Shown here: positions 1 to 64,000 of the stretch, in pieces | How positions within the stretch are numbered: the stretch's first letter is position 1 | Layout: each line of letters opens with the position of its first letter | Source of the DNA: Bacteroidia bacterium | GTDB taxonomy: Bacteria > Bacteroidota > Bacteroidia > SpSt-205 | Length of the DNA stretch: 64,000 bases | NCBI GenBank assembly: GCA_026003235.1 | Contig: BPGW01000008.1 | Location: forward strand, 62,001-126,000 | Direction: 5' to 3' | The notes under the pieces: model-generated | What the model saw: only the letters and a program-made list of their open reading frames with translations | What the model was told of the DNA's origin: nothing | Databases searched by the model: none | Program-made: the position numbers and the translations under genes

Positions 1-2
1 CT

Positions 3-506
3 TTCCTGCGCAGTTATGTGGACTTTCTGCGGGATAGCCTGCCTGACCCCGCGCAGGAGGCCCGAGAAGCGCTTGCGCTGCCGGAGAGCCTGTGGCGTCC
101 TGCCCCCCCTCCGGTTCCCCTCACCCCCTCTTTGTCTCGGTTTGGCGGCGCGGGCGGGGCGCCGGCCTACGTGCCGGCCCGGCCCCTCTACCTGTACCAT
201 AAGGTCAGGCCCGGAGAAACGCTGGGACAAATCGCTCAGCGGTATGGGGTGTCGGTGGCTGCGATCCGCCAAGCCAACGGCCTGCGAAGCTCCCTGATCC
301 GGGTGGGGCAGACCCTTCGCATACCGGCCCAGCGGGCTTCAGGCGGGGCTGCCTCTCCCGCTGTCAGGTACCACACCGTGCGGACGGGAGAGTCGCTGTG
401 GAGCATTGCGCAGCGCTACGGCATCTCCGTAGAAGCGCTCTGCCGCGCCAACGGCCTTACCCCCCGTAGCGCCATCCACCCCGGCCAGCGCTTGCGCGTG
501 CCGTGA
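3..506 (+). CDS. LysM-domain protein, C-terminal part (partial at window start; lytic transglycosylase-like)
   Basis: Frame open to the window edge; two LysM repeats (YHKVRPGETLGQIAQRYGVSVAAIRQANGL...IRVGQTLRIP and YHTVRTGESLWSIAQRYGISVEALCRANGL...IHPGQRLRVP). Confidence 0.8.
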   Translation, partial: FLRSYVDFLRDSLPDPAQEAREALALPESLWRPAPPPVPLTPSLSRFGGAGGAPAYVPARPLYLYHKVRPGETLGQIAQRYGVSVAAIRQANGLRSSLIRVGQTLRIPAQRASGGAASPAVRYHTVRTGESLWSIAQRYGISVEALCRANGLTPRSAIHPGQRLRVP

Positions 507-558
507 AATTTAGACTTGTCAGGGAGACTTTGCTTACCTTTGTCAAAACTTTTTTGCT

Positions 559-2652
559 ATGCGCAAGGTCGCAGTAGGGGCCGTGCTACTGGCCTTTTCT
601 GGGTGGGCGCAGGAGGCGCCTGAGAGGGCTTCTTTTCGGTATGAGCGGGAGCCCGTTTTTATTGAGAACCGTGGGCAATGGCATCCGGATGTGCTGTACT
701 TATGCCGGCTGAAGGGTTTGGATGCGTGGATCACGCGCTGGGGTGTGAACTACACCTTTTACCGGCTGGAGAGGGAGGAGGGGTGTGAGGAGAGGTGGAG
801 CAGGCGGGGGGAGAGGGGTTTTTCTCGGCTGGTGGGGCATCGGGTGCTATGCCGGTATGTGGGGGCAAACAACTGCGTGCAGGCGGAGGGGCGAGCCAAG
901 CGGCCGGGGTATTACAACTACTTTATCGGGAACGACCCCTCCAAGTATGCCACGGGGGTAGGTTTGTACGGGGAGGTTGTGGTGAAGGAGGTGTGGGAGG
1001 GGGTAGATGTGCGGTACTATGTGGAGGGGGGGTATTTGCGGTATGATTTTATAGTCAGGCCTGGGGGTGAGGCGAGTCGGGTGAGGTTTGAGCTGGAGGG
1101 GGCGGAGTGGGTGGAGGAGGCGGGGTCAAAGCTTCGGCTGGGGACGAGCTTAGGGGAGGTGGAGATAGGGGGTTTGCGTTCGTATCAGGCTGGGGATGGC
1201 CAGCTGGTGGCGAGCTGGTTTGAGGGGTCTGGGGGCGTGTACGGGGTAGGGGTGGGTCCCTACGACCGCAGCCAGACGCTGGTGATAGACCCCCTGGTGT
1301 ATTCCACCTTCCTGGGGGGGAGTAGGGATGAAAGGGGCTATGGCATTGCGGTGGATGGGCGTGGGCAGGCCTACATCACGGGCTTTACAGGGTCAGCAAA
1401 CTACGATGTGACGAGCGGGGCTTTTCAGACGACGTATGGGGGAGGGGTGGATGTGTTTGTGACGAAGCTGAATGCGGACGGTACGGCGCTGGTGTATTCC
1501 ACCTTCCTGGGGGGGAGGGGGGGTGATGATGGCCATGGCATTGCGGTGGATGGGCTTGGTCAGGCCTACATCACGGGCCTTACGTCTTCACGGGATTACC
1601 CTACCACAAGCGGGGCTTTTCAGACGACGGTTGGAGGATACGGGGATGTGTTTGTGACGAAGCTGAATGCGGACGGCACGGCGCTGGTGTATTCCACCTA
1701 CCTGGGGGGGAGTGAGAGTGAAGGGGGCATGGCATTGCGGTGGATGGGCTTGGGCAGGCCTACATCACGGGCAACACATATTCACGGATTACCCTACCAC
1801 GAGGGGGCTTTTCAGACGACGCTTGGGGGACGGGATGATGTGTTTGTGACGAAGCTGAATGCGGACGGCACGGCGCTGGTGTATTCCACCTACCTGGGGG
1901 GGAGTGGGGATGATGGGGGCACTGGCATTGCGGTGGATGGGCTTGGGCAGGCCTACATCACGGGCACTACAGGGTCATTGGATTTCCCTACCACGAGCGG
2001 GGCTTTTCAGACGAGGTATGGGGGGGGATTCCGTGATGTGTTTGTGACGAAGCTGAATGCGAGCGGCACGGCGCTGGTGTACTCCACCTTCCTGGGGGGA
2101 AGTTCTTATGAGTTTGGCAGTGGCATTGCGGTGGATGGGCTTGGGCAGGCCTACATCACGGGCTCTGCAGGGTCAGGTTACCCTACCACGAGCGGGGCTT
2201 TTCAGACGACGCTTGGGGGATGGGGTGATGTGTTTGTGACGAAGCTGAATGCGGACGGCACGGCGCTGGTGTATTCCACCTACCTGGGGGGGAGTGATTG
2301 GGATGTGGGCCGTGGCATTGCGGTGGATGGGCTTGGGCAGGCCTACATCACGGGCGATACAGATTCACAGGATTACCCTACCACGAGCGGGACTTTTCAG
2401 ACGACGCATGGGGGGGGAGAGGTGGATGTGTTTGTGACGAAGCTGAATGCGGACGGCACGGCGCTGGTGTATTCCACCTACCTGGGGGGGAGTGGGGAGG
2501 ATGGGGGCTTTGGCATTGCGGTGGATGGGCGTGGGCAGGCCTACATCATGGGCATTACAAATTCACAGGATTACCCTACCACGAGCGGGGCTTTTCAGAC
2601 GACGCGTGGGGTGGGATTGGGTGTCTTTGTGACGAAGATAGACCCAAGATAG
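559..2652 (+). CDS. SBBP-repeat beta-propeller secreted protein
   Basis: 697 aa; signal peptide ending WAQ, N-terminal FIENRGQW domain, seven ~65 aa repeats (LVYSTYLGGS..D.G.GIAVDGLGQAYITG...YPTTSGAFQTT...DVFVTKLNADGTA). Confidence 0.85.
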   Translation: MRKVAVGAVLLAFSGWAQEAPERASFRYEREPVFIENRGQWHPDVLYLCRLKGLDAWITRWGVNYTFYRLEREEGCEERWSRRGERGFSRLVGHRVLCRYVGANNCVQAEGRAKRPGYYNYFIGNDPSKYATGVGLYGEVVVKEVWEGVDVRYYVEGGYLRYDFIVRPGGEASRVRFELEGAEWVEEAGSKLRLGTSLGEVEIGGLRSYQAGDGQLVASWFEGSGGVYGVGVGPYDRSQTLVIDPLVYSTFLGGSRDERGYGIAVDGRGQAYITGFTGSANYDVTSGAFQTTYGGGVDVFVTKLNADGTALVYSTFLGGRGGDDGHGIAVDGLGQAYITGLTSSRDYPTTSGAFQTTVGGYGDVFVTKLNADGTALVYSTYLGGSESEGGMALRWMGLGRPTSRATHIHGLPYHEGAFQTTLGGRDDVFVTKLNADGTALVYSTYLGGSGDDGGTGIAVDGLGQAYITGTTGSLDFPTTSGAFQTRYGGGFRDVFVTKLNASGTALVYSTFLGGSSYEFGSGIAVDGLGQAYITGSAGSGYPTTSGAFQTTLGGWGDVFVTKLNADGTALVYSTYLGGSDWDVGRGIAVDGLGQAYITGDTDSQDYPTTSGTFQTTHGGGEVDVFVTKLNADGTALVYSTYLGGSGEDGGFGIAVDGRGQAYIMGITNSQDYPTTSGAFQTTRGVGLGVFVTKIDPR
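1291..2640 (+). repeat. Seven tandem ~192-198 bp coding repeats (SBBP units)
   Basis: Near-identical blocks 'gtgtattccacctacctggggggg...gacgaagctgaatgcggacggcacggcgctg' recur at 192-198 bp spacing. Confidence 0.9.
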
Positions 2653-2704
2653 GCTTGGGCGGTGCTACTTCCTTGTGGTGGTGTGGCTGGGTATCCCAGC
2701 CTGA

Positions 2705-2890
2705 GGGCGGGGGCGTTTGCGGTGTGAGGGGGGCGGCGTGGTGGAGCTGCGGGATGCCAGCGGCAGGGTGCTGCGCCGCTATGAGCTTCCAGGCAGCTCC
2801 CTGACCCTACACGAGGACCTGCCGGCAGGGGCGCCCTTCCTGCGCCAGGTTAGTACGGGTGCCGTAGTGAAAGTGGTGATCAGCCCATAG
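2705..2890 (+). pseudogene. Detached T9SS type A-like C-terminal sorting domain remnant
   Basis: Frame 2 reads GGVVELRDASGRVLRRYELPGSSLTLHEDLPAGAPFLRQVSTGAVVKVVISP*, a T9SS-tail pattern with no start codon, just after the SBBP stop and in another frame. Confidence 0.6.
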
Positions 2891-2913
2891 GGCCGGAGGA
2901 TAGCCCAACGAAC

Positions 2914-2944
2914 AGGGGGCAGGTCCACCCAGGGCCTGCCCCCT
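2914..2944. terminator. Hairpin AGGGGGCAGG...CCTGCCCCCT
   Basis: Perfect 10-bp inverted repeat between convergent coding regions; no strong T tract. Confidence 0.45.
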
Positions 2945-2980
2945 GCTGCGGAGCGGCTACCGGGACTTCGGGGCGGGGGG

Positions 2981-3142
2981 TTATTTTTTCCTGCCCTGGC
3001 CGCCTCCTTTCCAGGTGGGGTTGAGCTGTTTGCCTCGGTTACCCTGGGCCTGGTCGTACTGCCGGTTGGTTCCCGGCGTCCCCTTGTTTGGGTTAAGCTG
3101 GTTGGCGTGGTTGTCACGCGGGTCAATAGGTCTTTTACTCAT
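2981..3142 (-). CDS. Small basic protein, 53 aa
   Basis: MSKRPIDPRDNHANQLNPNKGTPGTNRQYDQAQGNRGKQLNPTWKGGGQGRKK*; 'NHANQLNPN' resembles a recurring short-protein motif; below the 60 aa cutoff of the ORF track. Confidence 0.65.
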   Translation of the reverse strand: MSKRPIDPRDNHANQLNPNKGTPGTNRQYDQAQGNRGKQLNPTWKGGGQGRKK

Positions 3143-3179
3143 GGCAGCTCCGTTAACGAAAAAAAACCCGGAAAGTTCC

Positions 3180-3683
3180 CTATGTAAAGCGAGGGGGCTT
3201 TCTTACCTCGCCGCCGAAGAGGGCGCGTACTTTTTCCTGCCGGAAGCGAAATATCTCGTCCAGCCGGGGCCGCACCACCCAGGGATGCACCAGCTGCCCC
3301 AAAAGCCCCGCCGGCAAGCCGTAGTGCACCAGATCCTGCATCAGAACCCCCTCCGCCGTGGGAAAAAACTCATGCCGGTGATGCCAGAAGCGATACGGCC
3401 CAAAGCGCTGCTCATCCACGAAAAAATACGGCGGTTCCCCTTCGTGGGGCCCCTGCAGGTGCGTGATTTCCGTAACCCACCGCATCGGTAGGCCCAGCAA
3501 TGGCCGCACTCGGTACTCAATAATAAGGCCGGCTCGCATCTTGGCAGGTACGGGCGACAAAATGGCAAACTCCATGTAGGGTGGGGTGATGTGCTTGAGG
3601 TTTTCTGGCTGCGAGAAAAAATCCCACACTTCCTCCATGGGCCTTGGGATGAGCTGAGCGGCTTCCAGGCGGTAGAGGCGCAT
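3180..3683 (-). CDS. SRPBCC-family ligand-binding protein
   Basis: 167 aa; LIPRPMEEVWDFFSQPENLKHITPPYMEF... typical SRPBCC start. Confidence 0.8.
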   Translation of the reverse strand: MRLYRLEAAQLIPRPMEEVWDFFSQPENLKHITPPYMEFAILSPVPAKMRAGLIIEYRVRPLLGLPMRWVTEITHLQGPHEGEPPYFFVDEQRFGPYRFWHHRHEFFPTAEGVLMQDLVHYGLPAGLLGQLVHPWVVRPRLDEIFRFRQEKVRALFGGEVRKPPRFT

Positions 3684-3716
3684 GGGTCTTTAAACAAAGA
3701 GCGCCTGCGCCAAAGC

Positions 3717-6182
3717 TCACCGCTTGGGGGCGCCGAGGGTGTAGCCTGCCACGGCCGTGTCTGGGAAGGCCGCCCGATCCCGCACAAAGAGATGCCGATA
3801 CAGCTGTCCTTGCTGCCAGGCGGGGAGGAAGTCCATGTAATGGAAGCTTCCGGGGTTGCCCGACTGGCCGCCCGGGTAGACGCCGTAGCCCTGCACAGGG
3901 GGCTTCAGGTCCACCACCATACGCCAGGAGGGGCCTGCGGTGGAACCGATAGCGTTTATGCACTGGCCATCGCCGTCGGTTTGGAGCGTGTCGCTGCTGA
4001 AGCCCTTGAGTCGGGCCAGGTGGCGCACCTGGGCAGCTCTGTACCGCCACCACACCAGGGTGTCGCCAGCCTGGTCGGCCCACCTTCGGGTCTTTTCCCA
4101 GGCCGAGCGGATCAGGACGGGCAAGCTTCGTGGGCCGCTGTCGGCCACCGAAAGCCAGCGCGGATGGGGAGCCGGCTTTCCCGCGGTGCGAGCCGCATGG
4201 GTCTCCTCCAGCATCTTGAGGGTGATTTCCCATTCAGGCCGGCGAAAGGGGAGGTTTTCCCACACCGCCAGGTGCAGCGCTACCCACCACCGCTTGAAGA
4301 GGGTGGGGGCCCGCCCAGCGCCTACAAACCGGTAGTCCCATCGGCGTAAGGTGTCCAGCCACCGCGACGAGTCGCCTTGCACATAGCTCAGCATCAGAGG
4401 CAGCGCCCGCCGCGCCAAAAAACTCTCCACATCCAGCTGAAGCACCCGAAAAGAGTCCACGGTCGCCTTCTCTAAAGCTCGTAGCCGTTCTTCTATGCGG
4501 GCGGCGCGGTCCGGCAGCGCAAAGTACCAGCCCAGCCAGTAGGGGTACGCGGGGCCCGCAGGGTAAGAGTTGGCCGACCGTACAAACCCCTCAGGGGGGT
4601 CTAGGGTGTGCGGGTTTTCTTCCATATCCAGCCAGTCGCGCCAGTGGTTTTCGGGCTTTTCGGCATCCAGGACGAATTTGCCTTGTTCCTTCCAGCGGAG
4701 GGGATAAAATCCTCGCACCCACAGCGCGATATGCCCCGCCGTGTCGGCGTAGACGAAATTCTGAGCTGGACTGCCAAAGTGCCGCAGGGCCTCTTGGTAG
4801 TCGGCCAGGCCTCGGGCTCGGTTGAGCAGGTAGAAGCAGCGCGCTTCGTTGGAGGGTTCGTAGCTGATCCAGCGCAGGGCGCAGTCTATGGGGGCGTGCC
4901 GAGCTTTGCCTTCAAGAGGGCGCGCGATAGCGTCGCGGCTGCGGTGTACGACAGGCCCCCAAGGCGTGTACCATACCGTGTCCCACACCAGCCGGTGCCC
5001 ATCCCACGGCGTGCGTACCCAAAGGGTTTCTACCCGGGGGTGGAGAGGCACCCGCTCGCCATGGTAGTAAAACGACCGCTGGAGGCTATCGGCATACCTC
5101 AGCCGGTAAAAGTCAAACGCATCCGGTCCTACATTGGTCACGCCCCAAGCGACCGCTTCGTTGTAGCCGATGATGATGCCGGGCGCGCCCAAGAGCGAAA
5201 CCCCATACGTGTTTACAGAAGGGCCGACCAAATGCATCTCCAGCCAGATGGAAGGCAGATTCAGCGCCAGGTGGGGGTCGTTGGCTAAGAGGGGGTACCC
5301 TGAAGCGGTCTTTCGGCCGCTCACGGCCCAGTTGTTGCTGCCTACCCAGGAAGGGTCTTGCTCTTCAGCCTGACCCAAGCTGTCTTCGGCGTAAGCCCGA
5401 CTGTACAGCTCGGCAGGTTGGGGAGGCACTTCCTTGGAAGCCTGCCAGCTGCCGGTTAGGATGGTGGTGTGACCGTACGGGGCCGTGTTGGGGAAAAGGG
5501 TGTCTATCACGCCTTTGCCCAGCTGAACAAGGAGCTTGGTGAGGTACTTGTCTTGGCTTTTGACACTCAGGTCGTAGGCCATGTACTTGACCAGGTAGAG
5601 GGAACGGACGGGGCTCCACGGCTCCGGAGCGTACCCCAGCAGCTTGTACTCAAAAGGATACTCGCGGGGGCTCAGCTGGGCCAGGTAGGCGTTTACCCCT
5701 TCGGTGAAGGCATTAAGCATGGCCCACGTGGCTGAGTCTTGCTGGACGGCTTGCAGGGCTTTTTCTACGGCGTAAGGGATGCCCAAGCGGCGCATAGCCC
5801 GGTCAAAAGGCAGGAACTTCTCGCCCAGCACCCGGCTCAGCCGCCCTGCAGCCGCATCGCTTTGCATTTCCATCTGCCAGAGGCGCAAGTGAGCTTGGAT
5901 GTACCCCTGGGCTCGGTACAAGTCTGCTTCCTTGCGAGCAAAAATGTGCGGAACCCACCGTTTGTCCCATACCACCCAGACAGAATCCTCCAGGGTAGGG
6001 ATGAGCAGCTGGGTGGGGGGCTGGGTCTCAGGGGGTTCGGCGTTGCGCCAAAAGCCCTCCGTAGGCGAGAAGAAACGGCCCAAGGGAGGGAGTTGTCCCC
6101 ATCGCCGACCCAGGCCGGCTTCCATTGCGATTAGGGCCAGCAGCAGCCCCCCTGTACGCCATAGAGCTTTTGGGCGGCTCAT
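3717..6182 (-). CDS. Penicillin acylase (Ntn hydrolase) family protein
   Basis: 821 aa; nucleophile motif WVGSNNWAVSGRKTASGYPLLANDPHL and downstream family features. Confidence 0.9.
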   Translation of the reverse strand: MSRPKALWRTGGLLLALIAMEAGLGRRWGQLPPLGRFFSPTEGFWRNAEPPETQPPTQLLIPTLEDSVWVVWDKRWVPHIFARKEADLYRAQGYIQAHLRLWQMEMQSDAAAGRLSRVLGEKFLPFDRAMRRLGIPYAVEKALQAVQQDSATWAMLNAFTEGVNAYLAQLSPREYPFEYKLLGYAPEPWSPVRSLYLVKYMAYDLSVKSQDKYLTKLLVQLGKGVIDTLFPNTAPYGHTTILTGSWQASKEVPPQPAELYSRAYAEDSLGQAEEQDPSWVGSNNWAVSGRKTASGYPLLANDPHLALNLPSIWLEMHLVGPSVNTYGVSLLGAPGIIIGYNEAVAWGVTNVGPDAFDFYRLRYADSLQRSFYYHGERVPLHPRVETLWVRTPWDGHRLVWDTVWYTPWGPVVHRSRDAIARPLEGKARHAPIDCALRWISYEPSNEARCFYLLNRARGLADYQEALRHFGSPAQNFVYADTAGHIALWVRGFYPLRWKEQGKFVLDAEKPENHWRDWLDMEENPHTLDPPEGFVRSANSYPAGPAYPYWLGWYFALPDRAARIEERLRALEKATVDSFRVLQLDVESFLARRALPLMLSYVQGDSSRWLDTLRRWDYRFVGAGRAPTLFKRWWVALHLAVWENLPFRRPEWEITLKMLEETHAARTAGKPAPHPRWLSVADSGPRSLPVLIRSAWEKTRRWADQAGDTLVWWRYRAAQVRHLARLKGFSSDTLQTDGDGQCINAIGSTAGPSWRMVVDLKPPVQGYGVYPGGQSGNPGSFHYMDFLPAWQQGQLYRHLFVRDRAAFPDTAVAGYTLGAPKR

Positions 6183-6183
6183 C

Positions 6184-7590
6184 TTAGGGGCGAGGTAAGA
6201 AGAAACCCGCTATGCCGTACAGGTAATCCAGCCATCCCCACAAAAGGGAGGGGAGGAGCCCCAGCACCACCAATAGCAGCGCGCCTAAGGCCAGAACGGG
6301 GGCACGCGCCGTCACGCCTTCTCCACTCTGGTACAACCAAGCGATGGGACGCCAGTAGTAGGCGTACCCAATCAGCGCTCCTACCAGAGCGATGAGGGCT
6401 GCCAGTCCGTGCCCTGCCCGAAAGGCCGCCACAAAAAGGCCGTACTTGGCGAAAAACCCCGCCAGCGGGGGCATGCCCGAGAGAGAAGCCAGGGTCAAGG
6501 CCAGGGCCAGAGCATAGGCGGGGTGTCGGTAACCCAGACCTCGCAGGGCTTTTTCGTTCAGGGGCTCAGGCTTGAGCCCTATCAGCCCAAAAGCCAGCAC
6601 ACTCATCAGGCCGTACACGAGGGCATAGGCCCAGGCTTGCAGCCGTCCTTCGGGGCCGCTCACAAGCGCCAACAGGATATAGGACCCATGCGCGACCGAG
6701 GAATAGCCCAGGAGCCTTTGCAGCGAAGTTTGTCCCAAAGCAGAGAGGTTGCCGTAGAGGCTGGAGGCGGCGGCGATGACGGCAAAGGCGCCCAGCCAAG
6801 AGGAAGGCACTTCCATGTAGTGCAGCAGCAGGCCGCCTAAAAAAGCCGCATTGAGTTTGCCCAGGGCCACCACGAGGCCGGCGTAGCTGGGTGTGGCCCC
6901 ACCGTATACATCGGGAGCCCACCAGTGAAAAGGAAACACGGAGAGCTTGAAAAGCAGGCCTATGGCTATCATGGCTGCGGCCAGGCTAAAGAGCGGATGG
7001 CCGTGCCAAGCTGTCCACCTAACGGCCCAAAGGTGGTGCAGGTAGAGGGTGCCGGTCAAGCCATACAGGTACGACAGCCCAAAAAGCAAGATGGCAAAGC
7101 CCACGGCGCTAAGGAGGAAATACTTGACGGCCGCTTCGGGGGCGAGGCGGTTTTGCCAGGACAGGCCCACCAGCACATAACTGCCCAGCGAGACGGTCTC
7201 TACGGCTACGACAGCAAGGAGAAGGTGGTTGCTGGCAGGCAGGAGGCTCAGGGCCACTAGCAGAAGCAGCGTAAGGGGAAAAGCTTCCCATCCTTCGGGC
7301 TTTTCGGCCAGGGTCCGAGCGGCAAAAGCCAGCCCTATCGCCGCTATCACCCCCGCAAAAAGCCCCAGCAGGCTATACACCCCCCCTACCCATACCATGC
7401 CGAAAAAGGTGGATTGCGGCTTGGGAAAAGCCCAGGCTATGTAGCCATACAGAAGGGCAGAGAGGAGCCCTATCGCCACGCTGGCCCCAGCTACGTAAGC
7501 TCGCAGTCGGGCAAAGGTGCCCCCTACCAGCAGAACCAACGCCCCAACGAGGAGCACACCAGCCGGCAAAAGCCCCATATAACTCGTCAT
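6184..7590 (-). CDS. nuoN: NADH-quinone oxidoreductase subunit N
   Basis: 468 aa polytopic protein; KLSVFPFHWWAPDVYGGATPSYAGLVVALGKLNA and related motifs. Confidence 0.88.
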   Translation of the reverse strand: MTSYMGLLPAGVLLVGALVLLVGGTFARLRAYVAGASVAIGLLSALLYGYIAWAFPKPQSTFFGMVWVGGVYSLLGLFAGVIAAIGLAFAARTLAEKPEGWEAFPLTLLLLVALSLLPASNHLLLAVVAVETVSLGSYVLVGLSWQNRLAPEAAVKYFLLSAVGFAILLFGLSYLYGLTGTLYLHHLWAVRWTAWHGHPLFSLAAAMIAIGLLFKLSVFPFHWWAPDVYGGATPSYAGLVVALGKLNAAFLGGLLLHYMEVPSSWLGAFAVIAAASSLYGNLSALGQTSLQRLLGYSSVAHGSYILLALVSGPEGRLQAWAYALVYGLMSVLAFGLIGLKPEPLNEKALRGLGYRHPAYALALALTLASLSGMPPLAGFFAKYGLFVAAFRAGHGLAALIALVGALIGYAYYWRPIAWLYQSGEGVTARAPVLALGALLLVVLGLLPSLLWGWLDYLYGIAGFFLPRP

Positions 7591-7662
7591 CCCAGCGAAG
7601 GTAGGGCGAAATCAGGGTTTCCGCAGGGGTGTAGTTTGGATTGAATCTACTACCTTTGCGGC

Positions 7663-8172
7663 ATGTGGGTTCCGCGGTGGGTGCTCTGGCTGGTAGGGCT
7701 GGGGCTGGTTGGCGGGGCGTACGCCCTGTATGCGGTGCATCGCGAAAATCGGCTCCTGGAGACCGAAGTCAAAAAGCTGGAACACCTCCTGGCAGAGCGG
7801 CCCGTAGAGCTGGCTACCTTCATGGCTTCGTATGAGCGCTTCTTGACCAAGCTCCATGCGGCGGGCCAAGCTCAAAATTGGGCCCTGGCGGCTTTTTATT
7901 ATGAAGAGCTGGAAGAGACGGCCGAGCAGCTGGAGAAGCTCAATCTGACCGATGACGGCGTTCCTGTCAGCCAAATGATGCGCCCTAACCTCCTGCAGCC
8001 CCTTGAAGCCGTAGAAAAGGCTATCCAAGCTCAGGAGCCGCGCGCTTTTCAGGAAGGCTTGCGGGTCCTCGTAAGCCATTGCAATAGCTGCCATGCCGCC
8101 GCTGGCAAGCCCTACATTCAGTTTACCTTGCCTGAAAAAGACGCGCCGCCTCGCCAGCGATTCACGCCGTGA
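7663..8172 (+). CDS. Membrane-anchored cytochrome c-like protein
   Basis: 169 aa, N-terminal TM, single CNSCH heme motif near the C-terminus; TACCTTTG 4 nt before ATG. Confidence 0.65.
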   Translation: MWVPRWVLWLVGLGLVGGAYALYAVHRENRLLETEVKKLEHLLAERPVELATFMASYERFLTKLHAAGQAQNWALAAFYYEELEETAEQLEKLNLTDDGVPVSQMMRPNLLQPLEAVEKAIQAQEPRAFQEGLRVLVSHCNSCHAAAGKPYIQFTLPEKDAPPRQRFTP

Positions 8173-8219
8173 GACTGCCACTTTGGCAGTAAGGCACAAG
8201 CTTTGCAAAAAGTTCCCCC

Positions 8220-10103
8220 ATGCCTAAAATCGTAGGAATAGATCTGGGCACCACCAACTCGGTGGTCGCTATCATGGAAGGCGCCCAGCCTACCGTGATC
8301 GTCAACCAAGAAGGAAAACGAACGACCCCTTCCATTGTGGCTTTCAAGCCCGATGGCGAACGGCTTGTGGGCGAGCTTGCTAAGCGTCAGGCCGTCATCA
8401 ACCCCGAAAACACCATCTACTCCATCAAGCGCTTCATGGGCAAGACGTACGACGAGGCCTTGGACGATGTGAAGCGGGTGCCCTACAAAGTCGTCAGAGG
8501 CCCTAACAACATCTGCCAAGTCCAGATTGGGGACAAGCTTTACACGCCTCAGGAAATCTCGGCCATGATCCTTCAGAAGCTCAAGAAAGCGGCGGAGGAT
8601 TACCTGGGTGAGCCGGTCACGGAAGCGGTGATTACGGTGCCGGCGTACTTCAACGATGCGCAGCGCAAAGCCACCAAGGAAGCCGGCGAAATCGCAGGGC
8701 TCCAGGTGCGCCGCATCATCAACGAGCCCACCGCCGCAGCGCTGGCTTATGGGGTAGACAAGCGCCTCAAGCAAGCCAAAATCGCTGTCTTTGACCTCGG
8801 GGGAGGTACCTTTGACATCTCCATCCTGGAAGTAGGCGATGGCGTGTTTGAGGTGCTCTCCACCAGCGGGGATACCCACCTGGGCGGGGACGACTTTGAC
8901 ATGCGCATCGTGAATTGGCTGGTGGAAGAGTTCCTGCAAGAAGAAGGGGTAGACCTGCGCAAAGACCCGCGTGCCATGCAGCGACTGCGGGAAGCGGCCG
9001 AACAGGCCAAAATTGAACTCTCCAGCCAACAAAGCACCGACATCAACCTGCCTTACATCACGATAGACCCGCGCAAAGGACCTCTCAACCTACAAAAGAC
9101 CCTCACCCGGGCAAAGTTTGAAAGCCTTTGCTCTGACCTGTATGAGCGCATGCTGGAGCCGTGCCGCAAGGCCATGAACGCCGCCAAACTCTCCCCTAAG
9201 GACATTGACGAAGTGATCCTGGTCGGGGGCTCCACCCGCATGCCTCGCGTCCAGCAGCTGGTGAAGGAATTTTTTGGCAAAGAGCCCAACAAGAGCGTAA
9301 ACCCCGATGAAGCGGTGGCGCTGGGGGCCGCCGTCCAAGCAGGCGTCCTATCCGGCGAAGTGCAAGGGGTGCTCCTGCTGGATGTGATCCCCATTTCGCT
9401 GGGGGTGGAAACGCTGGGCGGCGTCTTCACCAAGCTCATTGAAGCCAACACCACCATCCCTACCCGCCGGACCGAGATCTTCTCCACGGCGGCCGACAAC
9501 CAAACCACCGTGGAAATCCACGTGCTCCAAGGAGAGCGTCCTATGGCCGCAGACAACCGCAGCCTGGGGCGCTTCTACTTGGATGGGATTCCGCCGGCTC
9601 CCCGGGGCGTGCCGCAAATTGAGGTGACCTTCGACGTAGACGCCAATGGCATTTTGACGGTTACCGCCCGCGATAAAGCCACCGGCAAAGAGCAATCCAT
9701 CCGCATTGAAGCCGGCACAGGCCTGTCCAAGGAAGAAATTGAGCGCATGAAAAGGGAAGCCCAGCTCTACGCCGAAGAAGACCGCAAACGGCGCGAGCTG
9801 GTGGAAAAGCTCAACCTGGCCGACAACTGGATCTACCAGGGAGAAAAGCTTCTGCGAGAGCAAGGCGACAAGCTGCCAGCCTCTGAGAAAGAGCGCTTGG
9901 AAGCGCTGGTGCGGGACCTGCGTTCAGCTCACTCGGCCAAGGACGCAAGCCGCATAGACACCTTCCTGCCCCAGCTCCAGACCCTGCTGGCTTCGGTAGG
10001 GCAGCGCATGTACCAGGGGGCCCCTTCCAGCGGGGGAACCGCCTCCGACGGCTCCGGCGCTACCGAAGTCTCGTACGAAGAAATCCCCTCAGACCGGTCC
10101 TAA
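8220..10103 (+). CDS. dnaK: Chaperone protein DnaK
   Basis: 627 aa; [56 protein letters not shown]. Confidence 0.98.
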
Positions 10104-10128
10104 TCCTCCCCTCACACCCCCCTTACTT

Positions 10129-10158
10129 GGCGCCAGCGGCTTCCGTTGGCGCCTTTTT
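10129..10158 (+). terminator. Rho-independent terminator downstream of dnaK
   Basis: GGCGCCA..TGGCGCC stem followed by TTTTT. Confidence 0.8.
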
Positions 10159-10195
10159 CGTTTAGCCAAGACGCCGATTCTGTACCTTCGCTGGC

Positions 10196-11182
10196 ATGAA
10201 GACAGCCCTTGTCTGTGGAGCGGGGGGCTTCATCGGGAGCCACCTCGTCAAACGACTCAAAGCCGAAGGCTATTGGGTGCGCGGCGTAGACCTCAAGTAT
10301 CCCGAGTTTTCGCCTACCCCCGCCGATGACTTCGTGATAGGAGACCTGCGAGACCCCTACTTCGTGCGATCCGTGATAGACCGGCGCTTTGATGAGATCT
10401 ACCAGCTGGCGGCCGATATGGGCGGCGCCGGCTACGTCTTTACCGGCGAACACGACGCCGACATCATGCACAACTCTGCCCTCATCAACCTCAACGTGCT
10501 GGATGCCGCCTACAAACGCAACTGCAAACGCATCTTTTACTCCTCCTCCGCTTGCATGTACCCGGCTTACAACCAGATGGACCCCGAAAACCCCAAAACC
10601 GCCGAACACACCGCTTACCCCGCTGACCCCGACAGCGAATACGGCTGGGAAAAGCTTTTCAGCGAGCGGCTCTACTTAGCCTACCACCGAAACTACGGCC
10701 TGGAAGTGCGCATTGCCCGCTACCACAATATCTTCGGGCCCGAAGGCACCTGGATAGGCGGCCGCGAAAAAGCCCCCGCCGCCCTCTCCCGAAAAGTCGC
10801 CGTGGCCAAACTCAAAGGCCTCCCCTACATTGAAGTGTGGGGAGATGGACAGCAAACCCGCTCCTTCCTCTATATTGACGAATGCCTGGAAGGGACCCTT
10901 CGGCTCATGCGCTCGGATTTCACGGGCCCAGTCAATATCGGCTCCGAAGAGATGGTGACCATCAACCAGCTTGCTGCCCTCCTGATGGAGATAGCCGGTG
11001 TGCAACTGGAGATTAGGCATGTGCCGGGGCCGGTAGGGGTTCGGGGCCGCACGTCGGACAACGCCCTCATCCAGGAAAAGCTTGGCTGGAAGCCCTCGGA
11101 GCCCCTGCGCAGAGGCCTGGAACGCACCTACGCCTGGATAGAGGAGCAGGTTCGCAAGGCTATCGCCGCCGGCAAACTCTAA
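10196..11182 (+). CDS. NAD-dependent epimerase/dehydratase, GDP-mannose 3,5-epimerase-like
   Basis: 328 aa; GAGGFIGSHL, QLAADMGGAGYV, YGWEKL, RYHNIFGPEGTWIGGREKAPAAL as in GME-type epimerases. Confidence 0.8.
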   Translation: MKTALVCGAGGFIGSHLVKRLKAEGYWVRGVDLKYPEFSPTPADDFVIGDLRDPYFVRSVIDRRFDEIYQLAADMGGAGYVFTGEHDADIMHNSALINLNVLDAAYKRNCKRIFYSSSACMYPAYNQMDPENPKTAEHTAYPADPDSEYGWEKLFSERLYLAYHRNYGLEVRIARYHNIFGPEGTWIGGREKAPAALSRKVAVAKLKGLPYIEVWGDGQQTRSFLYIDECLEGTLRLMRSDFTGPVNIGSEEMVTINQLAALLMEIAGVQLEIRHVPGPVGVRGRTSDNALIQEKLGWKPSEPLRRGLERTYAWIEEQVRKAIAAGKL

Positions 11183-11185
11183 GCT

Positions 11186-12163
11186 ATGCGCCCGCGTTTG
11201 GGCCTTTTGTGTTCGGGAGGGGACGCACCCGGCATGAATGCGGCCATTCGTGCGGTGGTTCGCATGGCCTTGTACCTGGGCTATGAGCCGGTGGGCATTT
11301 TTCGGGGCTATGAGGGCCTTATCGCCGGGGAAGTACAGCCCCTCACCGCCAGCGATGTGAGCGGCATCCTTCAGCGGGGGGGCACTATCCTCCGGTCCGG
11401 TCGCAGCGCCGCCTTCCGCACGCCAGAAGGCCGAAAAAAAGCTTACCAGACCCTCCAGACCCACCACATCCAGCGCCTCATCGTGATAGGAGGCGATGGC
11501 ACGGCCCGAGGCGCCCAGACCTTCCTGGAAGAGTACCCCGACCTTCAGATTCTCGGGCTGCCCGGCACCATAGACAACGACCTTTACGGCACGGACCTCA
11601 CCATTGGCTTTGACACAGCGGTCAACATCGCCGTAGAAGCCATAGATCGCCTGCGAGATACGGCAGCAGCCATGGGCCGCCTCTTCCTGGTGGAAGTGAT
11701 GGGGCGCGATGCAGGCTTCATTGCTCTGCATACCGCGGTGGCCAGCGGCGCCGAAGCCGTCCTCATCCCCGAGACGCCTACCGACTTTGACGCTATCGTG
11801 CGCGTATTGGAGCGGGGTTGGCAGCGCCAAAAAACCTCCTCTATTATCGTCGTAGCCGAGGGCGATGAAGCAGGCGGCGTGCTGAATGTAGCCCGGCAGC
11901 TGGAGAGCCGCTTCCCGCATTATGAAATTCGGACCGTGGTGCTGGGGCACATCCAGCGAGGGGGAGCGCCTACCGCTACAGACCGCATCTTGGCCACCCA
12001 GCTTGGCGCCGCCGCCGTGCAATACCTGCACGAAGGCGCTTCGGGAGCTATGCTGGGCCTGGTACAAGGGCAAATCACCCTTACCCCCTTCTCCAAAGCC
12101 ACCAAGTCCCACGCCCCTCCCCATCCCTTCCTCCTGCGGCTCGTGGAAATCCTTTCCCTTTAG
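11186..12163 (+). CDS. pfkA: ATP-dependent 6-phosphofructokinase
   Basis: 325 aa; GLLCSGGDAPGMNAAIRAVVR, IGGDGTARGA, LPGTIDNDLYGTDLTIGFDTA, GHIQRGGAPTATDR. Confidence 0.96.
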   Translation: MRPRLGLLCSGGDAPGMNAAIRAVVRMALYLGYEPVGIFRGYEGLIAGEVQPLTASDVSGILQRGGTILRSGRSAAFRTPEGRKKAYQTLQTHHIQRLIVIGGDGTARGAQTFLEEYPDLQILGLPGTIDNDLYGTDLTIGFDTAVNIAVEAIDRLRDTAAAMGRLFLVEVMGRDAGFIALHTAVASGAEAVLIPETPTDFDAIVRVLERGWQRQKTSSIIVVAEGDEAGGVLNVARQLESRFPHYEIRTVVLGHIQRGGAPTATDRILATQLGAAAVQYLHEGASGAMLGLVQGQITLTPFSKATKSHAPPHPFLLRLVEILSL

Positions 12164-14235
12164 CGCAAGTGCCGAGCGAAAAATCGTTCGGCTTCCCAGT
12201 AGACTCGGTACCGGTAGCGTCCCAGGCCGTGGTTTTGGTTAGGGAAGATGCGCCATTCCAGGGGGGCCTCCGGCTGCATGCGCAGCACCCGTTCTATGAA
12301 CTGGTACGCGTGTTCCACATGCACATTGTCATCGGCCTCCCCGTGGATAAGGAGGACTGGCACGCGCAGGGGTTTGTCGGTGGGGGGCAAGGCGGTTTCC
12401 TGATAACCGGAGCCGTTGCTTGAGGCCAGCCCCATGAACCGTTCGGTGTAAGCGCTGTCGTACAGGCGCCAGTCTGTGACGGGGGCCACCGCCACCGCCG
12501 CCGCCAGGCCGTCCGGCGCCGCATACGCCAGCCGCAGCGCCATATAGCCCCCGTAGCTCCACCCAAAGGCCCCTACCTTCCCCACATAAGGCCGCTCTCG
12601 TAGCCATCGCACAAACGCCACCAAGTCCTCGGTCTCCAGAAGGCCCAGCTTCCCATACGTGGCAAAGCGCTCTTCGGGGTACAAGGCCGTCCCAACGCCG
12701 TCTGCGCACGCCACCAGATAGCCCTGCTGCGTCAGATAGGCTTGCCAGAAAAAGGAGATGTTCTGAAACTCGTGGCTCACTTGCTGCGATCCAGGCCCGC
12801 CGTAAAAAGTTAGCACCACCGGGTAAGTGCGCGTAGAGTCAAAGTTTGCAGGCAGGAGTAGATAGCCCCATCGGCTTTTCCCTCCTGCGCCGGCAAACAG
12901 CACAAAGCGCACCTGAACCGAAGGAATCGGGAGCGTTTTGTTCAAGTCTGGCAGGGTAAGCTGGCGGAGAGGGTCCCGAGCTGATCGGATCGTTTCTCGG
13001 GGTGGGGTCAGAAAGTCGCTTTCCCGCAGGTAGAGGAGGTCGCCGGCCAGCTCGGCTTCGGTCCAAGGTAAGGTGCTGCTGATCCAGGCTGGCTGCGGCT
13101 GGCGCTGACTCAGGTTGAGGTAGCCTACCCGCTGTTCCAGGGGGGTCTTACCTGAGGCCAAGAAGAAGAGCCGGCCCGCCGCATAGCCTACCAGTTTGCG
13201 CAGGCCAGGTACCCTGTACACGGCCAATCGGCGGCCCTTGTAGTCGTAGCGCCAGATTTCGGGTATGGGCTGACCCGTCGCCAGGTAGAAAAGCTCCGGC
13301 TGGTCAGTCCGCCATACAAGGAGCTTGCGATCATCCCAGGAGAAAAACCCCCTCGTACTGTCAGAGAAGAACACCGTAGGCATGCCCTTTTCAGGTTCGT
13401 ACCGGTAGAGGGTGAAGCGGTTCTGGGTGCGTGTTAGGTGCACGAAATACAGCTCATCCCCCATAGGGCTCCAGCTTAGCCACGGCAGGTATCCGCCTGT
13501 GGTGTCGGCCCACACTTGCCAGGTTTGGCCTGTCTCCAGGTCGTGTAGGTAAAGTCGCACCTCAGGGTTCGGCTCACCCACGCGGGGGTAAGGCAGCGGG
13601 ACCACCCTTGGGTATCCGAGGGAGGCTCCATTAGGCCTGTGGAAAACCAGGGGATAAGTGGGGGTTCGCTGGTTGTCCAAGGTTAGGTAGGCCACGTACC
13701 GGCCCGAAGGGGCTATTTCAAAAGCGCGGGTAAAGCTTAGCTCTTCTTCATAGAGCCAGTCGGTGGTGCCAGCCTGGCGCAGGCCCGTCAGCCGGGTCAG
13801 CGTGTCCAGGCGGCCAGCTGCCCACCGGTACGCGTACAGGTTCTGTTCGTCGGCCAGGACTACCGTTTCTCCATCGGGCGTGAAAGCGGCTTCTTTCCAA
13901 GCTTGGCCGGGAAGAGGGCGTTTCTCTGCGCCTCGTATCCACTCTACAGGGCCTTGGCTGGAGCGGCGAAAGATAGGCTGGACCGAAGTCCAGGCCAGCA
14001 CCCCCTTGCCTTCGGGGGCAGGAAGATACCGCGGCCATTCGGCCCCCCGCCCCAGCGTCTCCGCCCGCAGCTCGCTCCCAATACGATACAACGCGCCCTC
14101 CTCTGACTGGCCGTACCAGCCATCCGGCCCTGCTACCAGCTCATGCGTGCGCGCATAAAACCGGTATTCCTTCCAAATAGCCGGCAGGGATAGCGTCTGC
14201 GCCCACACCAGGCTTATCCAGACAGCCCACGGCAT
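12160..14235 (-). CDS. Prolyl oligopeptidase / dipeptidyl peptidase IV family (S9) protein
   Basis: GAFGWSYGGYMALRLAY nucleophile motif, HGEADDNVHVEHAYQF; start placed at MPWAVW because TACTTTTG lies 3 nt upstream (ORF track begins at 14319). Confidence 0.88.
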   Translation of the reverse strand: MPWAVWISLVWAQTLSLPAIWKEYRFYARTHELVAGPDGWYGQSEEGALYRIGSELRAETLGRGAEWPRYLPAPEGKGVLAWTSVQPIFRRSSQGPVEWIRGAEKRPLPGQAWKEAAFTPDGETVVLADEQNLYAYRWAAGRLDTLTRLTGLRQAGTTDWLYEEELSFTRAFEIAPSGRYVAYLTLDNQRTPTYPLVFHRPNGASLGYPRVVPLPYPRVGEPNPEVRLYLHDLETGQTWQVWADTTGGYLPWLSWSPMGDELYFVHLTRTQNRFTLYRYEPEKGMPTVFFSDSTRGFFSWDDRKLLVWRTDQPELFYLATGQPIPEIWRYDYKGRRLAVYRVPGLRKLVGYAAGRLFFLASGKTPLEQRVGYLNLSQRQPQPAWISSTLPWTEAELAGDLLYLRESDFLTPPRETIRSARDPLRQLTLPDLNKTLPIPSVQVRFVLFAGAGGKSRWGYLLLPANFDSTRTYPVVLTFYGGPGSQQVSHEFQNISFFWQAYLTQQGYLVACADGVGTALYPEERFATYGKLGLLETEDLVAFVRWLRERPYVGKVGAFGWSYGGYMALRLAYAAPDGLAAAVAVAPVTDWRLYDSAYTERFMGLASSNGSGYQETALPPTDKPLRVPVLLIHGEADDNVHVEHAYQFIERVLRMQPEAPLEWRIFPNQNHGLGRYRYRVYWEAERFFARHLR

Positions 14236-14353
14236 CCCCAAAAGTACACCAGCCTTACCACTCAGGCAGCTTGGGCGACCACTCAGCTGCTTGGTGCAAC
14301 CTTCTGTGCAAAAGCCCACCCGGTTGTCCTATGGTTTGCCCTAATTTTGCTGC

Positions 14354-16969
14354 ATGCCGTTTCGGCTTTGCCTTATTCTGCTGGCTGGGCTGGTAGGAGC
14401 GCAAGTCCTGCCTGATAGTGTGTACATCCGCCTCAAGGAACAAGGTATCAATCCCTACGCTTCTCCACCGCCTCCTCCAGGCACCCCTCGCCCCCTCACG
14501 CTGCCGGAGTCTGACTGCAGCGGTGCTATCCGCCTGTGTTCAAACACCTACAACTACCCTGGGGGTATCCCCGATGCGGGCATCGTCTCCGAGCTCTCTA
14601 ACGATGGCCGAGGCACCTGCCTGCTGGGGGGCGAGCATCGCTCGGTGTGGTTCATCTTCACGGTGCAGACGGGGGGCACCTTTGGGTTTCTCATCTGCCC
14701 CAACGCCGCCACAGGCAATGACTACGACTTCGCGCTATGGGATGTGACCGGCCTCTCGGACCCCTGCAGCATCTTCCAGGGCACGGGCAATGTCCCTGCC
14801 CCCATCCGGTGTAACTTTTCTGTACCGAACCAAACGAGCTGCTGCGGCGGCATCACCTGCGGCAATGACGGCCTGACCGGCCTGGACCACACCAATCCCG
14901 TACCAGGTCCGCTCTCCTACAATGCATCTGGGCCCGCGGTCATGCCGGGCCTCAATGTGAGCGCAGGCCAAACTTTTCTTCTGCTCGTTGACAACTGGAG
15001 TAACAACAACGTCGGCTTCTCAATCACCTTTTACGGCACGGCGCAGTACTTTGACAACACGCCTCCGCAGCTGGATAGCGCTTATCGGGTGTGTAGCCCG
15101 TCGTATGATAACCAGCTGGGTGCCCTGACGCGCATCCGGGTGCGCTTCAATGAGCTGATAAATGTCTCTACGGTGGCTGCCAATGGCGGTGACTTCGCGG
15201 TGATAGACAATACCACCAGCGCGACTATCCCTGTAACGGCGGCTTCTTCCGTAAATCCCCCCCAAACCAATACCGTAGAGCTGACCTTGGGGCAGCCCCT
15301 CGTGCCCGGCCGCGGTTATACGGTGCACGTAGCCTACAATGGGAGCTCTTCGGATGGAAATGCGATAGGAGACCAATGCGGGGTGATAGTGCCTTTGCCC
15401 GATATCCCTGTGGGAGGTTCCGCCACGTCGTACACCTTCACGGTGCTGGATACGCTGGCTATTCAGGTTTCCACCACGAGCCCTCGGTGTGTGGGTACCG
15501 CAACAGGGAGCGTAACCATGCAGGTGTCTGGAGGCAAGTCTCCTTACGAATACGCTCTGGTGTCAGGCTCAAGTGGTGCGCCGCCGGCGGCGGGGTGGGG
15601 GCCTACCTCCACTTTCACGGGGCGAGCGGCCGGCACTTACACCGTCTGGGTGCGGGATGCCATGGGCTGCGTGCAGCGGCGGGTCATTCAGCTTGCGGAT
15701 CCGCCTGCCCTATCTGTCGTGGTGGAAGACTCGCTTCTCAGAGATTGTGGAGGGCGGGCCTATGTCCAGCTCAATGGGTCAGGCGGAACGCCTCCGTATC
15801 AGTTCAGTGTATTGCCGGTTTCTCCTACCTGGCAGGCAAGCGGATACTTTGGTGGGCTGACGGCAGGCACGTACACCCTTCGGGTGCGGGATGCCAACGG
15901 TTGTATAGCCACCCGGTCGGTCACCGTCCAACCGGGGAATCCTGTCACGCTGACGCTGGTGCAGGTGGACACGGTGCGCTGCGCAGGCGAGACGGGCGGC
16001 TTCACGGTGCAGGCGGGCGGAGGGAATGGAGGAGGCTTTACCTACGTCCTCACGCCAGGAGGGCAAACCTCCACCACGGGCACTTTCACGGGCCTCCCCG
16101 CCGGTGCTTATCTGGTGCGCGCAACCGATGGCGTGGGCTGCTATGATACGCTCACGGTCGTGCTACCTGAACCCGCTCCCTTAGCCGTTCAAGACTCTGC
16201 TATCACCCCTTCTACCTGCCTACGCGGCTCGGATGGGGCCGTTACCCTCACCATCACGGGCGGCAACCCCCCTTATACTTTCCAGTGGACAGCTCCGGGC
16301 GGCACTCCGCTGGCCTCTACGACCAGCACCGCTTCTGGATTGGCTCCGGGAAGCTATACCGTCCAAGTTACTGACCGCAAAGGCTGTGTCCTGGGCCCGC
16401 TCACCTACTCAGTGGGGTATACCTACGACGCGCAAATTCAGAGGGTCTCGGCCCAGATCGTTGAAGACTGCCCAGCTAAGAAGTACCAGTACGAGGTGGT
16501 GGCTACGGGAGTAGCGCCCCTCTCTTACCGGTGGATTTGGGACGATGGCACCCAAGAGACCACCCAGGTTCCTCAGGCAGAGCATAGTTACGACCCGCTG
16601 CGGGGTGGGCCGGCGCGCGTGCAGGTGCAGGTCAGCAGCGGGGGGGTTTGTGTAGCAGAGACGACCTTCACGGTGGAGCTGGTGGCCTGCAGCGGACTCA
16701 TTTTCCCCTCCGCCATCTCGCCTAACGCAGACGGCATCAACGACCGGTGGAATATCCAAGCGCTGGGCTTTCAGCGGTATACCGTGGTCATCTACGATCG
16801 GTGGGGGGCAGAAGTGTGGACCAATGGGGGTGATCCCGCTCGCATCTGGGACGGACGCGACAAAAACGGCCGCGAGCTACCGGAGGGCGCCTATGTGTTC
16901 ATATTCACCGGCACAGACAATAATGGGAAGGCTGTCCAGCGCAGCGGTACGGTGACCCTGCTTCGTTAG
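14354..16969 (+). CDS. SprB-repeat protein with gliding motility-associated (T9SS type B / CHU_C) C-terminal domain
   Basis: 871 aa; FPSAISPNADGINDRWNIQ...YTVVIYDRWGAEVWTN...WDGRDKNGRELPEGAYVF; repeats with G.PPY.F. Confidence 0.88.
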   Translation: MPFRLCLILLAGLVGAQVLPDSVYIRLKEQGINPYASPPPPPGTPRPLTLPESDCSGAIRLCSNTYNYPGGIPDAGIVSELSNDGRGTCLLGGEHRSVWFIFTVQTGGTFGFLICPNAATGNDYDFALWDVTGLSDPCSIFQGTGNVPAPIRCNFSVPNQTSCCGGITCGNDGLTGLDHTNPVPGPLSYNASGPAVMPGLNVSAGQTFLLLVDNWSNNNVGFSITFYGTAQYFDNTPPQLDSAYRVCSPSYDNQLGALTRIRVRFNELINVSTVAANGGDFAVIDNTTSATIPVTAASSVNPPQTNTVELTLGQPLVPGRGYTVHVAYNGSSSDGNAIGDQCGVIVPLPDIPVGGSATSYTFTVLDTLAIQVSTTSPRCVGTATGSVTMQVSGGKSPYEYALVSGSSGAPPAAGWGPTSTFTGRAAGTYTVWVRDAMGCVQRRVIQLADPPALSVVVEDSLLRDCGGRAYVQLNGSGGTPPYQFSVLPVSPTWQASGYFGGLTAGTYTLRVRDANGCIATRSVTVQPGNPVTLTLVQVDTVRCAGETGGFTVQAGGGNGGGFTYVLTPGGQTSTTGTFTGLPAGAYLVRATDGVGCYDTLTVVLPEPAPLAVQDSAITPSTCLRGSDGAVTLTITGGNPPYTFQWTAPGGTPLASTTSTASGLAPGSYTVQVTDRKGCVLGPLTYSVGYTYDAQIQRVSAQIVEDCPAKKYQYEVVATGVAPLSYRWIWDDGTQETTQVPQAEHSYDPLRGGPARVQVQVSSGGVCVAETTFTVELVACSGLIFPSAISPNADGINDRWNIQALGFQRYTVVIYDRWGAEVWTNGGDPARIWDGRDKNGRELPEGAYVFIFTGTDNNGKAVQRSGTVTLLR

Positions 16970-16986
16970 GCGGTCAGGCCATACGC

Positions 16987-17023
16987 AAAGGGGGGAGGAT
17001 CTGCCTTCGGTCCTCCCCCCTTT
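16987..17023. terminator. Bidirectional terminator between convergent genes
   Basis: AAAGGGGGGAGGA-11 nt-TCCTCCCCCCTTT perfect 13-bp inverted repeat. Confidence 0.8.
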
Positions 17024-19283
17024 AGCGAAGAAGAGCTTTTTCCAGCGCGCTTTTCCAGAGACCTTGCCAGCTCAGGAGGTCCAGGGTTAGGCGGCCGGCC
17101 CCCGTCTCCAGCTCGGCCCACGCGAGGGAAGGCACGGTTTCTCCCAGGCGATAGGTGGCCAAGCCTGCGGCTTGCGTGCGGGCTTCCAGGGTTTGGGCGT
17201 CTCCGGGGGCTACCGCTACGACCACGCGTCCCCCATCTTCGCCAAACCAGAACGCATCGGTACGAGAGCCAACCGGTTGGCGTACCCTGAAGCCTGCTTC
17301 CCCCCAAAAGGCCATCTCAAGCAGGGCAATCAGCAACCCACCGTCTGAGACATCCTGGGCTGCCAGCAAGAGGCCTTCCGCAGCCAGCTGGGGCAAGAGC
17401 GTAATCAAAACCTTCTCGGCCGGAAGCGACAGCCGGGGGGGCGGCGAGTAACGAACCCCTCGCACTTCTCGCAGGTAATGGCTGCTGTTGAGAGTAGGGC
17501 GAAAAATCGCTTCGCTGTCGCCAATGAGGTAGAGGAGGGCGGGGGCGGCGGGCAAAGCTGCCGGCGTCCATCGTTCCAGCGCTTTCTCCAAAAGGCCGAC
17601 AACCCCTATCACGGGGGTCGGCAGGATCGCTCCTGCTTCGTCCTGGTTGTAGAAGCTCACATTGCCGCCGGTAACGGGAAGATGGAGGGCTTGGCAGGCT
17701 TCCCGCAGCCCCTCCACCGCCTGCACGAACTGCCAGTACACTTCGGGGGTTTGGGGGCTGCCAAAGTTTAGGCAGTTGGTCACGCCGAGGGGTACCGCCC
17801 CGGTGCAGGCCACTTGCCGAGCCGCTTCGGCTACGGCCAGGGCCGTGCCTACCCGGGGATCGGCCTCCACCCACCAGGGGTTGCCATCCAGCCGCATCGC
17901 CAGCGCCCGATCGGTATAAGGCAGCCGGACCACCGCCGCTGCCCCAGGAAGCCCCACCGCACTCCCTACCGTGGCTGCCCCCACCATCCGATCATACTGC
18001 TCGTAAATCCACCCTTTGTGTGCGAGATTGGGATGCGTAAGCAGCCTCCGAAGGGCCTCCAGAAAAGCCTCCGGACCTTCCAGGTCAGGAACCTCCTTCT
18101 CAGAGAAACGCGCAACCTCCTCCAAATAAGCGGGTGGCTTCTGCGGCCAGTCGTACACAGGGGCTCCTTCGCCGCTCATGAGCAAGGAAGGGGGCAGTTC
18201 GGCTACCTTCTGCCCCTTCCACCAGTATTCCAGCAGGCCGGTATCCGTGACCTCGCCGATTTCGGTGCAGAGCAGCTCCCACTTGGCGGCGATAGCCTGG
18301 ATTTTCTGCACGTGGTGAGGCTCGGTAATAAGGAGCATCCGTTCCTGGGATTCAGAGAGGAGGATTTCGTGGGGCTGGCTTAGGCCTCCCCTGAGGGGCA
18401 CGCGATCCAACCAGATACGCATGCCTGTGCCGCCTCGCGCGGCGGTTTCTGCGGTGGAACTGGCCAGGCCAGCGGCGCCCATGTCTTGCATGCCCACCAA
18501 TAGCCGAGCCTCCACCATCTCTTGGATAGCTTCCACGAGGAGCTTTTCCTTGAAGGGGTCGCCTACCTGGATGGCAGGCAGGTTTTCGGCGGTGTTTCCG
18601 CTTAGGGTTTCCGAGGCGAAGGCCGCTCCTCCTATGCCGTCGGGGCCTGTCGCAGCCCCCAGGTACAAGACCCGGTTGCCAGGGCCTTGGGCGCGAGCGC
18701 TAACCAGGTTTTCCACCCGCACCACACCCAAACTAAAAGCGTTCACGATAGGCTTGCCCCGGTACTCCGGCGCAAAGTAGGTTTCTCCTCCGACGGTAGG
18801 AACCCCCAGCGCATTCCCGTAGTCGCCGATGCCTCGGACGACGCCTTCTATGATGCGCTGCGTGGCCGGGTCTATGGGCCAGCCAAAGTGAAGGGAGTTG
18901 AGAGCGGCGATAGGGCGAGCTCCCACCGCCAAGATATCCCGGTGGATGCCCCCTACGCCGGTGGCCGCCCCTTGATAGGGCGCTACGGCGCTGGGATGGT
19001 TATGCGACTCCACCTTGAAGGCGATAGCCCACCCGTCTCCAAGGTCAAGGAGGCCGGCGTTTTCCTCACCTGCGGCGCGAAGCGTGCGCGCCCCACGGCG
19101 GGGCAGCTTTCGCAAATGCAGAAGCGAGCTCTTGTAGCTGCAGTGTTCACTCCACAGGGCCGAAAAAAGCCACACTTCCACGGGACTGGGTTCCCGTCCC
19201 AGCAAAGCCAAAATGCGCTCGTACTCTGCGGCCGAAAGGCCTGCTTTCTCCGCTATTGCACGGCTCGTAAGAAGCGTTCCCAT
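17022..19283 (-). CDS. purL: Phosphoribosylformylglycinamidine synthase subunit PurL
   Basis: 753 aa; [47 protein letters not shown]. Confidence 0.97.
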
Positions 19284-20362
19284 CGCGGTTTCCAGTTCTC
19301 AATCGACAGGATGACGAAAACCGGCTTGCCTACGATGTGGTCTTCGGGCACCGGCCCCCAGAATCGCCCATCTAAGGAGTTGTATCGGTTGTCGCCCATT
19401 ACGAAGTAATAGTTTTGCTCAAAGGTGTAGTGGGAGGCGGGGTTTCCATCCAGGTAGACGCGTCCTTCGGCTACTTCCAGGGTATGGCCTTCGTAGCCTT
19501 CAATGAGGCGGCGGTAGAGGGCTATATGCTGAGCTGTGAGGGGTATGCGGTCGCCTTTGCGGGGCAGGTAGAAGGGACCCCAATTGTCCAGGTTCCAGCG
19601 GAAGGCCGTATCGTGGGGGTACATTTCTCGGAGGGGTTCGTTGGGGGGCTGAAGGTGCTGGTAAAAGGTATCCAGGTCGCTTCGGAAAGCTTCCTCAAAG
19701 GCTTTAGCCAGGTAAGCCGGCATGAAAAGGTGATAGGTGCGGTCGTCTAAGGGGATCCAGTTGGGGTTGGAGCTGCCGGGAGGGCGGAAGCCAAACCGTT
19801 CCAGCGCGCGGTAGCTTAGGGGTCCCGTGCGAGCGCGTGCTATGTAACGCATTTGAAGGTACCGAGGCTGGTAACCCGGCTTGCCGTTGATGTATACCAC
19901 GCCGGCCCGCACCTCCAGGGTGTCTCCAGGCACCGCTACGCAGCGCTTGACGTAGTTTTCCTTCATAGAGGGGATGTACACAGGGCCTACGTCGGGGCTG
20001 TTGGGCAAAATGTCGTCGGCGGGGTAGTTGAAGACCAAAATATCCCCGCGCTGGATAGGCTTGAATCCCGGCAGGCGCTTGTAGGGCAGCACGATCCAGT
20101 CCAAGTACGACGGGATGCCGGTGAAAGGGATGTGGTTGTGAATGAAAGGAATGGCCAGCGGTACCATAGGCAAGCGGGGGCCGTAGTGCAATTTGCTCAC
20201 AAAGACCAAGTCCCAAGCCAACAAGGTCCGTTCCATGGAGCTGGTGGGAATGAGGAAAACTTCGGCCAGGAAGGTGCGCACAAAGAGGATAATCGCCAGC
20301 GCAATCAGCAGCTCTCGCCACCAGCGGCGGCGTTGGGCGGCTTTTTCTGGGAGGGCACTCAC
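19253..20362 (-). CDS. lepB: Signal peptidase I
   Basis: [59 protein letters not shown]; start set to GTG 20362, 5 nt after TATCTTTG (ORF track start 20386 lies inside the promoter). Confidence 0.93.
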
Positions 20363-20404
20363 CCCGGCAAAGATAGGGCACGGCAAATACCCTACTTTTG
20401 AGCC

Positions 20405-21730
20405 ATGTCAGCCCGTCTGATAGGCCTTCTTGGCGGGGCGCTTGTACTGGCCCAGGTGCGCCTTCAGTCAGGGCCCATGTTGGGCTATGCGCAAATGCGT
20501 GAGGTGGCCCTCTGGCTGCAAACCACCGGTCCGGCCCAGGTCCAGATAGAATACGCCGACACGGCCCGCCCCGCCGAGAAAAAGCGCACCCCGCCGCTCC
20601 TTACCCACGACTCTACCGCCTACACCGCTAAGTTCGTGATTGGCCCGCTTGAGCCTGGCCGCACTTACCGCTACCAAGTCTACCTGAACGGCAAGCCCGT
20701 ATCCCTGCCGTATCCCCTGTACTTTCGCACCCTGCCCTTGTGGAAGTGGCGCACCGCTCCCCCGGACTTCCGCTTTGTGGTGGGAAGCTGCGCTTTCGTG
20801 AACGACTCCCTCTATGACCGCCCCGGCAAGCCTTACGGGGGAGAATACGAGATTTTCACCAGCATCGCCCGGCTGAAGCCCGATTTCATGATCTGGCTCG
20901 GCGACAATGTCTACCTGCGCGAAGCCGACTGGCATAGCTGGAGCGGCATCCGGTACCGCTATACGCATACCCGCAGCTTGCCGGAACTGCAGCCTCTCTT
21001 GGCGGCTTGTCCTCACTATGCTATCTGGGACGACCACGACTTTGGCCCTAACGACAGCGACCGCAGCTTTTGGGCCAGAGACCTTACCCGAAAGGCCTTT
21101 ACCCTCTTTTGGGCTAACCCCTCCTTCGGGGTGCCCCAAGCGCCCGAGGGCCTCAGCACCTTTTTTGAGTGGGCCGATGCGGAATTTTTCCTCTTGGATG
21201 GCCGAACTTACCGCACCCCTAACCGTCGTCTTACGGGCACCCGCCAGATGTTCGGCCCAGCTCAGTTGGAGTGGCTTCTGGACGCCCTCAAGTCCAGTAA
21301 AGCCACCTTCAAGTTCGTCTGCACCGGCAGCCAAATCCTCAACCCCACCACCGGCTACGAAAATTTCATCAACTTCCCAGAAGAGCGGGATCAGCTCCTG
21401 CGCCTCATAGAAGCGGAAGGCATACCTGGCGTCATCTTTCTTACGGGAGACCGGCATTTTTCGGAGGTGTCTTCCATTCGGCTTCGCAATGGCCAGCGAG
21501 TCTACGAGATAACCGCTTCGCCGCTTACCGCTTCGCCTTTTACGGAGGCGCCCCAGCGCGAGGAAAACCCCTATCGCCTGGAGGGCACCTTAACTCCCCA
21601 ACGCAACTTCCTCCTTCTGAGCGTAAGCGGCCCCGAAAAAGCCCGCACCCTCACGATCACCGCTTACAATAGCGCAGGCCAGAAACTCTGGGAAAAATCC
21701 CTCTCCGCCCAAGAGCTCCAGCCTAAGTAG
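20405..21730 (+). CDS. Alkaline phosphatase D (PhoD) family protein
   Basis: 441 aa; VVGSCAFVNDS, IWLGDNVYLREADW, YAIWDDHDFGPNDSD, FLTGDRHFSEV. Confidence 0.9.
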   Translation: MSARLIGLLGGALVLAQVRLQSGPMLGYAQMREVALWLQTTGPAQVQIEYADTARPAEKKRTPPLLTHDSTAYTAKFVIGPLEPGRTYRYQVYLNGKPVSLPYPLYFRTLPLWKWRTAPPDFRFVVGSCAFVNDSLYDRPGKPYGGEYEIFTSIARLKPDFMIWLGDNVYLREADWHSWSGIRYRYTHTRSLPELQPLLAACPHYAIWDDHDFGPNDSDRSFWARDLTRKAFTLFWANPSFGVPQAPEGLSTFFEWADAEFFLLDGRTYRTPNRRLTGTRQMFGPAQLEWLLDALKSSKATFKFVCTGSQILNPTTGYENFINFPEERDQLLRLIEAEGIPGVIFLTGDRHFSEVSSIRLRNGQRVYEITASPLTASPFTEAPQREENPYRLEGTLTPQRNFLLLSVSGPEKARTLTITAYNSAGQKLWEKSLSAQELQPK

Positions 21731-21771
21731 GCCCCTTCTTTTGTTTGCAAGAAAAGTGTTATATTCGCTAT

Positions 21772-24078
21772 ATGCAAAAGGGGGCTTTTCGCCTCCTCTC
21801 GCTGGGCGCTAAAGTGCAACCTTCTCTCCAGGTTTTGCGTATCTGTCTTGTGCGAACCCTTCTGGTAGGTCTTGCGGCAGGCTGGCTCGTGGGCTTGCGA
21901 GCCGAAGGAAGTCGGGAGCTCTTAGCGGGCAATTGCGCCAACCACGGCTATATCCAAATCTGGGACAACAACGACCCTCTAAGAAATTTTGCTACCTATG
22001 ACTGTCCAGAGTATGCCCGATTGTACATCCGAGCAGCTGGGGGTGAGCGCATTTACATGGGCTTTCATGTCGTTTTCGACAACAATAATAATACCATTGC
22101 GACGGATGTCTATTTTCGCCTAAAAGATCCTAACGGCAATGTGGTGATGGGGCCTATTCAGCTCACCAATACGATGGGGCCAGGCTGGATTGGCAATTGT
22201 AACCAAGCTATCACCGGTCCCGTACAGCTTTTCCCAGGGGGATACAACGCTCTCGTGTATAATGTGCCCCTGGGAGGCGGAGGAAACTACTGGATAGAGT
22301 TTGCGGTGGGTAACAATCCGAATACGGTTCTGGAAAGGATATTTCGCTGGTTTGATATTACAGTAGCTCGCTGGAATGGAACCGCTTGGGTAGAGAAGAA
22401 GGGGCGTGTATGGAGCCGGAAATGGGATTTCACGACGCGCGGCGGGAACAATCCCTTTGTGGCCCAGCTTTACACCTACTCACTTGATTCTGTCGTAACT
22501 CGTTTCGACTTCAATGGGATGCAGCCCTGGGGCTTTGAGGTGAGCTGTAACTCGTTTGGGGCCTCTACGGTAGGTACGCCCCAGCAGCGCCGCCGATCTA
22601 ACTTCCGCCAAAACATCCTCAACGCAGGCGGCATACCCGCAGCACCAGAATACCCCATCTTTCTCAACGATCCCGATATGGAGTTTTATCCTACTGGCAT
22701 CGTAGCCAGCGTGGATTCTTTCAGCGTGATCCCTTGCACAGAGTCCAGCTATTGTCTGTATGTCTCCCTCTCTAAGCCTGGGCAGGTGTCTGTAACGCTG
22801 AACTTTACTAACCCTAACCGCCCACCTCGGACTTTTATCCAAAATCTCAACGCCGGCCCTAATTGCATCCCCTGGGACGGTACAGACGGGGCCGGTAATC
22901 CTGTACCTAACGGTACGGTGGTGAACGCCGTTCTGGACTTTTTCACGGGCCTGACGCATCTGCCTCTGGTAGATGTAGAGCATCACACAAACGGCTTTCG
23001 GGTGCAGCTTGTGCGGCCGACCACCCGTCCCAATGGCACACCGCTTCCCCCTCCTATGGTGTACTGGGATGATATCTTGCTCAACGACCCAGGTAACTCG
23101 TTGGATGGCGTACAGAACCTTGCGGGCTGCACCCCTCCTCCGCCGCCCAATAACCCCGCCTGCCACCGCTGGCAAAACCGCGGCACCAACAACTTCAACC
23201 CCGAAGTCATCAACACCTGGTGGTACACCAACACCGAGCAACATACCTTCGTCTTGAATATAGACCCAGACAAGTGGCGCGTCTTTTCTGAAATTGTCAA
23301 CTGTGGTGGACCTAATGGGGTGGAAGTGCACTTCTGGTTTTGGCATGAGATCCCCTTTAGCTCCGTTTCCTGGAATCTCACCACCGACCCGCCTGGGCTG
23401 CTTGACCCCACCGCTTCTGATACGGTGATGGACACTTCAGACCCTAATTGGACCCACGTGTGGCTGACTTTCCCTTATACAGGCAGCGGGAGTGGGGCTA
23501 CGATCACCTTTACCGTAAGCTCAGTCTCGCAGAAGTACCCTTATTGCCGAGATGAAGCGACGCTTTCGTGTGTGGTGCTGCCTGTGGTATGGGCCCAGGA
23601 GCTGAGGGGGGCGGTGTATCCAGGTTATAACCTGCTGGAATGGGCTACTACGGCGGAGTCGGGGTTATCAGGCTTCTGGGTGGAGCGAGGCGTGACGGGC
23701 GCAGACTTTGTGCCGGTGCGCTTTGTGCCGGTCCATGGCGCCGGCCGCCCGTACCAACTGCGGGATGAGAACCCCCCAGCTGCGCCCCGCTGGCTATACC
23801 GCCTGCGCATGGAAGAGCCTGGCGTCGCGCCCTACTATTCCCGTACGATAGAGCTTCTGCCGCAAGCGGTCCAGCCCCAGGTCCAAGTAGATCCCACCCA
23901 GCGTTTGCTGATAGTGCAGGCCCCCTCAGGAGAAACGGTCCACGTGGAAGTCTATACCCTCTTGGGCCAGCTGGTGTGGCAAACCCACGCCGGATCGGGG
24001 GCCGTTGCGCTTCCGCTCGGGGCAGGAGCGTATGTCCTTAGGGCAGGCGGGCAGGTCCAGCGGTTCTTCCTGCCTTGA
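21772..24078 (+). CDS. Secreted protein with T9SS type A-like C-terminal domain
   Basis: C-terminus VHVEVYTLLGQLVWQTHAGSGAVALPLGAGAYVLRAGGQVQRFFLP; TATATTCG 4 nt before ATG 21772. Confidence 0.75.
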   Translation: MQKGAFRLLSLGAKVQPSLQVLRICLVRTLLVGLAAGWLVGLRAEGSRELLAGNCANHGYIQIWDNNDPLRNFATYDCPEYARLYIRAAGGERIYMGFHVVFDNNNNTIATDVYFRLKDPNGNVVMGPIQLTNTMGPGWIGNCNQAITGPVQLFPGGYNALVYNVPLGGGGNYWIEFAVGNNPNTVLERIFRWFDITVARWNGTAWVEKKGRVWSRKWDFTTRGGNNPFVAQLYTYSLDSVVTRFDFNGMQPWGFEVSCNSFGASTVGTPQQRRRSNFRQNILNAGGIPAAPEYPIFLNDPDMEFYPTGIVASVDSFSVIPCTESSYCLYVSLSKPGQVSVTLNFTNPNRPPRTFIQNLNAGPNCIPWDGTDGAGNPVPNGTVVNAVLDFFTGLTHLPLVDVEHHTNGFRVQLVRPTTRPNGTPLPPPMVYWDDILLNDPGNSLDGVQNLAGCTPPPPPNNPACHRWQNRGTNNFNPEVINTWWYTNTEQHTFVLNIDPDKWRVFSEIVNCGGPNGVEVHFWFWHEIPFSSVSWNLTTDPPGLLDPTASDTVMDTSDPNWTHVWLTFPYTGSGSGATITFTVSSVSQKYPYCRDEATLSCVVLPVVWAQELRGAVYPGYNLLEWATTAESGLSGFWVERGVTGADFVPVRFVPVHGAGRPYQLRDENPPAAPRWLYRLRMEEPGVAPYYSRTIELLPQAVQPQVQVDPTQRLLIVQAPSGETVHVEVYTLLGQLVWQTHAGSGAVALPLGAGAYVLRAGGQVQRFFLP

Positions 24079-24552
24079 CTACAGGACTAAGCCGTGTAGG
24101 CTATCCAGCAAAAGCAAGAATCCCCCTTGGATGACGATGCCCCATCCTGTGCCCTGCCACCGCACATCTCTGCGGGTAGCGAGGTACGCTCCGGCGGCCA
24201 TATAACCCACATCAAGGAGGGCATTCAGGAGGAGGATGCGGCGTAGGCGCTGTTTTTCTGCCGCCCAATCTTTTGGCTGGCTTGCTCGTAAGGATTTGTG
24301 CAGGCTGTACAGGCCATACCCAGCGATGGCCCCATCTACAGCTCCCCAAGCCAAGTGCTGAATGCCCATATACCGCCCAAAAGGACTTGCGCGCAGAAGC
24401 TGGTAAGTACCCACCGCTGCGCTGCCGCCAGCCCACCCGCCCAGCAGGTGCAGGAGCCGCTTCTGCACCCGTACCACTTGGGCAGAGTCTGTAACGAGTC
24501 CCAGTAGCATCAGAAAGGTTCCCATACCGACCTGAACAAAATCTTCGTTCAC
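24079..24552 (-). CDS. Hypothetical small membrane protein
   Basis: 157 aa with several hydrophobic segments; no clear family recognised. Confidence 0.55.
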   Translation of the reverse strand: MNEDFVQVGMGTFLMLLGLVTDSAQVVRVQKRLLHLLGGWAGGSAAVGTYQLLRASPFGRYMGIQHLAWGAVDGAIAGYGLYSLHKSLRASQPKDWAAEKQRLRRILLLNALLDVGYMAAGAYLATRRDVRWQGTGWGIVIQGGFLLLLDSLHGLVL

Positions 24553-24777
24553 TTTGTGGGAAGGGGAAAAGCAGCGTAACAGAGGCAGAATGCTGGCTTA
24601 GGGCTTCGGTCAGGTTACGAGCAAAAGGGCGTATTTTTGCTCCGCTTGAAGGGTCGTATGCAATCATTTCGGGCCGTCCCTCTCTTGCTTCTGTACCTTC
24701 TAAGGGAAGTCACTGCGATGTGGCTCTTCTGTTGCCTGGCTATGCAGGTTGAACTACTCCATGTTTATTAGGGCGAT

Positions 24778-25965
24778 ATGCATTATCTTTTAGCTCTCAT
24801 TATTATTTCCATTGCGTTAATATTTTATTCTTATGTTGTCTATCCCTTGATTATTTCCCTTGCTTCTTGGTTCCTTAGGCGCAAAGAGGGTGAATCATAT
24901 TCTAATATCTCAGAATTTCCTACTGTCAGTATCTTGATAGCCGCATACAATGAAGAAGCTGTAATCGGGAGGAAGTTGGATTCTATATTGAGTTTGGACT
25001 ACCCTCGGGAAAAGCTGGAGGTCTGGATTGGGTCGGATGCTTCTACGGACCGGACGGAGGAGATTGTTCAGCGATATGCCCAGGAATATCCTTTTATCCG
25101 GTTGGTTCGGTTTGAGGGGCGTACAGGGAAAGCTCAGATTATCAACGCTCTAAAGAAACAAGCTCGTGGAGAAATTCTCGTTTCCACCGATGCAAATGTG
25201 ATTTTTACACCCCAGGTGATTAGCGAACTGGTCGCATACTTCTCTGATCCGGCTGTGGGCATGGTTTCCGCAAATATCCGGCGAGGTGTAGGCAAACTGC
25301 AAAGGATGCAAGTAGTAGAAAAAGCTTACATTCAGCGAGAAAACGCCATCAAACAAAAACAATGGCTTCTCAGTGGCCTCATCATGGGCGTAGAAGGTGG
25401 TTGTTACGCTATCCGGCGTTCCCTCTTAGTGGAAGTCCCTGTGGGGTTTTTTATGGATGATTTCTTCATTACGATGGCTGTTATTGTTAGTGGATATAAA
25501 GTCGCCTTCGCTAGTAGGGCAATATGCTTTGAGGATATACCCGAAAAACAAGAAGAAGAATTTGAAAGAAAGGTCAGAATTTCTATAGGAAACTATCAAA
25601 ATATGCTTTACTATAGAAGTTTTCTGCTCAATCCTATGAGAAAACCTTTCTTTCACTTCTTTTCTCATAAGTTTATTCGCTGGATAACGCCTTTTCTCTT
25701 ACTTACTTCTACATTTGCTTCTTGGCCACTGGCTCTTTACGAAGGAGGAATTTACATCTACTTTGCAGCTGGGATGACAGGCCTTATGCTTCTTCCCCTC
25801 ATAAGGCGTGTAGCTATGCGCGTCCCAGGTTTCAATTTTATCACACACTTTGTATATATGAATTATGCGCTTTTGTATGGTTTTTTTCGTTATTTGCAGC
25901 GGCCTACAAGTAGCGTGTGGCAGCCTGTCGAGCGTAATGTACCTATAGAAAAGTCTGTTATGTAG
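24778..25965 (+). CDS. Glycosyltransferase family 2, membrane-associated
   Basis: 395 aa; TVSILIAAYNEEAVIGRKLDSIL, WIGSDASTDRTEEI, C-terminal TM segments; AT-rich relative to the window. Confidence 0.88.
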   Translation: MHYLLALIIISIALIFYSYVVYPLIISLASWFLRRKEGESYSNISEFPTVSILIAAYNEEAVIGRKLDSILSLDYPREKLEVWIGSDASTDRTEEIVQRYAQEYPFIRLVRFEGRTGKAQIINALKKQARGEILVSTDANVIFTPQVISELVAYFSDPAVGMVSANIRRGVGKLQRMQVVEKAYIQRENAIKQKQWLLSGLIMGVEGGCYAIRRSLLVEVPVGFFMDDFFITMAVIVSGYKVAFASRAICFEDIPEKQEEEFERKVRISIGNYQNMLYYRSFLLNPMRKPFFHFFSHKFIRWITPFLLLTSTFASWPLALYEGGIYIYFAAGMTGLMLLPLIRRVAMRVPGFNFITHFVYMNYALLYGFFRYLQRPTSSVWQPVERNVPIEKSVM

Positions 25966-26002
25966 TTTGCCGCACGCTGGCAGAAAGCTGTATATTCGCC
26001 TC

Positions 26003-29000
26003 ATGCTTCGACTACTTCGGGCTTGCACGGGTATGGTGATGTTTCAGGTGCTTCTGGCGCAGTATGTGTGGGACTGGCATGGGGAGGCGCTGGCCGGCAA
26101 GGGTGAATTGGTTCCTTCTGGCAGCGGCGCGGTGGGCAGCCGGCTGTACAGTCGCATGCAGGTGGTGGGAGATACCCTCTGGGTGATGGGCAACGCCTGC
26201 CTTCGCGAGGGAGATACCCTCTATCTCCCAGAGGGAGGGGGCATGCAGGCCATAGTGCGCAATCCCAACACGGCGGGTCAGGGCTACCTCGGTGTTGGGT
26301 TTCTGGCGGCGTACGATCGGCTCTCGGGCCAGCTCCTGGAAGTGTGGTACGCTCACGCGGACCCGACCCAGTCCTTTACCCTTGAATTTCGGGATTTTGC
26401 GGTGGGGGGGGGGTACCTTTTGGCTTGCTGTAGATTTGCCTTACGGCGGCTGCCGATCCCGACCTGGTTCTGGTACTCTCACGATAGACCCGGGTGTTAC
26501 CTTCGGACTGTATCGGTGGACGCCAGCAGGGGGGCTGGGTGGGGCTGCAGCCGTAGGCTGGGTAAATAAATGTGCTTTTGACCTACACTATGAGGCCGCT
26601 ACGGCTCAGGTGTGGCAGGTCATACGCCCTTCTTCTCAGGCTACGAACCTGTGCTTCCATTGGCAAAACAATCAGACCGATGAAGGCTTGTCTTTGGGGC
26701 TGTGGAGTCTGGTGCGGGAGCCGGGCGTGCTCTATGTGAGCGGCACCACGAGGCGACCTAATACCGGCCAGTCTATAGGCGGTTCCTTCAACTCCAGTAC
26801 TTTCAACGCCGCTTTTCCTACTCGGGGCACCTCGGAGCCGGCCATTCCTTTTGTGGTGCGGATTGCGACGGGGAGCTCTCTAACCCTCACCCACACTACG
26901 ACCTTCTATCCCACGCTTGGGATGATGCAGGGGTATGGCCGAGCCCTGGTGGTGAAGGGCGATTCCCTCTATTTCCTGCTGGGGGTGCGGAGGGATCTGG
27001 CGACTTTTACCACCCTCAACGCGGGCTGGAGCGGTTTTGTCTTGCCGCCTTTTTTTACAATGGTCGATCTCTCCTCTCTTCTCGGGAGCCTGCCTGCGCG
27101 CGTGTTTCTGGTGGGCATGAGGAAAGGAGACCTGCAGCCACTTACTGTTATTGCTACACTCTGGCTTCAGGAGCTGTGGGCATACAATGGCAGCAGTACG
27201 CCTTCTCCGAGCTATCTGTATGTGGAGCGCAGGGAAGACACGCTGTGGGTAGCCTGGAGTGATAGCCGCCAGACCGAAGTCAATGGCCAGAGCTACTCTT
27301 CTCCTTTCAACCTTCCTTATCTGATGGCTTGGGCGGGGCTGGGCACAGCTTCTCTCTTGCCGCTCAATGGCGCGGGAAACGGCGTGTTATGGCAGAGCGC
27401 TTCCTACAACCGTGTCGTGGGTCTGGCTCGATACGGGTCAGAGGTTTTCCTGGCTCTGGGTCCTTCGGTGTCTCTCAGTCTGGGGCGCTTCCGGTGGGAA
27501 GGTGGTGGTCTCGGCTCCCGTTTTCGGGCGGTTCTACTCGGGAATCCGGCTCTGGTATGGTATGGCCTTGCGGTCGATCGCTATGGCCATCTGTACGGGT
27601 TCGGGGCGGGGCAGAGTGTGTCTTTTCGGTATCATGCGGTGTGGCCCACGGCGGAGCCGAGCTCGCTAATTAATCTTCCTCTTACCTATGGGGGATCAGA
27701 TAAGGGGCGAGGGTGGATAGGGCGGCTATTGTGGTATCGGTGGCAGGGGCCCAGCGAGACGATCCAGCGCTGTGCGCCAGACAGCGTGCATAGGGGGCCC
27801 TTCTCGTATGTGCTGTGGGGGCGGTTTGCTGCGGGGGACCCCATAGGAGGGGTCTGGGATCGCATCGGTTATGACCGGGCCTACTGGCATCGGTATCGGC
27901 TGGGGTGGGCTGCGCTGTCACCTGGAAATCGGCCGGATAGCCTGCACCTTGCTGTGAGCGAAGTCACCTTTCCTGGGCGAGAGGAGACCGGTACCTGGGA
28001 GTTATGGCCGGCTCTTCTGCGCTGGGTTGCTGCCGACGCCACCACTCCTCTGGATAGCGTGGATGCTTTAGATACAGCCCGGGTTCGGTGGCAGGTAAGA
28101 GGACCTTCTTACGCGCCGCTGCATCGCTCCGACTCCGTGGAGCGGTACTGGGTGATGCGCTACGTGGGAAACGCTTCGGCTTCCATAGGGTGGCGGCAGG
28201 CCTCGCAGAACGGCCCCTTCTACCGCCTCAGCGCCAGGATAGACGGCAGCTCGCACGCCTTTGCGTATGTGCCCTACGACCCGACGCTGGGCGGCGAAGC
28301 CCTGTATGTGGCCGTGAACTATACAGACTCGGTCCTCTTGTACCGGCTCCGGTTTGCGGACGGCCAGGTAGAGCGGGTGCGTGGCTGGAAGATAGCCGGT
28401 AGTGGGCTCTTTACGCCTCGCGAAGAGGTATCTGCTGCTATTTCCTCGCTGGTGTACAATCCCTATCGTGGGGTGCTCCTGGCTGTGGAGGGGAATACTC
28501 GGATTCGGGTGGTGCCGCTGGGCTTGGCGCCCGAGGTCGGTGCCTTCGTGCCTTTCACCACTTATATGACCGAGGGCGGGAGCTCTTCTCATCCCTACCT
28601 GGTGGCGGCAGGCCGGGAAGGACGCCTCTGGATTGGAGGCCTCACGCGCATGTCACCGAGTGACTATCCTTTTCTTGGAGAGGAATACAGCACATCAACC
28701 GCGTTTTACCTTTATTCCCGGGCTTCCAATCTTAATCCGGTTTCGTGGTGTGAACCGCTATTTTCTCCTTCTGAGATCAGTTCTGTGCGGGCGATTGCGC
28801 CGGTGCCAGTAGGGGATACGCTGGCTTACTTCATAGACGTGGGGCACAACTCTCCAGGCTGTAGCCCTCCGGTCTATGGTCTCCTGCGGGCGGTGACCCC
28901 CACAGGGCTTATCACGGTAGATACGCTGTGGCGGATGTTCACCGGGTTGAATGCCTTAGACGATGTGCGGTTTGCGATGGTGTGGAGAGCGGATCCTGCG

Positions 29001-30789
29001 CCTCATCTGCTGATGACGCTGCCCAGTGTAAACTTCTCTAGCCAGTCAGACCGGTACATCCTTCGCTACTGGCTGGATGGCCGTTCTCAGCCTCGCGATA
29101 CGCTCATAGGTCCCGTGCCCTATGCTTACTGCAGCTATGGGCTTGACCGGCAAGTGGATATGTTCTGGGCTGCGCTCCATAACCTGGAGGTCACGCGTGG
29201 GGGGATGATTCTTTTCTCCACGATAGGGGGCGGAGGGCAAGATGAGATTTTGGCGGCGGTGCCCTTGTATGTGCAGCGGCCCCGCATGCGAGACACGGCT
29301 TTTTACGGGTCGCCTATGGATCTGAGCGCCCTCAGTACCCCCGGCAGGGATGTGGCTGCAGGCATGCAAGGCTCCAGACGAGTTTTCTTTTCGGTGGATT
29401 CCCTCAGGGCTGGGCGAGACTCGGTGTGGTGGCAGGCAGAGGTCTGTCCTGGAAGCTCGCAGGGGGTGCGCACCTTTCTTTCAGCGGTTTATGTGCTTCC
29501 GGCCTTTGAGACGACTGTGAGTGCGCCCAGCCGGGTGTGTCATGGGCAGCTCTTTCATGCGGCGGTGGGGTATGGAGGGGATGAGTTTTTCCTTGCTTAT
29601 CAGCGTGCTTATGCAATGGGAGAGGTGTGTGGACTGGCTGGACTGATGAGGCCGCTTTGACATGGAGGTGAGTCCGCCTGGGCGGGCCTCGCGGCTTCTT
29701 CAGCGGATGAATGCGTATAATGTGCTGCCTGCTGTGCCGTTTGGGGCGAGGTTTGCGGCGGTGGATAGCTGCGCCCAGTGTAGGGTTAGGCTGGGGGTGC
29801 GGGGTATGACCACGGTGTCGGATTCAGCCTTCTGGCGGGCCTTTCTGGGGGGCACGAGCTGGGAGCGGCAGCTCGCGATCTGGCGGGGCTATCAGCTGCA
29901 AGTGCGCCTCCTCCTGGAGGGGCCTTCCACGCGCCGAAGTAGCGCCTCCTACATGGACCCCCATCCCCTTTTCACGCGAGAGAACCTGCTTCTGGCGGCG
30001 TCGTTTGGTAGCGGTCCTCTGCAGGATAGCCTCTGGCTTCTGCCTACACCTTGGTCTGACCAGAGCTTCGTGTGGGACCGAATAGGAGGCGAGACCTACG
30101 AGGACGATACCCTGCCTTTTTGGAATCCTCTTAGGTGGCGTGAGCCCTTCTGGGTCAGTCCTTGTCGGGTAGAGCTGCGGGAGGCACCGGAGGGGCCTGT
30201 GGTAGATAGGGCTTGGGGCCTTGTGGATACCTCGGGATGGGTGTGGGTTTGGAACCCTCCGCTGGTGGATTCTACAGACAACCTCTGGCACCCGGATCGT
30301 TCTTACTATCGGGGGCGTCTGCTGAGCTTCTGCGCTTGCGATACGACGACGGCCAAGTGGCTGGTGGTGCGCACGCCCCATCATCTGCCGCTGCGGAGCG
30401 CAGGTCCGCTATCCCTGGGGGCGGGGCTGCTCTCTACCGATCCGGCGGCTCCAGCGCAGGTAGACCTGACCGATCCAAGCTGGCTGGACGGCATCCCAGG
30501 AGAACATTACACTTTTGTACCTGATCCGGTTTTGCCTGGCGGCTTGCGCGCCGCCGCCTGGGGAGGTAACTGCGATGACGCCTTCCAGAGCAGCTTCTAC
30601 CCTGGTCAGACGCCGCCCGACTACAGCCGCATCAATGCGGCCGATTATGAGTTTCTCCTACACCGCAATGGGGTCACAGGACCGACTTTCACCCCTGCAG
30701 ATGTAGATGCGGATGGAGCTGTCACGGCAGCGGACTTCGTGATCGTGATCCAGAATATGAACGCCCTCCGGCAAGGGGTGACGGAATAG
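26003..30789 (+). pseudogene. Large secreted protein with dockerin-like C-terminus, interrupted by apparent frameshifts
   Basis: Three ORFs (25967-26569, 26292-29660, 29662-30789) read as one protein if a frame change is allowed at the G10 tract (26404-26413) and two near 29617-29666; C-terminal INAADYEFLL...ADVDADGAVTAADFVIVIQNMNAL is dockerin-like; TATATTCG 4 nt before ATG 26003. Confidence 0.7.
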
Positions 30790-30826
30790 CGTGGCTGGGC
30801 TGTTGGATTGGAGGTAGGAGAGGGGC

Positions 30827-31987
30827 TCAAAGGGGAGGGGACAAGCGTGCGTCTCGCGCTGCGTCCGGTCGGATTTGCCGCAGGAGGCTCACCAGGGTCT
30901 GGTAGAGGGTGGGCAGCCCTTCCTTCTGGGTGGCGGAGACGAAGACGGTGGGGTAGCGGGTTTGGGCCAGCCAGCTTTGTTCCACCAGTTCGCGCTGGTC
31001 GGGGGGCAGGCGGTCTATTTTATTCATCACAAGCAGGATGGGGATGTCGGCGGCGCCGATGGTTTCCAGGGTGCGTTCTACGGTGCGGATCTGCTCAATG
31101 TAGCCTGGGCTGCTGAGGTCGGCCACGAGGAGGAGGAGGTCGGCTTCGCGCACTTCGGCCAGCGTGGTGTGGAAGGCCTCCAGCAAGGTGGGGGGGAGCT
31201 TCCGGATGAAGCCTACGGTATCTGACAGGAGGAAGGGCATGCCTTCCAGCACGACGCGTCGGGTGGTGGTGTCCAGCGTAGCGAAGAGGCGGTCGGCCAC
31301 GAGCACGGGGGCTTTGGTGATGAGGCGCATGAGGGTAGACTTGCCGACGTTGGTATAGCCCACGAGGGCGACGCGGGGAAGGCTGTCGCGGCGGTCTCGC
31401 CGGACAGCCGCCTGCCGAGCGAACTCCTTGAGGCGCTGCCGTAGGCGGGCAATCTGGGCGCGTATTTTTCGGCGGTCGGCTTCCAGCTGCTGCTCACCGC
31501 CGCCCCCCCGCAGGCCGATACCGCCCCTTTCACGGGAGAGGTGGGTCCAGCGGTGGGCCAGCCGGGGCAGCTCGTACTGGAGGCGAGCCAGCTCTACCTG
31601 CGCCTGGGCCTGGGCAGTGCGGGCATTGCGAGCGAAAATCTCCAAGATAAGCCCTTCCCGGTCTGTGACGGGCTTCTCCCAGGCGTTTTCCAGGTTGCGC
31701 ACTTGGACGGGTGAGAGGTCGGCATCCACCAGGACGAAGTCAACGGCGTCTTTTTGGGCCTGCAGCTGGGTGCGCATTTCCTCCACGCGGCCTGGGGTGA
31801 GGAAGGTAGCCGGGTCTGGGCGCCGCCAACGGTAGGCTTGAACGGCGGCTATCTCGTGGCCGGCGCTGCGCACAAGGAAGAGAAGCTCCTCCAGGTATTC
31901 CTCGCTTTGCTCAGGGCTTTCGGTAGGTCCTTCTATCCGTACGATAAAAGCACGCAAAGGACGGGGTTGGGGCAGCGTATTTTGCAT
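30827..31987 (-). CDS. hflX: GTPase HflX
   Basis: VALVGYTNVGKSTLM, LSDTVGFIRKLPPTLLEAFHTTLAEV, GGRGGGEQQLE-type linker; start at MQNTLPQPR. Confidence 0.93.
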   Translation of the reverse strand: MQNTLPQPRPLRAFIVRIEGPTESPEQSEEYLEELLFLVRSAGHEIAAVQAYRWRRPDPATFLTPGRVEEMRTQLQAQKDAVDFVLVDADLSPVQVRNLENAWEKPVTDREGLILEIFARNARTAQAQAQVELARLQYELPRLAHRWTHLSRERGGIGLRGGGGEQQLEADRRKIRAQIARLRQRLKEFARQAAVRRDRRDSLPRVALVGYTNVGKSTLMRLITKAPVLVADRLFATLDTTTRRVVLEGMPFLLSDTVGFIRKLPPTLLEAFHTTLAEVREADLLLLVADLSSPGYIEQIRTVERTLETIGAADIPILLVMNKIDRLPPDQRELVEQSWLAQTRYPTVFVSATQKEGLPTLYQTLVSLLRQIRPDAARDARLSPPL

Positions 31988-31991
31988 AGGC

Positions 31992-33995
31992 TCAGGGAGC
32001 AAAGGAGTACGCTTCCACTTGGCCTTCGCTAAGCAGGTAAAGGCGCTCAGCAAAAGGATCCACCTCTATGTCGGAGGTGGCGGAAAGGCGCAGGGGACCC
32101 AGCACCTTTTTGAAGCGCAGTTCGCACCGGCTTTTGTCAAAGAGGTACGCGGCTACGTTTTTATTGTCTTCCATGCCGAGGGAGAAGTGGAGGTTCTCGT
32201 AGGTGCCCATGCGCTGGGTGCGCCGTTGGACGATTTTTTCCCAGGTCATTTCGGCCATGAAGGCGGAAGCTACAGCGCCGAAAGCGTAGCCGGTGGCGGT
32301 GAGGGTTTTTTTGAGGGAGATGGCCAAGCTGGGTCGGTCTCCGGACTGCGGGTCAGGGGCTACGGTCTGGATGGCCTTGAAGGTGAGGTAGGTGGAGGCG
32401 GCGTAGCCTGCCAGCGAGAGCGCCCCTCCGACAAAGCGTATCAGCGGGGAGAAAGCGGGTGCCGGCCTCTCAAAGCTGCACACCACTTGGCCTTGTTCGT
32501 TCAGGCCCCAGAGGGAGGAGCCGTTCCAGATCCAGAGGCGGCCTTTTTCCCAGGCGATGCCCTGGGCTGGATCCGACAGAAGGAGTTTGAGGGGCTGGCC
32601 GATGGGCTGGGGGGTTGTGCCTGGGCCGTCCCACCGGTAGACTTGCCCCGTCTCGTCTACGATATAAGCCTGGAAGAGGCTTCCTTCGCTGCGCACGGCA
32701 AAAGGCAGGTTCATACGCCGCTTGAGGGGCTTCTCCCAGAGGACTTCGCCTTCTTCGCTGAGGTACTGGATGCGGCGGGTGGTTTGAACCAGCAGGCCCC
32801 CTGGCACGTTTTGGGCAGCCAAGGGGGTTCCAATCAGGCGCTTAGGTCGCTTGAAGAGGAACCGTCCCGCTTTGAGGTCCAGCACGTCTACTTCTACAGC
32901 CCAATCGTCGGGCAGATTACGGCCAGAGGTGAAGGCGCGCTCCCGCTGGAAAAGCAGGAAGATCCGGTCTTCAGAGAGGGGAATGTACCCAGCTAGGAGA
33001 CCAGGGGTTTTGAGCCTTTCCCCCCAGCGGTTTTGACCGGTCTCGTAATCCAATAGGAAAGCCAAAGGAGGGGTAAGGAGGGCATTGCCGGTGGGCCGTT
33101 GGGTAGAACCCAGTGGTAAGTCATCGGTGAAAAGCAAGAGGCCCTGCGCCGTGCTGAAGGCCAGTAGGACGTTGTCTCGGCTGAGCGGGATGGGCTTTTC
33201 CCAAGCCGGTTCGCCGGAGTCTTGGCGTACGGCAATCAGGCGGCCTCGTCCGTAGGCGCAGACGAGGTTGCGCTCTTCGTCAATGAAGACGTAGGTGCCT
33301 GTCATGGGCCGCAGGTTGAAGCGCTTGACGAAGGGTTGGCGCCAGCGCTTTTGTCCGGTGCGGGCATCTACGGCGTAAAGGGCGCGCTGCGTGAGATAGT
33401 AGACGGTGTTTTCGTGGACAGCGAGGTTGCTGTAGAGGTTTTCCACGGGCTCGTCACCGGCCAGCTGTTCCCACAGCACATCGCCTGAGAGGGCATCTAC
33501 GGCCATAAGGCGAGACACTTGCATACTGAGGGTTTTGCTGGGGTCTTTGGGGCCTTCGCCGAAAAGCACGACGGCGCGGGCGGCCGGGACTACGGTGCGG
33601 CCTGTGGTACGGTTCATGCGGCGGCGCATCTGATCGGCATCGTACACGATACGGCCGGTGTAAGGGTTCAGGATGAGGTAAGGCTGAAGGGCTGCCTGGA
33701 GGTTCTGGAAGGAACCGGTAGCGCTTTCTGTCTGGCTGGGCGGGCTGAGGGTGCCCCCTTCCCAGAGGGGGGATGGGCCCAGGGGCCGCCAGCTCTCTGC
33801 GGGCACTCGGTCGCAGGCCGAACAGCGCCAGAGCACCTGGCCCGTCTCACCGGAGAGGGCCCAGACGCCTTCTTTGCCGCTCATCACGAGGAGGTTGCCA
33901 TCTTCGCCCAGCTCAATATGCGCATTGCGGGGCACGCTTACTTGCCATAGGGGACCTTGCGCCCACAGAAGCCCCACCCAAAGCACCTTGCGCAT
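31992..33995 (-). CDS. PQQ-like beta-propeller repeat protein
   Basis: Repeated VYYLTQRALYAVDARTGQKRW-type blades; signal peptide MRKVLWVGLLWAQ; start after TATCTTTG (5 nt gap). Confidence 0.78.
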   Translation of the reverse strand: MRKVLWVGLLWAQGPLWQVSVPRNAHIELGEDGNLLVMSGKEGVWALSGETGQVLWRCSACDRVPAESWRPLGPSPLWEGGTLSPPSQTESATGSFQNLQAALQPYLILNPYTGRIVYDADQMRRRMNRTTGRTVVPAARAVVLFGEGPKDPSKTLSMQVSRLMAVDALSGDVLWEQLAGDEPVENLYSNLAVHENTVYYLTQRALYAVDARTGQKRWRQPFVKRFNLRPMTGTYVFIDEERNLVCAYGRGRLIAVRQDSGEPAWEKPIPLSRDNVLLAFSTAQGLLLFTDDLPLGSTQRPTGNALLTPPLAFLLDYETGQNRWGERLKTPGLLAGYIPLSEDRIFLLFQRERAFTSGRNLPDDWAVEVDVLDLKAGRFLFKRPKRLIGTPLAAQNVPGGLLVQTTRRIQYLSEEGEVLWEKPLKRRMNLPFAVRSEGSLFQAYIVDETGQVYRWDGPGTTPQPIGQPLKLLLSDPAQGIAWEKGRLWIWNGSSLWGLNEQGQVVCSFERPAPAFSPLIRFVGGALSLAGYAASTYLTFKAIQTVAPDPQSGDRPSLAISLKKTLTATGYAFGAVASAFMAEMTWEKIVQRRTQRMGTYENLHFSLGMEDNKNVAAYLFDKSRCELRFKKVLGPLRLSATSDIEVDPFAERLYLLSEGQVEAYSFAP

Positions 33996-34083
33996 ACAAG
34001 CAAAGATACGACTCGGCCTATAGTTCAGCAGGGGTACTTGCATTTGTCAGAAAAGTCCTACCTTTGCCCCAAACTCAACGCGT

Positions 34084-34458
34084 ATGAGAGCGTTAGTACT
34101 TCTCTTCGGTGCAAGCGTCATGCTTGCTGGGCTTGAAGCCCGCGCAGTAGAGATGACCGCCTTTACGGGCACCTCGGTCAGCATGGCTACCACGACAGTT
34201 AAGAAGGCTGTCCCGCAAAAGGCCGAAAAGCAAAAGGCCTCTTTCTTTCAGCGGGTGAAATCCTTCTTTGCTGGTTTGGCGGAGCGACTAGGCGGATGGG
34301 CGCCTTTCTCCCTGATCGTGCTGGCGATTCTCACACCGCCGATGGCCGTGGGGATCGCCTCTGACTGGGACCCGGACAAGGTGCTCATAGCCATGCTGCT
34401 TACCGCCTTGTGTTATTTGCCAGGGGTTATTTACGCTATCATCCAGGCAAGCCGCTAA
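34084..34458 (+). CDS. YqaE/Pmp3-like small membrane protein
   Basis: C-terminal ILTPPMAVGIASDWDPDKVLIAMLLTALCYLPGVIYAIIQ. Confidence 0.7.
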   Translation: MRALVLLFGASVMLAGLEARAVEMTAFTGTSVSMATTTVKKAVPQKAEKQKASFFQRVKSFFAGLAERLGGWAPFSLIVLAILTPPMAVGIASDWDPDKVLIAMLLTALCYLPGVIYAIIQASR

Positions 34459-34487
34459 AGGCGGTACCCTACAGGGTGCCGTAGGTA

Positions 34488-34522
34488 GGGCCCCCGCTTT
34501 GCTGGGGGCCCTTGTTATTTTT
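34488..34522 (+). terminator. Rho-independent terminator
   Basis: GGGCCCCCGC-TTT-GCTGGGGGCCC followed by TTGTTATTTTT. Confidence 0.8.
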
Positions 34523-34527
34523 GTGGG

Positions 34528-34836
34528 GTGCCACGGTTTGCCCGACGGCTGGTATGGATAGGGGTGCTGATCGCTCCGCTGGCCTTTGGGGGCTTGCCCG
34601 CCGAGTGGGTGGAAAATGGCCCTTTTCGCTGTCCTTCTCGGCTCCTTCTGGAAGTAGATTGTCCTGGCTGTGGGCTTACACGGGCTACTTACCACGCTTT
34701 GCATGGACACTGGGAGCGGGCTTGGGATTACAATCCGCTGGTAGCGGTAGCGCTTCCTGTGGGGGTGGGGCTGTGGCTATATTGGCTGTGGCAGGAGAGA
34801 AAGGTCTGGCGGCCTCCACGCTCTCGTGGAGAGTAG
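34528..34836 (+). CDS. DUF2752 family protein
   Basis: 102 aa; VDCPGCGLTRATYHALHGHWERAWDYNPLV; GTG start 4 nt after TATTTTTG. Confidence 0.8.
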   Translation: MPRFARRLVWIGVLIAPLAFGGLPAEWVENGPFRCPSRLLLEVDCPGCGLTRATYHALHGHWERAWDYNPLVAVALPVGVGLWLYWLWQERKVWRPPRSRGE

Positions 34837-34899
34837 CGGACTCGAACCGCTGACCTTCGGCTTGCAAAGCCGACGCTCTACCAACTGAGCTAACTCCCC
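34827..34899 (-). tRNA. tRNA-Ala(TGC)
   Basis: GGGGAGTTAGCTCAGTTGGTAGAGCGTCGGCTTTGCAAGCCGAAGGTCAGCGGTTCGAGTCCGCTACTCTCCA; cloverleaf folds, G3:U70 present, no encoded CCA. Confidence 0.95.
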
Positions 34900-34933
34900 A
34901 CCCTGGCTTGCTTGCAGCAAAAGACCACCTCCG

Positions 34934-35007
34934 TGGGCCTGCGTGGAGTCGAACCACGGACCTCGACATTATCAGTGTCGCGCTCTAACCAACTGAGCTA
35001 CAGGCCC
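34934..35007 (-). tRNA. tRNA-Ile(GAT)
   Basis: GGGCCTGTAGCTCAGTTGGTTAGAGCGCGACACTGATAATGTCGAGGTCCGTGGTTCGACTCCACGCAGGCCCA; anticodon loop CTGATAA. Confidence 0.95.
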
Positions 35008-35039
35008 AGTGGGTGCAAAGGTAAGAACTTCCCAGCATA

Positions 35040-36194
35040 TCAAGGGAGGGCCTGCGTCTCTTGGCGAGCCCAGAGGTATGTGCCGATGCGGGGCAGAAGC
35101 CGTTCTGTCCGCTCCAGTTCTACCTTGTCGGGCAGGCTGTGTAAGAAAAGCTCAGCGATAGCCAAGCTCTCTCCCGAAGCCTCGCTCCAGAAGGGCAGGT
35201 ACAGGATCGCTGCAGGAGCGTGCTCGTAAAGGGCCCCAGGGATGGTAGGGCATCCTTTCGGGGCCGGATGGATAAGATAGGGCCGCCGCTCATGGGCAGC
35301 GACCACCAGGGCGCCTGAGGTGGCTTCTTTCCCTTCAGCGTAGGGAAGCGCGTAGTGAGCCCGCACGACCCAGCCAGCCCCCTCCCTCAGGTACACCACC
35401 CCACCCAAGACAGGCAAGTCCTTCCCAAGCTGTTCCAAAAGGCGACGAAGAAAAACAGCTATAGCCGCCGCATACGAACGCTGCATCAGACCTTCGTACC
35501 CCAGGAAAAAAGCCTCTTCCGCTCGGCGCTTACGGTCTATTTCGCGCAGCTTAGTCAGCTCGGCTACAGTCTCTTCCAAGGCAGCTTTTTGCTGCTCGGC
35601 TTTTTCGCGCAGTTGGCGCTCTGCTTCTTCCTTAGCAAGTACGGTTTTCAGTATATCCTTATAGGCCGCCAGGCCCAAGAAGGCGGCTATGGCCATAGCG
35701 CCTGTAAGTACAGCGTAGCGTAGGGAGCCGTAGCTCAAGCTATCGGGAGGCAAATACGCCAGGTAAGGCTGCACCAGCGCTGTGAGAAGGGAGAGCAGGG
35801 TAGCTGTACCAATGAGGCTATAGGCATACCTTATCTCTTGGAGGGGATCCAGGAGGAGAAGAGCCCCGTACCCCGCCACAAAAACAGCCCACCACAGAAG
35901 CCCTCCATGAAGCGGGGTGTGAAATGCTGCTTCTATCAGGAGGGGCAGGTAAGCCAGACTCGCTATAAGCAACCGTACGAGAGGATGGTCTTGTGTGGCA
36001 GGCAGGTAGAGCAGGAGCACCACAGCCAGGTACACGAAACTCCCCCCTGCGTACACGAGCCAGTAAAACTGGTGCGCTTCAGGGGAAAGGGGGAGAAGCC
36101 TACCTAAGATAGCTGTGAGCCAGTAAGAGCCCCATACCAGCCATCCAATCCAGCGCGCCTTTTGCAGTCGGATTTGCCCGGCCTCAGCTTGCAT
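35040..36194 (-). CDS. Membrane sensor-like protein: multi-TM, coiled coil, GAF-like C-terminus
   Basis: 384 aa; TM segments then AKEEAERQLREKAEQQKAALEETVAELTKLREIDRKRR coiled coil and a GAF-like domain; TACCTTTG 5 nt before ATG. Confidence 0.6.
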   Translation of the reverse strand: MQAEAGQIRLQKARWIGWLVWGSYWLTAILGRLLPLSPEAHQFYWLVYAGGSFVYLAVVLLLYLPATQDHPLVRLLIASLAYLPLLIEAAFHTPLHGGLLWWAVFVAGYGALLLLDPLQEIRYAYSLIGTATLLSLLTALVQPYLAYLPPDSLSYGSLRYAVLTGAMAIAAFLGLAAYKDILKTVLAKEEAERQLREKAEQQKAALEETVAELTKLREIDRKRRAEEAFFLGYEGLMQRSYAAAIAVFLRRLLEQLGKDLPVLGGVVYLREGAGWVVRAHYALPYAEGKEATSGALVVAAHERRPYLIHPAPKGCPTIPGALYEHAPAAILYLPFWSEASGESLAIAELFLHSLPDKVELERTERLLPRIGTYLWARQETQALP

Positions 36195-36199
36195 GGCCT

Positions 36200-36227
36200 C
36201 AAAGGTAGCGGCTATACGCTACCTTTG
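36200..36227. promoter_or_regulatory. Palindromic divergent promoter pair
   Basis: CAAAGGTAGCG-gctata-CGCTACCTTTG: both arms contain the TACCTTTG -7 box. Confidence 0.7.
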
Positions 36228-36244
36228 CGAGGGCCTTTGCTATC

Positions 36245-37486
36245 ATGCGCTGGATAGGGTTGGTGGGCTGGGTGCTGGTGTGGGGGCAGGACACCGTCTG
36301 GTACACGGTGGAGCAGGTGGAGCGGCTTTTTCTGGAGCGAAACCTTCTTTTGATTGCGCAGAAGCTGCGTATAGACGCCGAAAAAGCGCTGGTATGGCAG
36401 GCTCGTCTCTGGCCTAACCCCCAACTGACCTTAGACCAGATAGACATTTTTACCCGTGCGGAGGGGCCTTTGCCTCCCTTTTTAGAGACGCCGCGCATCA
36501 ACCAGATTGCTGGGAACCTTTCGCAAACCTTGCTTACCGCAGGCAAGCGACTCAAAGGGGTGGCCCTGGCCGAAGCTTCGCTTCGCCTGCAGGAGGCGGC
36601 TTTGGCAGAGCTGCTCAGGCAACTGCGCTATGAGCTGCGACTCGGGGTCTATGGACTGGCTCGGGATCAATTCCTGATAAGCCTTTTCGTGGAGCAGGCC
36701 CACCTTTTGGAATCTTTGGCTAAGCGCTACCGTAGCCTCAGCCAGTCTGCGTTGGTGCCTTTGCCTGAATACCTGCGCGTAGAGAACCTGGCTCTGCAAG
36801 TGCAGGCGGATTTGCGTTCTGTGCGCCAGCGGTGGGAAGAAGGCCAGCATACCCTACGCCGCCTCCTGCATCTTGAAGCAGGCAGCCCGGTAGTCTGGAT
36901 AGATACGACGGGTCTGGCGGCCGCGCTGGCCCAGGAACCTCCCCCGTTGGATACGCTTTTGAGCTGGGTTTCCTCAAGGCCAGATGTACGAATGGCCCAA
37001 GCTCGGCGAGAATACGCCGTGTGCTCGTGGGAGCTGGAGAAAGCCATGGCCGTGCCCAATGTGGACGCTCTCGTTTCGTATGACCGACTGGGGGGGTATC
37101 AGTTTCCGCAGTGGGGAGTAGGCTTTAGTATGGCGCTGCCGGTCTTCAACCGGAACCAGGGGCGTATCCTTGCCGCAAGGAAGGCCGCCGAAGCTGCCCA
37201 AGCCGAATGGGAAGCGGCGTACCTCACGGCGCAGTCCGAAGTACTCTGGGCTTGGCGCAATTACCAGGTGGTGCGCAGCCAGTGGGAAAAAACCGATTTG
37301 GGGCTCTTGGAACGCTATCGCCAAGCAGAAGCTGCTTACCGGGAAAACCTCCTGGCCGGTCGCGTGAGCTTCCTGGCGTATGTGGATTTCTTCCAGAGTT
37401 ATCGGGACCTGGTGAGTAAGATAGCCGACCTGGCGTACGCCTATCAGGCGGCCTGGAATCAGATGGCTTATGCGACGGGTCGGTAA
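36245..37486 (+). CDS. TolC family outer membrane efflux protein
   Basis: 413 aa; WYTVEQVERLFLERNLLLIAQKLRIDAEKALVWQARLWPNPQL and coiled-coil repeats. Confidence 0.87.
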   Translation: MRWIGLVGWVLVWGQDTVWYTVEQVERLFLERNLLLIAQKLRIDAEKALVWQARLWPNPQLTLDQIDIFTRAEGPLPPFLETPRINQIAGNLSQTLLTAGKRLKGVALAEASLRLQEAALAELLRQLRYELRLGVYGLARDQFLISLFVEQAHLLESLAKRYRSLSQSALVPLPEYLRVENLALQVQADLRSVRQRWEEGQHTLRRLLHLEAGSPVVWIDTTGLAAALAQEPPPLDTLLSWVSSRPDVRMAQARREYAVCSWELEKAMAVPNVDALVSYDRLGGYQFPQWGVGFSMALPVFNRNQGRILAARKAAEAAQAEWEAAYLTAQSEVLWAWRNYQVVRSQWEKTDLGLLERYRQAEAAYRENLLAGRVSFLAYVDFFQSYRDLVSKIADLAYAYQAAWNQMAYATGR

Positions 37487-37624
37487 GCTGACTTAGGGGA
37501 GACCTGCCAGCGAGAAGGACAAGACCGCCAAGCAAGCGAAGCGAGAAAACCTGACCGGACTGTCCTGTGGAAATCCCTTTTCTTTTCCGCAGGCGCGTGC
37601 GGGTCCTACCTTACATTTGTGGAT

Positions 37625-38170
37625 ATGGACGCCCGCAGTCGCATCCTGGAGGCCGCCATCCAGGAATTTGCCCAATACGGCTATGACGGGGCACGGCTGG
37701 AGCGCATCGCTCGGGCCGCTCAGGTGCACACAGCCCAGATTCACTATTACTTCCGCTCTAAGAAAGGCCTCTACGAAGCGGTGCAGGCCCACCTTCAGCC
37801 TCCTTCGCTGGAAGAAGTGATGGAGCCTCTCAAAGCAGCGGACTTGCCTCTGCCTCAGCGGGTGCAGGAGTTTTACCGGCGTTTCTATACCGCTACGCAG
37901 GCTTTGGGGTGGGAAGGAGGGAACTGGGCTTTGCTGCCGCCTCTCCTACGGGACCCTCGGGCCCTGGAGATGGCTCCTTGGATAGAGGCCCTCACCCAGG
38001 CCCAGCAGGTGGGACTTGTGCGGCGGTGGCCTCTACGCTTTGTGCTGAGCCTGCAATGGAGCCTGGCCATGGAGCCTCTCTGGTACGCCTTTCCCCCCGA
38101 AGCCCGAGAAAAGCACTACCTAGAAGAGGCCCCACGCCTTTTCTGGGAAGCGGTGAAGGCCATTCCCTGA
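37625..38170 (+). CDS. TetR/AcrR family transcriptional regulator
   Basis: RILEAAIQEFAQYGYDGARLERIARAAQVHTAQIHYYFRSKKGLYEAV; TACATTTG 5 nt before ATG. Confidence 0.92.
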   Translation: MDARSRILEAAIQEFAQYGYDGARLERIARAAQVHTAQIHYYFRSKKGLYEAVQAHLQPPSLEEVMEPLKAADLPLPQRVQEFYRRFYTATQALGWEGGNWALLPPLLRDPRALEMAPWIEALTQAQQVGLVRRWPLRFVLSLQWSLAMEPLWYAFPPEAREKHYLEEAPRLFWEAVKAIP

Positions 38171-38187
38171 CCGTTACCTTTGCGCCC

Positions 38188-39078
38188 ATGGGGTGGAGAC
38201 TGCTCACGCTCATAGCCGTTCTCTGGGGGCAGGATACGGTGAAAAAGCCCTGGCGTGTGGAGGCGCTTTTAGGTCTGCAGGCAGCGCAGACGGCCCTCTC
38301 AAACTGGCAGGCAGGGGGCCAGAACCAGCTTGGGGCGGGCCTACAGGGGCACCTCAAGGGGCTTTATGCGCGGCGACGCTACACTTTTTCAGTAGACCTT
38401 TCGGGTCAGTACGGCGTTTTGCGTGTGGTGCCCCAGCGCACCTACCGCAAAACGCAGGATTTTGCCCTGCTGGTGATGCAGGCAGAGCGTAGCTTCCAGG
38501 AAGAAGGGAGGGTAGCCCTGTCCCTTCTCGCAGATGCCCGAACCCAGTGGGCACCGAGTTATGCGTATGTAGGCGACTCTGTGGTGAAGCCGGCTACGTC
38601 GGCGTTTCTGGCGCCATTGTACGGGCAATTTGCGGTGGGTCTGCGTTACCGGCCGGTGAAGGGCTGGTCCCTGGTCTTCTCGCCGCTTTCGGGGCGGGTT
38701 ACCTGGGTGCGCCTTCAGTACCTGGCGGATGCGGGGGCTTTTGGCTTGCCACCGGCTGAGCGGGATAGTGCAGGAGAGGTCGTGCGCCCTGCCCGCCAAG
38801 CCCTGTGGGAAGCAGGGGGGCGTTTTACCTCGCGGCTTGCGCTTACGCCTGTAAAAGGGCTCCAGGTAAGCCATTTTCTGGATGCTTTTGGGAGCTACAC
38901 GCAACGGCCATGGGGGCCTGTCGTGGTATCTCAGCTCCAAGCGGCCTATGCACTGCGAAAGTGGCTGGCGATCACCCTCACCCAACAGGCCCTTTACGAT
39001 CCTCGCCTGCCTCGCGCTCAGCGCCTCCAGCTGCTCACCAGCTGGAGCTTAGCCTTGACGTATACGATGAGTCCGTAG
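38188..39078 (+). CDS. DUF3078-like outer-membrane-associated protein
   Basis: Signal peptide MGWRLLTLIAVLWGQ; ALSNWQAGGQNQLGAGLQG and beta-rich remainder; TACCTTTG 5 nt before ATG. Confidence 0.7.
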   Translation: MGWRLLTLIAVLWGQDTVKKPWRVEALLGLQAAQTALSNWQAGGQNQLGAGLQGHLKGLYARRRYTFSVDLSGQYGVLRVVPQRTYRKTQDFALLVMQAERSFQEEGRVALSLLADARTQWAPSYAYVGDSVVKPATSAFLAPLYGQFAVGLRYRPVKGWSLVFSPLSGRVTWVRLQYLADAGAFGLPPAERDSAGEVVRPARQALWEAGGRFTSRLALTPVKGLQVSHFLDAFGSYTQRPWGPVVVSQLQAAYALRKWLAITLTQQALYDPRLPRAQRLQLLTSWSLALTYTMSP

Positions 39079-39150
39079 CTCCGAATCCATCTTTGCAACA
39101 TTTGGCGCAGGGGAGCGTATATTTAGGAGAAGAAAGGCTTGTGGCTTCGT

Positions 39151-40728
39151 ATGCGGCAGCAAAAACCGTTTTCCGCAGCGCTGTTGGCCGAGCTGCGCCA
39201 GCAGACGCCTTTTCTGGCGGTCCAGGCCTGGGACCTTGAGTACGCCGTCCGCAAAATCAATGGCGTAGTAGCCAAAGCCGGCTACAAGCCTAAGATCCTG
39301 ACGGGTAGCTTAGACGAGGAGGATCGTGAAACGCTCCTCACACTGGCCCGCACTACAAGGCTATTCTGTATGTTTGTGGGGCTCTCAGAAAGCTATGCGG
39401 GATGGGAGTCTTCGTCAAGGAGGGGCTCTTTGTTTTACAATACGATTAGCGGGCTGCGAGAACTTTTATTTCAAGTGTGGCGGCAGAGGCTTCCCCTCAC
39501 GGTAGCTATAGTAGATCGGGTGGTGGAGCTTCCGGCTTCGCTGCAGATAGAGCGGCCGGTGATGTTGCGGCTGGATAGGCCTGAGGTAGGCGATGTGGAG
39601 CTGGCTTTGCAGCGGTACCCAGACGCCTTGCAGGTGTGGAAAAGGTTCTCTCGCAGCGACCAACAGCTCCTTACCGAAGCGCTGTTTTCGCATGCCAGCT
39701 ATCGGGCTGGGGCGCATATGCTGGCTCGTTGGCTCACGCAGTTTGATACGATAGAGGAGGTGCTTTTGGCGGTGCAGAAGAACCGATCGGGGGCTTTTTT
39801 GATGAATCGGACGCTCCAGCAGGTAGAGATCGATCCGGAGGAGGTAACCATAGGAGGCATGCCAGGTCTGCGGCAGTGGTTGTGGGAAGTGGAGGGGGCC
39901 TTTACAGAGGAGGGGCGAGCGTTTGGGTTGCAGCCTCCTCGCGGGGTTCTTTTGGTGGGGGTGCCGGGCACAGGCAAGAGCCTGGCTGCGAAGCTCGCGG
40001 CTCACGCCTGGAACCTTCCTCTGGTGCGCCTGGACTTGCCCGCCGTCTTCGGCCCTTACATAGGGGAGAGTGAGGCCTACATGCGAGAAACCTTGGCCAG
40101 CTTAGAAGCTTTCGGTCCCGCCGTCGTGCTGCTGGACGAACTGGATAAACTCTTTGTCAAAGAGACCTCCTCCACGGGCACGCAAGAGCGGGTTCGGGCC
40201 TATCTCCTGACCTGGATGCAAGAACGAAGGGAGGGCAGCGTGATTTTTGCCACCGCCAACGACCTGACGATGGTCCCCCCTGAACTGGTGCGGCGAGGCC
40301 GGATAGATGAGGTGTTTTTTGTGGACCTGCCCACCTTTTCCGAGCGCAAAGAGATATGGGAGGTCATGCTAAACCGGCATGTGTTTCGTCACCAGGCTCA
40401 GCGGCGGCCCATCTATGCGCGGTGGAAGGTGACGCCTCCCTCTCCGGAGGACTTTGACTTGGATAAGTTAGCGGCCCACACAGAGGGCTTCACCGGGGCC
40501 GAGATTGAGGAGGCTGTTCGGAAGGCGCTTTACCAGTCGTTTGCTTTGCGTCAGGCGATGGCCATGCGGCATCTGACAGGGGCCCTGGAGGAAATTATCC
40601 CGCAGGCCTATACCCAGGTAGAGCAGATACATAAGCTCCGGCGCTTGGTGCGGGAAGGCCGTGTCCGTTCGGTGTCCCCTTCGGACGAAGAGCCTGTCCG
40701 AATCCCTTACTACGGGTCTGAGGTATGA
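39151..40728 (+). CDS. Ycf46-like AAA+ ATPase (paralog 1, intact Walker motifs)
   Basis: [62 protein letters not shown]. Confidence 0.85.
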   Translation: MRQQKPFSAALLAELRQQTPFLAVQAWDLEYAVRKINGVVAKAGYKPKILTGSLDEEDRETLLTLARTTRLFCMFVGLSESYAGWESSSRRGSLFYNTISGLRELLFQVWRQRLPLTVAIVDRVVELPASLQIERPVMLRLDRPEVGDVELALQRYPDALQVWKRFSRSDQQLLTEALFSHASYRAGAHMLARWLTQFDTIEEVLLAVQKNRSGAFLMNRTLQQVEIDPEEVTIGGMPGLRQWLWEVEGAFTEEGRAFGLQPPRGVLLVGVPGTGKSLAAKLAAHAWNLPLVRLDLPAVFGPYIGESEAYMRETLASLEAFGPAVVLLDELDKLFVKETSSTGTQERVRAYLLTWMQERREGSVIFATANDLTMVPPELVRRGRIDEVFFVDLPTFSERKEIWEVMLNRHVFRHQAQRRPIYARWKVTPPSPEDFDLDKLAAHTEGFTGAEIEEAVRKALYQSFALRQAMAMRHLTGALEEIIPQAYTQVEQIHKLRRLVREGRVRSVSPSDEEPVRIPYYGSEV

Positions 40729-42293
40729 CCCCCTCTAACCGGTGCCCTCTTACTCGGCAGCTCCTCCAAGAGCTGTGCCAAGGTCAGCGCTTTTTTGTCG
40801 TACGCACCTGGGACCAAGGCTACGCTATCACCTGGCTTCAGCAAGTGGCTAAGGCCTTGGGATATGGCTTCAAGATAATGGGCTCATACAACCTCTTTCC
40901 TCCCCGCCTTATCCTACGCTTGGGCTTCAAAGGCCGTTTCTTTGTAGTGCCCTACGAGAAGTGGGCTTCAAGGAAGCGTTCCCTCCTCTCTCCCTCCTGG
41001 GCCTACAGCCAGAAAATAAGCGAGAAGGTAGGCCGTCTCTATACGAGAAAAAGGCTCACAGCGCTGTTTTTCATAGACATAGGCGGGGACTTGGCTGGGC
41101 CTTTGCTGCTTGAGCGGCCTACGCTTCTATGGCTGCGTGAGCCGGAGATGGAGAGTATTGCCTTGGCGCTTCGTTCTGATCCAGAGAGCTTGACAAAATG
41201 GGAGGCTCTTTCGCCGAAGCTGCAGGCGGAGGTGCGTCGGGTTTTGGGGCAAGTGCCTTTTTCGGTGGGCATGCAGCAGCTGCGTGCGGCGCTGGCGTGC
41301 GCGCAGGGGGAGACGAATGTTGCTATGCAGTTGTGGGAGCGGTGCTCAGCTCGCTTATCCTTCCCGAAGGCCCTTATCCCGGTGTCGCTGCCCGAAAAAG
41401 TAGAACTGGCTGGCCTGCCTTACCTGCGGGCCTGGATACACGCCAGAAAGGCAGCTTTCACCGAAGAGGGCCGCTTGTTTGGGCTGCCGAAGTCTCGGGG
41501 GCTCTGCTTAGTGGGCCCCCCCGGCACCGGTAAAAGCTTAGCCGTACACTACTTAGCCCGGTCATGGAACCTCCCCCTCTTCCGGCTGGATTTTAGCGCT
41601 CTCCTTAATAATCCCTACTTAGGCGAGAGAGAAGCCAACTACCGCCAACTCTTTGAGTTCCTGAGCAAGATCCCCGCAGGCCTACTCTGGATAGACCATT
41701 TGGAGTCCTTATTTCCGACTGGTCCTAAGCGCCGAAAAACGGAAGACCACTTTTTGTTTTACCTATTTCAGTGGTTAGATTCACAACATGATGGGGTTTT
41801 TCTGGTGGCCACAGCTAACCGCATAGACAACTTGCGTCCTGAGCTTTTGCGGCGTGGCCGTTTTGATGAGGTATTTTTTGTGGATCTGCCGGCGGCTTCG
41901 GAGCGTCGGGAGCTCTGGGAGCTGATTTGGCGGCGGTATGTAGAGGGGCGTGGGCAGGGTGGGGCAGCCCAAGCAGCCAACCTGGAGATGCCCTGGGATC
42001 GGTGGGTAGAGGCTTCCAGAGGATTTAGCGGGGCCGAGATAGAACAGGCTTTTCAGGAGGCTCTCCGGCGGGCGTATGTGCTAAGGCGTCCTGTGCAGGC
42101 GAGGGACGTGGAGGTGGTGCTGGAGCAGATGGTTCCCCAGGCGCTCAGCCAGCAAGAGGCGATCCAGGCGCTGCGACGGCTTGTTCTGGAGGGGCGGCTT
42201 CGCCCGGCCGGTCCCTCCGAGGAAGAGAGCGCACCAGCCTGTCCCTCTTCCTCAGCGAAACGCCCCCCTCCCCCGCAAGGGCTGGGGGTGTGA
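40725..42293 (+). CDS. Ycf46-like AAA+ ATPase (paralog 2, Walker B D-H)
   Basis: [64 protein letters not shown]; 4 nt ATGA overlap with paralog 1. Confidence 0.85.
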
Positions 42294-42347
42294 CCCCTCT
42301 ACGCAGCCATACGCAGCGTCAAGGTACAAATTTCTTGGTTATGAAAG

Positions 42348-44132
42348 TCAAGAGGCAGGTTGGAGGGAGGTGCGGGCTTTTTTTCGGCGTTCTAAGGCGG
42401 CTTCTATGTCTTGGAGGCGGCCTTTGGGGATGGCTTCAATGAGCTGCTGGGTGTAAGGGTGCTGGGGGTTGCGGTAAATGTCCTCGGAGTAGCCGCTTTC
42501 CACGACCTGGCCTTGGTTCATCACGAGCAGCCGGTCGCTCATGAATTTCACCACGCTCAAGTCATGGGAGATGAAGAGGTAGGACAGGCCGAACTGTTCT
42601 TGCAGGTCCAGGAGGAGGTTGAGCACTTGGGCTTGGACAGAGACGTCTAAGGCGGAGACGCTTTCGTCGCAGATGATGAAGCGGGGCCGCACGGCCAGGG
42701 CCCGGGCGATAGCGATGCGCTGGCGCTGACCCCCAGAAAACTCATGGGGGTAGCGGTAGAAGTGGTCGGCTTCCAGCCCGACTTTTTCTAATAGGTCTAT
42801 AGCCATGTCGCGGGCCTCCCGCGCATCCGAAGCGATTTTGTGGTACAGGAGGGGTTCTGTCAAAGCCATCCCCACCGTCAGGCGGGGGTTTAGGGAGCTG
42901 TAGGGGTCCTGAAAGATGATTTGCATTTTTTGGCGCAGGCGGCGCAGCGCTTGGGCAGGGAGGGCTGTCACTTCCTGCTGCTCAAAGAAGACCTTTCCGC
43001 CGGTGGGTTCTATGAGCCGTAGAATAGCGCGGCCGGTGGTGGTTTTGCCGGAGCCGGATTCGCCTACTAGGCCCACGGTCTCGCCGGGGTAGACGGTGAA
43101 GCTCACCCCATCTACGGCTTTTACATAGCCCACCACCCGGCCAAAAAGCCCCCGGGTGATGGGGAAGTGCACCTGTAAGGTTTCCACCTGCAGGAGGGGC
43201 TTTTGCTGGGCCAATTGGGCTTGGCGGGTGCGGTAGGCCTCTTCGGGGATGGTTTCGGTGCGCAGGGCCTCTTCTACGGTAAGGCGTCCTTCGGCTTTGA
43301 GGAAGTCAGCGAGGGTGGGGAGGCGGTGCAGGCGCCGGTCAAGCGGGGGTCGGCAAGCCATCAGACCCTGGGTGTAAGGGTCCTTGGGGTGGGTGAAGAT
43401 CGTTTGGATGGGGCCCTGCTCCACGACTCGGCCCCGATACATCACCAGCACTTCGTCGCAGACTTCGCCGATAACCCCCAGGTCGTGCGAGATGAAGATC
43501 ATGCTCATGCCGTGGCGCGCCTGCAGCTCCAGAAGCAGGTCTAAGATGGTTTTTTGGACGGTCACATCCAGGGCGGTGGTGGGCTCATCGGCAATCAGCA
43601 GGGCGGGATGGCAGGCGATGGCCATGGCTATCATCACGCGCTGCTTTTGGCCGCCTGACAGCTGGTGAGGGTAGGCGTGAAATATCCGGGGAGGGTTAGG
43701 CAGGCGCACTTCCTCAAAAAGGGCTAAGGTTCGCTCCTTTGCTTCTTTGGGGGTCAACTTCTGGTGAAGTCGCAAGGCTTCCACGACCTGGTCCCCACAG
43801 GTAAAGACAGGGTTAAGCGAAGTCATCGGCTCTTGGAAGATCATGGCGATTTCGTTGCCGCGCAGGTGGCGCATCTGCTTTTCGGGCAGCGTCAGAAGGT
43901 TCACCCGGCCCAGCGACGGCGAGTCAAAATAGATTTCCCCCTGGGTAATGCGGCCTGGGGGGGTAGGAATCAGGCGCATGATGGCCAGCGAAGTGACGCT
44001 TTTGCCGGAGCCGGATTCGCCTACGATCCCCAGGGTTTGGCCCTTGCCTAAGGAAAAGGATACGCCTTCCACGGCCGGCAAAAGCCCCGCTCGCGTCTCA
44101 AAGTGTACCGTGAGCGACTTTACTTCAAGCAT
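42348..44132 (-). CDS. Fused oligopeptide ABC transporter ATP-binding protein (two ATPase halves, DppD-DppF / YejF type)
   Basis: Two sets of Walker A (GESGSGKS and GESGSGKT) and signature motifs ([16 protein letters not shown]); start at [11 protein letters not shown] downstream of TATCTTTG. Confidence 0.93.
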
Positions 44133-44178
44133 CTCTTCACAAAGATACAGGAGCCGCGCCTTTTTGTACCTTTGCCGC

Positions 44179-44364
44179 ATGGCCAAGAAAAAAGGCAACC
44201 GCATCCAAGTCGTTCTGGAATGTACGGAGCATGCGGCCAGCGGATTGCCGGGCACTTCGCGGTACTACACCTGGAAAAACCGCAAAAATACCCCCGGCCG
44301 TCTTGAGCTACGTAAATACAATCCCATCTTACGCCGTCATACCATCCATAGAGAAGTCAAATAA
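44179..44364 (+). CDS. rpmG: 50S ribosomal protein L33
   Basis: [69 protein letters not shown] 4 nt before ATG. Confidence 0.95.
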
Positions 44365-44372
44365 CCTAAGCT

Positions 44373-44534
44373 ATGGCCAAGAAAACCGTTGCAACCTTTC
44401 GGTCTGGAGACAAAAAGGTCGGTTTGACTCGGGTGATTTATCCGGTGAAGCAGCCTGATGGGCGTCTTCGTTTCCATAAGAAGCTCATCTCTTCGGATCA
44501 GCTTCAGGGCTTTTTGAGCCAGCGGCAGAAGTAG
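44373..44534 (+). CDS. DUF4295 family protein, 53 aa
   Basis: MAKKTVATFRSGDKKVGLTRVIYPVKQPDGRLRFHKKLISSDQLQGFLSQRQK* immediately after rpmG, as in other Bacteroidota. Confidence 0.85.
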   Translation: MAKKTVATFRSGDKKVGLTRVIYPVKQPDGRLRFHKKLISSDQLQGFLSQRQK

Positions 44535-44545
44535 CCCTTCTGCGC

Positions 44546-45388
44546 ATGCGGCTGTATGCGGTAGAGACGGGGCGGTTTGCCCTGGATGGGGGCGCCATGT
44601 TTGGCGTGGTGCCTTGGACGCTGTGGAGCAAACTCATCCCGCCGGATGCCCGCAATCGCATTCCCATGGCGATGCGGGCTCTCCTCATAGAGAGTGGGGA
44701 TCGCCTTGTGCTGGTGGATGTGGGCGTGGGGCACAAGTACACCCCCAAGTTTGCAGATATCTACGCCATAGACCACAGTCAGCATACGCTGGAGGGGGAG
44801 CTGGCGCGGTTAGGTTTTACGGCAGCGGATGTGACGGATGTGGTGCTGACGCACCTGCATTTTGATCATGCGGGGGGCAGCACCAAGCGGTTAGACGATG
44901 GGCGACTCGTCCCGGCTTTTCCTAACGCGCGCTACTACGTGCAGCGCAGCCACTGGGAGTGGGCTCATAACCCTAATCCCCGTGAGCGAGCCAGCTTCTT
45001 CCCTGAAAATTACGATCCCCTCGTTGAACACGGCCAGCTGGTCCTGGTGGAAGGGGAGCAGGAGATACTACCAGGCCTCCAGCTGCGCGTGGTCAATGGC
45101 CATACCGAAGGCCAGCAGCTGGTGCAGGTGCGCTACAAGGGGCGGTGGATCCTGTACGGCGCTGATCTCTTTCCTACCAGTGCCCACTTGCCTCTTCCTT
45201 ACGTGATGGCCTACGATGTGCGGCCTCTGGTGACCTTCCAGGAGCGGGAGCGCTTCCTGCCCTGGCTCGTCCAGGAAGAGGTCGTCGTCTTTTATGAGCA
45301 CGATGCGCAGGTAGAATGCAGTACGGTGCGGCAAACGCCGGAGGGACGGTATGAGCGGGGTGAGACTTTCCGGCTGATAGAATTATGA
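44546..45388 (+). CDS. MBL-fold metallo-hydrolase
   Basis: 280 aa; VVLTHLHFDHAGGSTK, VNGHTEGQQLVQV. Confidence 0.92.
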   Translation: MRLYAVETGRFALDGGAMFGVVPWTLWSKLIPPDARNRIPMAMRALLIESGDRLVLVDVGVGHKYTPKFADIYAIDHSQHTLEGELARLGFTAADVTDVVLTHLHFDHAGGSTKRLDDGRLVPAFPNARYYVQRSHWEWAHNPNPRERASFFPENYDPLVEHGQLVLVEGEQEILPGLQLRVVNGHTEGQQLVQVRYKGRWILYGADLFPTSAHLPLPYVMAYDVRPLVTFQERERFLPWLVQEEVVVFYEHDAQVECSTVRQTPEGRYERGETFRLIEL

Positions 45389-45834
45389 GCAGCCAGGCCC
45401 CTATTTGGCAGGTGGAGGTTAGCCCATCCATGCTCAACGAGATGGGCCGAGGAACCCTCATGGAAGCGCTGGGGATTGTTTTCACGGAAATAGGCCCCGA
45501 TTACCTTCGGGCGCGCATGCCGGTGGACTCCCGCACCCGCCAATACCTGGGGATGTTGCATGGGGGCGCTTCGGTGGCTTTGGCGGAAACCGTCGCCAGC
45601 ACCGCTTCCAACCTGGTGATCAATCCCCACACCCACTACGCCATCGGCCTGGAGATCAACGCCAACCACCTCAAAGCCGTACGAGAAGGATACGTGTGGG
45701 CGGAGGCCCGGCCTTTGCACCTGGGCCGTACCATCCACGTGTGGGATATTCGCATTTACGAGGAAGGCACGGGGGCGCTGGTTACGGCCTTGCGCCACAC
45801 GGTGATTGTGCGGGATCGCCTTGCCCAGCGGTAA
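45385..45834 (+). CDS. PaaI-like hotdog thioesterase
   Basis: 149 aa; RQYLGMLHGGASVALAETVASTASN; ATGA overlap with preceding gene. Confidence 0.9.
   Translation: MSSQAPIWQVEVSPSMLNEMGRGTLMEALGIVFTEIGPDYLRARMPVDSRTRQYLGMLHGGASVALAETVASTASNLVINPHTHYAIGLEINANHLKAVREGYVWAEARPLHLGRTIHVWDIRIYEEGTGALVTALRHTVIVRDRLAQR
45738..45827 (+). repeat. 90-nt segment duplicated at 48205-48294 (copy A, 3' end of thioesterase)
   Basis: 87/90 identity by eye. Confidence 0.9.
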
Positions 45835-46110
45835 ATGCAGCGCTAAGCCGGTCTGCGGCAAAGTACTCCATTCCGCATAGGTCCTAAGAAAGGCCTGCCC
45901 ACCGTCCAGTCCAAGAGAAGAGAGAAAAGCTGTTATCCACGCAGCCTTCTTCTTTTCCCGAGCAAAAGAGTAGATCTCCTATCCAAGGAGAGCGAAACTA
46001 AAAGAGCAGGTGAAGAGGGAGTTTTCCTTATGAATGGGCTTAGTTTTCTTAGGTGGGGAAAAGGGGCCAATTGTATACAGGCTTTTCGGAGTTGTATGTG
46101 GACGTGTGGA

Positions 46111-48006
46111 TTACTTTACAATGAGCCAGATCCTTCGGCCTTGGGGTAGGAAGCCGTGTTTACCGCTCAGGAGGCCGATTTGTACCTGGTAGCGGCCAGG
46201 GGGCGGCACGAAAAGGAAGACCCCCTGCGTGTATGTGCGGGGAAGGTCCCGTTCAAAAGGGCGGAACTGCGGCTTGCTCATCAAAGGCTTACCTTGTTCG
46301 TCGTAGAGGAGGTAGCCGAGGCCTGCCCACGCATGAGGCTGAGGGAGGCAAGGGATCCTTTCGGCGTAGGTTTGGTGCACACGAACCTCAGCTACGGTGT
46401 AGTCAGGTCCAGAAATCACCTTAGTATAAGCGTAAACCACTGTATCTAAAATTTCTATCTCTATTTTGCCGGATTCTATAGCGGTGTAGACAGTACTATC
46501 TTGGGGAGTGGTGATGACCTTATAGCGAAGTGTGTCGGGGAAGCGATAGTAGTCAGGGTTGAAGTAGGCAAACGTACCGTAAAGAGGGGTCCAGTATTGA
46601 GCTCCTAATAGCTGGCGGTGTTGAGTAGCCTGGGCGAGGCTATCTACGTAGGAGACAGGACTGTGGAAGCAGAGGGCCACTGCGGAGTCTGGGCCTTTCA
46701 GCCCAGTTAGGCACATACTGCCGGCGAGGAAGTAGTCATATCGTAGCAAATAGGGATGTGTCTCAGGGGAGAGCGCACGATAGTCTAAGAGGGCTTTTCG
46801 TTCGCCGGTCTGTCGGCAGCTTTCTGCGATCCGTTCTATGTATCGCATGCTGTAGGAGAGGGGGTGTTGAGCTTTCCAAGTTTCCCACAAGGCCTCTACG
46901 GCAATACCAAGGAGGAGAAGGTGGCTCAGTATCCTTTCCCAGGGCTTTTGCAGGAGGGTAGTAGCTTGTACGATAAACGCAAATAATAAAAATGGAAGAA
47001 TGAGTGCATACATATCACCATGAAAGTCGTTAGGAAATTGGGTAGGAAGATAGCGATTGAGATATATGGCTTGAGCGCCTACAGTTAAGAGGGTTGTACC
47101 CAGCAGAGGCAAGGCTTTCTTGGGTGTCTTAAGAAGCAGGTAGGTTCCCACCAAGAGAGTGCTTGTGAGAAGGAAAGAATAGACCCGGGGAAGATGTAGA
47201 AGCAAGTATTTCGAGAACCATGTACAATTGAACAAATCTATTATTTTTACCGTTCTAATGTAGCTTGTTCTCCATCTTTCATATTCTGTTAGGAAAATAG
47301 TGTGCTTTAGGGCTATTAGAAGTAGTATGCTGCCTGCAAAGATTAAGGCGTGGAGATCTACACGTCGTTTTTTGATATCAGTACCCTCTAAAAGAGCCAA
47401 AATAGATGCCCATCCGAGGAAAGCAGAGCTAATAGGGTGCGTATAATAGAGAGACACAAAAGCCAAAAAAATGGCTATGCCAAGAAAGATTCTTTTTCGG
47501 TGGAGTTTCTCTTGCATACGACTCAAGAGGTAGGACATGTAGCTGCCTGCTGCAATGGAGAGAGTCGTGATGTTACTGGTCGTGCTATAAAAGAGCTCAT
47601 GAGCAAAAAAATAAGAAGCAATAGGAAGCCATAGGAAGTGGGCCGGTAATCGGGTCGGATAAAAAGCTAAGTAAAATAGTGCGCCTATCAGGAGCAAGGA
47701 TGTAGAAAAAGCTATAACTCCCTGCTCAAGCGTACCACCCCTACTCAAAAAAAAGACAGAGATTACATTTGGAATATAGAAGAAATGTCTTATTTCTATC
47801 AAATTTTCAGCCAGAGAAGCAGACTTAATCCTGCTAATAATATAATCTAATGTGCTTCCGTATTTGTTTATAGAAAAGTATAAAAATTCGTGAACCCAGT
47901 CACTCCATAAATATAGCTTATAAGAAGAAGCTGCCAGGTAAACCATGTATCCTATAGCTGCCAGAGGCAACAGTCGTGGCAAGTGCCAGCGCCAGCTTTG
48001 CTGCAT
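46111..48006 (-). CDS. Polytopic membrane protein (glycosyltransferase/O-antigen-type, uncertain)
   Basis: Many hydrophobic segments; AT-rich; start set to MQQSWRW, 4 nt after TATCTTTG (ORF track start 48093). Confidence 0.6.
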   Translation of the reverse strand: MQQSWRWHLPRLLPLAAIGYMVYLAASSYKLYLWSDWVHEFLYFSINKYGSTLDYIISRIKSASLAENLIEIRHFFYIPNVISVFFLSRGGTLEQGVIAFSTSLLLIGALFYLAFYPTRLPAHFLWLPIASYFFAHELFYSTTSNITTLSIAAGSYMSYLLSRMQEKLHRKRIFLGIAIFLAFVSLYYTHPISSAFLGWASILALLEGTDIKKRRVDLHALIFAGSILLLIALKHTIFLTEYERWRTSYIRTVKIIDLFNCTWFSKYLLLHLPRVYSFLLTSTLLVGTYLLLKTPKKALPLLGTTLLTVGAQAIYLNRYLPTQFPNDFHGDMYALILPFLLFAFIVQATTLLQKPWERILSHLLLLGIAVEALWETWKAQHPLSYSMRYIERIAESCRQTGERKALLDYRALSPETHPYLLRYDYFLAGSMCLTGLKGPDSAVALCFHSPVSYVDSLAQATQHRQLLGAQYWTPLYGTFAYFNPDYYRFPDTLRYKVITTPQDSTVYTAIESGKIEIEILDTVVYAYTKVISGPDYTVAEVRVHQTYAERIPCLPQPHAWAGLGYLLYDEQGKPLMSKPQFRPFERDLPRTYTQGVFLFVPPPGRYQVQIGLLSGKHGFLPQGRRIWLIVK

Positions 48007-48204
48007 GGGGCAAAGATACCGGTTCGGTACGCATCCCTTCTCCTTCCCTATGCCCAAGCCGGGGATTATTAGCCATTGTATGCTTGCTTTCATTTAGCAC
48101 GACTGTGGAAGGGGTAGGTCAAGCGAAGGTGAGTATGAAGTAGGCATGGGTAGGCCAGGAGTGGGCCTGGTGTGGGCGCAGACCCCGCTGGAGCCGTCTA
48201 GCCG

Positions 48205-48294
48205 CGTGTAGGATATTCGCATTTACGAGGAAGGCACAGGGGCGCTGGTTACAGCCTTGCGCCACACGGTGATTGTGCGGGATCGCCTTGCCCA
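48205..48294 (+). repeat. 90-nt segment (copy B), non-coding remnant of thioesterase 3' end
   Basis: Same sequence as 45738-45827 with three differences, all G to A. Confidence 0.9.
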
Positions 48295-48301
48295 TGCTGG
48301 T

Positions 48302-48353
48302 GGGTAGAGAAAAAGCGGCTTGTGGAAAAGATGAGATTTTTCCACAAGCCCTG
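48302..48353 (+). repeat. Palindromic repeat element, copy 1
   Basis: gggtagagaaaaagcGGCTTGTGGAAAAgatgagatTTTTCCACAAGCCctg; perfect 13-bp stem. Confidence 0.75.
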
Positions 48354-48413
48354 AATAAGGGTCCTCGTACTTTCCAAGGCAAGTTGGAACGCTTAGCAAA
48401 AGAGGGAGGGGCT

Positions 48414-49055
48414 TTACTCTTCCAGGAGGCTTTTGAGCTCGTCCAGGTCCAGTTCAAAGCCGGGGAGGTGGGGTTCTGCACTTAGGCGGCCGGTAAAGCC
48501 CTGGCGCTGTTGGACGGGCTGGTGGGGCTCGTAAATGTAAATGGTATGGCTTTCCAGGTCAAAGAGCCAGCCGAGGAGGGCGCCGTTTTCCCGGTACTCT
48601 TGCATTTTTTCGTGGAGGGTGTGTAGGGGCTGGTAGGGGGAGCGTAGCTCCACCACGAAGTCAGGGCAGAGGGGGGCGAAGGTGTTTTTTTCAGCAGGGG
48701 AGAGGGCGTTCCAGCGTTCTTTGCGGATCCAAGCGGCGTCGGGGCTGCGAATAGCTCCATTGGGCAGGCGAAAACCTGTAGAAGAGTCAAAAACTACCCC
48801 AAGCCTGTATTGTTTATTCCAGAACGCAAGCTGGGCGACAATCTCTCCGTTGACTTTGCCTGCATTGGAATGGGTAGGAGTCATAAAGAGGAGGTTTCCC
48901 GCTCGGTCTTTTTCCAGTGCGAACTCGCTTTGGGCAGCCAGCCAGGCAAAAAAGCGCTCTTCGTCGGCGATGAGGTTTAGGGCTTTGGCTTCGGCCAGGT
49001 TCAGGGTCAAGACGCTGTACATACGCAGAAGAGGGCTTTTAGACAAAGATAGCAA
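48414..49055 (-). CDS. Uma2 family (DUF820) nuclease-like protein
   Basis: 213 aa; GEIVAQLAFWNKQ, FDSSTGFRLPNGAIRSPDAAWIRKERWNAL, PDFVVELRSPYQPLHTLHEKMQEYRENGALLGWLFD. Confidence 0.88.
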   Translation of the reverse strand: MLSLSKSPLLRMYSVLTLNLAEAKALNLIADEERFFAWLAAQSEFALEKDRAGNLLFMTPTHSNAGKVNGEIVAQLAFWNKQYRLGVVFDSSTGFRLPNGAIRSPDAAWIRKERWNALSPAEKNTFAPLCPDFVVELRSPYQPLHTLHEKMQEYRENGALLGWLFDLESHTIYIYEPHQPVQQRQGFTGRLSAEPHLPGFELDLDELKSLLEE

Positions 49056-49155
49056 AAGTTTGGCCCCTCACAGGCCCCGGCATCCTGCTCCAAGCGCTGA
49101 TTATCCCGCTTGCGCCCTCGGGTAGCGGTGCAGGGCCCTTTTTTCCCCAACCATA

Positions 49156-49210
49156 GGGTAGAGAAAAAAAGCAGCTCGTGGAAAAGACGGAATTTTTCCA
49201 CACACCTGAA
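49156..49210 (+). repeat. Palindromic repeat element, copy 2
   Basis: gggtagagaaaaaaagcagctcGTGGAAAAgacggaattTTTCCACacacctgaa; aligns to copy 1. Confidence 0.75.
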
Positions 49211-49475
49211 AAGTCCAGACGGAATGGCATAAGAGCATAAAGTGGCGTTAGCGGTTTTTTATGGGGCCCTTGGTGGGAGGTAGAACCCCCAGCTTATGCC
49301 GTTCTTGAGGAGCACGCTCTGGCTGCCCGTGTCTTGCCCACGCAGCTGAGCACCAGCGAGAAGGGAATTCGTGCTCCTTCCGACACGACCTTGGCGGCTA
49401 TAGCAAGCCCAAGTGCCTCTACATCCCGCACAATCAAACTTTAGACAAATCCTACAAATTCCGTAATCTTGCGCC

Positions 49476-50258
49476 ATGCGTCGCTGGATAGGAGCCGTAC
49501 TGGGCCTGGTGTGGGCGCAGACCCCATTGGATGCGCTGTGGGCTGAGCGAGACAATCCCGAAAAAGCTCGCGAAGCGGTACAGGCGTTAGAAAAGCTGCT
49601 TGCGCAGAAGTCAAGCGATCAGGAAAGCGTCGTGCGGCTGGCTCGCCTGTATTACCTTCTGGGGGAGCAGGCGGCTGACAAGAAGGAGAGGCTGGAGCTG
49701 TACGATAAGGCCTTTCAGCGGTGTCGGGCTGGGCTGGTAGAGGCGCTGGGCCTCCCCCAGGGCGTGAAGGACGAGGAAATCGTCGCCAAGGCGGATAAGG
49801 CCCACCTGCCGCTGCTCTATTGGGCTGCGGCGGCCCTGGCCCGCTGGGGCAAACACGCTCCTTTCCGCGAGAAAGTAGCTGCCCGTTCCCGCATCCGCCT
49901 CTATTGGGACCGGGTGTATGCGCTGGACCCTACCTACTTCCATGGGGGGGCGTATCGGTTTTTTGGGGGGTATTATGCGCTGGTTCCGGCGATTACGGGC
50001 GAGCAAGACGTAAACAAATCGCGTGAAAACTTTGAAAAGGCGGTGCAAGTGGCGCCTTATTACCTTGAGACGAAGGTGCTGTATGCAGAGGCGTACGCGG
50101 CGCATCCGAAGGTATCCGACCGGAAGCGCTTTCGCCAGCTGCTTGAGGAGGTGCAAGCGGCACCGGTGGGGGAGGATCCTGACTATGCGGCTGAAAACCG
50201 CTTGGCCAAGAAAAAAGCCGAAGCGCTGCTGGCCCAAGAAGCCGAGCTTTTTGACTAA
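49476..50258 (+). CDS. TatT-like TRAP transporter-associated protein
   Basis: 260 aa with signal peptide; YFHGGAYRFFGGYYALVPAITGEQDVNKSRENFEKAVQVAPYYLETKVLYAEAYA; directly upstream of DctPQM. Confidence 0.75.
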   Translation: MRRWIGAVLGLVWAQTPLDALWAERDNPEKAREAVQALEKLLAQKSSDQESVVRLARLYYLLGEQAADKKERLELYDKAFQRCRAGLVEALGLPQGVKDEEIVAKADKAHLPLLYWAAAALARWGKHAPFREKVAARSRIRLYWDRVYALDPTYFHGGAYRFFGGYYALVPAITGEQDVNKSRENFEKAVQVAPYYLETKVLYAEAYAAHPKVSDRKRFRQLLEEVQAAPVGEDPDYAAENRLAKKKAEALLAQEAELFD

Positions 50259-50261
50259 GGT

Positions 50262-51266
50262 ATGAGGTGGCTACGAGTCGGGCTTCTGGCGGGGCTGCTG
50301 CTGGCTCAAGTCAAGCTGCGGGTGGGCTCCACCATTCCTTACGATAGCCCCTGGGAAGAAGCGTTGGACACCTACCTGAAAGCCGTAGAGGAGGCGGCAG
50401 GCAAGGGGCAGGTAACCTTCCGCAAGTACCTCAGTGGGCAGCTTGGGGGAGAAGTGGAGATGGTGCGCAGCTTGCGAATGGGCACCTTAGATATAGGCGT
50501 ACTGTCGGTAGGCGGGCTAGCCGAGGGGCTCTCCATGCCAGAACTGCTTGTGCTGGAGATGCCTTTTCTCTTTGAGTCTGATGAGGAGGTGGACTATGTG
50601 ATGGATGCGCTTTTCCCGGAGTTTTCGCGCCGGCTTGAAGAGAAGGGGATCGTGTTGGTGCTATGGGGGGTCAACGGGTGGCGCAACTTTGGCTGTGCCA
50701 GCCGACCCATCCTCACCCCAGCTGACCTCAAAGGCCTCAAAATGCGGGCCCAAGAAACCCCCCTCTACATTGAGCTGTACAAGCTATTGGGGGCTACGCC
50801 GGTTCCCATGCCTACGCCAGACGTGCTTATGGCGCTCAAGAACCGCATGGTAGATGGCTTTGATCAGACGGTGGTTTTTGCTGTGTCTGCGGGCTGGATG
50901 GGCCAAATTAAGCACTACACGCTGAGCCGGCATGTCTTTCAGCCGGGGGCGATTGTGATTTCCAAGAAGGTCTTTGATAAGTTGCCCCCCCAGCTGCAGA
51001 AGGCCCTGCGGGTAGAGGAGAAGCGGGCCTCTATTCAGGCCGCTGGACGCAAGCTTGTGCGGGACGAAGAGCAGTCTATTTTGGCTGGGGTAGAGAAGGA
51101 GGGGGGGGTCAAGATTTATCGCCTTACGCCGCAGCAGCGGGAGGCTTTTCGCAAGGCGGTGGAGGGAGCCCGTGCTCGCTTTGAGGCGCATTTGGGCCCT
51201 GCCGGCAAAGCCCTCCTCGCCCAAGTTCAAGCCAAAATCGCCGAATACCGCCGCACCCGCAAATGA
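50262..51266 (+). CDS. dctP: TRAP transporter substrate-binding protein (DctP family)
   Basis: 334 aa; KGLKMRAQETPLYIELYKLLGATPVPMPTPDVLMALKNRMVDGFDQ. Confidence 0.9.
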   Translation: MRWLRVGLLAGLLLAQVKLRVGSTIPYDSPWEEALDTYLKAVEEAAGKGQVTFRKYLSGQLGGEVEMVRSLRMGTLDIGVLSVGGLAEGLSMPELLVLEMPFLFESDEEVDYVMDALFPEFSRRLEEKGIVLVLWGVNGWRNFGCASRPILTPADLKGLKMRAQETPLYIELYKLLGATPVPMPTPDVLMALKNRMVDGFDQTVVFAVSAGWMGQIKHYTLSRHVFQPGAIVISKKVFDKLPPQLQKALRVEEKRASIQAAGRKLVRDEEQSILAGVEKEGGVKIYRLTPQQREAFRKAVEGARARFEAHLGPAGKALLAQVQAKIAEYRRTRK

Positions 51267-51790
51267 CCCAGCGTTACCTACGCCTGCAAGCCGCCCTCTA
51301 CCGAGTAGAGAAGCTGGTGGCCGCCCTTCTGATGCTCCTTATTAGCGGGGTAGTGCTGGCAGGGGTCTTTTCCCGCTATCTATTGCAAGAGCCTTTCTTT
51401 GGAACGGACCGGCTGGCTACGTACCTCTTTGTGGTGCTTACTTTTTGGGGCATTCAGATGGCCAGCGCATACCAAGAGCACATTACGGTGGGGGTGGTTC
51501 GGCATCGGTTGTCGCCATTTTGGAGCGCGATTTTCTCGGCGGTAGCTTCGCTGTTTACGGCGGGCTTCTTAGGGTACCTGGCTTGGGCTTCGTATGGGTT
51601 TGTGCGCTTTTTGTACGAGGGCGGCGAAAAGGACATTGTGCTGGGGCTGCCGCTCTGGACGGTGTATAGCTTCTTTGTGCTGGCAGCGGGGGTTTCTGCG
51701 GTGCGCTACTTTATAGGCACCTTTTTGTGGGTAGCGGTGGTCCGAGGCAAGCTTCTTCCGGAGGCCTTCCAGAAAAAAGTCCTGGTATGA
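51263..51790 (+). CDS. dctQ: TRAP transporter small permease (DctQ family)
   Basis: 175 aa, four TM segments; overlaps dctP and dctM by 4 nt. Confidence 0.85.
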   Translation: MTQRYLRLQAALYRVEKLVAALLMLLISGVVLAGVFSRYLLQEPFFGTDRLATYLFVVLTFWGIQMASAYQEHITVGVVRHRLSPFWSAIFSAVASLFTAGFLGYLAWASYGFVRFLYEGGEKDIVLGLPLWTVYSFFVLAAGVSAVRYFIGTFLWVAVVRGKLLPEAFQKKVLV

Positions 51791-53061
51791 AGGGGGCGCT
51801 GATAGCGGGGGTGGTGCTGGCGCTGGTGGTACTGGGGGTGCCGCTTTTTGTGCTGCTGGGGGGGCTAAGCTTCGGGCTTTTTGGGCTGTATGAGGAGCTG
51901 CCTTCGGAGGCCCTGCTGAAGTACATGCTGGAGACGCTGACCAAGCCAGCGCTCTTGTCGGTGCCGTTGTATATTTTGGCTGGGGCGGTCGTGGCCAAAG
52001 GTCGTACGGCGATGCGGCTGGTAGGGGTTGCGCAAGCCTGGCTCGGCTGGCTGCCGGGGGGGCTCGCTGTGGCGGCGGTATTAGCTTGCATGCTCTTCGG
52101 GGCTATTTCAGGTTCCTCGCCCGTCACCATGGTGGCGGTGGGGAGCTTTTTATATCCAGCCATGCGGCGCGCGGGCTATCCCGACGCCCTGGCGCTGGGG
52201 AGTGTGACGGTAGGGGGGTCGTTGGGTATCCTGATCCCGCCCAGCATCCCTATGATCGTATACGGCCTCGTGACGCGTACGGACATTGAAAAGCTTTTCT
52301 TGGCGAGTGTGGTACCAGGCCTATGGGCGGGGGCATTCCTGGTGGGGGTAGCGCTGGTCCTGGGGTGGGTCAAGCGGCTACCTCGCGAGCGTTTTAGCCT
52401 GCGTGCCGCCTTACGGCAGACGGTGGAGGCGCTCCCTGCCCTGGGGCTCCCCCTCGTCGTGCTGGGCGGCATCTATGCCGGCCTCTACAATGTGACCGAA
52501 GCCGCCGCCATAGCTGTGCTGTACCTTTTCCTGGTGGAAGGGCTGGTGTACCGCTCCTTGCGCTGGAGCGTGCTGCAAGACACCCTTGCCGAAGCCACCG
52601 TGGCGCTCGGCAGCATCCTGGCCATTGTGCTCATGGCTTCGCTGCTGAGTTACTTTCTCCTCCTGGTAGAACTGCCTTTTAGGGTGGTGGAGTGGGTGGA
52701 ACAGCTTTCGCTTTCGGTGGGGGCTTTTGGGCTGGTGGTGGTGGGGGTTCTCTTGCTGGCAGGAATGGTGATGGATGTGTTGTCGGCGATTTTGATTTTT
52801 GCACCGGCGTTTTTGCCGGCGGCGCAGGGGCTGGGGATTTCTCCGGTGTGGTTAGGGGTGGTGTTTATCCTGACTCTGGAAGTGGGCTACCTTACGCCGC
52901 CCGTGGGGCTCAATCTCTTCGTGGCGATGGGCTACTTCCAGCGAACGATGGGGCAGGTGGTGCGCGCAAGCTGGCCTTTTTTATTAGGGCTTTTGGCGAC
53001 GCTGGGGCTGCTTTTGCTTTTCCCGGCCCTCTTTGGGCTGGCGGTCCAGGTAAGCCTGTAA
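51787..53061 (+). CDS. dctM: TRAP transporter large permease (DctM family)
   Basis: FGAISGSSPVTMVAVGSFLYPAM, GGSLGILIPPSIPMIVYGLVT, LTPPVGLNLFV. Confidence 0.93.
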   Translation: MKGALIAGVVLALVVLGVPLFVLLGGLSFGLFGLYEELPSEALLKYMLETLTKPALLSVPLYILAGAVVAKGRTAMRLVGVAQAWLGWLPGGLAVAAVLACMLFGAISGSSPVTMVAVGSFLYPAMRRAGYPDALALGSVTVGGSLGILIPPSIPMIVYGLVTRTDIEKLFLASVVPGLWAGAFLVGVALVLGWVKRLPRERFSLRAALRQTVEALPALGLPLVVLGGIYAGLYNVTEAAAIAVLYLFLVEGLVYRSLRWSVLQDTLAEATVALGSILAIVLMASLLSYFLLLVELPFRVVEWVEQLSLSVGAFGLVVVGVLLLAGMVMDVLSAILIFAPAFLPAAQGLGISPVWLGVVFILTLEVGYLTPPVGLNLFVAMGYFQRTMGQVVRASWPFLLGLLATLGLLLLFPALFGLAVQVSL

Positions 53062-54177
53062 CAGGCTCAGGAACGCCTCTGCGCTGCGGCGCAGGTCAGA
53101 GAAGCGCTCCACCCAAGCTAAGTTTCTGGCTGGCCAAAAGGGCGGCTCGGTAAGGTATTTCTCCGCGGCAAAGAAGGCTTGACGCAGGTTTTCTGGCGTA
53201 AAGGGTTCAACAAACCAGGCATTGTAGCCGTGGGTAAGCAGTTCAAGGTAGGCGGGCAAGGCGGGGATGATGGGCAAGGCGCCGTACGCCCGGCCTTCTG
53301 CTAGGCTATAGCTATAGCCGTCGTACAGGGGAGCCGAGACAAAGGCCAAGCTCCGCCGCCATAGCTTAGCTATTTCTTTTTTATCTAAAATTTTTTCAAA
53401 CAAGAAAAATTTGTTTGGAAATCGTTTTTCTAAATCCTTGGCTTGGCGGGTGAGGTGGGGGTGGGGAGGGTAGGGGCCAGCGAGGCAAAAGAGAAGCAGG
53501 CGGCCCTGGGCGGCGAGGTAGAGATGGGCTGCCTCAAGGAGGATATCGGCTCGGTAGAAGGGTGTCAGCCCCCGCGGGAAGAGGAGACCTACCCGCTCCT
53601 CCCCTTCCCAACTGCCCCCCACCCGTTCAGGTCCTGTTGGTAGTTCAATATAATTTTTTTCTTTTTCAAAAAACTTTTCTGCTTTGCAAAGCTCATAGTT
53701 GTCAGCCAGGGCGAAGGCGGCTTCTTGGAGGGTTTGGCGCAGGAGGGGGGGCAGGAGGCGGCGGCGCAGCCAGGCGGCTGCCAGGCGGGGCAGGGTAGGG
53801 GAGGTGCTTTGGAGGCTCCAGCTGTAGCATAGGGGAGGAGCGCCAGGGGTGTATTCCAACAGGTCGGCCCCCATGGCGTAGGGCACATACGGCCGAAAGC
53901 CGCTTAGCCAGACCCATACCCCTGACGGCGTGAGGTGAAAAGGATGGGCTACCGCCACCTGGAGCGTTTCAAGCAGTCGGCGCAAGGCTCGGGCCCGCCT
54001 ATAAAAGTCCATCCACCGGGGGCGGGTCACCGGAGGGCCAACGCTGTGGTAGGGATGCACATCGGAGGGAGGAGGCTCCAGCCCTACAAAAACCACTTCT
54101 GCGCCGGCCGCCTGCAGAGCACGGCCCCACCGCCGCAGATGAAGGTCCTGGGCTGGCCCTATGAGGGCGATTCGCAT
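52984..54177 (-). CDS. Glycosyltransferase (GT4/GT1-type)
   Basis: 397 aa; MRIALIGPAQDLHLRRWGRALQAAGAEVVFVG, C-terminal GT-B pattern AEGRAYGALPIIPALPAYLELLTHGYNAWFV. Confidence 0.82.
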   Translation of the reverse strand: MRIALIGPAQDLHLRRWGRALQAAGAEVVFVGLEPPPSDVHPYHSVGPPVTRPRWMDFYRRARALRRLLETLQVAVAHPFHLTPSGVWVWLSGFRPYVPYAMGADLLEYTPGAPPLCYSWSLQSTSPTLPRLAAAWLRRRLLPPLLRQTLQEAAFALADNYELCKAEKFFEKEKNYIELPTGPERVGGSWEGEERVGLLFPRGLTPFYRADILLEAAHLYLAAQGRLLLFCLAGPYPPHPHLTRQAKDLEKRFPNKFFLFEKILDKKEIAKLWRRSLAFVSAPLYDGYSYSLAEGRAYGALPIIPALPAYLELLTHGYNAWFVEPFTPENLRQAFFAAEKYLTEPPFWPARNLAWVERFSDLRRSAEAFLSLLQAYLDRQPKEGREKQKQPQRRQKP

Positions 54178-54608
54178 AGTAGCCGCAAAGGCGCCGCTAA
54201 CGCACTCTCTCTAAGCGAAACGCAGCGCAAACCTCCTTCCTGGGCCTCTATCACGCGCCAGCTGGAGGGCCAAGCCCCTGTAAGATATATTTTTTTTATT
54301 TCAGAAAAATTTTTCAAAAAAATATTGCCTTCGTCTTGGATGGCTACCCACTCGGTGGGGAGGAGGCGCAGGCCTTGGCGGTGGACGGTCTCCCTGACGA
54401 GGCGCCAGAGGGTGTCGGTAGCGCAGCCCGAGATAGGCCCCTGCGCTATCACCTCAATGAAGTGGTGGTACGGAAACGCGATTCGGAAAGCGATCGGCCG
54501 GCCGTGGCTGCGCCAGCCTTGCAGGGCGGCGTGTAGGCTCTCGGACAGCGCAGCCTCTTCAGCTGGGGTGAGGCTCCGCTCCAGGAGAAAATGCCACCTT
54601 CGTTCCAT
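54159..54608 (-). CDS. Small protein resembling the 'ABC transporter ATPase'-labelled Bacteroidota family
   Basis: MERRWHFLLERSLTPAEEAALSESLHAALQGWRSHGRPIAFRIAFPYHHFIEVIAQGPISGCATDTLWRLV. Confidence 0.55.
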   Translation of the reverse strand: MERRWHFLLERSLTPAEEAALSESLHAALQGWRSHGRPIAFRIAFPYHHFIEVIAQGPISGCATDTLWRLVRETVHRQGLRLLPTEWVAIQDEGNIFLKNFSEIKKIYLTGAWPSSWRVIEAQEGGLRCVSLRESALAAPLRLLCESPS

Positions 54609-55158
54609 GCCCCTAAGATACACCGGCCAGTGGAAAGGCGTCTCTTGGGCGGTGTGGAAGATAGAGGAGGAGGAAGAAGAGCTGTGGAAAAAAGCCGAGT
54701 TATCCTCACCTGAGGCGGCGTACCTCACCGCCATAGCTCATCCCCGTCGTCGGATGGAGTCGCTGGCGGCTCGGGCGGCGCGACAAAGCCTTCCTTGGAC
54801 GGGCTACGGTTCCCTGGCGCACAGTTACCCCTGGGCCGCCGCCGCCACCGCCCCCTTCCCAGTAGGCATAGACCTGGAAAGACGACGCCCTTTTCCGCAA
54901 ACCGTAGCCTCTTACTTCATGCAAGAAGCTGAAAGAGATCAGCTTCAGCATACAGATTTGACTTACTGGCATTTTTGGTGTGCTAAAGAGCTGGCTTACA
55001 AGCTACTATGCTCAGAATTTGACGCTGTGTCCTTTCGGCGGGAACTCTTTTTTGACGGGCAAGAGGTGGTTTTTCGGCGGGGAGGGGCCGAGCGGCGGAT
55101 TCGGGTGGGTTTTGTGGAAGGAGAAGCGTGGCTGTTGGGATTGGGGTTTTTTGTCTAA
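54607..55158 (+). CDS. 4'-phosphopantetheinyl transferase superfamily protein
   Basis: FPVGIDLERRRPFPQTVASYFMQEAERDQL...YWHFWCAKELAYKLL. Confidence 0.82.
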   Translation: MPLRYTGQWKGVSWAVWKIEEEEEELWKKAELSSPEAAYLTAIAHPRRRMESLAARAARQSLPWTGYGSLAHSYPWAAAATAPFPVGIDLERRRPFPQTVASYFMQEAERDQLQHTDLTYWHFWCAKELAYKLLCSEFDAVSFRRELFFDGQEVVFRRGGAERRIRVGFVEGEAWLLGLGFFV

Positions 55159-55170
55159 CTTAGGCCCGAG

Positions 55171-55899
55171 ATGAGGGCCCGGGTGCTTGTGGTGGAAGAC
55201 GAAGAGCCCGCGCGACGGCTGCTGAGGCGGTACCTTGAGCAGCTGGGGGACCTTGAGCTGGACGAAGCCGTCGACGGCGAAGTGGCCCTCACTAAGCTCC
55301 AACAAGCCCCCTGGGACATCGTCCTGCTGGATATTGAAATGCCTGGGCTGGATGGGGTTTCCCTCATGCATTTTTGCGCAAGTCTTTCGCCCTCGCCTGC
55401 GGTGATTTTCACCACGGCTTACGCCGAGCATGCGGTGAAAGCCTTTGAGGGCGGCGCGGTAGATTACTTGCTCAAACCTTTTTCCAGGGAGCGGCTTAGG
55501 CAAGCCCTGGAGCGCGCCCTGCGTCGTCGTCAGACCGCAGAAAGGCCAGCCACCACGCCACGTATCCCTATCCCCCTTCACGAAGGGCATCTCCTTTTGC
55601 CGGTGACGGATCTCCTGGCCGTGCGGGTGGAGGATCGCACCCTGCACATAGAGACCCGGACGGGCGATAGGCTGCAAACGCGAGCTTACACCCTCCAGGG
55701 TCTGGAAGCGATGCTCCCTCCAGGGGCTTTTCTTCGCATTGCGCGAGATTGCCTCGTCCAGCTGGATGCGGTCCGAGAAGTGGTGCCCTGGTTTTCCGGA
55801 CGCTATAAGGTCGTGCTGCATACCGGCACGGTATATATGTGTAGTCGGGAATACGCCCGATCGCTGCTCAATGCCTTAGGCTTGTCGCGAGAAAAGTAA
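55171..55899 (+). CDS. LytTR family response regulator
   Basis: 242 aa; receiver VLVVEDEEPARRLLRRYLEQ...IVLLDIEMPGLDGVSLM, C-terminal LytTR. Confidence 0.92.
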   Translation: MRARVLVVEDEEPARRLLRRYLEQLGDLELDEAVDGEVALTKLQQAPWDIVLLDIEMPGLDGVSLMHFCASLSPSPAVIFTTAYAEHAVKAFEGGAVDYLLKPFSRERLRQALERALRRRQTAERPATTPRIPIPLHEGHLLLPVTDLLAVRVEDRTLHIETRTGDRLQTRAYTLQGLEAMLPPGAFLRIARDCLVQLDAVREVVPWFSGRYKVVLHTGTVYMCSREYARSLLNALGLSREK

Positions 55900-55906
55900 A
55901 AAACCC

Positions 55907-56842
55907 ATGCGTCCTATAGCCTTATTGTTTTTCCTGACTCTGGTGGGGCTGGCGGCTTGGCTGGTGTGGGATAAGCTGGCGGCGCGCCGCAAGACCCTTC
56001 CAGCAGAGGAGGCGGAAAAAGCTCCGGTACAGATCACGGATACGCTCCAGGAGGCGGCTTCTGGCGTGAGGTCTCCGGAAAAGCCTGCGCGTCCCAGCAA
56101 GCAGCCTAGCACCCCTCCAGCCTCCGCTAAAGGCTTAGCGCTGGAAGCGTTGTACGCCAGCGTCTCAGGGTGTCAGGTGGTTCGGCATCGGTATTACGCT
56201 TTGTGTTATGACGAGGCGGCGGAGCAGGCTCGCTGGACGGTGCATGTGCTGGAGGGTAGGCGTCTGGCCCAGAGCCGGGTGCGGCGCACCCAGGACTTTC
56301 GGCCTGATGCGGCCGTGGCCACCGCCTCCGCTCAGCTGCAAGACTATGCGCGCTCAGGCTACGATCGAGGGCACCTCGTCCCAGCGGGTGACTTCAAATG
56401 GGATTCGGTGGGGATGAGCGAAACCTTTTACCTGTCCAACATGAGCCCGCAACTTCATGAGTTCAACGCAGGCATTTGGGAAGAGGTAGAAAGCACGGTG
56501 CGTGCCTGGGCTCGGCAAAAGGGACGGCTGGTTGTGTATACGGGCCCCGTGCTGGACAGACCCTCAGGGTACATTGGGCCGAATCGTGTGGCTGTGCCGC
56601 GCGCCTTCTATAAAGTGGTGTATGCCCTTGAGGGCGAGGCGCCGGCGGCTGCGGTGGGCTTTTTGGTGCCTCACAAGCCCAGTCGTCGCCCTCCCCTGGA
56701 GTTTCTCGTGCCGGTGGACTCGGTGGAAAAGGTGACGGGGGTAGACTTCTGGCCGGCTTTGCCGGATCCGCTGGAAGCCCGCTTGGAGAGCCGCGTGGAC
56801 AAAACCTTCTGGTCCGCGCCTGTTTCTCGTCGGCGGCGCTAA
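55907..56842 (+). CDS. DNA/RNA non-specific endonuclease, membrane-anchored
   Basis: SGYDRGHLVPAGDFKWDSVGMSETFYLSNMSPQLHEFNAGIWEEVE; N-terminal TM. Confidence 0.9.
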   Translation: MRPIALLFFLTLVGLAAWLVWDKLAARRKTLPAEEAEKAPVQITDTLQEAASGVRSPEKPARPSKQPSTPPASAKGLALEALYASVSGCQVVRHRYYALCYDEAAEQARWTVHVLEGRRLAQSRVRRTQDFRPDAAVATASAQLQDYARSGYDRGHLVPAGDFKWDSVGMSETFYLSNMSPQLHEFNAGIWEEVESTVRAWARQKGRLVVYTGPVLDRPSGYIGPNRVAVPRAFYKVVYALEGEAPAAAVGFLVPHKPSRRPPLEFLVPVDSVEKVTGVDFWPALPDPLEARLESRVDKTFWSAPVSRRRR

Positions 56843-56854
56843 CTTTGCCTTTAC

Positions 56855-58051
56855 ATGCCTGTCGTCTCTGCTACCAAGCCGGTCCACCGCTCGGCTTTCC
56901 TTGCCCTGCCGCGAGCCCTCTACGCAGACGACCCCCATTGGGTGGGACCCCTTGACCTTGAACTCAAGGCCCTCTTTGACCCCCGCAAAAATCCCCACTT
57001 TGCCGAGGGAGAAGCGCACTGGTGGGTAGCCTATTCCTCGCGGGGTCAGCCCGTGGGACGAATCGCCGCTTTCGTTTACTGGCCCAAAGCCCGAAGGTAC
57101 CCCATACCCATAGGCGGCCTCGGCTTTTTTGAGTGTGTGGAAGACTATGCGGTGGCCGAAGAACTCCTCAGCACCGCCCAAGCGTGGCTGGCAGAACGCG
57201 GCCTCCAAGCCATGGAAGCCTTTGTCAACTTCGGCGAGAATGACCGCTTCTGGGGCGTCCTCATAGAGGGGTTTGACCAGCCGCCCGCTTACGGGATGCC
57301 CTACAATAAGCCGTATTACGCCGACTTTTTAGCCCGGTATGGCTTTGAGCTGTACTTCCGCCAAGAGTCCCGAGAACTGGATCTGCGCCAGATTCCCGAG
57401 CGGATTGTGCGCATTGCTCAGCGCGCAGCCCAGAAGGAAGGCGTCACTTTTGCCTACCCAGACCTGCGCCACCTGCGCAAGTACGCCCTGGACTTCATGA
57501 CGATTTACAACGATGCTTGGCAGTACCATGAGCATTTTGTGCCGCTTTCGGAGGAGCGGGTACAGCGGCTGGTGGAAAGCTTGCGGCCCGTCCTGATAGA
57601 GGAAATGATCTACTTTGCGTATGTGGAAGGGGAGCCGGCAGGGGTGATTTTGGCCCTGCCGGACCTAAACCAGATATTTCGTCCTTGGCGGGGTAAGCCT
57701 TCTCTCTTTCAGCTTCTGGCTTTTTTGTGGCGCAAGCGCCGTAAGTACGCCTGGTATCGTCGGCGGGGCATTTTGACCCGGGCCCGCGTGATGTTGATGG
57801 GCGTGCGGCCTAAATACCAGCGGCGAGGTCTGGAGTCGGCTTTGGCTTACCTGCCGGTGCCCCCCGTCGTGCAAATGGGCATCACCCACGCCGAACTGAG
57901 CTGGGTAGGGGACTTCAATCCAGCCATGTTGGCGGTGCTGGAGGCTACCCAAGCCCGCAAAAGCCATATCCACGCTACCTTCCGCTACTATTTCACCCCG
58001 CAGGCGCGCGAGCGCGCCCGAACCGCCTCCGCTATCATCAGCCGAGCCTAA
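56855..58051 (+). CDS. GNAT-like acyltransferase / N-acetyltransferase-like protein
   Basis: 398 aa; PRALYADDPHWVGPLDLELKALFDPRKNPHFAEGEAHWWVAY. Confidence 0.7.
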   Translation: MPVVSATKPVHRSAFLALPRALYADDPHWVGPLDLELKALFDPRKNPHFAEGEAHWWVAYSSRGQPVGRIAAFVYWPKARRYPIPIGGLGFFECVEDYAVAEELLSTAQAWLAERGLQAMEAFVNFGENDRFWGVLIEGFDQPPAYGMPYNKPYYADFLARYGFELYFRQESRELDLRQIPERIVRIAQRAAQKEGVTFAYPDLRHLRKYALDFMTIYNDAWQYHEHFVPLSEERVQRLVESLRPVLIEEMIYFAYVEGEPAGVILALPDLNQIFRPWRGKPSLFQLLAFLWRKRRKYAWYRRRGILTRARVMLMGVRPKYQRRGLESALAYLPVPPVVQMGITHAELSWVGDFNPAMLAVLEATQARKSHIHATFRYYFTPQARERARTASAIISRA

Positions 58052-58068
58052 AGACCTACTTTTGCACC

Positions 58069-59217
58069 GTGAAATGGCACACCCTGGCGGTGCACGCAGG
58101 CACCGAACCGGACCCTCTTACCGGCGCGGTCATGGTGCCGGTGTATTTCACTTCTACCTACGCGCAAGAAGCGCCTGGCGTCCACAAGGGCTACGAGTAC
58201 AGCCGCACCCATAACCCTACCCGCACAGCCTTGGAGGTGGCGCTGGCGCAATTAGAAGGTGCCGCTTATGCGCTAGCTTTCTCTTCGGGGTTAGCGGCCA
58301 GCGACGCCGTCCTTCGCCTTCTGGCCCCGGGTGACCATGTGATCGCAAGCCGTGACCTGTACGGCGGCACCTACCGCCTGCTGCGCCGGGTGTTTGAGCC
58401 GTGGGGCCTCCAAGTGGATTTTGTAGATACCACAGACCCCGCTTGCGTGGAGGCCGCCTTTCGTCCTACTACGCGCCTGGTGTGGGTGGAAACCCCCAGT
58501 AACCCCCTCTTACAGGTCTCGCCCATTGCGGCGCTGGCGGACCTGGCCCACAGCCGCGGGGCCCTGCTGGTCGTAGATAACACCTTCGCCACACCCTACC
58601 TTCAGCGCCCCCTGGAGATGGAAGCCGATATCGTGGTGCATTCCGCCACCAAGTATTTGGGGGGCCATTCGGACGTCGTGATGGGCGCTCTCATGCTGAA
58701 TCGAGCCGACCTGCATGACAAGCTCCGCTTCCTCCAGAACGCCGTGGGGGCTGTGCCGGGACCTATGGACGCCTTCCTCGTGCTGCGGGGGGTGAAGACC
58801 CTCCCCCTGCGCATGCAAAAGCACAGCGAAAACGCCCTCAAAATCGCCGAGTTTTTAGCTACCCACCCCAAAGTCACCAAGGTTTATTACCCTGGGCTTC
58901 TCACGCATCCCCAGTACCTCCTGGCCAAGCAGCAAATGCGTTTGCCGGGGGGCATGCTCTCTTTTGAAGTCAAGGTCGCTTCGGTGGAGGAGTTAGAAGG
59001 CTTCTGGCGAGCGCTGCAGATCTTCACGCTGGCGGAAAGCCTCGGAGGGGTTGAGTCGCTTATCAACCACCCTGCCACCATGACCCACGCCTCTATCCCC
59101 GAGGAGCAGCGGCTGGCCCTCGGTATCACCCCAGGCCTCCTCCGCCTCTCCGTAGGCGTAGAGGACCCTGACGACCTCATAGAAGACCTCAAAAACGCTC
59201 TAAGTAAAATTTCCTAA
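58069..59217 (+). CDS. Trans-sulfuration PLP enzyme (cystathionine gamma-synthase/lyase family)
   Basis: 382 aa; YEYSRTHNPTRTALEVALAQLEGAAYALAFSSGLAA, VVHSATKYLGGHSDVVMG. Confidence 0.93.
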   Translation: MKWHTLAVHAGTEPDPLTGAVMVPVYFTSTYAQEAPGVHKGYEYSRTHNPTRTALEVALAQLEGAAYALAFSSGLAASDAVLRLLAPGDHVIASRDLYGGTYRLLRRVFEPWGLQVDFVDTTDPACVEAAFRPTTRLVWVETPSNPLLQVSPIAALADLAHSRGALLVVDNTFATPYLQRPLEMEADIVVHSATKYLGGHSDVVMGALMLNRADLHDKLRFLQNAVGAVPGPMDAFLVLRGVKTLPLRMQKHSENALKIAEFLATHPKVTKVYYPGLLTHPQYLLAKQQMRLPGGMLSFEVKVASVEELEGFWRALQIFTLAESLGGVESLINHPATMTHASIPEEQRLALGITPGLLRLSVGVEDPDDLIEDLKNALSKIS

Positions 59218-59230
59218 GCTCGCATTCGTA

Positions 59231-59259
59231 CCCCCCCCCCCCCCCCCCCCCCCCCCCCC
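59231..59259 (+). repeat. Homopolymer C29
   Basis: 29 consecutive C residues upstream of the promoter of 59303. Confidence 0.95.
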
Positions 59260-59302
59260 GACTTTTGCGTAGGTTGTCTGCGAAAGTGCATATCTTTGCC
59301 GT

Positions 59303-61009
59303 ATGGCCTCTATGATGGAGCTGCTGGCTAAACTGGTACAGAAGCCAGACGGCAAGGCCTCTACGCTGGGCTTGGCGGAGATGCCTTTGGATCCTCGCTT
59401 GGCGGACCTCATGGCTAAGTTTTTTCCCATGCCGGTCTTTGTGCTGAATAAGCAGAAAGACCGGATTGAGTGGGCAAGTCCGGGGGGTATGCTTTTCCTG
59501 GGCATGGACGGGCAGCGGCTTCAAAAGACAGGGGCGCAGGCCTTCTTAGAGGGGTATTTTTGGCCCGCAGAGGCCCTCACGCGTCTCTACACCCAAGGCG
59601 CTCGGGAAGGGATGTTTGAAAGCCGGGTTCGCACCCCGCAGGGAGAACGGTTAGTCCAGGGCTTCTGGATGGGATTGCCCAACGAAAAAGGCGAGTGTTG
59701 TCGGTTTTTGGTGGGCTTCCAAGACGTGACCGAAATCCAGGCCATGAAGCAGGAGCTGCTGCAGTACTCGGAGGAGCTTCAGCAGCAGGTAGATCAAGTA
59801 GAGCAGGCCCTGGCTGAGAAGCAAAAGCTTGTAGAGGAGCTGCGGGAGAAAAGTGAACAGCTTCGGCTCTTGGCGGCCGCTTCGGCCTACTCCGCCAACA
59901 TGAAGTTTATTTTAGATCGGGAGGGGCGCGTGGTGTGGGTGAATCGGACGTTTGAGCGGGCCTCGGGGTGGGAGGCCAAAGAGCTGGTGGGCAAGCATGT
60001 GTCGGAGATAGGGGGCAGCTTTGCTCACCTTCTGCGAGGGCCTGATGACACGCCTGGCCCAGATACCCTCATTACAGCCCACTTTGTGCGGGCGCCCTTC
60101 ACCGAGGAAATTTACGCCCGAGACCGAGAAGGGCGGGGATTTTGGATGCTTCTCACCTTGGCGCCTATCCACGACGCGGCGGGCGAGGTGACCCACTACG
60201 TCGGCGCCCTCCTGAATGTGCATAAACAGCGTGAGCAAAAGCGCCTCTTAGAGGAGAAGCAAGCCGAGCTGGAAGCTTCTCTGCGGTATGCTCGCCGCAT
60301 CCAGGAAAAGTTTCTCTCGGGAGCAGAAAAGCTCAAAGAGTACTTTTCGGAGGTGGGGGTGCTTTACTTACCCCAAGGACAGGTAGGAGGCGACTTTTAC
60401 CAGGCCTTTCCGGTGGAAGGGGGCGTATTGGTGGGGGTAGGAGATGGCACGGGGCACGGGGTGCCCGCGGCTTTGCTAACCATTTATGCGATGACGCTTT
60501 TGCGGCGTGGGGTGCGGGAGCAGGGAGTGAACCTGGAGGCCCTCTATCGGTTCCTCATGGACGATTTGACAGAAGTTTTTGGAGGGCCAGAGGGGCTGAG
60601 CGAGGGGTTTGAACTGGCGCTCTTGTATTATGAGCCGACGACTCGGCGGGCGACCTATTTGGGGGTAGGGCGGCCCCTCTGGGTGCTGCGCAGCGGCGAA
60701 ATCTACCCCGTCAGTGGAAGCCGAGGAGACCTGAGCGTTACAGGGGCTGACTGGAGAGAAGAATCGCCCACACCGCAGAGCCTTACCCTTTTGCCGGGGG
60801 ATCGGTTGTACCTTTTTTCGGATGGGGTGACCGATCAGCTGAACCCCGAGGGTAAACGATTCTCTTCCAGCCGCCTCAAGAGCTTCTTGCAAACCAACAG
60901 CTACTTGCCGGTGGAGGAGCAGGTTTCGCTTTTGCGGCAGGCGCTGGCGCACTGGGCGATGGGCACGCCGCAGACCGATGATATGCTCCTGCTGGCGATG
61001 CAAGTGTAA
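59303..61009 (+). CDS. PAS-domain, coiled-coil, SpoIIE/PP2C-type phosphatase
   Basis: 568 aa; PAS-like blocks, then QVGGDFYQAFPVEGGVLVGVGDGTGHGVPAALLTIYAMTLL and YLFSDGVTDQLNPEGKRFS. Confidence 0.88.
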   Translation: MASMMELLAKLVQKPDGKASTLGLAEMPLDPRLADLMAKFFPMPVFVLNKQKDRIEWASPGGMLFLGMDGQRLQKTGAQAFLEGYFWPAEALTRLYTQGAREGMFESRVRTPQGERLVQGFWMGLPNEKGECCRFLVGFQDVTEIQAMKQELLQYSEELQQQVDQVEQALAEKQKLVEELREKSEQLRLLAAASAYSANMKFILDREGRVVWVNRTFERASGWEAKELVGKHVSEIGGSFAHLLRGPDDTPGPDTLITAHFVRAPFTEEIYARDREGRGFWMLLTLAPIHDAAGEVTHYVGALLNVHKQREQKRLLEEKQAELEASLRYARRIQEKFLSGAEKLKEYFSEVGVLYLPQGQVGGDFYQAFPVEGGVLVGVGDGTGHGVPAALLTIYAMTLLRRGVREQGVNLEALYRFLMDDLTEVFGGPEGLSEGFELALLYYEPTTRRATYLGVGRPLWVLRSGEIYPVSGSRGDLSVTGADWREESPTPQSLTLLPGDRLYLFSDGVTDQLNPEGKRFSSSRLKSFLQTNSYLPVEEQVSLLRQALAHWAMGTPQTDDMLLLAMQV

Positions 61010-61026
61010 AGGGTTACCTTTGTGCT

Positions 61027-61660
61027 GTGCGATGGGTATGGATAGGGGTAGGCGCCCTCGCCTTAGCGCAAGTGGATCCGCGCGCCGACCAGCTCGTACG
61101 CAACTCCCGTAAACGGCTCAAAAGCCTGGATCACCCTCACGGTGCAGTTTACGTATGTGGTAGAAAACCGAGCCGACACCACCCAAAAGCGCATTGTCCG
61201 TCAAGGCCTCCTGCGCTATCGGCCCCGACAGAACAAGTTTGTTGTGGACATGGGGGACATCGTCGTCATCTCAGATGGTAAGACGCTGTGGCAGTTTCTG
61301 AAAAAAGAGAAGGAAGTCAACATTTCCACCTACGATCCGAAGGAGGGGTTTAGTTTGGATCGGGTGTTTCGGGTGTATGACCAAGACATGAAGGTGCGTT
61401 TTGACAAGACGGAGACGGTGCAGGGTCGGGTGGTGCATAAGATTTCGCTTTTCCCTATCAGTGATACGACGGAATACTTTCGGGTGGAAGTGTGGATTGA
61501 TGCGCAGACGGAGCTGCCGCAGCGTATGCGCCTTTCCAATCGGGATGGGACGGTGGTGGAATACCAGCTTAGGGGGTATGATACCCGTCCTTTGGCGGAT
61601 TCGCTCTTTGTGTTTGATGTGAAGAAGCATCCGGGGGTGCAAGTCATAGATCTGCGGTGA
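61027..61660 (+). pseudogene. LolA-like outer membrane lipoprotein carrier protein with apparent frameshift
   Basis: Signal peptide and DPRADQLVRNSRKRLKSLD in frame of 61027; VQFTYVVENRADTTQKRIVRQGLLRYRPRQNKFVVDMGDIVVISDGKTLWQF in frame of 61142; shift near 61130. Confidence 0.72.
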
Positions 61661-62388
61661 AGCCGGCTGAGCTGATGGAGGAGGCCCGCCGCAAAAGAAG
61701 CCTTCTGTGTGTGGGGCTGGATCCTTCTGAAGAGGCCTTACCGCCGGCGGTGTGGCAGGGCGGCCTCCCCACTATAGAAGCGTACCTTCGGCAGGTGATA
61801 GAAGCTACCCAGCCCTGGGCCCTCGCGTACAAGTTCAATGTGGCTTTTTATGAGCGGTGGGGGGCGGCGGGGTGGGAAGTCCTAAGCCGTTTGCGGGCCT
61901 TCTTACCTGCTTCGGTGCTGGCTATCGCCGATGCCAAACGAGGCGACATCGCCTACACCAGCCGAGCGTACGCGGAGGCTTTTTTTGAGCGGATGGGCTT
62001 TGAAGCGGTGACGGTGCATCCTTACCTGGGGTGGGAGGCGCTAAAGCCTTTCTGGGACTGGCCTGACAAATGGGTCTTTGTGCTGGTGCGCACGACGGAG
62101 GCCCCCCCTTGGCAAGGCCAGGTGTGGCAGGAAATAATCCTTAGCAGACCCGCCGCTTCAGCCCAGATTGGATGGGTGTGGGGGGCCTTTTATGGGGCTG
62201 AGCTGAAGGCCTTACGCCAGCTGGATCCGGCTTCCTGGCTCCTGGTGCCGGGCCTGGGAGCGCAAGGAGGTCAGCTCCCCGCCGGCGCACCGCTTTTTCC
62301 GGCGCTTGTGGTCGTAGGACGATCCCTGCTGAAAGCGCCGCATACCGCTTCCGACTGGGCCGCGCAGACCGCTTCTTTTCTGCCTTGA
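61657..62388 (+). CDS. pyrF: Orotidine 5'-phosphate decarboxylase
   Basis: 243 aa; LLCVGLDPSEEALPPAV, AIADAKRGDIAYTSRAYAEAFFERMGFEAVTVHPYLG. Confidence 0.95.
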   Translation: MKPAELMEEARRKRSLLCVGLDPSEEALPPAVWQGGLPTIEAYLRQVIEATQPWALAYKFNVAFYERWGAAGWEVLSRLRAFLPASVLAIADAKRGDIAYTSRAYAEAFFERMGFEAVTVHPYLGWEALKPFWDWPDKWVFVLVRTTEAPPWQGQVWQEIILSRPAASAQIGWVWGAFYGAELKALRQLDPASWLLVPGLGAQGGQLPAGAPLFPALVVVGRSLLKAPHTASDWAAQTASFLP

Positions 62389-62413
62389 AAGATTTTCCCT
62401 ACCTTTGCCGGCC

Positions 62414-62753
62414 ATGGCGGTAAAACTGCGTCTGCGTCGGGATGGGCGGCGTCATTACGCCTTTTTTCCACTTGGTTGCGGCGGACTCGCGCGCGCCGCG
62501 GGATGGCAAGTTCATTGAGAAGCTGGGTTACTACAACCCCAACACCCACCCGCCTCAGATTCACTTTAATCACGAGCGGGTGTTGTATTGGCTGCAGCAG
62601 GGGGCTCAACCCACCGAGACCGTGCGTTCGCTCCTTTCCAAGGAGGGCCTTCTGCTAAAGCTGCATTTGTGGCGCAAAGGCAAGACGCCGGAGGAGATTG
62701 AAGCTGCCTATCAAGCGTGGAAGGCGCAGAAGGCCGCCAAAGCCGCGAGCTGA
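62414..62753 (+). pseudogene. rpsP: 30S ribosomal protein S16 with an apparent +1 frameshift at a T6 run
   Basis: MAVKLRLRRDGRRHYAF from 62414, then FHLVAADSRAPRDGKFIEKLGYYNPNTHPP... in frame of 62442. Confidence 0.88.
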
Positions 62754-63319
62754 AGCCGCTGCCGCTGTCGGAGCTTTTTTTGTGGGGGCGTGTTGTGCGG
62801 CCCCATGGGCTGCAAGGGGCCTTGCTGGTGGAGGCGCTGGCTGAAAACCCCCAGGCTTACGACCGAACCGTTTTTTGGCTGGCTTTCCCAGGACAAGGCC
62901 AAGCCCATCCCCATCGGGTGACTTTTTTGCAGTTGGAACGCTCCGGCCAAGCCGCTAAGTCCGGTCGCCGCTGGCGCCTGAAACTGGAGGGGGTCACAAC
63001 ACGTACCCAGGCTGAAGCGTTCCGGCGAGCTGACCTGTACCTGCCCCGCGCTTACCTGCCCCCCCTACCTGAGGGGCACTTCTACTACGTGGAAGCTATC
63101 GGGGCCTCGGTCTGGGATATGGAGGGCCACTTGCGTGGGCAGCTCGTGGATATTTTCCCAGGGGCGGCTTACGATTTTTTTATCGTGCAGAACGAAAAGA
63201 GGGAGGTGTTCTGGATTCCGGCGCCCTTTGTCAAGCAGCTGGACCGAGCGACAGGCCGCCTGTATGTGGATGCGCCCGCTGGGCTGTGGGATCCTGACTT
63301 AGCGCGAGGGCGGCCTTGA
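62717..63319 (+). CDS. rimM: Ribosome maturation factor RimM
   Basis: LFLWGRVVRPHGLQGALLVEAL, GHFYYVEAIGASVWDMEGHLRGQLVDIFPGAAYDFFIV; directly after rpsP. Exact start uncertain. Confidence 0.9.
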   Translation: MEGAEGRQSRELKPLPLSELFLWGRVVRPHGLQGALLVEALAENPQAYDRTVFWLAFPGQGQAHPHRVTFLQLERSGQAAKSGRRWRLKLEGVTTRTQAEAFRRADLYLPRAYLPPLPEGHFYYVEAIGASVWDMEGHLRGQLVDIFPGAAYDFFIVQNEKREVFWIPAPFVKQLDRATGRLYVDAPAGLWDPDLARGRP

Positions 63320-64000
63320 GGAGGGGATCTTGACCGAGAGGCGCAGGCTATTCAGCACCACGGTCAGCGAGCTGAAAGACATCAGGAGGGCGCTCAAGGC
63401 GGGGAGAAACGTAGTAAGGCGAGAAGAGCCCCATAGCCAGGGGCAGGGCCACCAGGTTGTAGCCGAAGGCCCAGGCGAGGTTCTGGGCGATGATGCGGCG
63501 CAGGCGCAAGCTAAGCTCATAGAGGGCAGGCAGGGCCGTTTCCGTGTCTTGGAGGAGTGCGATGTCGGCGCTGTGTGCGGCCGCTCCGGCGCTGCGGTAG
63601 ACGGCTATCCCTACCCAGGCCGTTTGAAGGGCCAGCACATCGTTGAGGCCATCCCCGACGAAGGCCACCCTTTCGCCGGCGGCTTGCTGCGCCTCAATCC
63701 ACCGGGCCTTCTCTACGGGGGAAAGGCCCTTCCACACGGCTTCTAAGCCCAGTTCTTGCGCTACGCTGTCGGCCACTGGCGACGGATCCCCCGTCAGCAG
63801 CACGCATTTTTTCCCTTGGGCTTGGAGCTGGGCCAAAAAAGGCTTGAGGGCGGTGCGCACGGGATCCGAAAAGGGTGAAAACGCCGATGAGGGTGTGCTC
63901 GGTGGCGGCGACCACGGCGGTGGTATCGGGCACGGGGAGGTTGGGGTGTTTTTCTGCCAGCCAGCGAGGGTTTCCTACATAGAGTTTTTCGCCGGGTAGG
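63299..64000 (-). pseudogene. Heavy-metal P1B-type ATPase, C-terminal part (partial, apparent frameshifts)
   Basis: KCVLLTGDPSPVADSVAQELG, VAFVGDGLNDVLALQTAWVGIAV, terminal FLPALSALLMSFSSLTVVLNSLRL; segments lie in different frames. Confidence 0.8.

Follow-up and report, generated by a model that had tools for sequence, protein, structure and literature searches.

Overlapping Genes for Two Ycf46-Type AAA ATPases, One with an Asp-His Walker B Motif, Suggest a Mixed Active/Pseudo-ATPase Ring in a Bacteroidia Bacterium

The division of labor between AAA subunits that fire and those that do not has been studied largely through engineered Walker B mutants. The arginine fingers of AAA ATPases act on the ATP of the neighboring subunit. 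Ycf46-type ATPases belong to the SpoVK/Ycf46/Vps4 group and occur in bacteria, cyanobacteria, archaea, and phages (phrog_8638); they are proteins of about 520 residues with an N-domain that lacks a P-loop and a C-terminal AAA domain that carries family-specific motifs. One cyanobacterial study is reported to link Ycf46 to the regulation of CO2 utilization (cited by PMC12172450), and the AAA ATPase that serves as the SgiA antitoxin has been described as related to SpoVK/Ycf46/Vps4 (PMC10954446). Among heteromeric AAA rings, Pex1/Pex6 is a double-ring heterohexamer whose first ring is catalytically inactive (PMC10518020). Here we analyze two adjacent Ycf46-like genes, AAA1 and AAA2, in a 64-kb window (the whole stretch of DNA analyzed, from a Bacteroidia bacterium). 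Positions are those of the window unless another locus is named, and all features of the two genes lie on the + strand.

AAA1 (39151–40728) begins with ATG and encodes a protein of 525 residues with intact motifs; an alternative TTG start at 39139, 12 bases upstream, would give 529 residues. AAA2 (40725–42293) encodes 522 residues, and its start overlaps the AAA1 stop in the sequence ATGA (40725–40728). A preliminary description of this DNA had reported two overlapping paralogs that share N-terminal, AAA+, and C-terminal regions. We recovered the same coordinates, lengths, and overlap, and a single alignment spans 502 codons of both genes, N- and C-terminal regions included, at 36.7% amino acid identity. 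The Pfam AAA model (PF00004, gathering score 21.2) matches AAA1 at 93.5 bits (E = 2e-26) and AAA2 at 89.3 bits (E = 4e-25). No promoters or terminators were detected around the pair beyond the level expected by chance.

We treated a protein as Ycf46-type if it had about 500–550 residues, a C-terminal AAA domain, and the family motifs (GxPGxGKSL, DE..K, ATAN, and R.GR.DE.FF.DLP), and for this pair the label refers to that architecture and to cyanobacterial relatives of the same size. AAA1 has the full motif set and AAA2 has all of it except DE..K; because DH..S replaces that motif, we regard AAA2 as a derived paralog and not as a standard member of the family. Ycf46-type relatives are 35–47% identical to the pair across the AAA half, but those among the matches listed have D-E..K and are not found as adjacent pairs, whereas AAA2 has D-H. 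No curated NCBIfam model reached its cut-off with either protein, and the best PHROG match, phrog_8638, is without assigned function. The AAA domain of IetA, from the IetAS anti-phage system, resembles that of AAA2 (PADLOC IetA, E = 7e-20), but the pair scores 66 bits against an NCBIfam IetA cut-off of 510 and no subtilase gene was found among the neighboring proteins tested, and we rejected assignment to this defense system. The likeness of the pair to the SgiA antitoxin is one of AAA domain similarity (PMC10954446).

The two AAA domains differ at Walker B. In AAA1, Walker A (GVPGTGKS, 39958–39981), the Tyr-Ile-Gly of pore loop 1 (40057–40065), Walker B Asp329-Glu330 (40135–40140), sensor 1 (ATAN, 40249–40260), and the arginine-finger region (RRGRIDE, 40291–40311) are all present. 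AAA2 has an intact Walker A (GPPGTGKS, 41514–41537), sensor 1 (ATAN, 41808–41819), and arginine-finger region (RRGRFDE, 41850–41870), and it keeps pore loop 1 as Tyr-Leu-Gly (41616–41624). Its Walker B motif reads WIDHLES where AAA1 has LLDELDK, with Asp324-His325 encoded by GAC CAT (41694–41699; CAT, 41697–41699), and Arg336-Lys338 (41730–41738) stands in place of the conserved D.G that follows Walker B in the family. The D-H and the three retained motifs are as the preliminary description had them; it had overlooked four further changes in AAA2, namely the R.K in place of D.G, Lys to Ser three residues past the Walker B Glu, Lys to His after the P-loop, and GESE to GERE in the motif that follows pore loop 1.

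We then compared both proteins with 36 near-invariant columns of the AAA half, defined as those conserved at ≥97% among the aligned relatives (169-relative alignment). AAA1 keeps 35/36 of these residues and AAA2 keeps 28/36. The losses in AAA2 fall in the half that forms its own ATP site (8/24 columns) and not in the part from E373 on (0/12), a contrast that is merely suggestive (Fisher p = 0.03) because the boundary was picked after the data had been seen. The lost residues include the Walker B Glu, the Lys residues after the P-loop and after Walker B, the D.G pair, and a Pro after sensor 1, and the retained residues include E373, R376, R379, and R394. AAA2 thus has the motif profile of a pseudo-ATPase, in which the catalytic Glu is gone and the nucleotide-binding and trans-acting residues are retained. 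As arginine fingers act in trans, this pattern would suit a subunit that binds ATP, fires poorly, and completes the active site of its neighbor.

On balance, we favor a model in which a lineage-specific duplication gave rise to a hetero-oligomeric, probably hexameric, ring. AAA1 and AAA2 would assemble into one mixed ring driven by AAA1, while AAA2 would bind ATP, hydrolyze it poorly or never, and lend its arginine fingers to neighboring AAA1 sites. As AAA2 retains an aromatic pore loop, its role may be structural and regulatory, that of a subunit clamped on ATP within a protein-remodeling ring. The preliminary description had likewise predicted a hetero-oligomer with a nonhydrolyzing subunit, and paralogy, the selective loss of Glu with retention of trans-acting residues, and the gene overlap make this a plausible prediction from sequence. 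The analysis shows the gene structure, the motifs lost and retained, the kinship of the two proteins, their predicted two-tier fold, and the rarity of the pair; from these we infer the mixed ring, its stoichiometry, and its remodeling activity, and co-encoding is not proof of co-assembly.

To place the D-H motif in the family, we gathered relatives from genomes, viral contigs, and Bacteroidota genomes, using patterns and whole-protein searches in which the Walker B Glu was optional; the genome part was a pattern scan of 85,000 species, in which the relatives number at least the matches listed. Among those matches, the D, E, and K of DE..K are invariant in the 169 aligned relatives, AAA1 conforms, and AAA2 is alone in carrying D-H..S. 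About 40 further paralogs, taken from the genomes with the best matches, have D-E, apart from two distant cyanobacterial copies with D-D. The latter lie in a Leptolyngbyaceae cyanobacterium genome (G777; L279 1402–2979, − strand, and L280 808–2394, + strand), where Walker B reads VLYWDDFDK (Glu to Asp), and by their sequences they are a natural variant subfamily of Ycf46-like ATPases. They weigh against the mixed ring in that they show Walker B varying without a neighboring partner. They also bear on the possibility that AAA2 is still an active ATPase whose polarizing base is His325 or some other residue, so that both subunits fire: an acidic residue other than Glu is seen in the wider family, and Walker A, the Walker B Asp, sensor 1, and the arginine fingers of AAA2 are intact. 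We nevertheless think this distinctly unlikely, given that the Glu is invariant in the 169 relatives among the matches listed and that the neighboring invariant Lys and loop residues have gone along with it.

We looked for a D-E version of AAA2 and found none among the matches listed, and the D-H motif is in this respect uncontradicted. The preliminary description had also raised the concern that the CAT codon might be a sequencing error. This was not borne out: a change from GAA or GAG to CAT takes two substitutions and other motif residues are changed too, which excludes a single base or read error.

In a tree of 74 diverse rows, AAA1 and AAA2 are sisters (support 100/98), and the support was 99 in a quicker tree from which the motif regions had been removed. 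The end branch of AAA2 is longer than that of AAA1 (1.8 versus 0.7 changes per column), also when the motif regions are removed (1.1 versus 0.5). Because the two proteins are sisters and share a private N-domain, their sequences point to a single duplication of one divergent Ycf46-type gene, after which AAA2 changed fast, with an excess of change around the active site. The pair has a GC content of 0.585 and typical codon usage, both matching the window (GC 0.59), and we rejected recent horizontal transfer, of which there is no compositional sign. A viral or plasmid origin was also rejected: such sequences are only about 30–37% identical in the AAA half, and no close relatives of AAA2 were found in the viral scan.

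The fast end branch, together with the lack of the pair in any congener, could also mean that AAA2 is a duplicate in decay that is turning into a pseudogene. We consider this very unlikely, as the reading frame is intact over 522 codons, second codon positions are constrained (AAA1/AAA2 differences of 0.40, versus 0.75 at saturation), and simulated neutral drift to even 60% identity never left fewer than three stops (200/200 runs); these properties argue against simple decay. The 28/36 near-invariant residues that AAA2 retains and the confidence of its predicted structure (83, see below) also argue against it.

We found the pair in one genome only. Neither gene is present in 10 congener genomes (several >95% complete), and a sample of about 730 Bacteroidota did not contain the pair; this is the group in which the preliminary description had proposed to look for it. 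Other Ycf46-type genes occur in 4 further genomes among 395 Bacteroidia and in 24 further genomes among 396 Bacteroidota, and in these samples none form an adjacent pair besides AAA1 and AAA2. No adjacent degenerate pairs were found at genome and viral loci among the matches listed in the wider scan. Candidatus Ferrigenium straubiae (G775) has three Ycf46-like D-E copies within 18 kb (L263 958–2604, 13206–15581, and 16958–18589), all intact, two of which sit 1.4 kb apart.

A DUF3078 gene (38188–39078; Pfam match, E = 3.6e-10) lies upstream of AAA1, as the preliminary description had noted. The genes that flank the pair (TetR, DUF3078, ABC, metallo-hydrolase, and thioesterase) are found in the same order in the complete congener G006, where two small genes on the opposite strand (L221 6384–6746 and 7064–7372, − strand), one of them DUF2752-like as judged from sequence, fill the slot between DUF3078 and ABC; similar small genes adjoin the ABC gene in the congener G009 (L226 6790–8479). 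Because these genomes hold small genes there instead, the pair is an accessory element in a position whose content varies, and it may have been gained here or lost in the other congeners. A tie to DUF3078 and the envelope is unsupported, because DUF3078 is present in five congeners, all without the pair, and TetR-DUF3078 is syntenic in G006 without it; for the same reason this neighbor offers no hint of the substrate.

The source is a draft genome (82% complete, 11 contigs), and this, with the absence of the pair from 10/10 congeners, raises the question of an assembly artifact, contamination, or a base error. The two changes needed at the CAT codon, the further altered motif residues, the synteny with G006 on both sides, and the agreement of GC and codon usage with the window largely refute this explanation, to which we assign a negligible probability.

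Other differences and compositional outliers were seen in the window. The interval between the efflux gene and TetR (37486–37619) is empty where G006 has an RND pump gene between an outer-membrane efflux gene and TetR (L221 2303–4852), and the best RND copies remaining in the source genome are only 23–34% identical. A family 2 glycosyltransferase gene (24778–25965, + strand; GC 0.42) and a gene for a large, unassigned, probably membrane protein (46111–48093, − strand; GC 0.47) deviate from the window GC of 0.59, which suggests a foreign origin. A gene for a putative Uma2-family nuclease (48414–49055, − strand) adjoins a TRAP transporter cluster.

The N-domains (AAA1, 39151–39828; AAA2, 40725–41384) lack a P-loop and are private to the pair by sequence: over some 220 residues they are 28% identical to each other (BLAST, E = 2e-9), and neither has a BLAST match at E < 0.1 to the other collected family members. 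AlphaFold monomer models (mean pLDDT 90 for AAA1 and 83 for AAA2) match two-tier AAA ATPases (Rix7, NVL, AFG2, and p97) over their whole length with TM-scores of about 0.5–0.7, values at which the domain arrangement is just approximate. The most fitting interpretation of the N-domain in these models is a first AAA tier that has degenerated, within a two-tier fold like that of p97 or Rix7. SPATA5-SPATA5L1 (55LCC) is, with Rix7/NVL/AFG2/p97, the best whole-chain fold match, but these are eukaryotic or archaeal families, unlike the pair. Their first tier retains a P-loop and that of the pair does not.

The divergence of the common N-domain to 28% identity, the long AAA2 branch, and the basic loop after Walker B might instead reflect a new role outside an AAA1 ring, in which AAA2, as a monomer or homo-oligomer, would serve as an ATP-binding switch, adaptor, or scaffold that recruits substrate to an AAA1 homo-hexamer or tunes it. 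We regard this as unlikely, as AAA2 retains all of the trans-acting residues, which are relevant solely beside a neighbor that fires, and its aromatic pore loop.

If the mixed ring exists, the overlapping genes provide a compact, natural bacterial pair with which to test directly why a fixed nonhydrolyzing subunit is useful, and a way into a widespread family of ATPases to which few functions have been assigned. As the pair occupies an accessory slot in one species, it would also show how ring asymmetry can arise through a single duplication.

Two described systems resemble the proposed mixed ring. Red algal rubisco activase, a 1:1 heterohexamer of nuclear and plastid CbbX, likewise has two paralogous AAA subunits per ring (PMC5385338), but it belongs to another AAA family and is single-tier, unlike the pair. 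Pex1/Pex6, the closest mechanistically characterized parallel, has related two-tier subunits with an inactive first tier and an unequal second tier (PMC10518020, PMC4490564), which would be the logic of the pair if our model is right; it is, however, a eukaryotic peroxisomal complex that is not close in sequence, and both of its second-tier domains have canonical motifs, unlike AAA2. It is conceivable, and we put it forward tentatively, that AAA1 and AAA2 form a bacterial two-tier, obligate active/pseudo-ATPase heterohexamer that arose in one lineage, with a private N-domain that recognizes the substrate and a logic like that of Pex1/Pex6.
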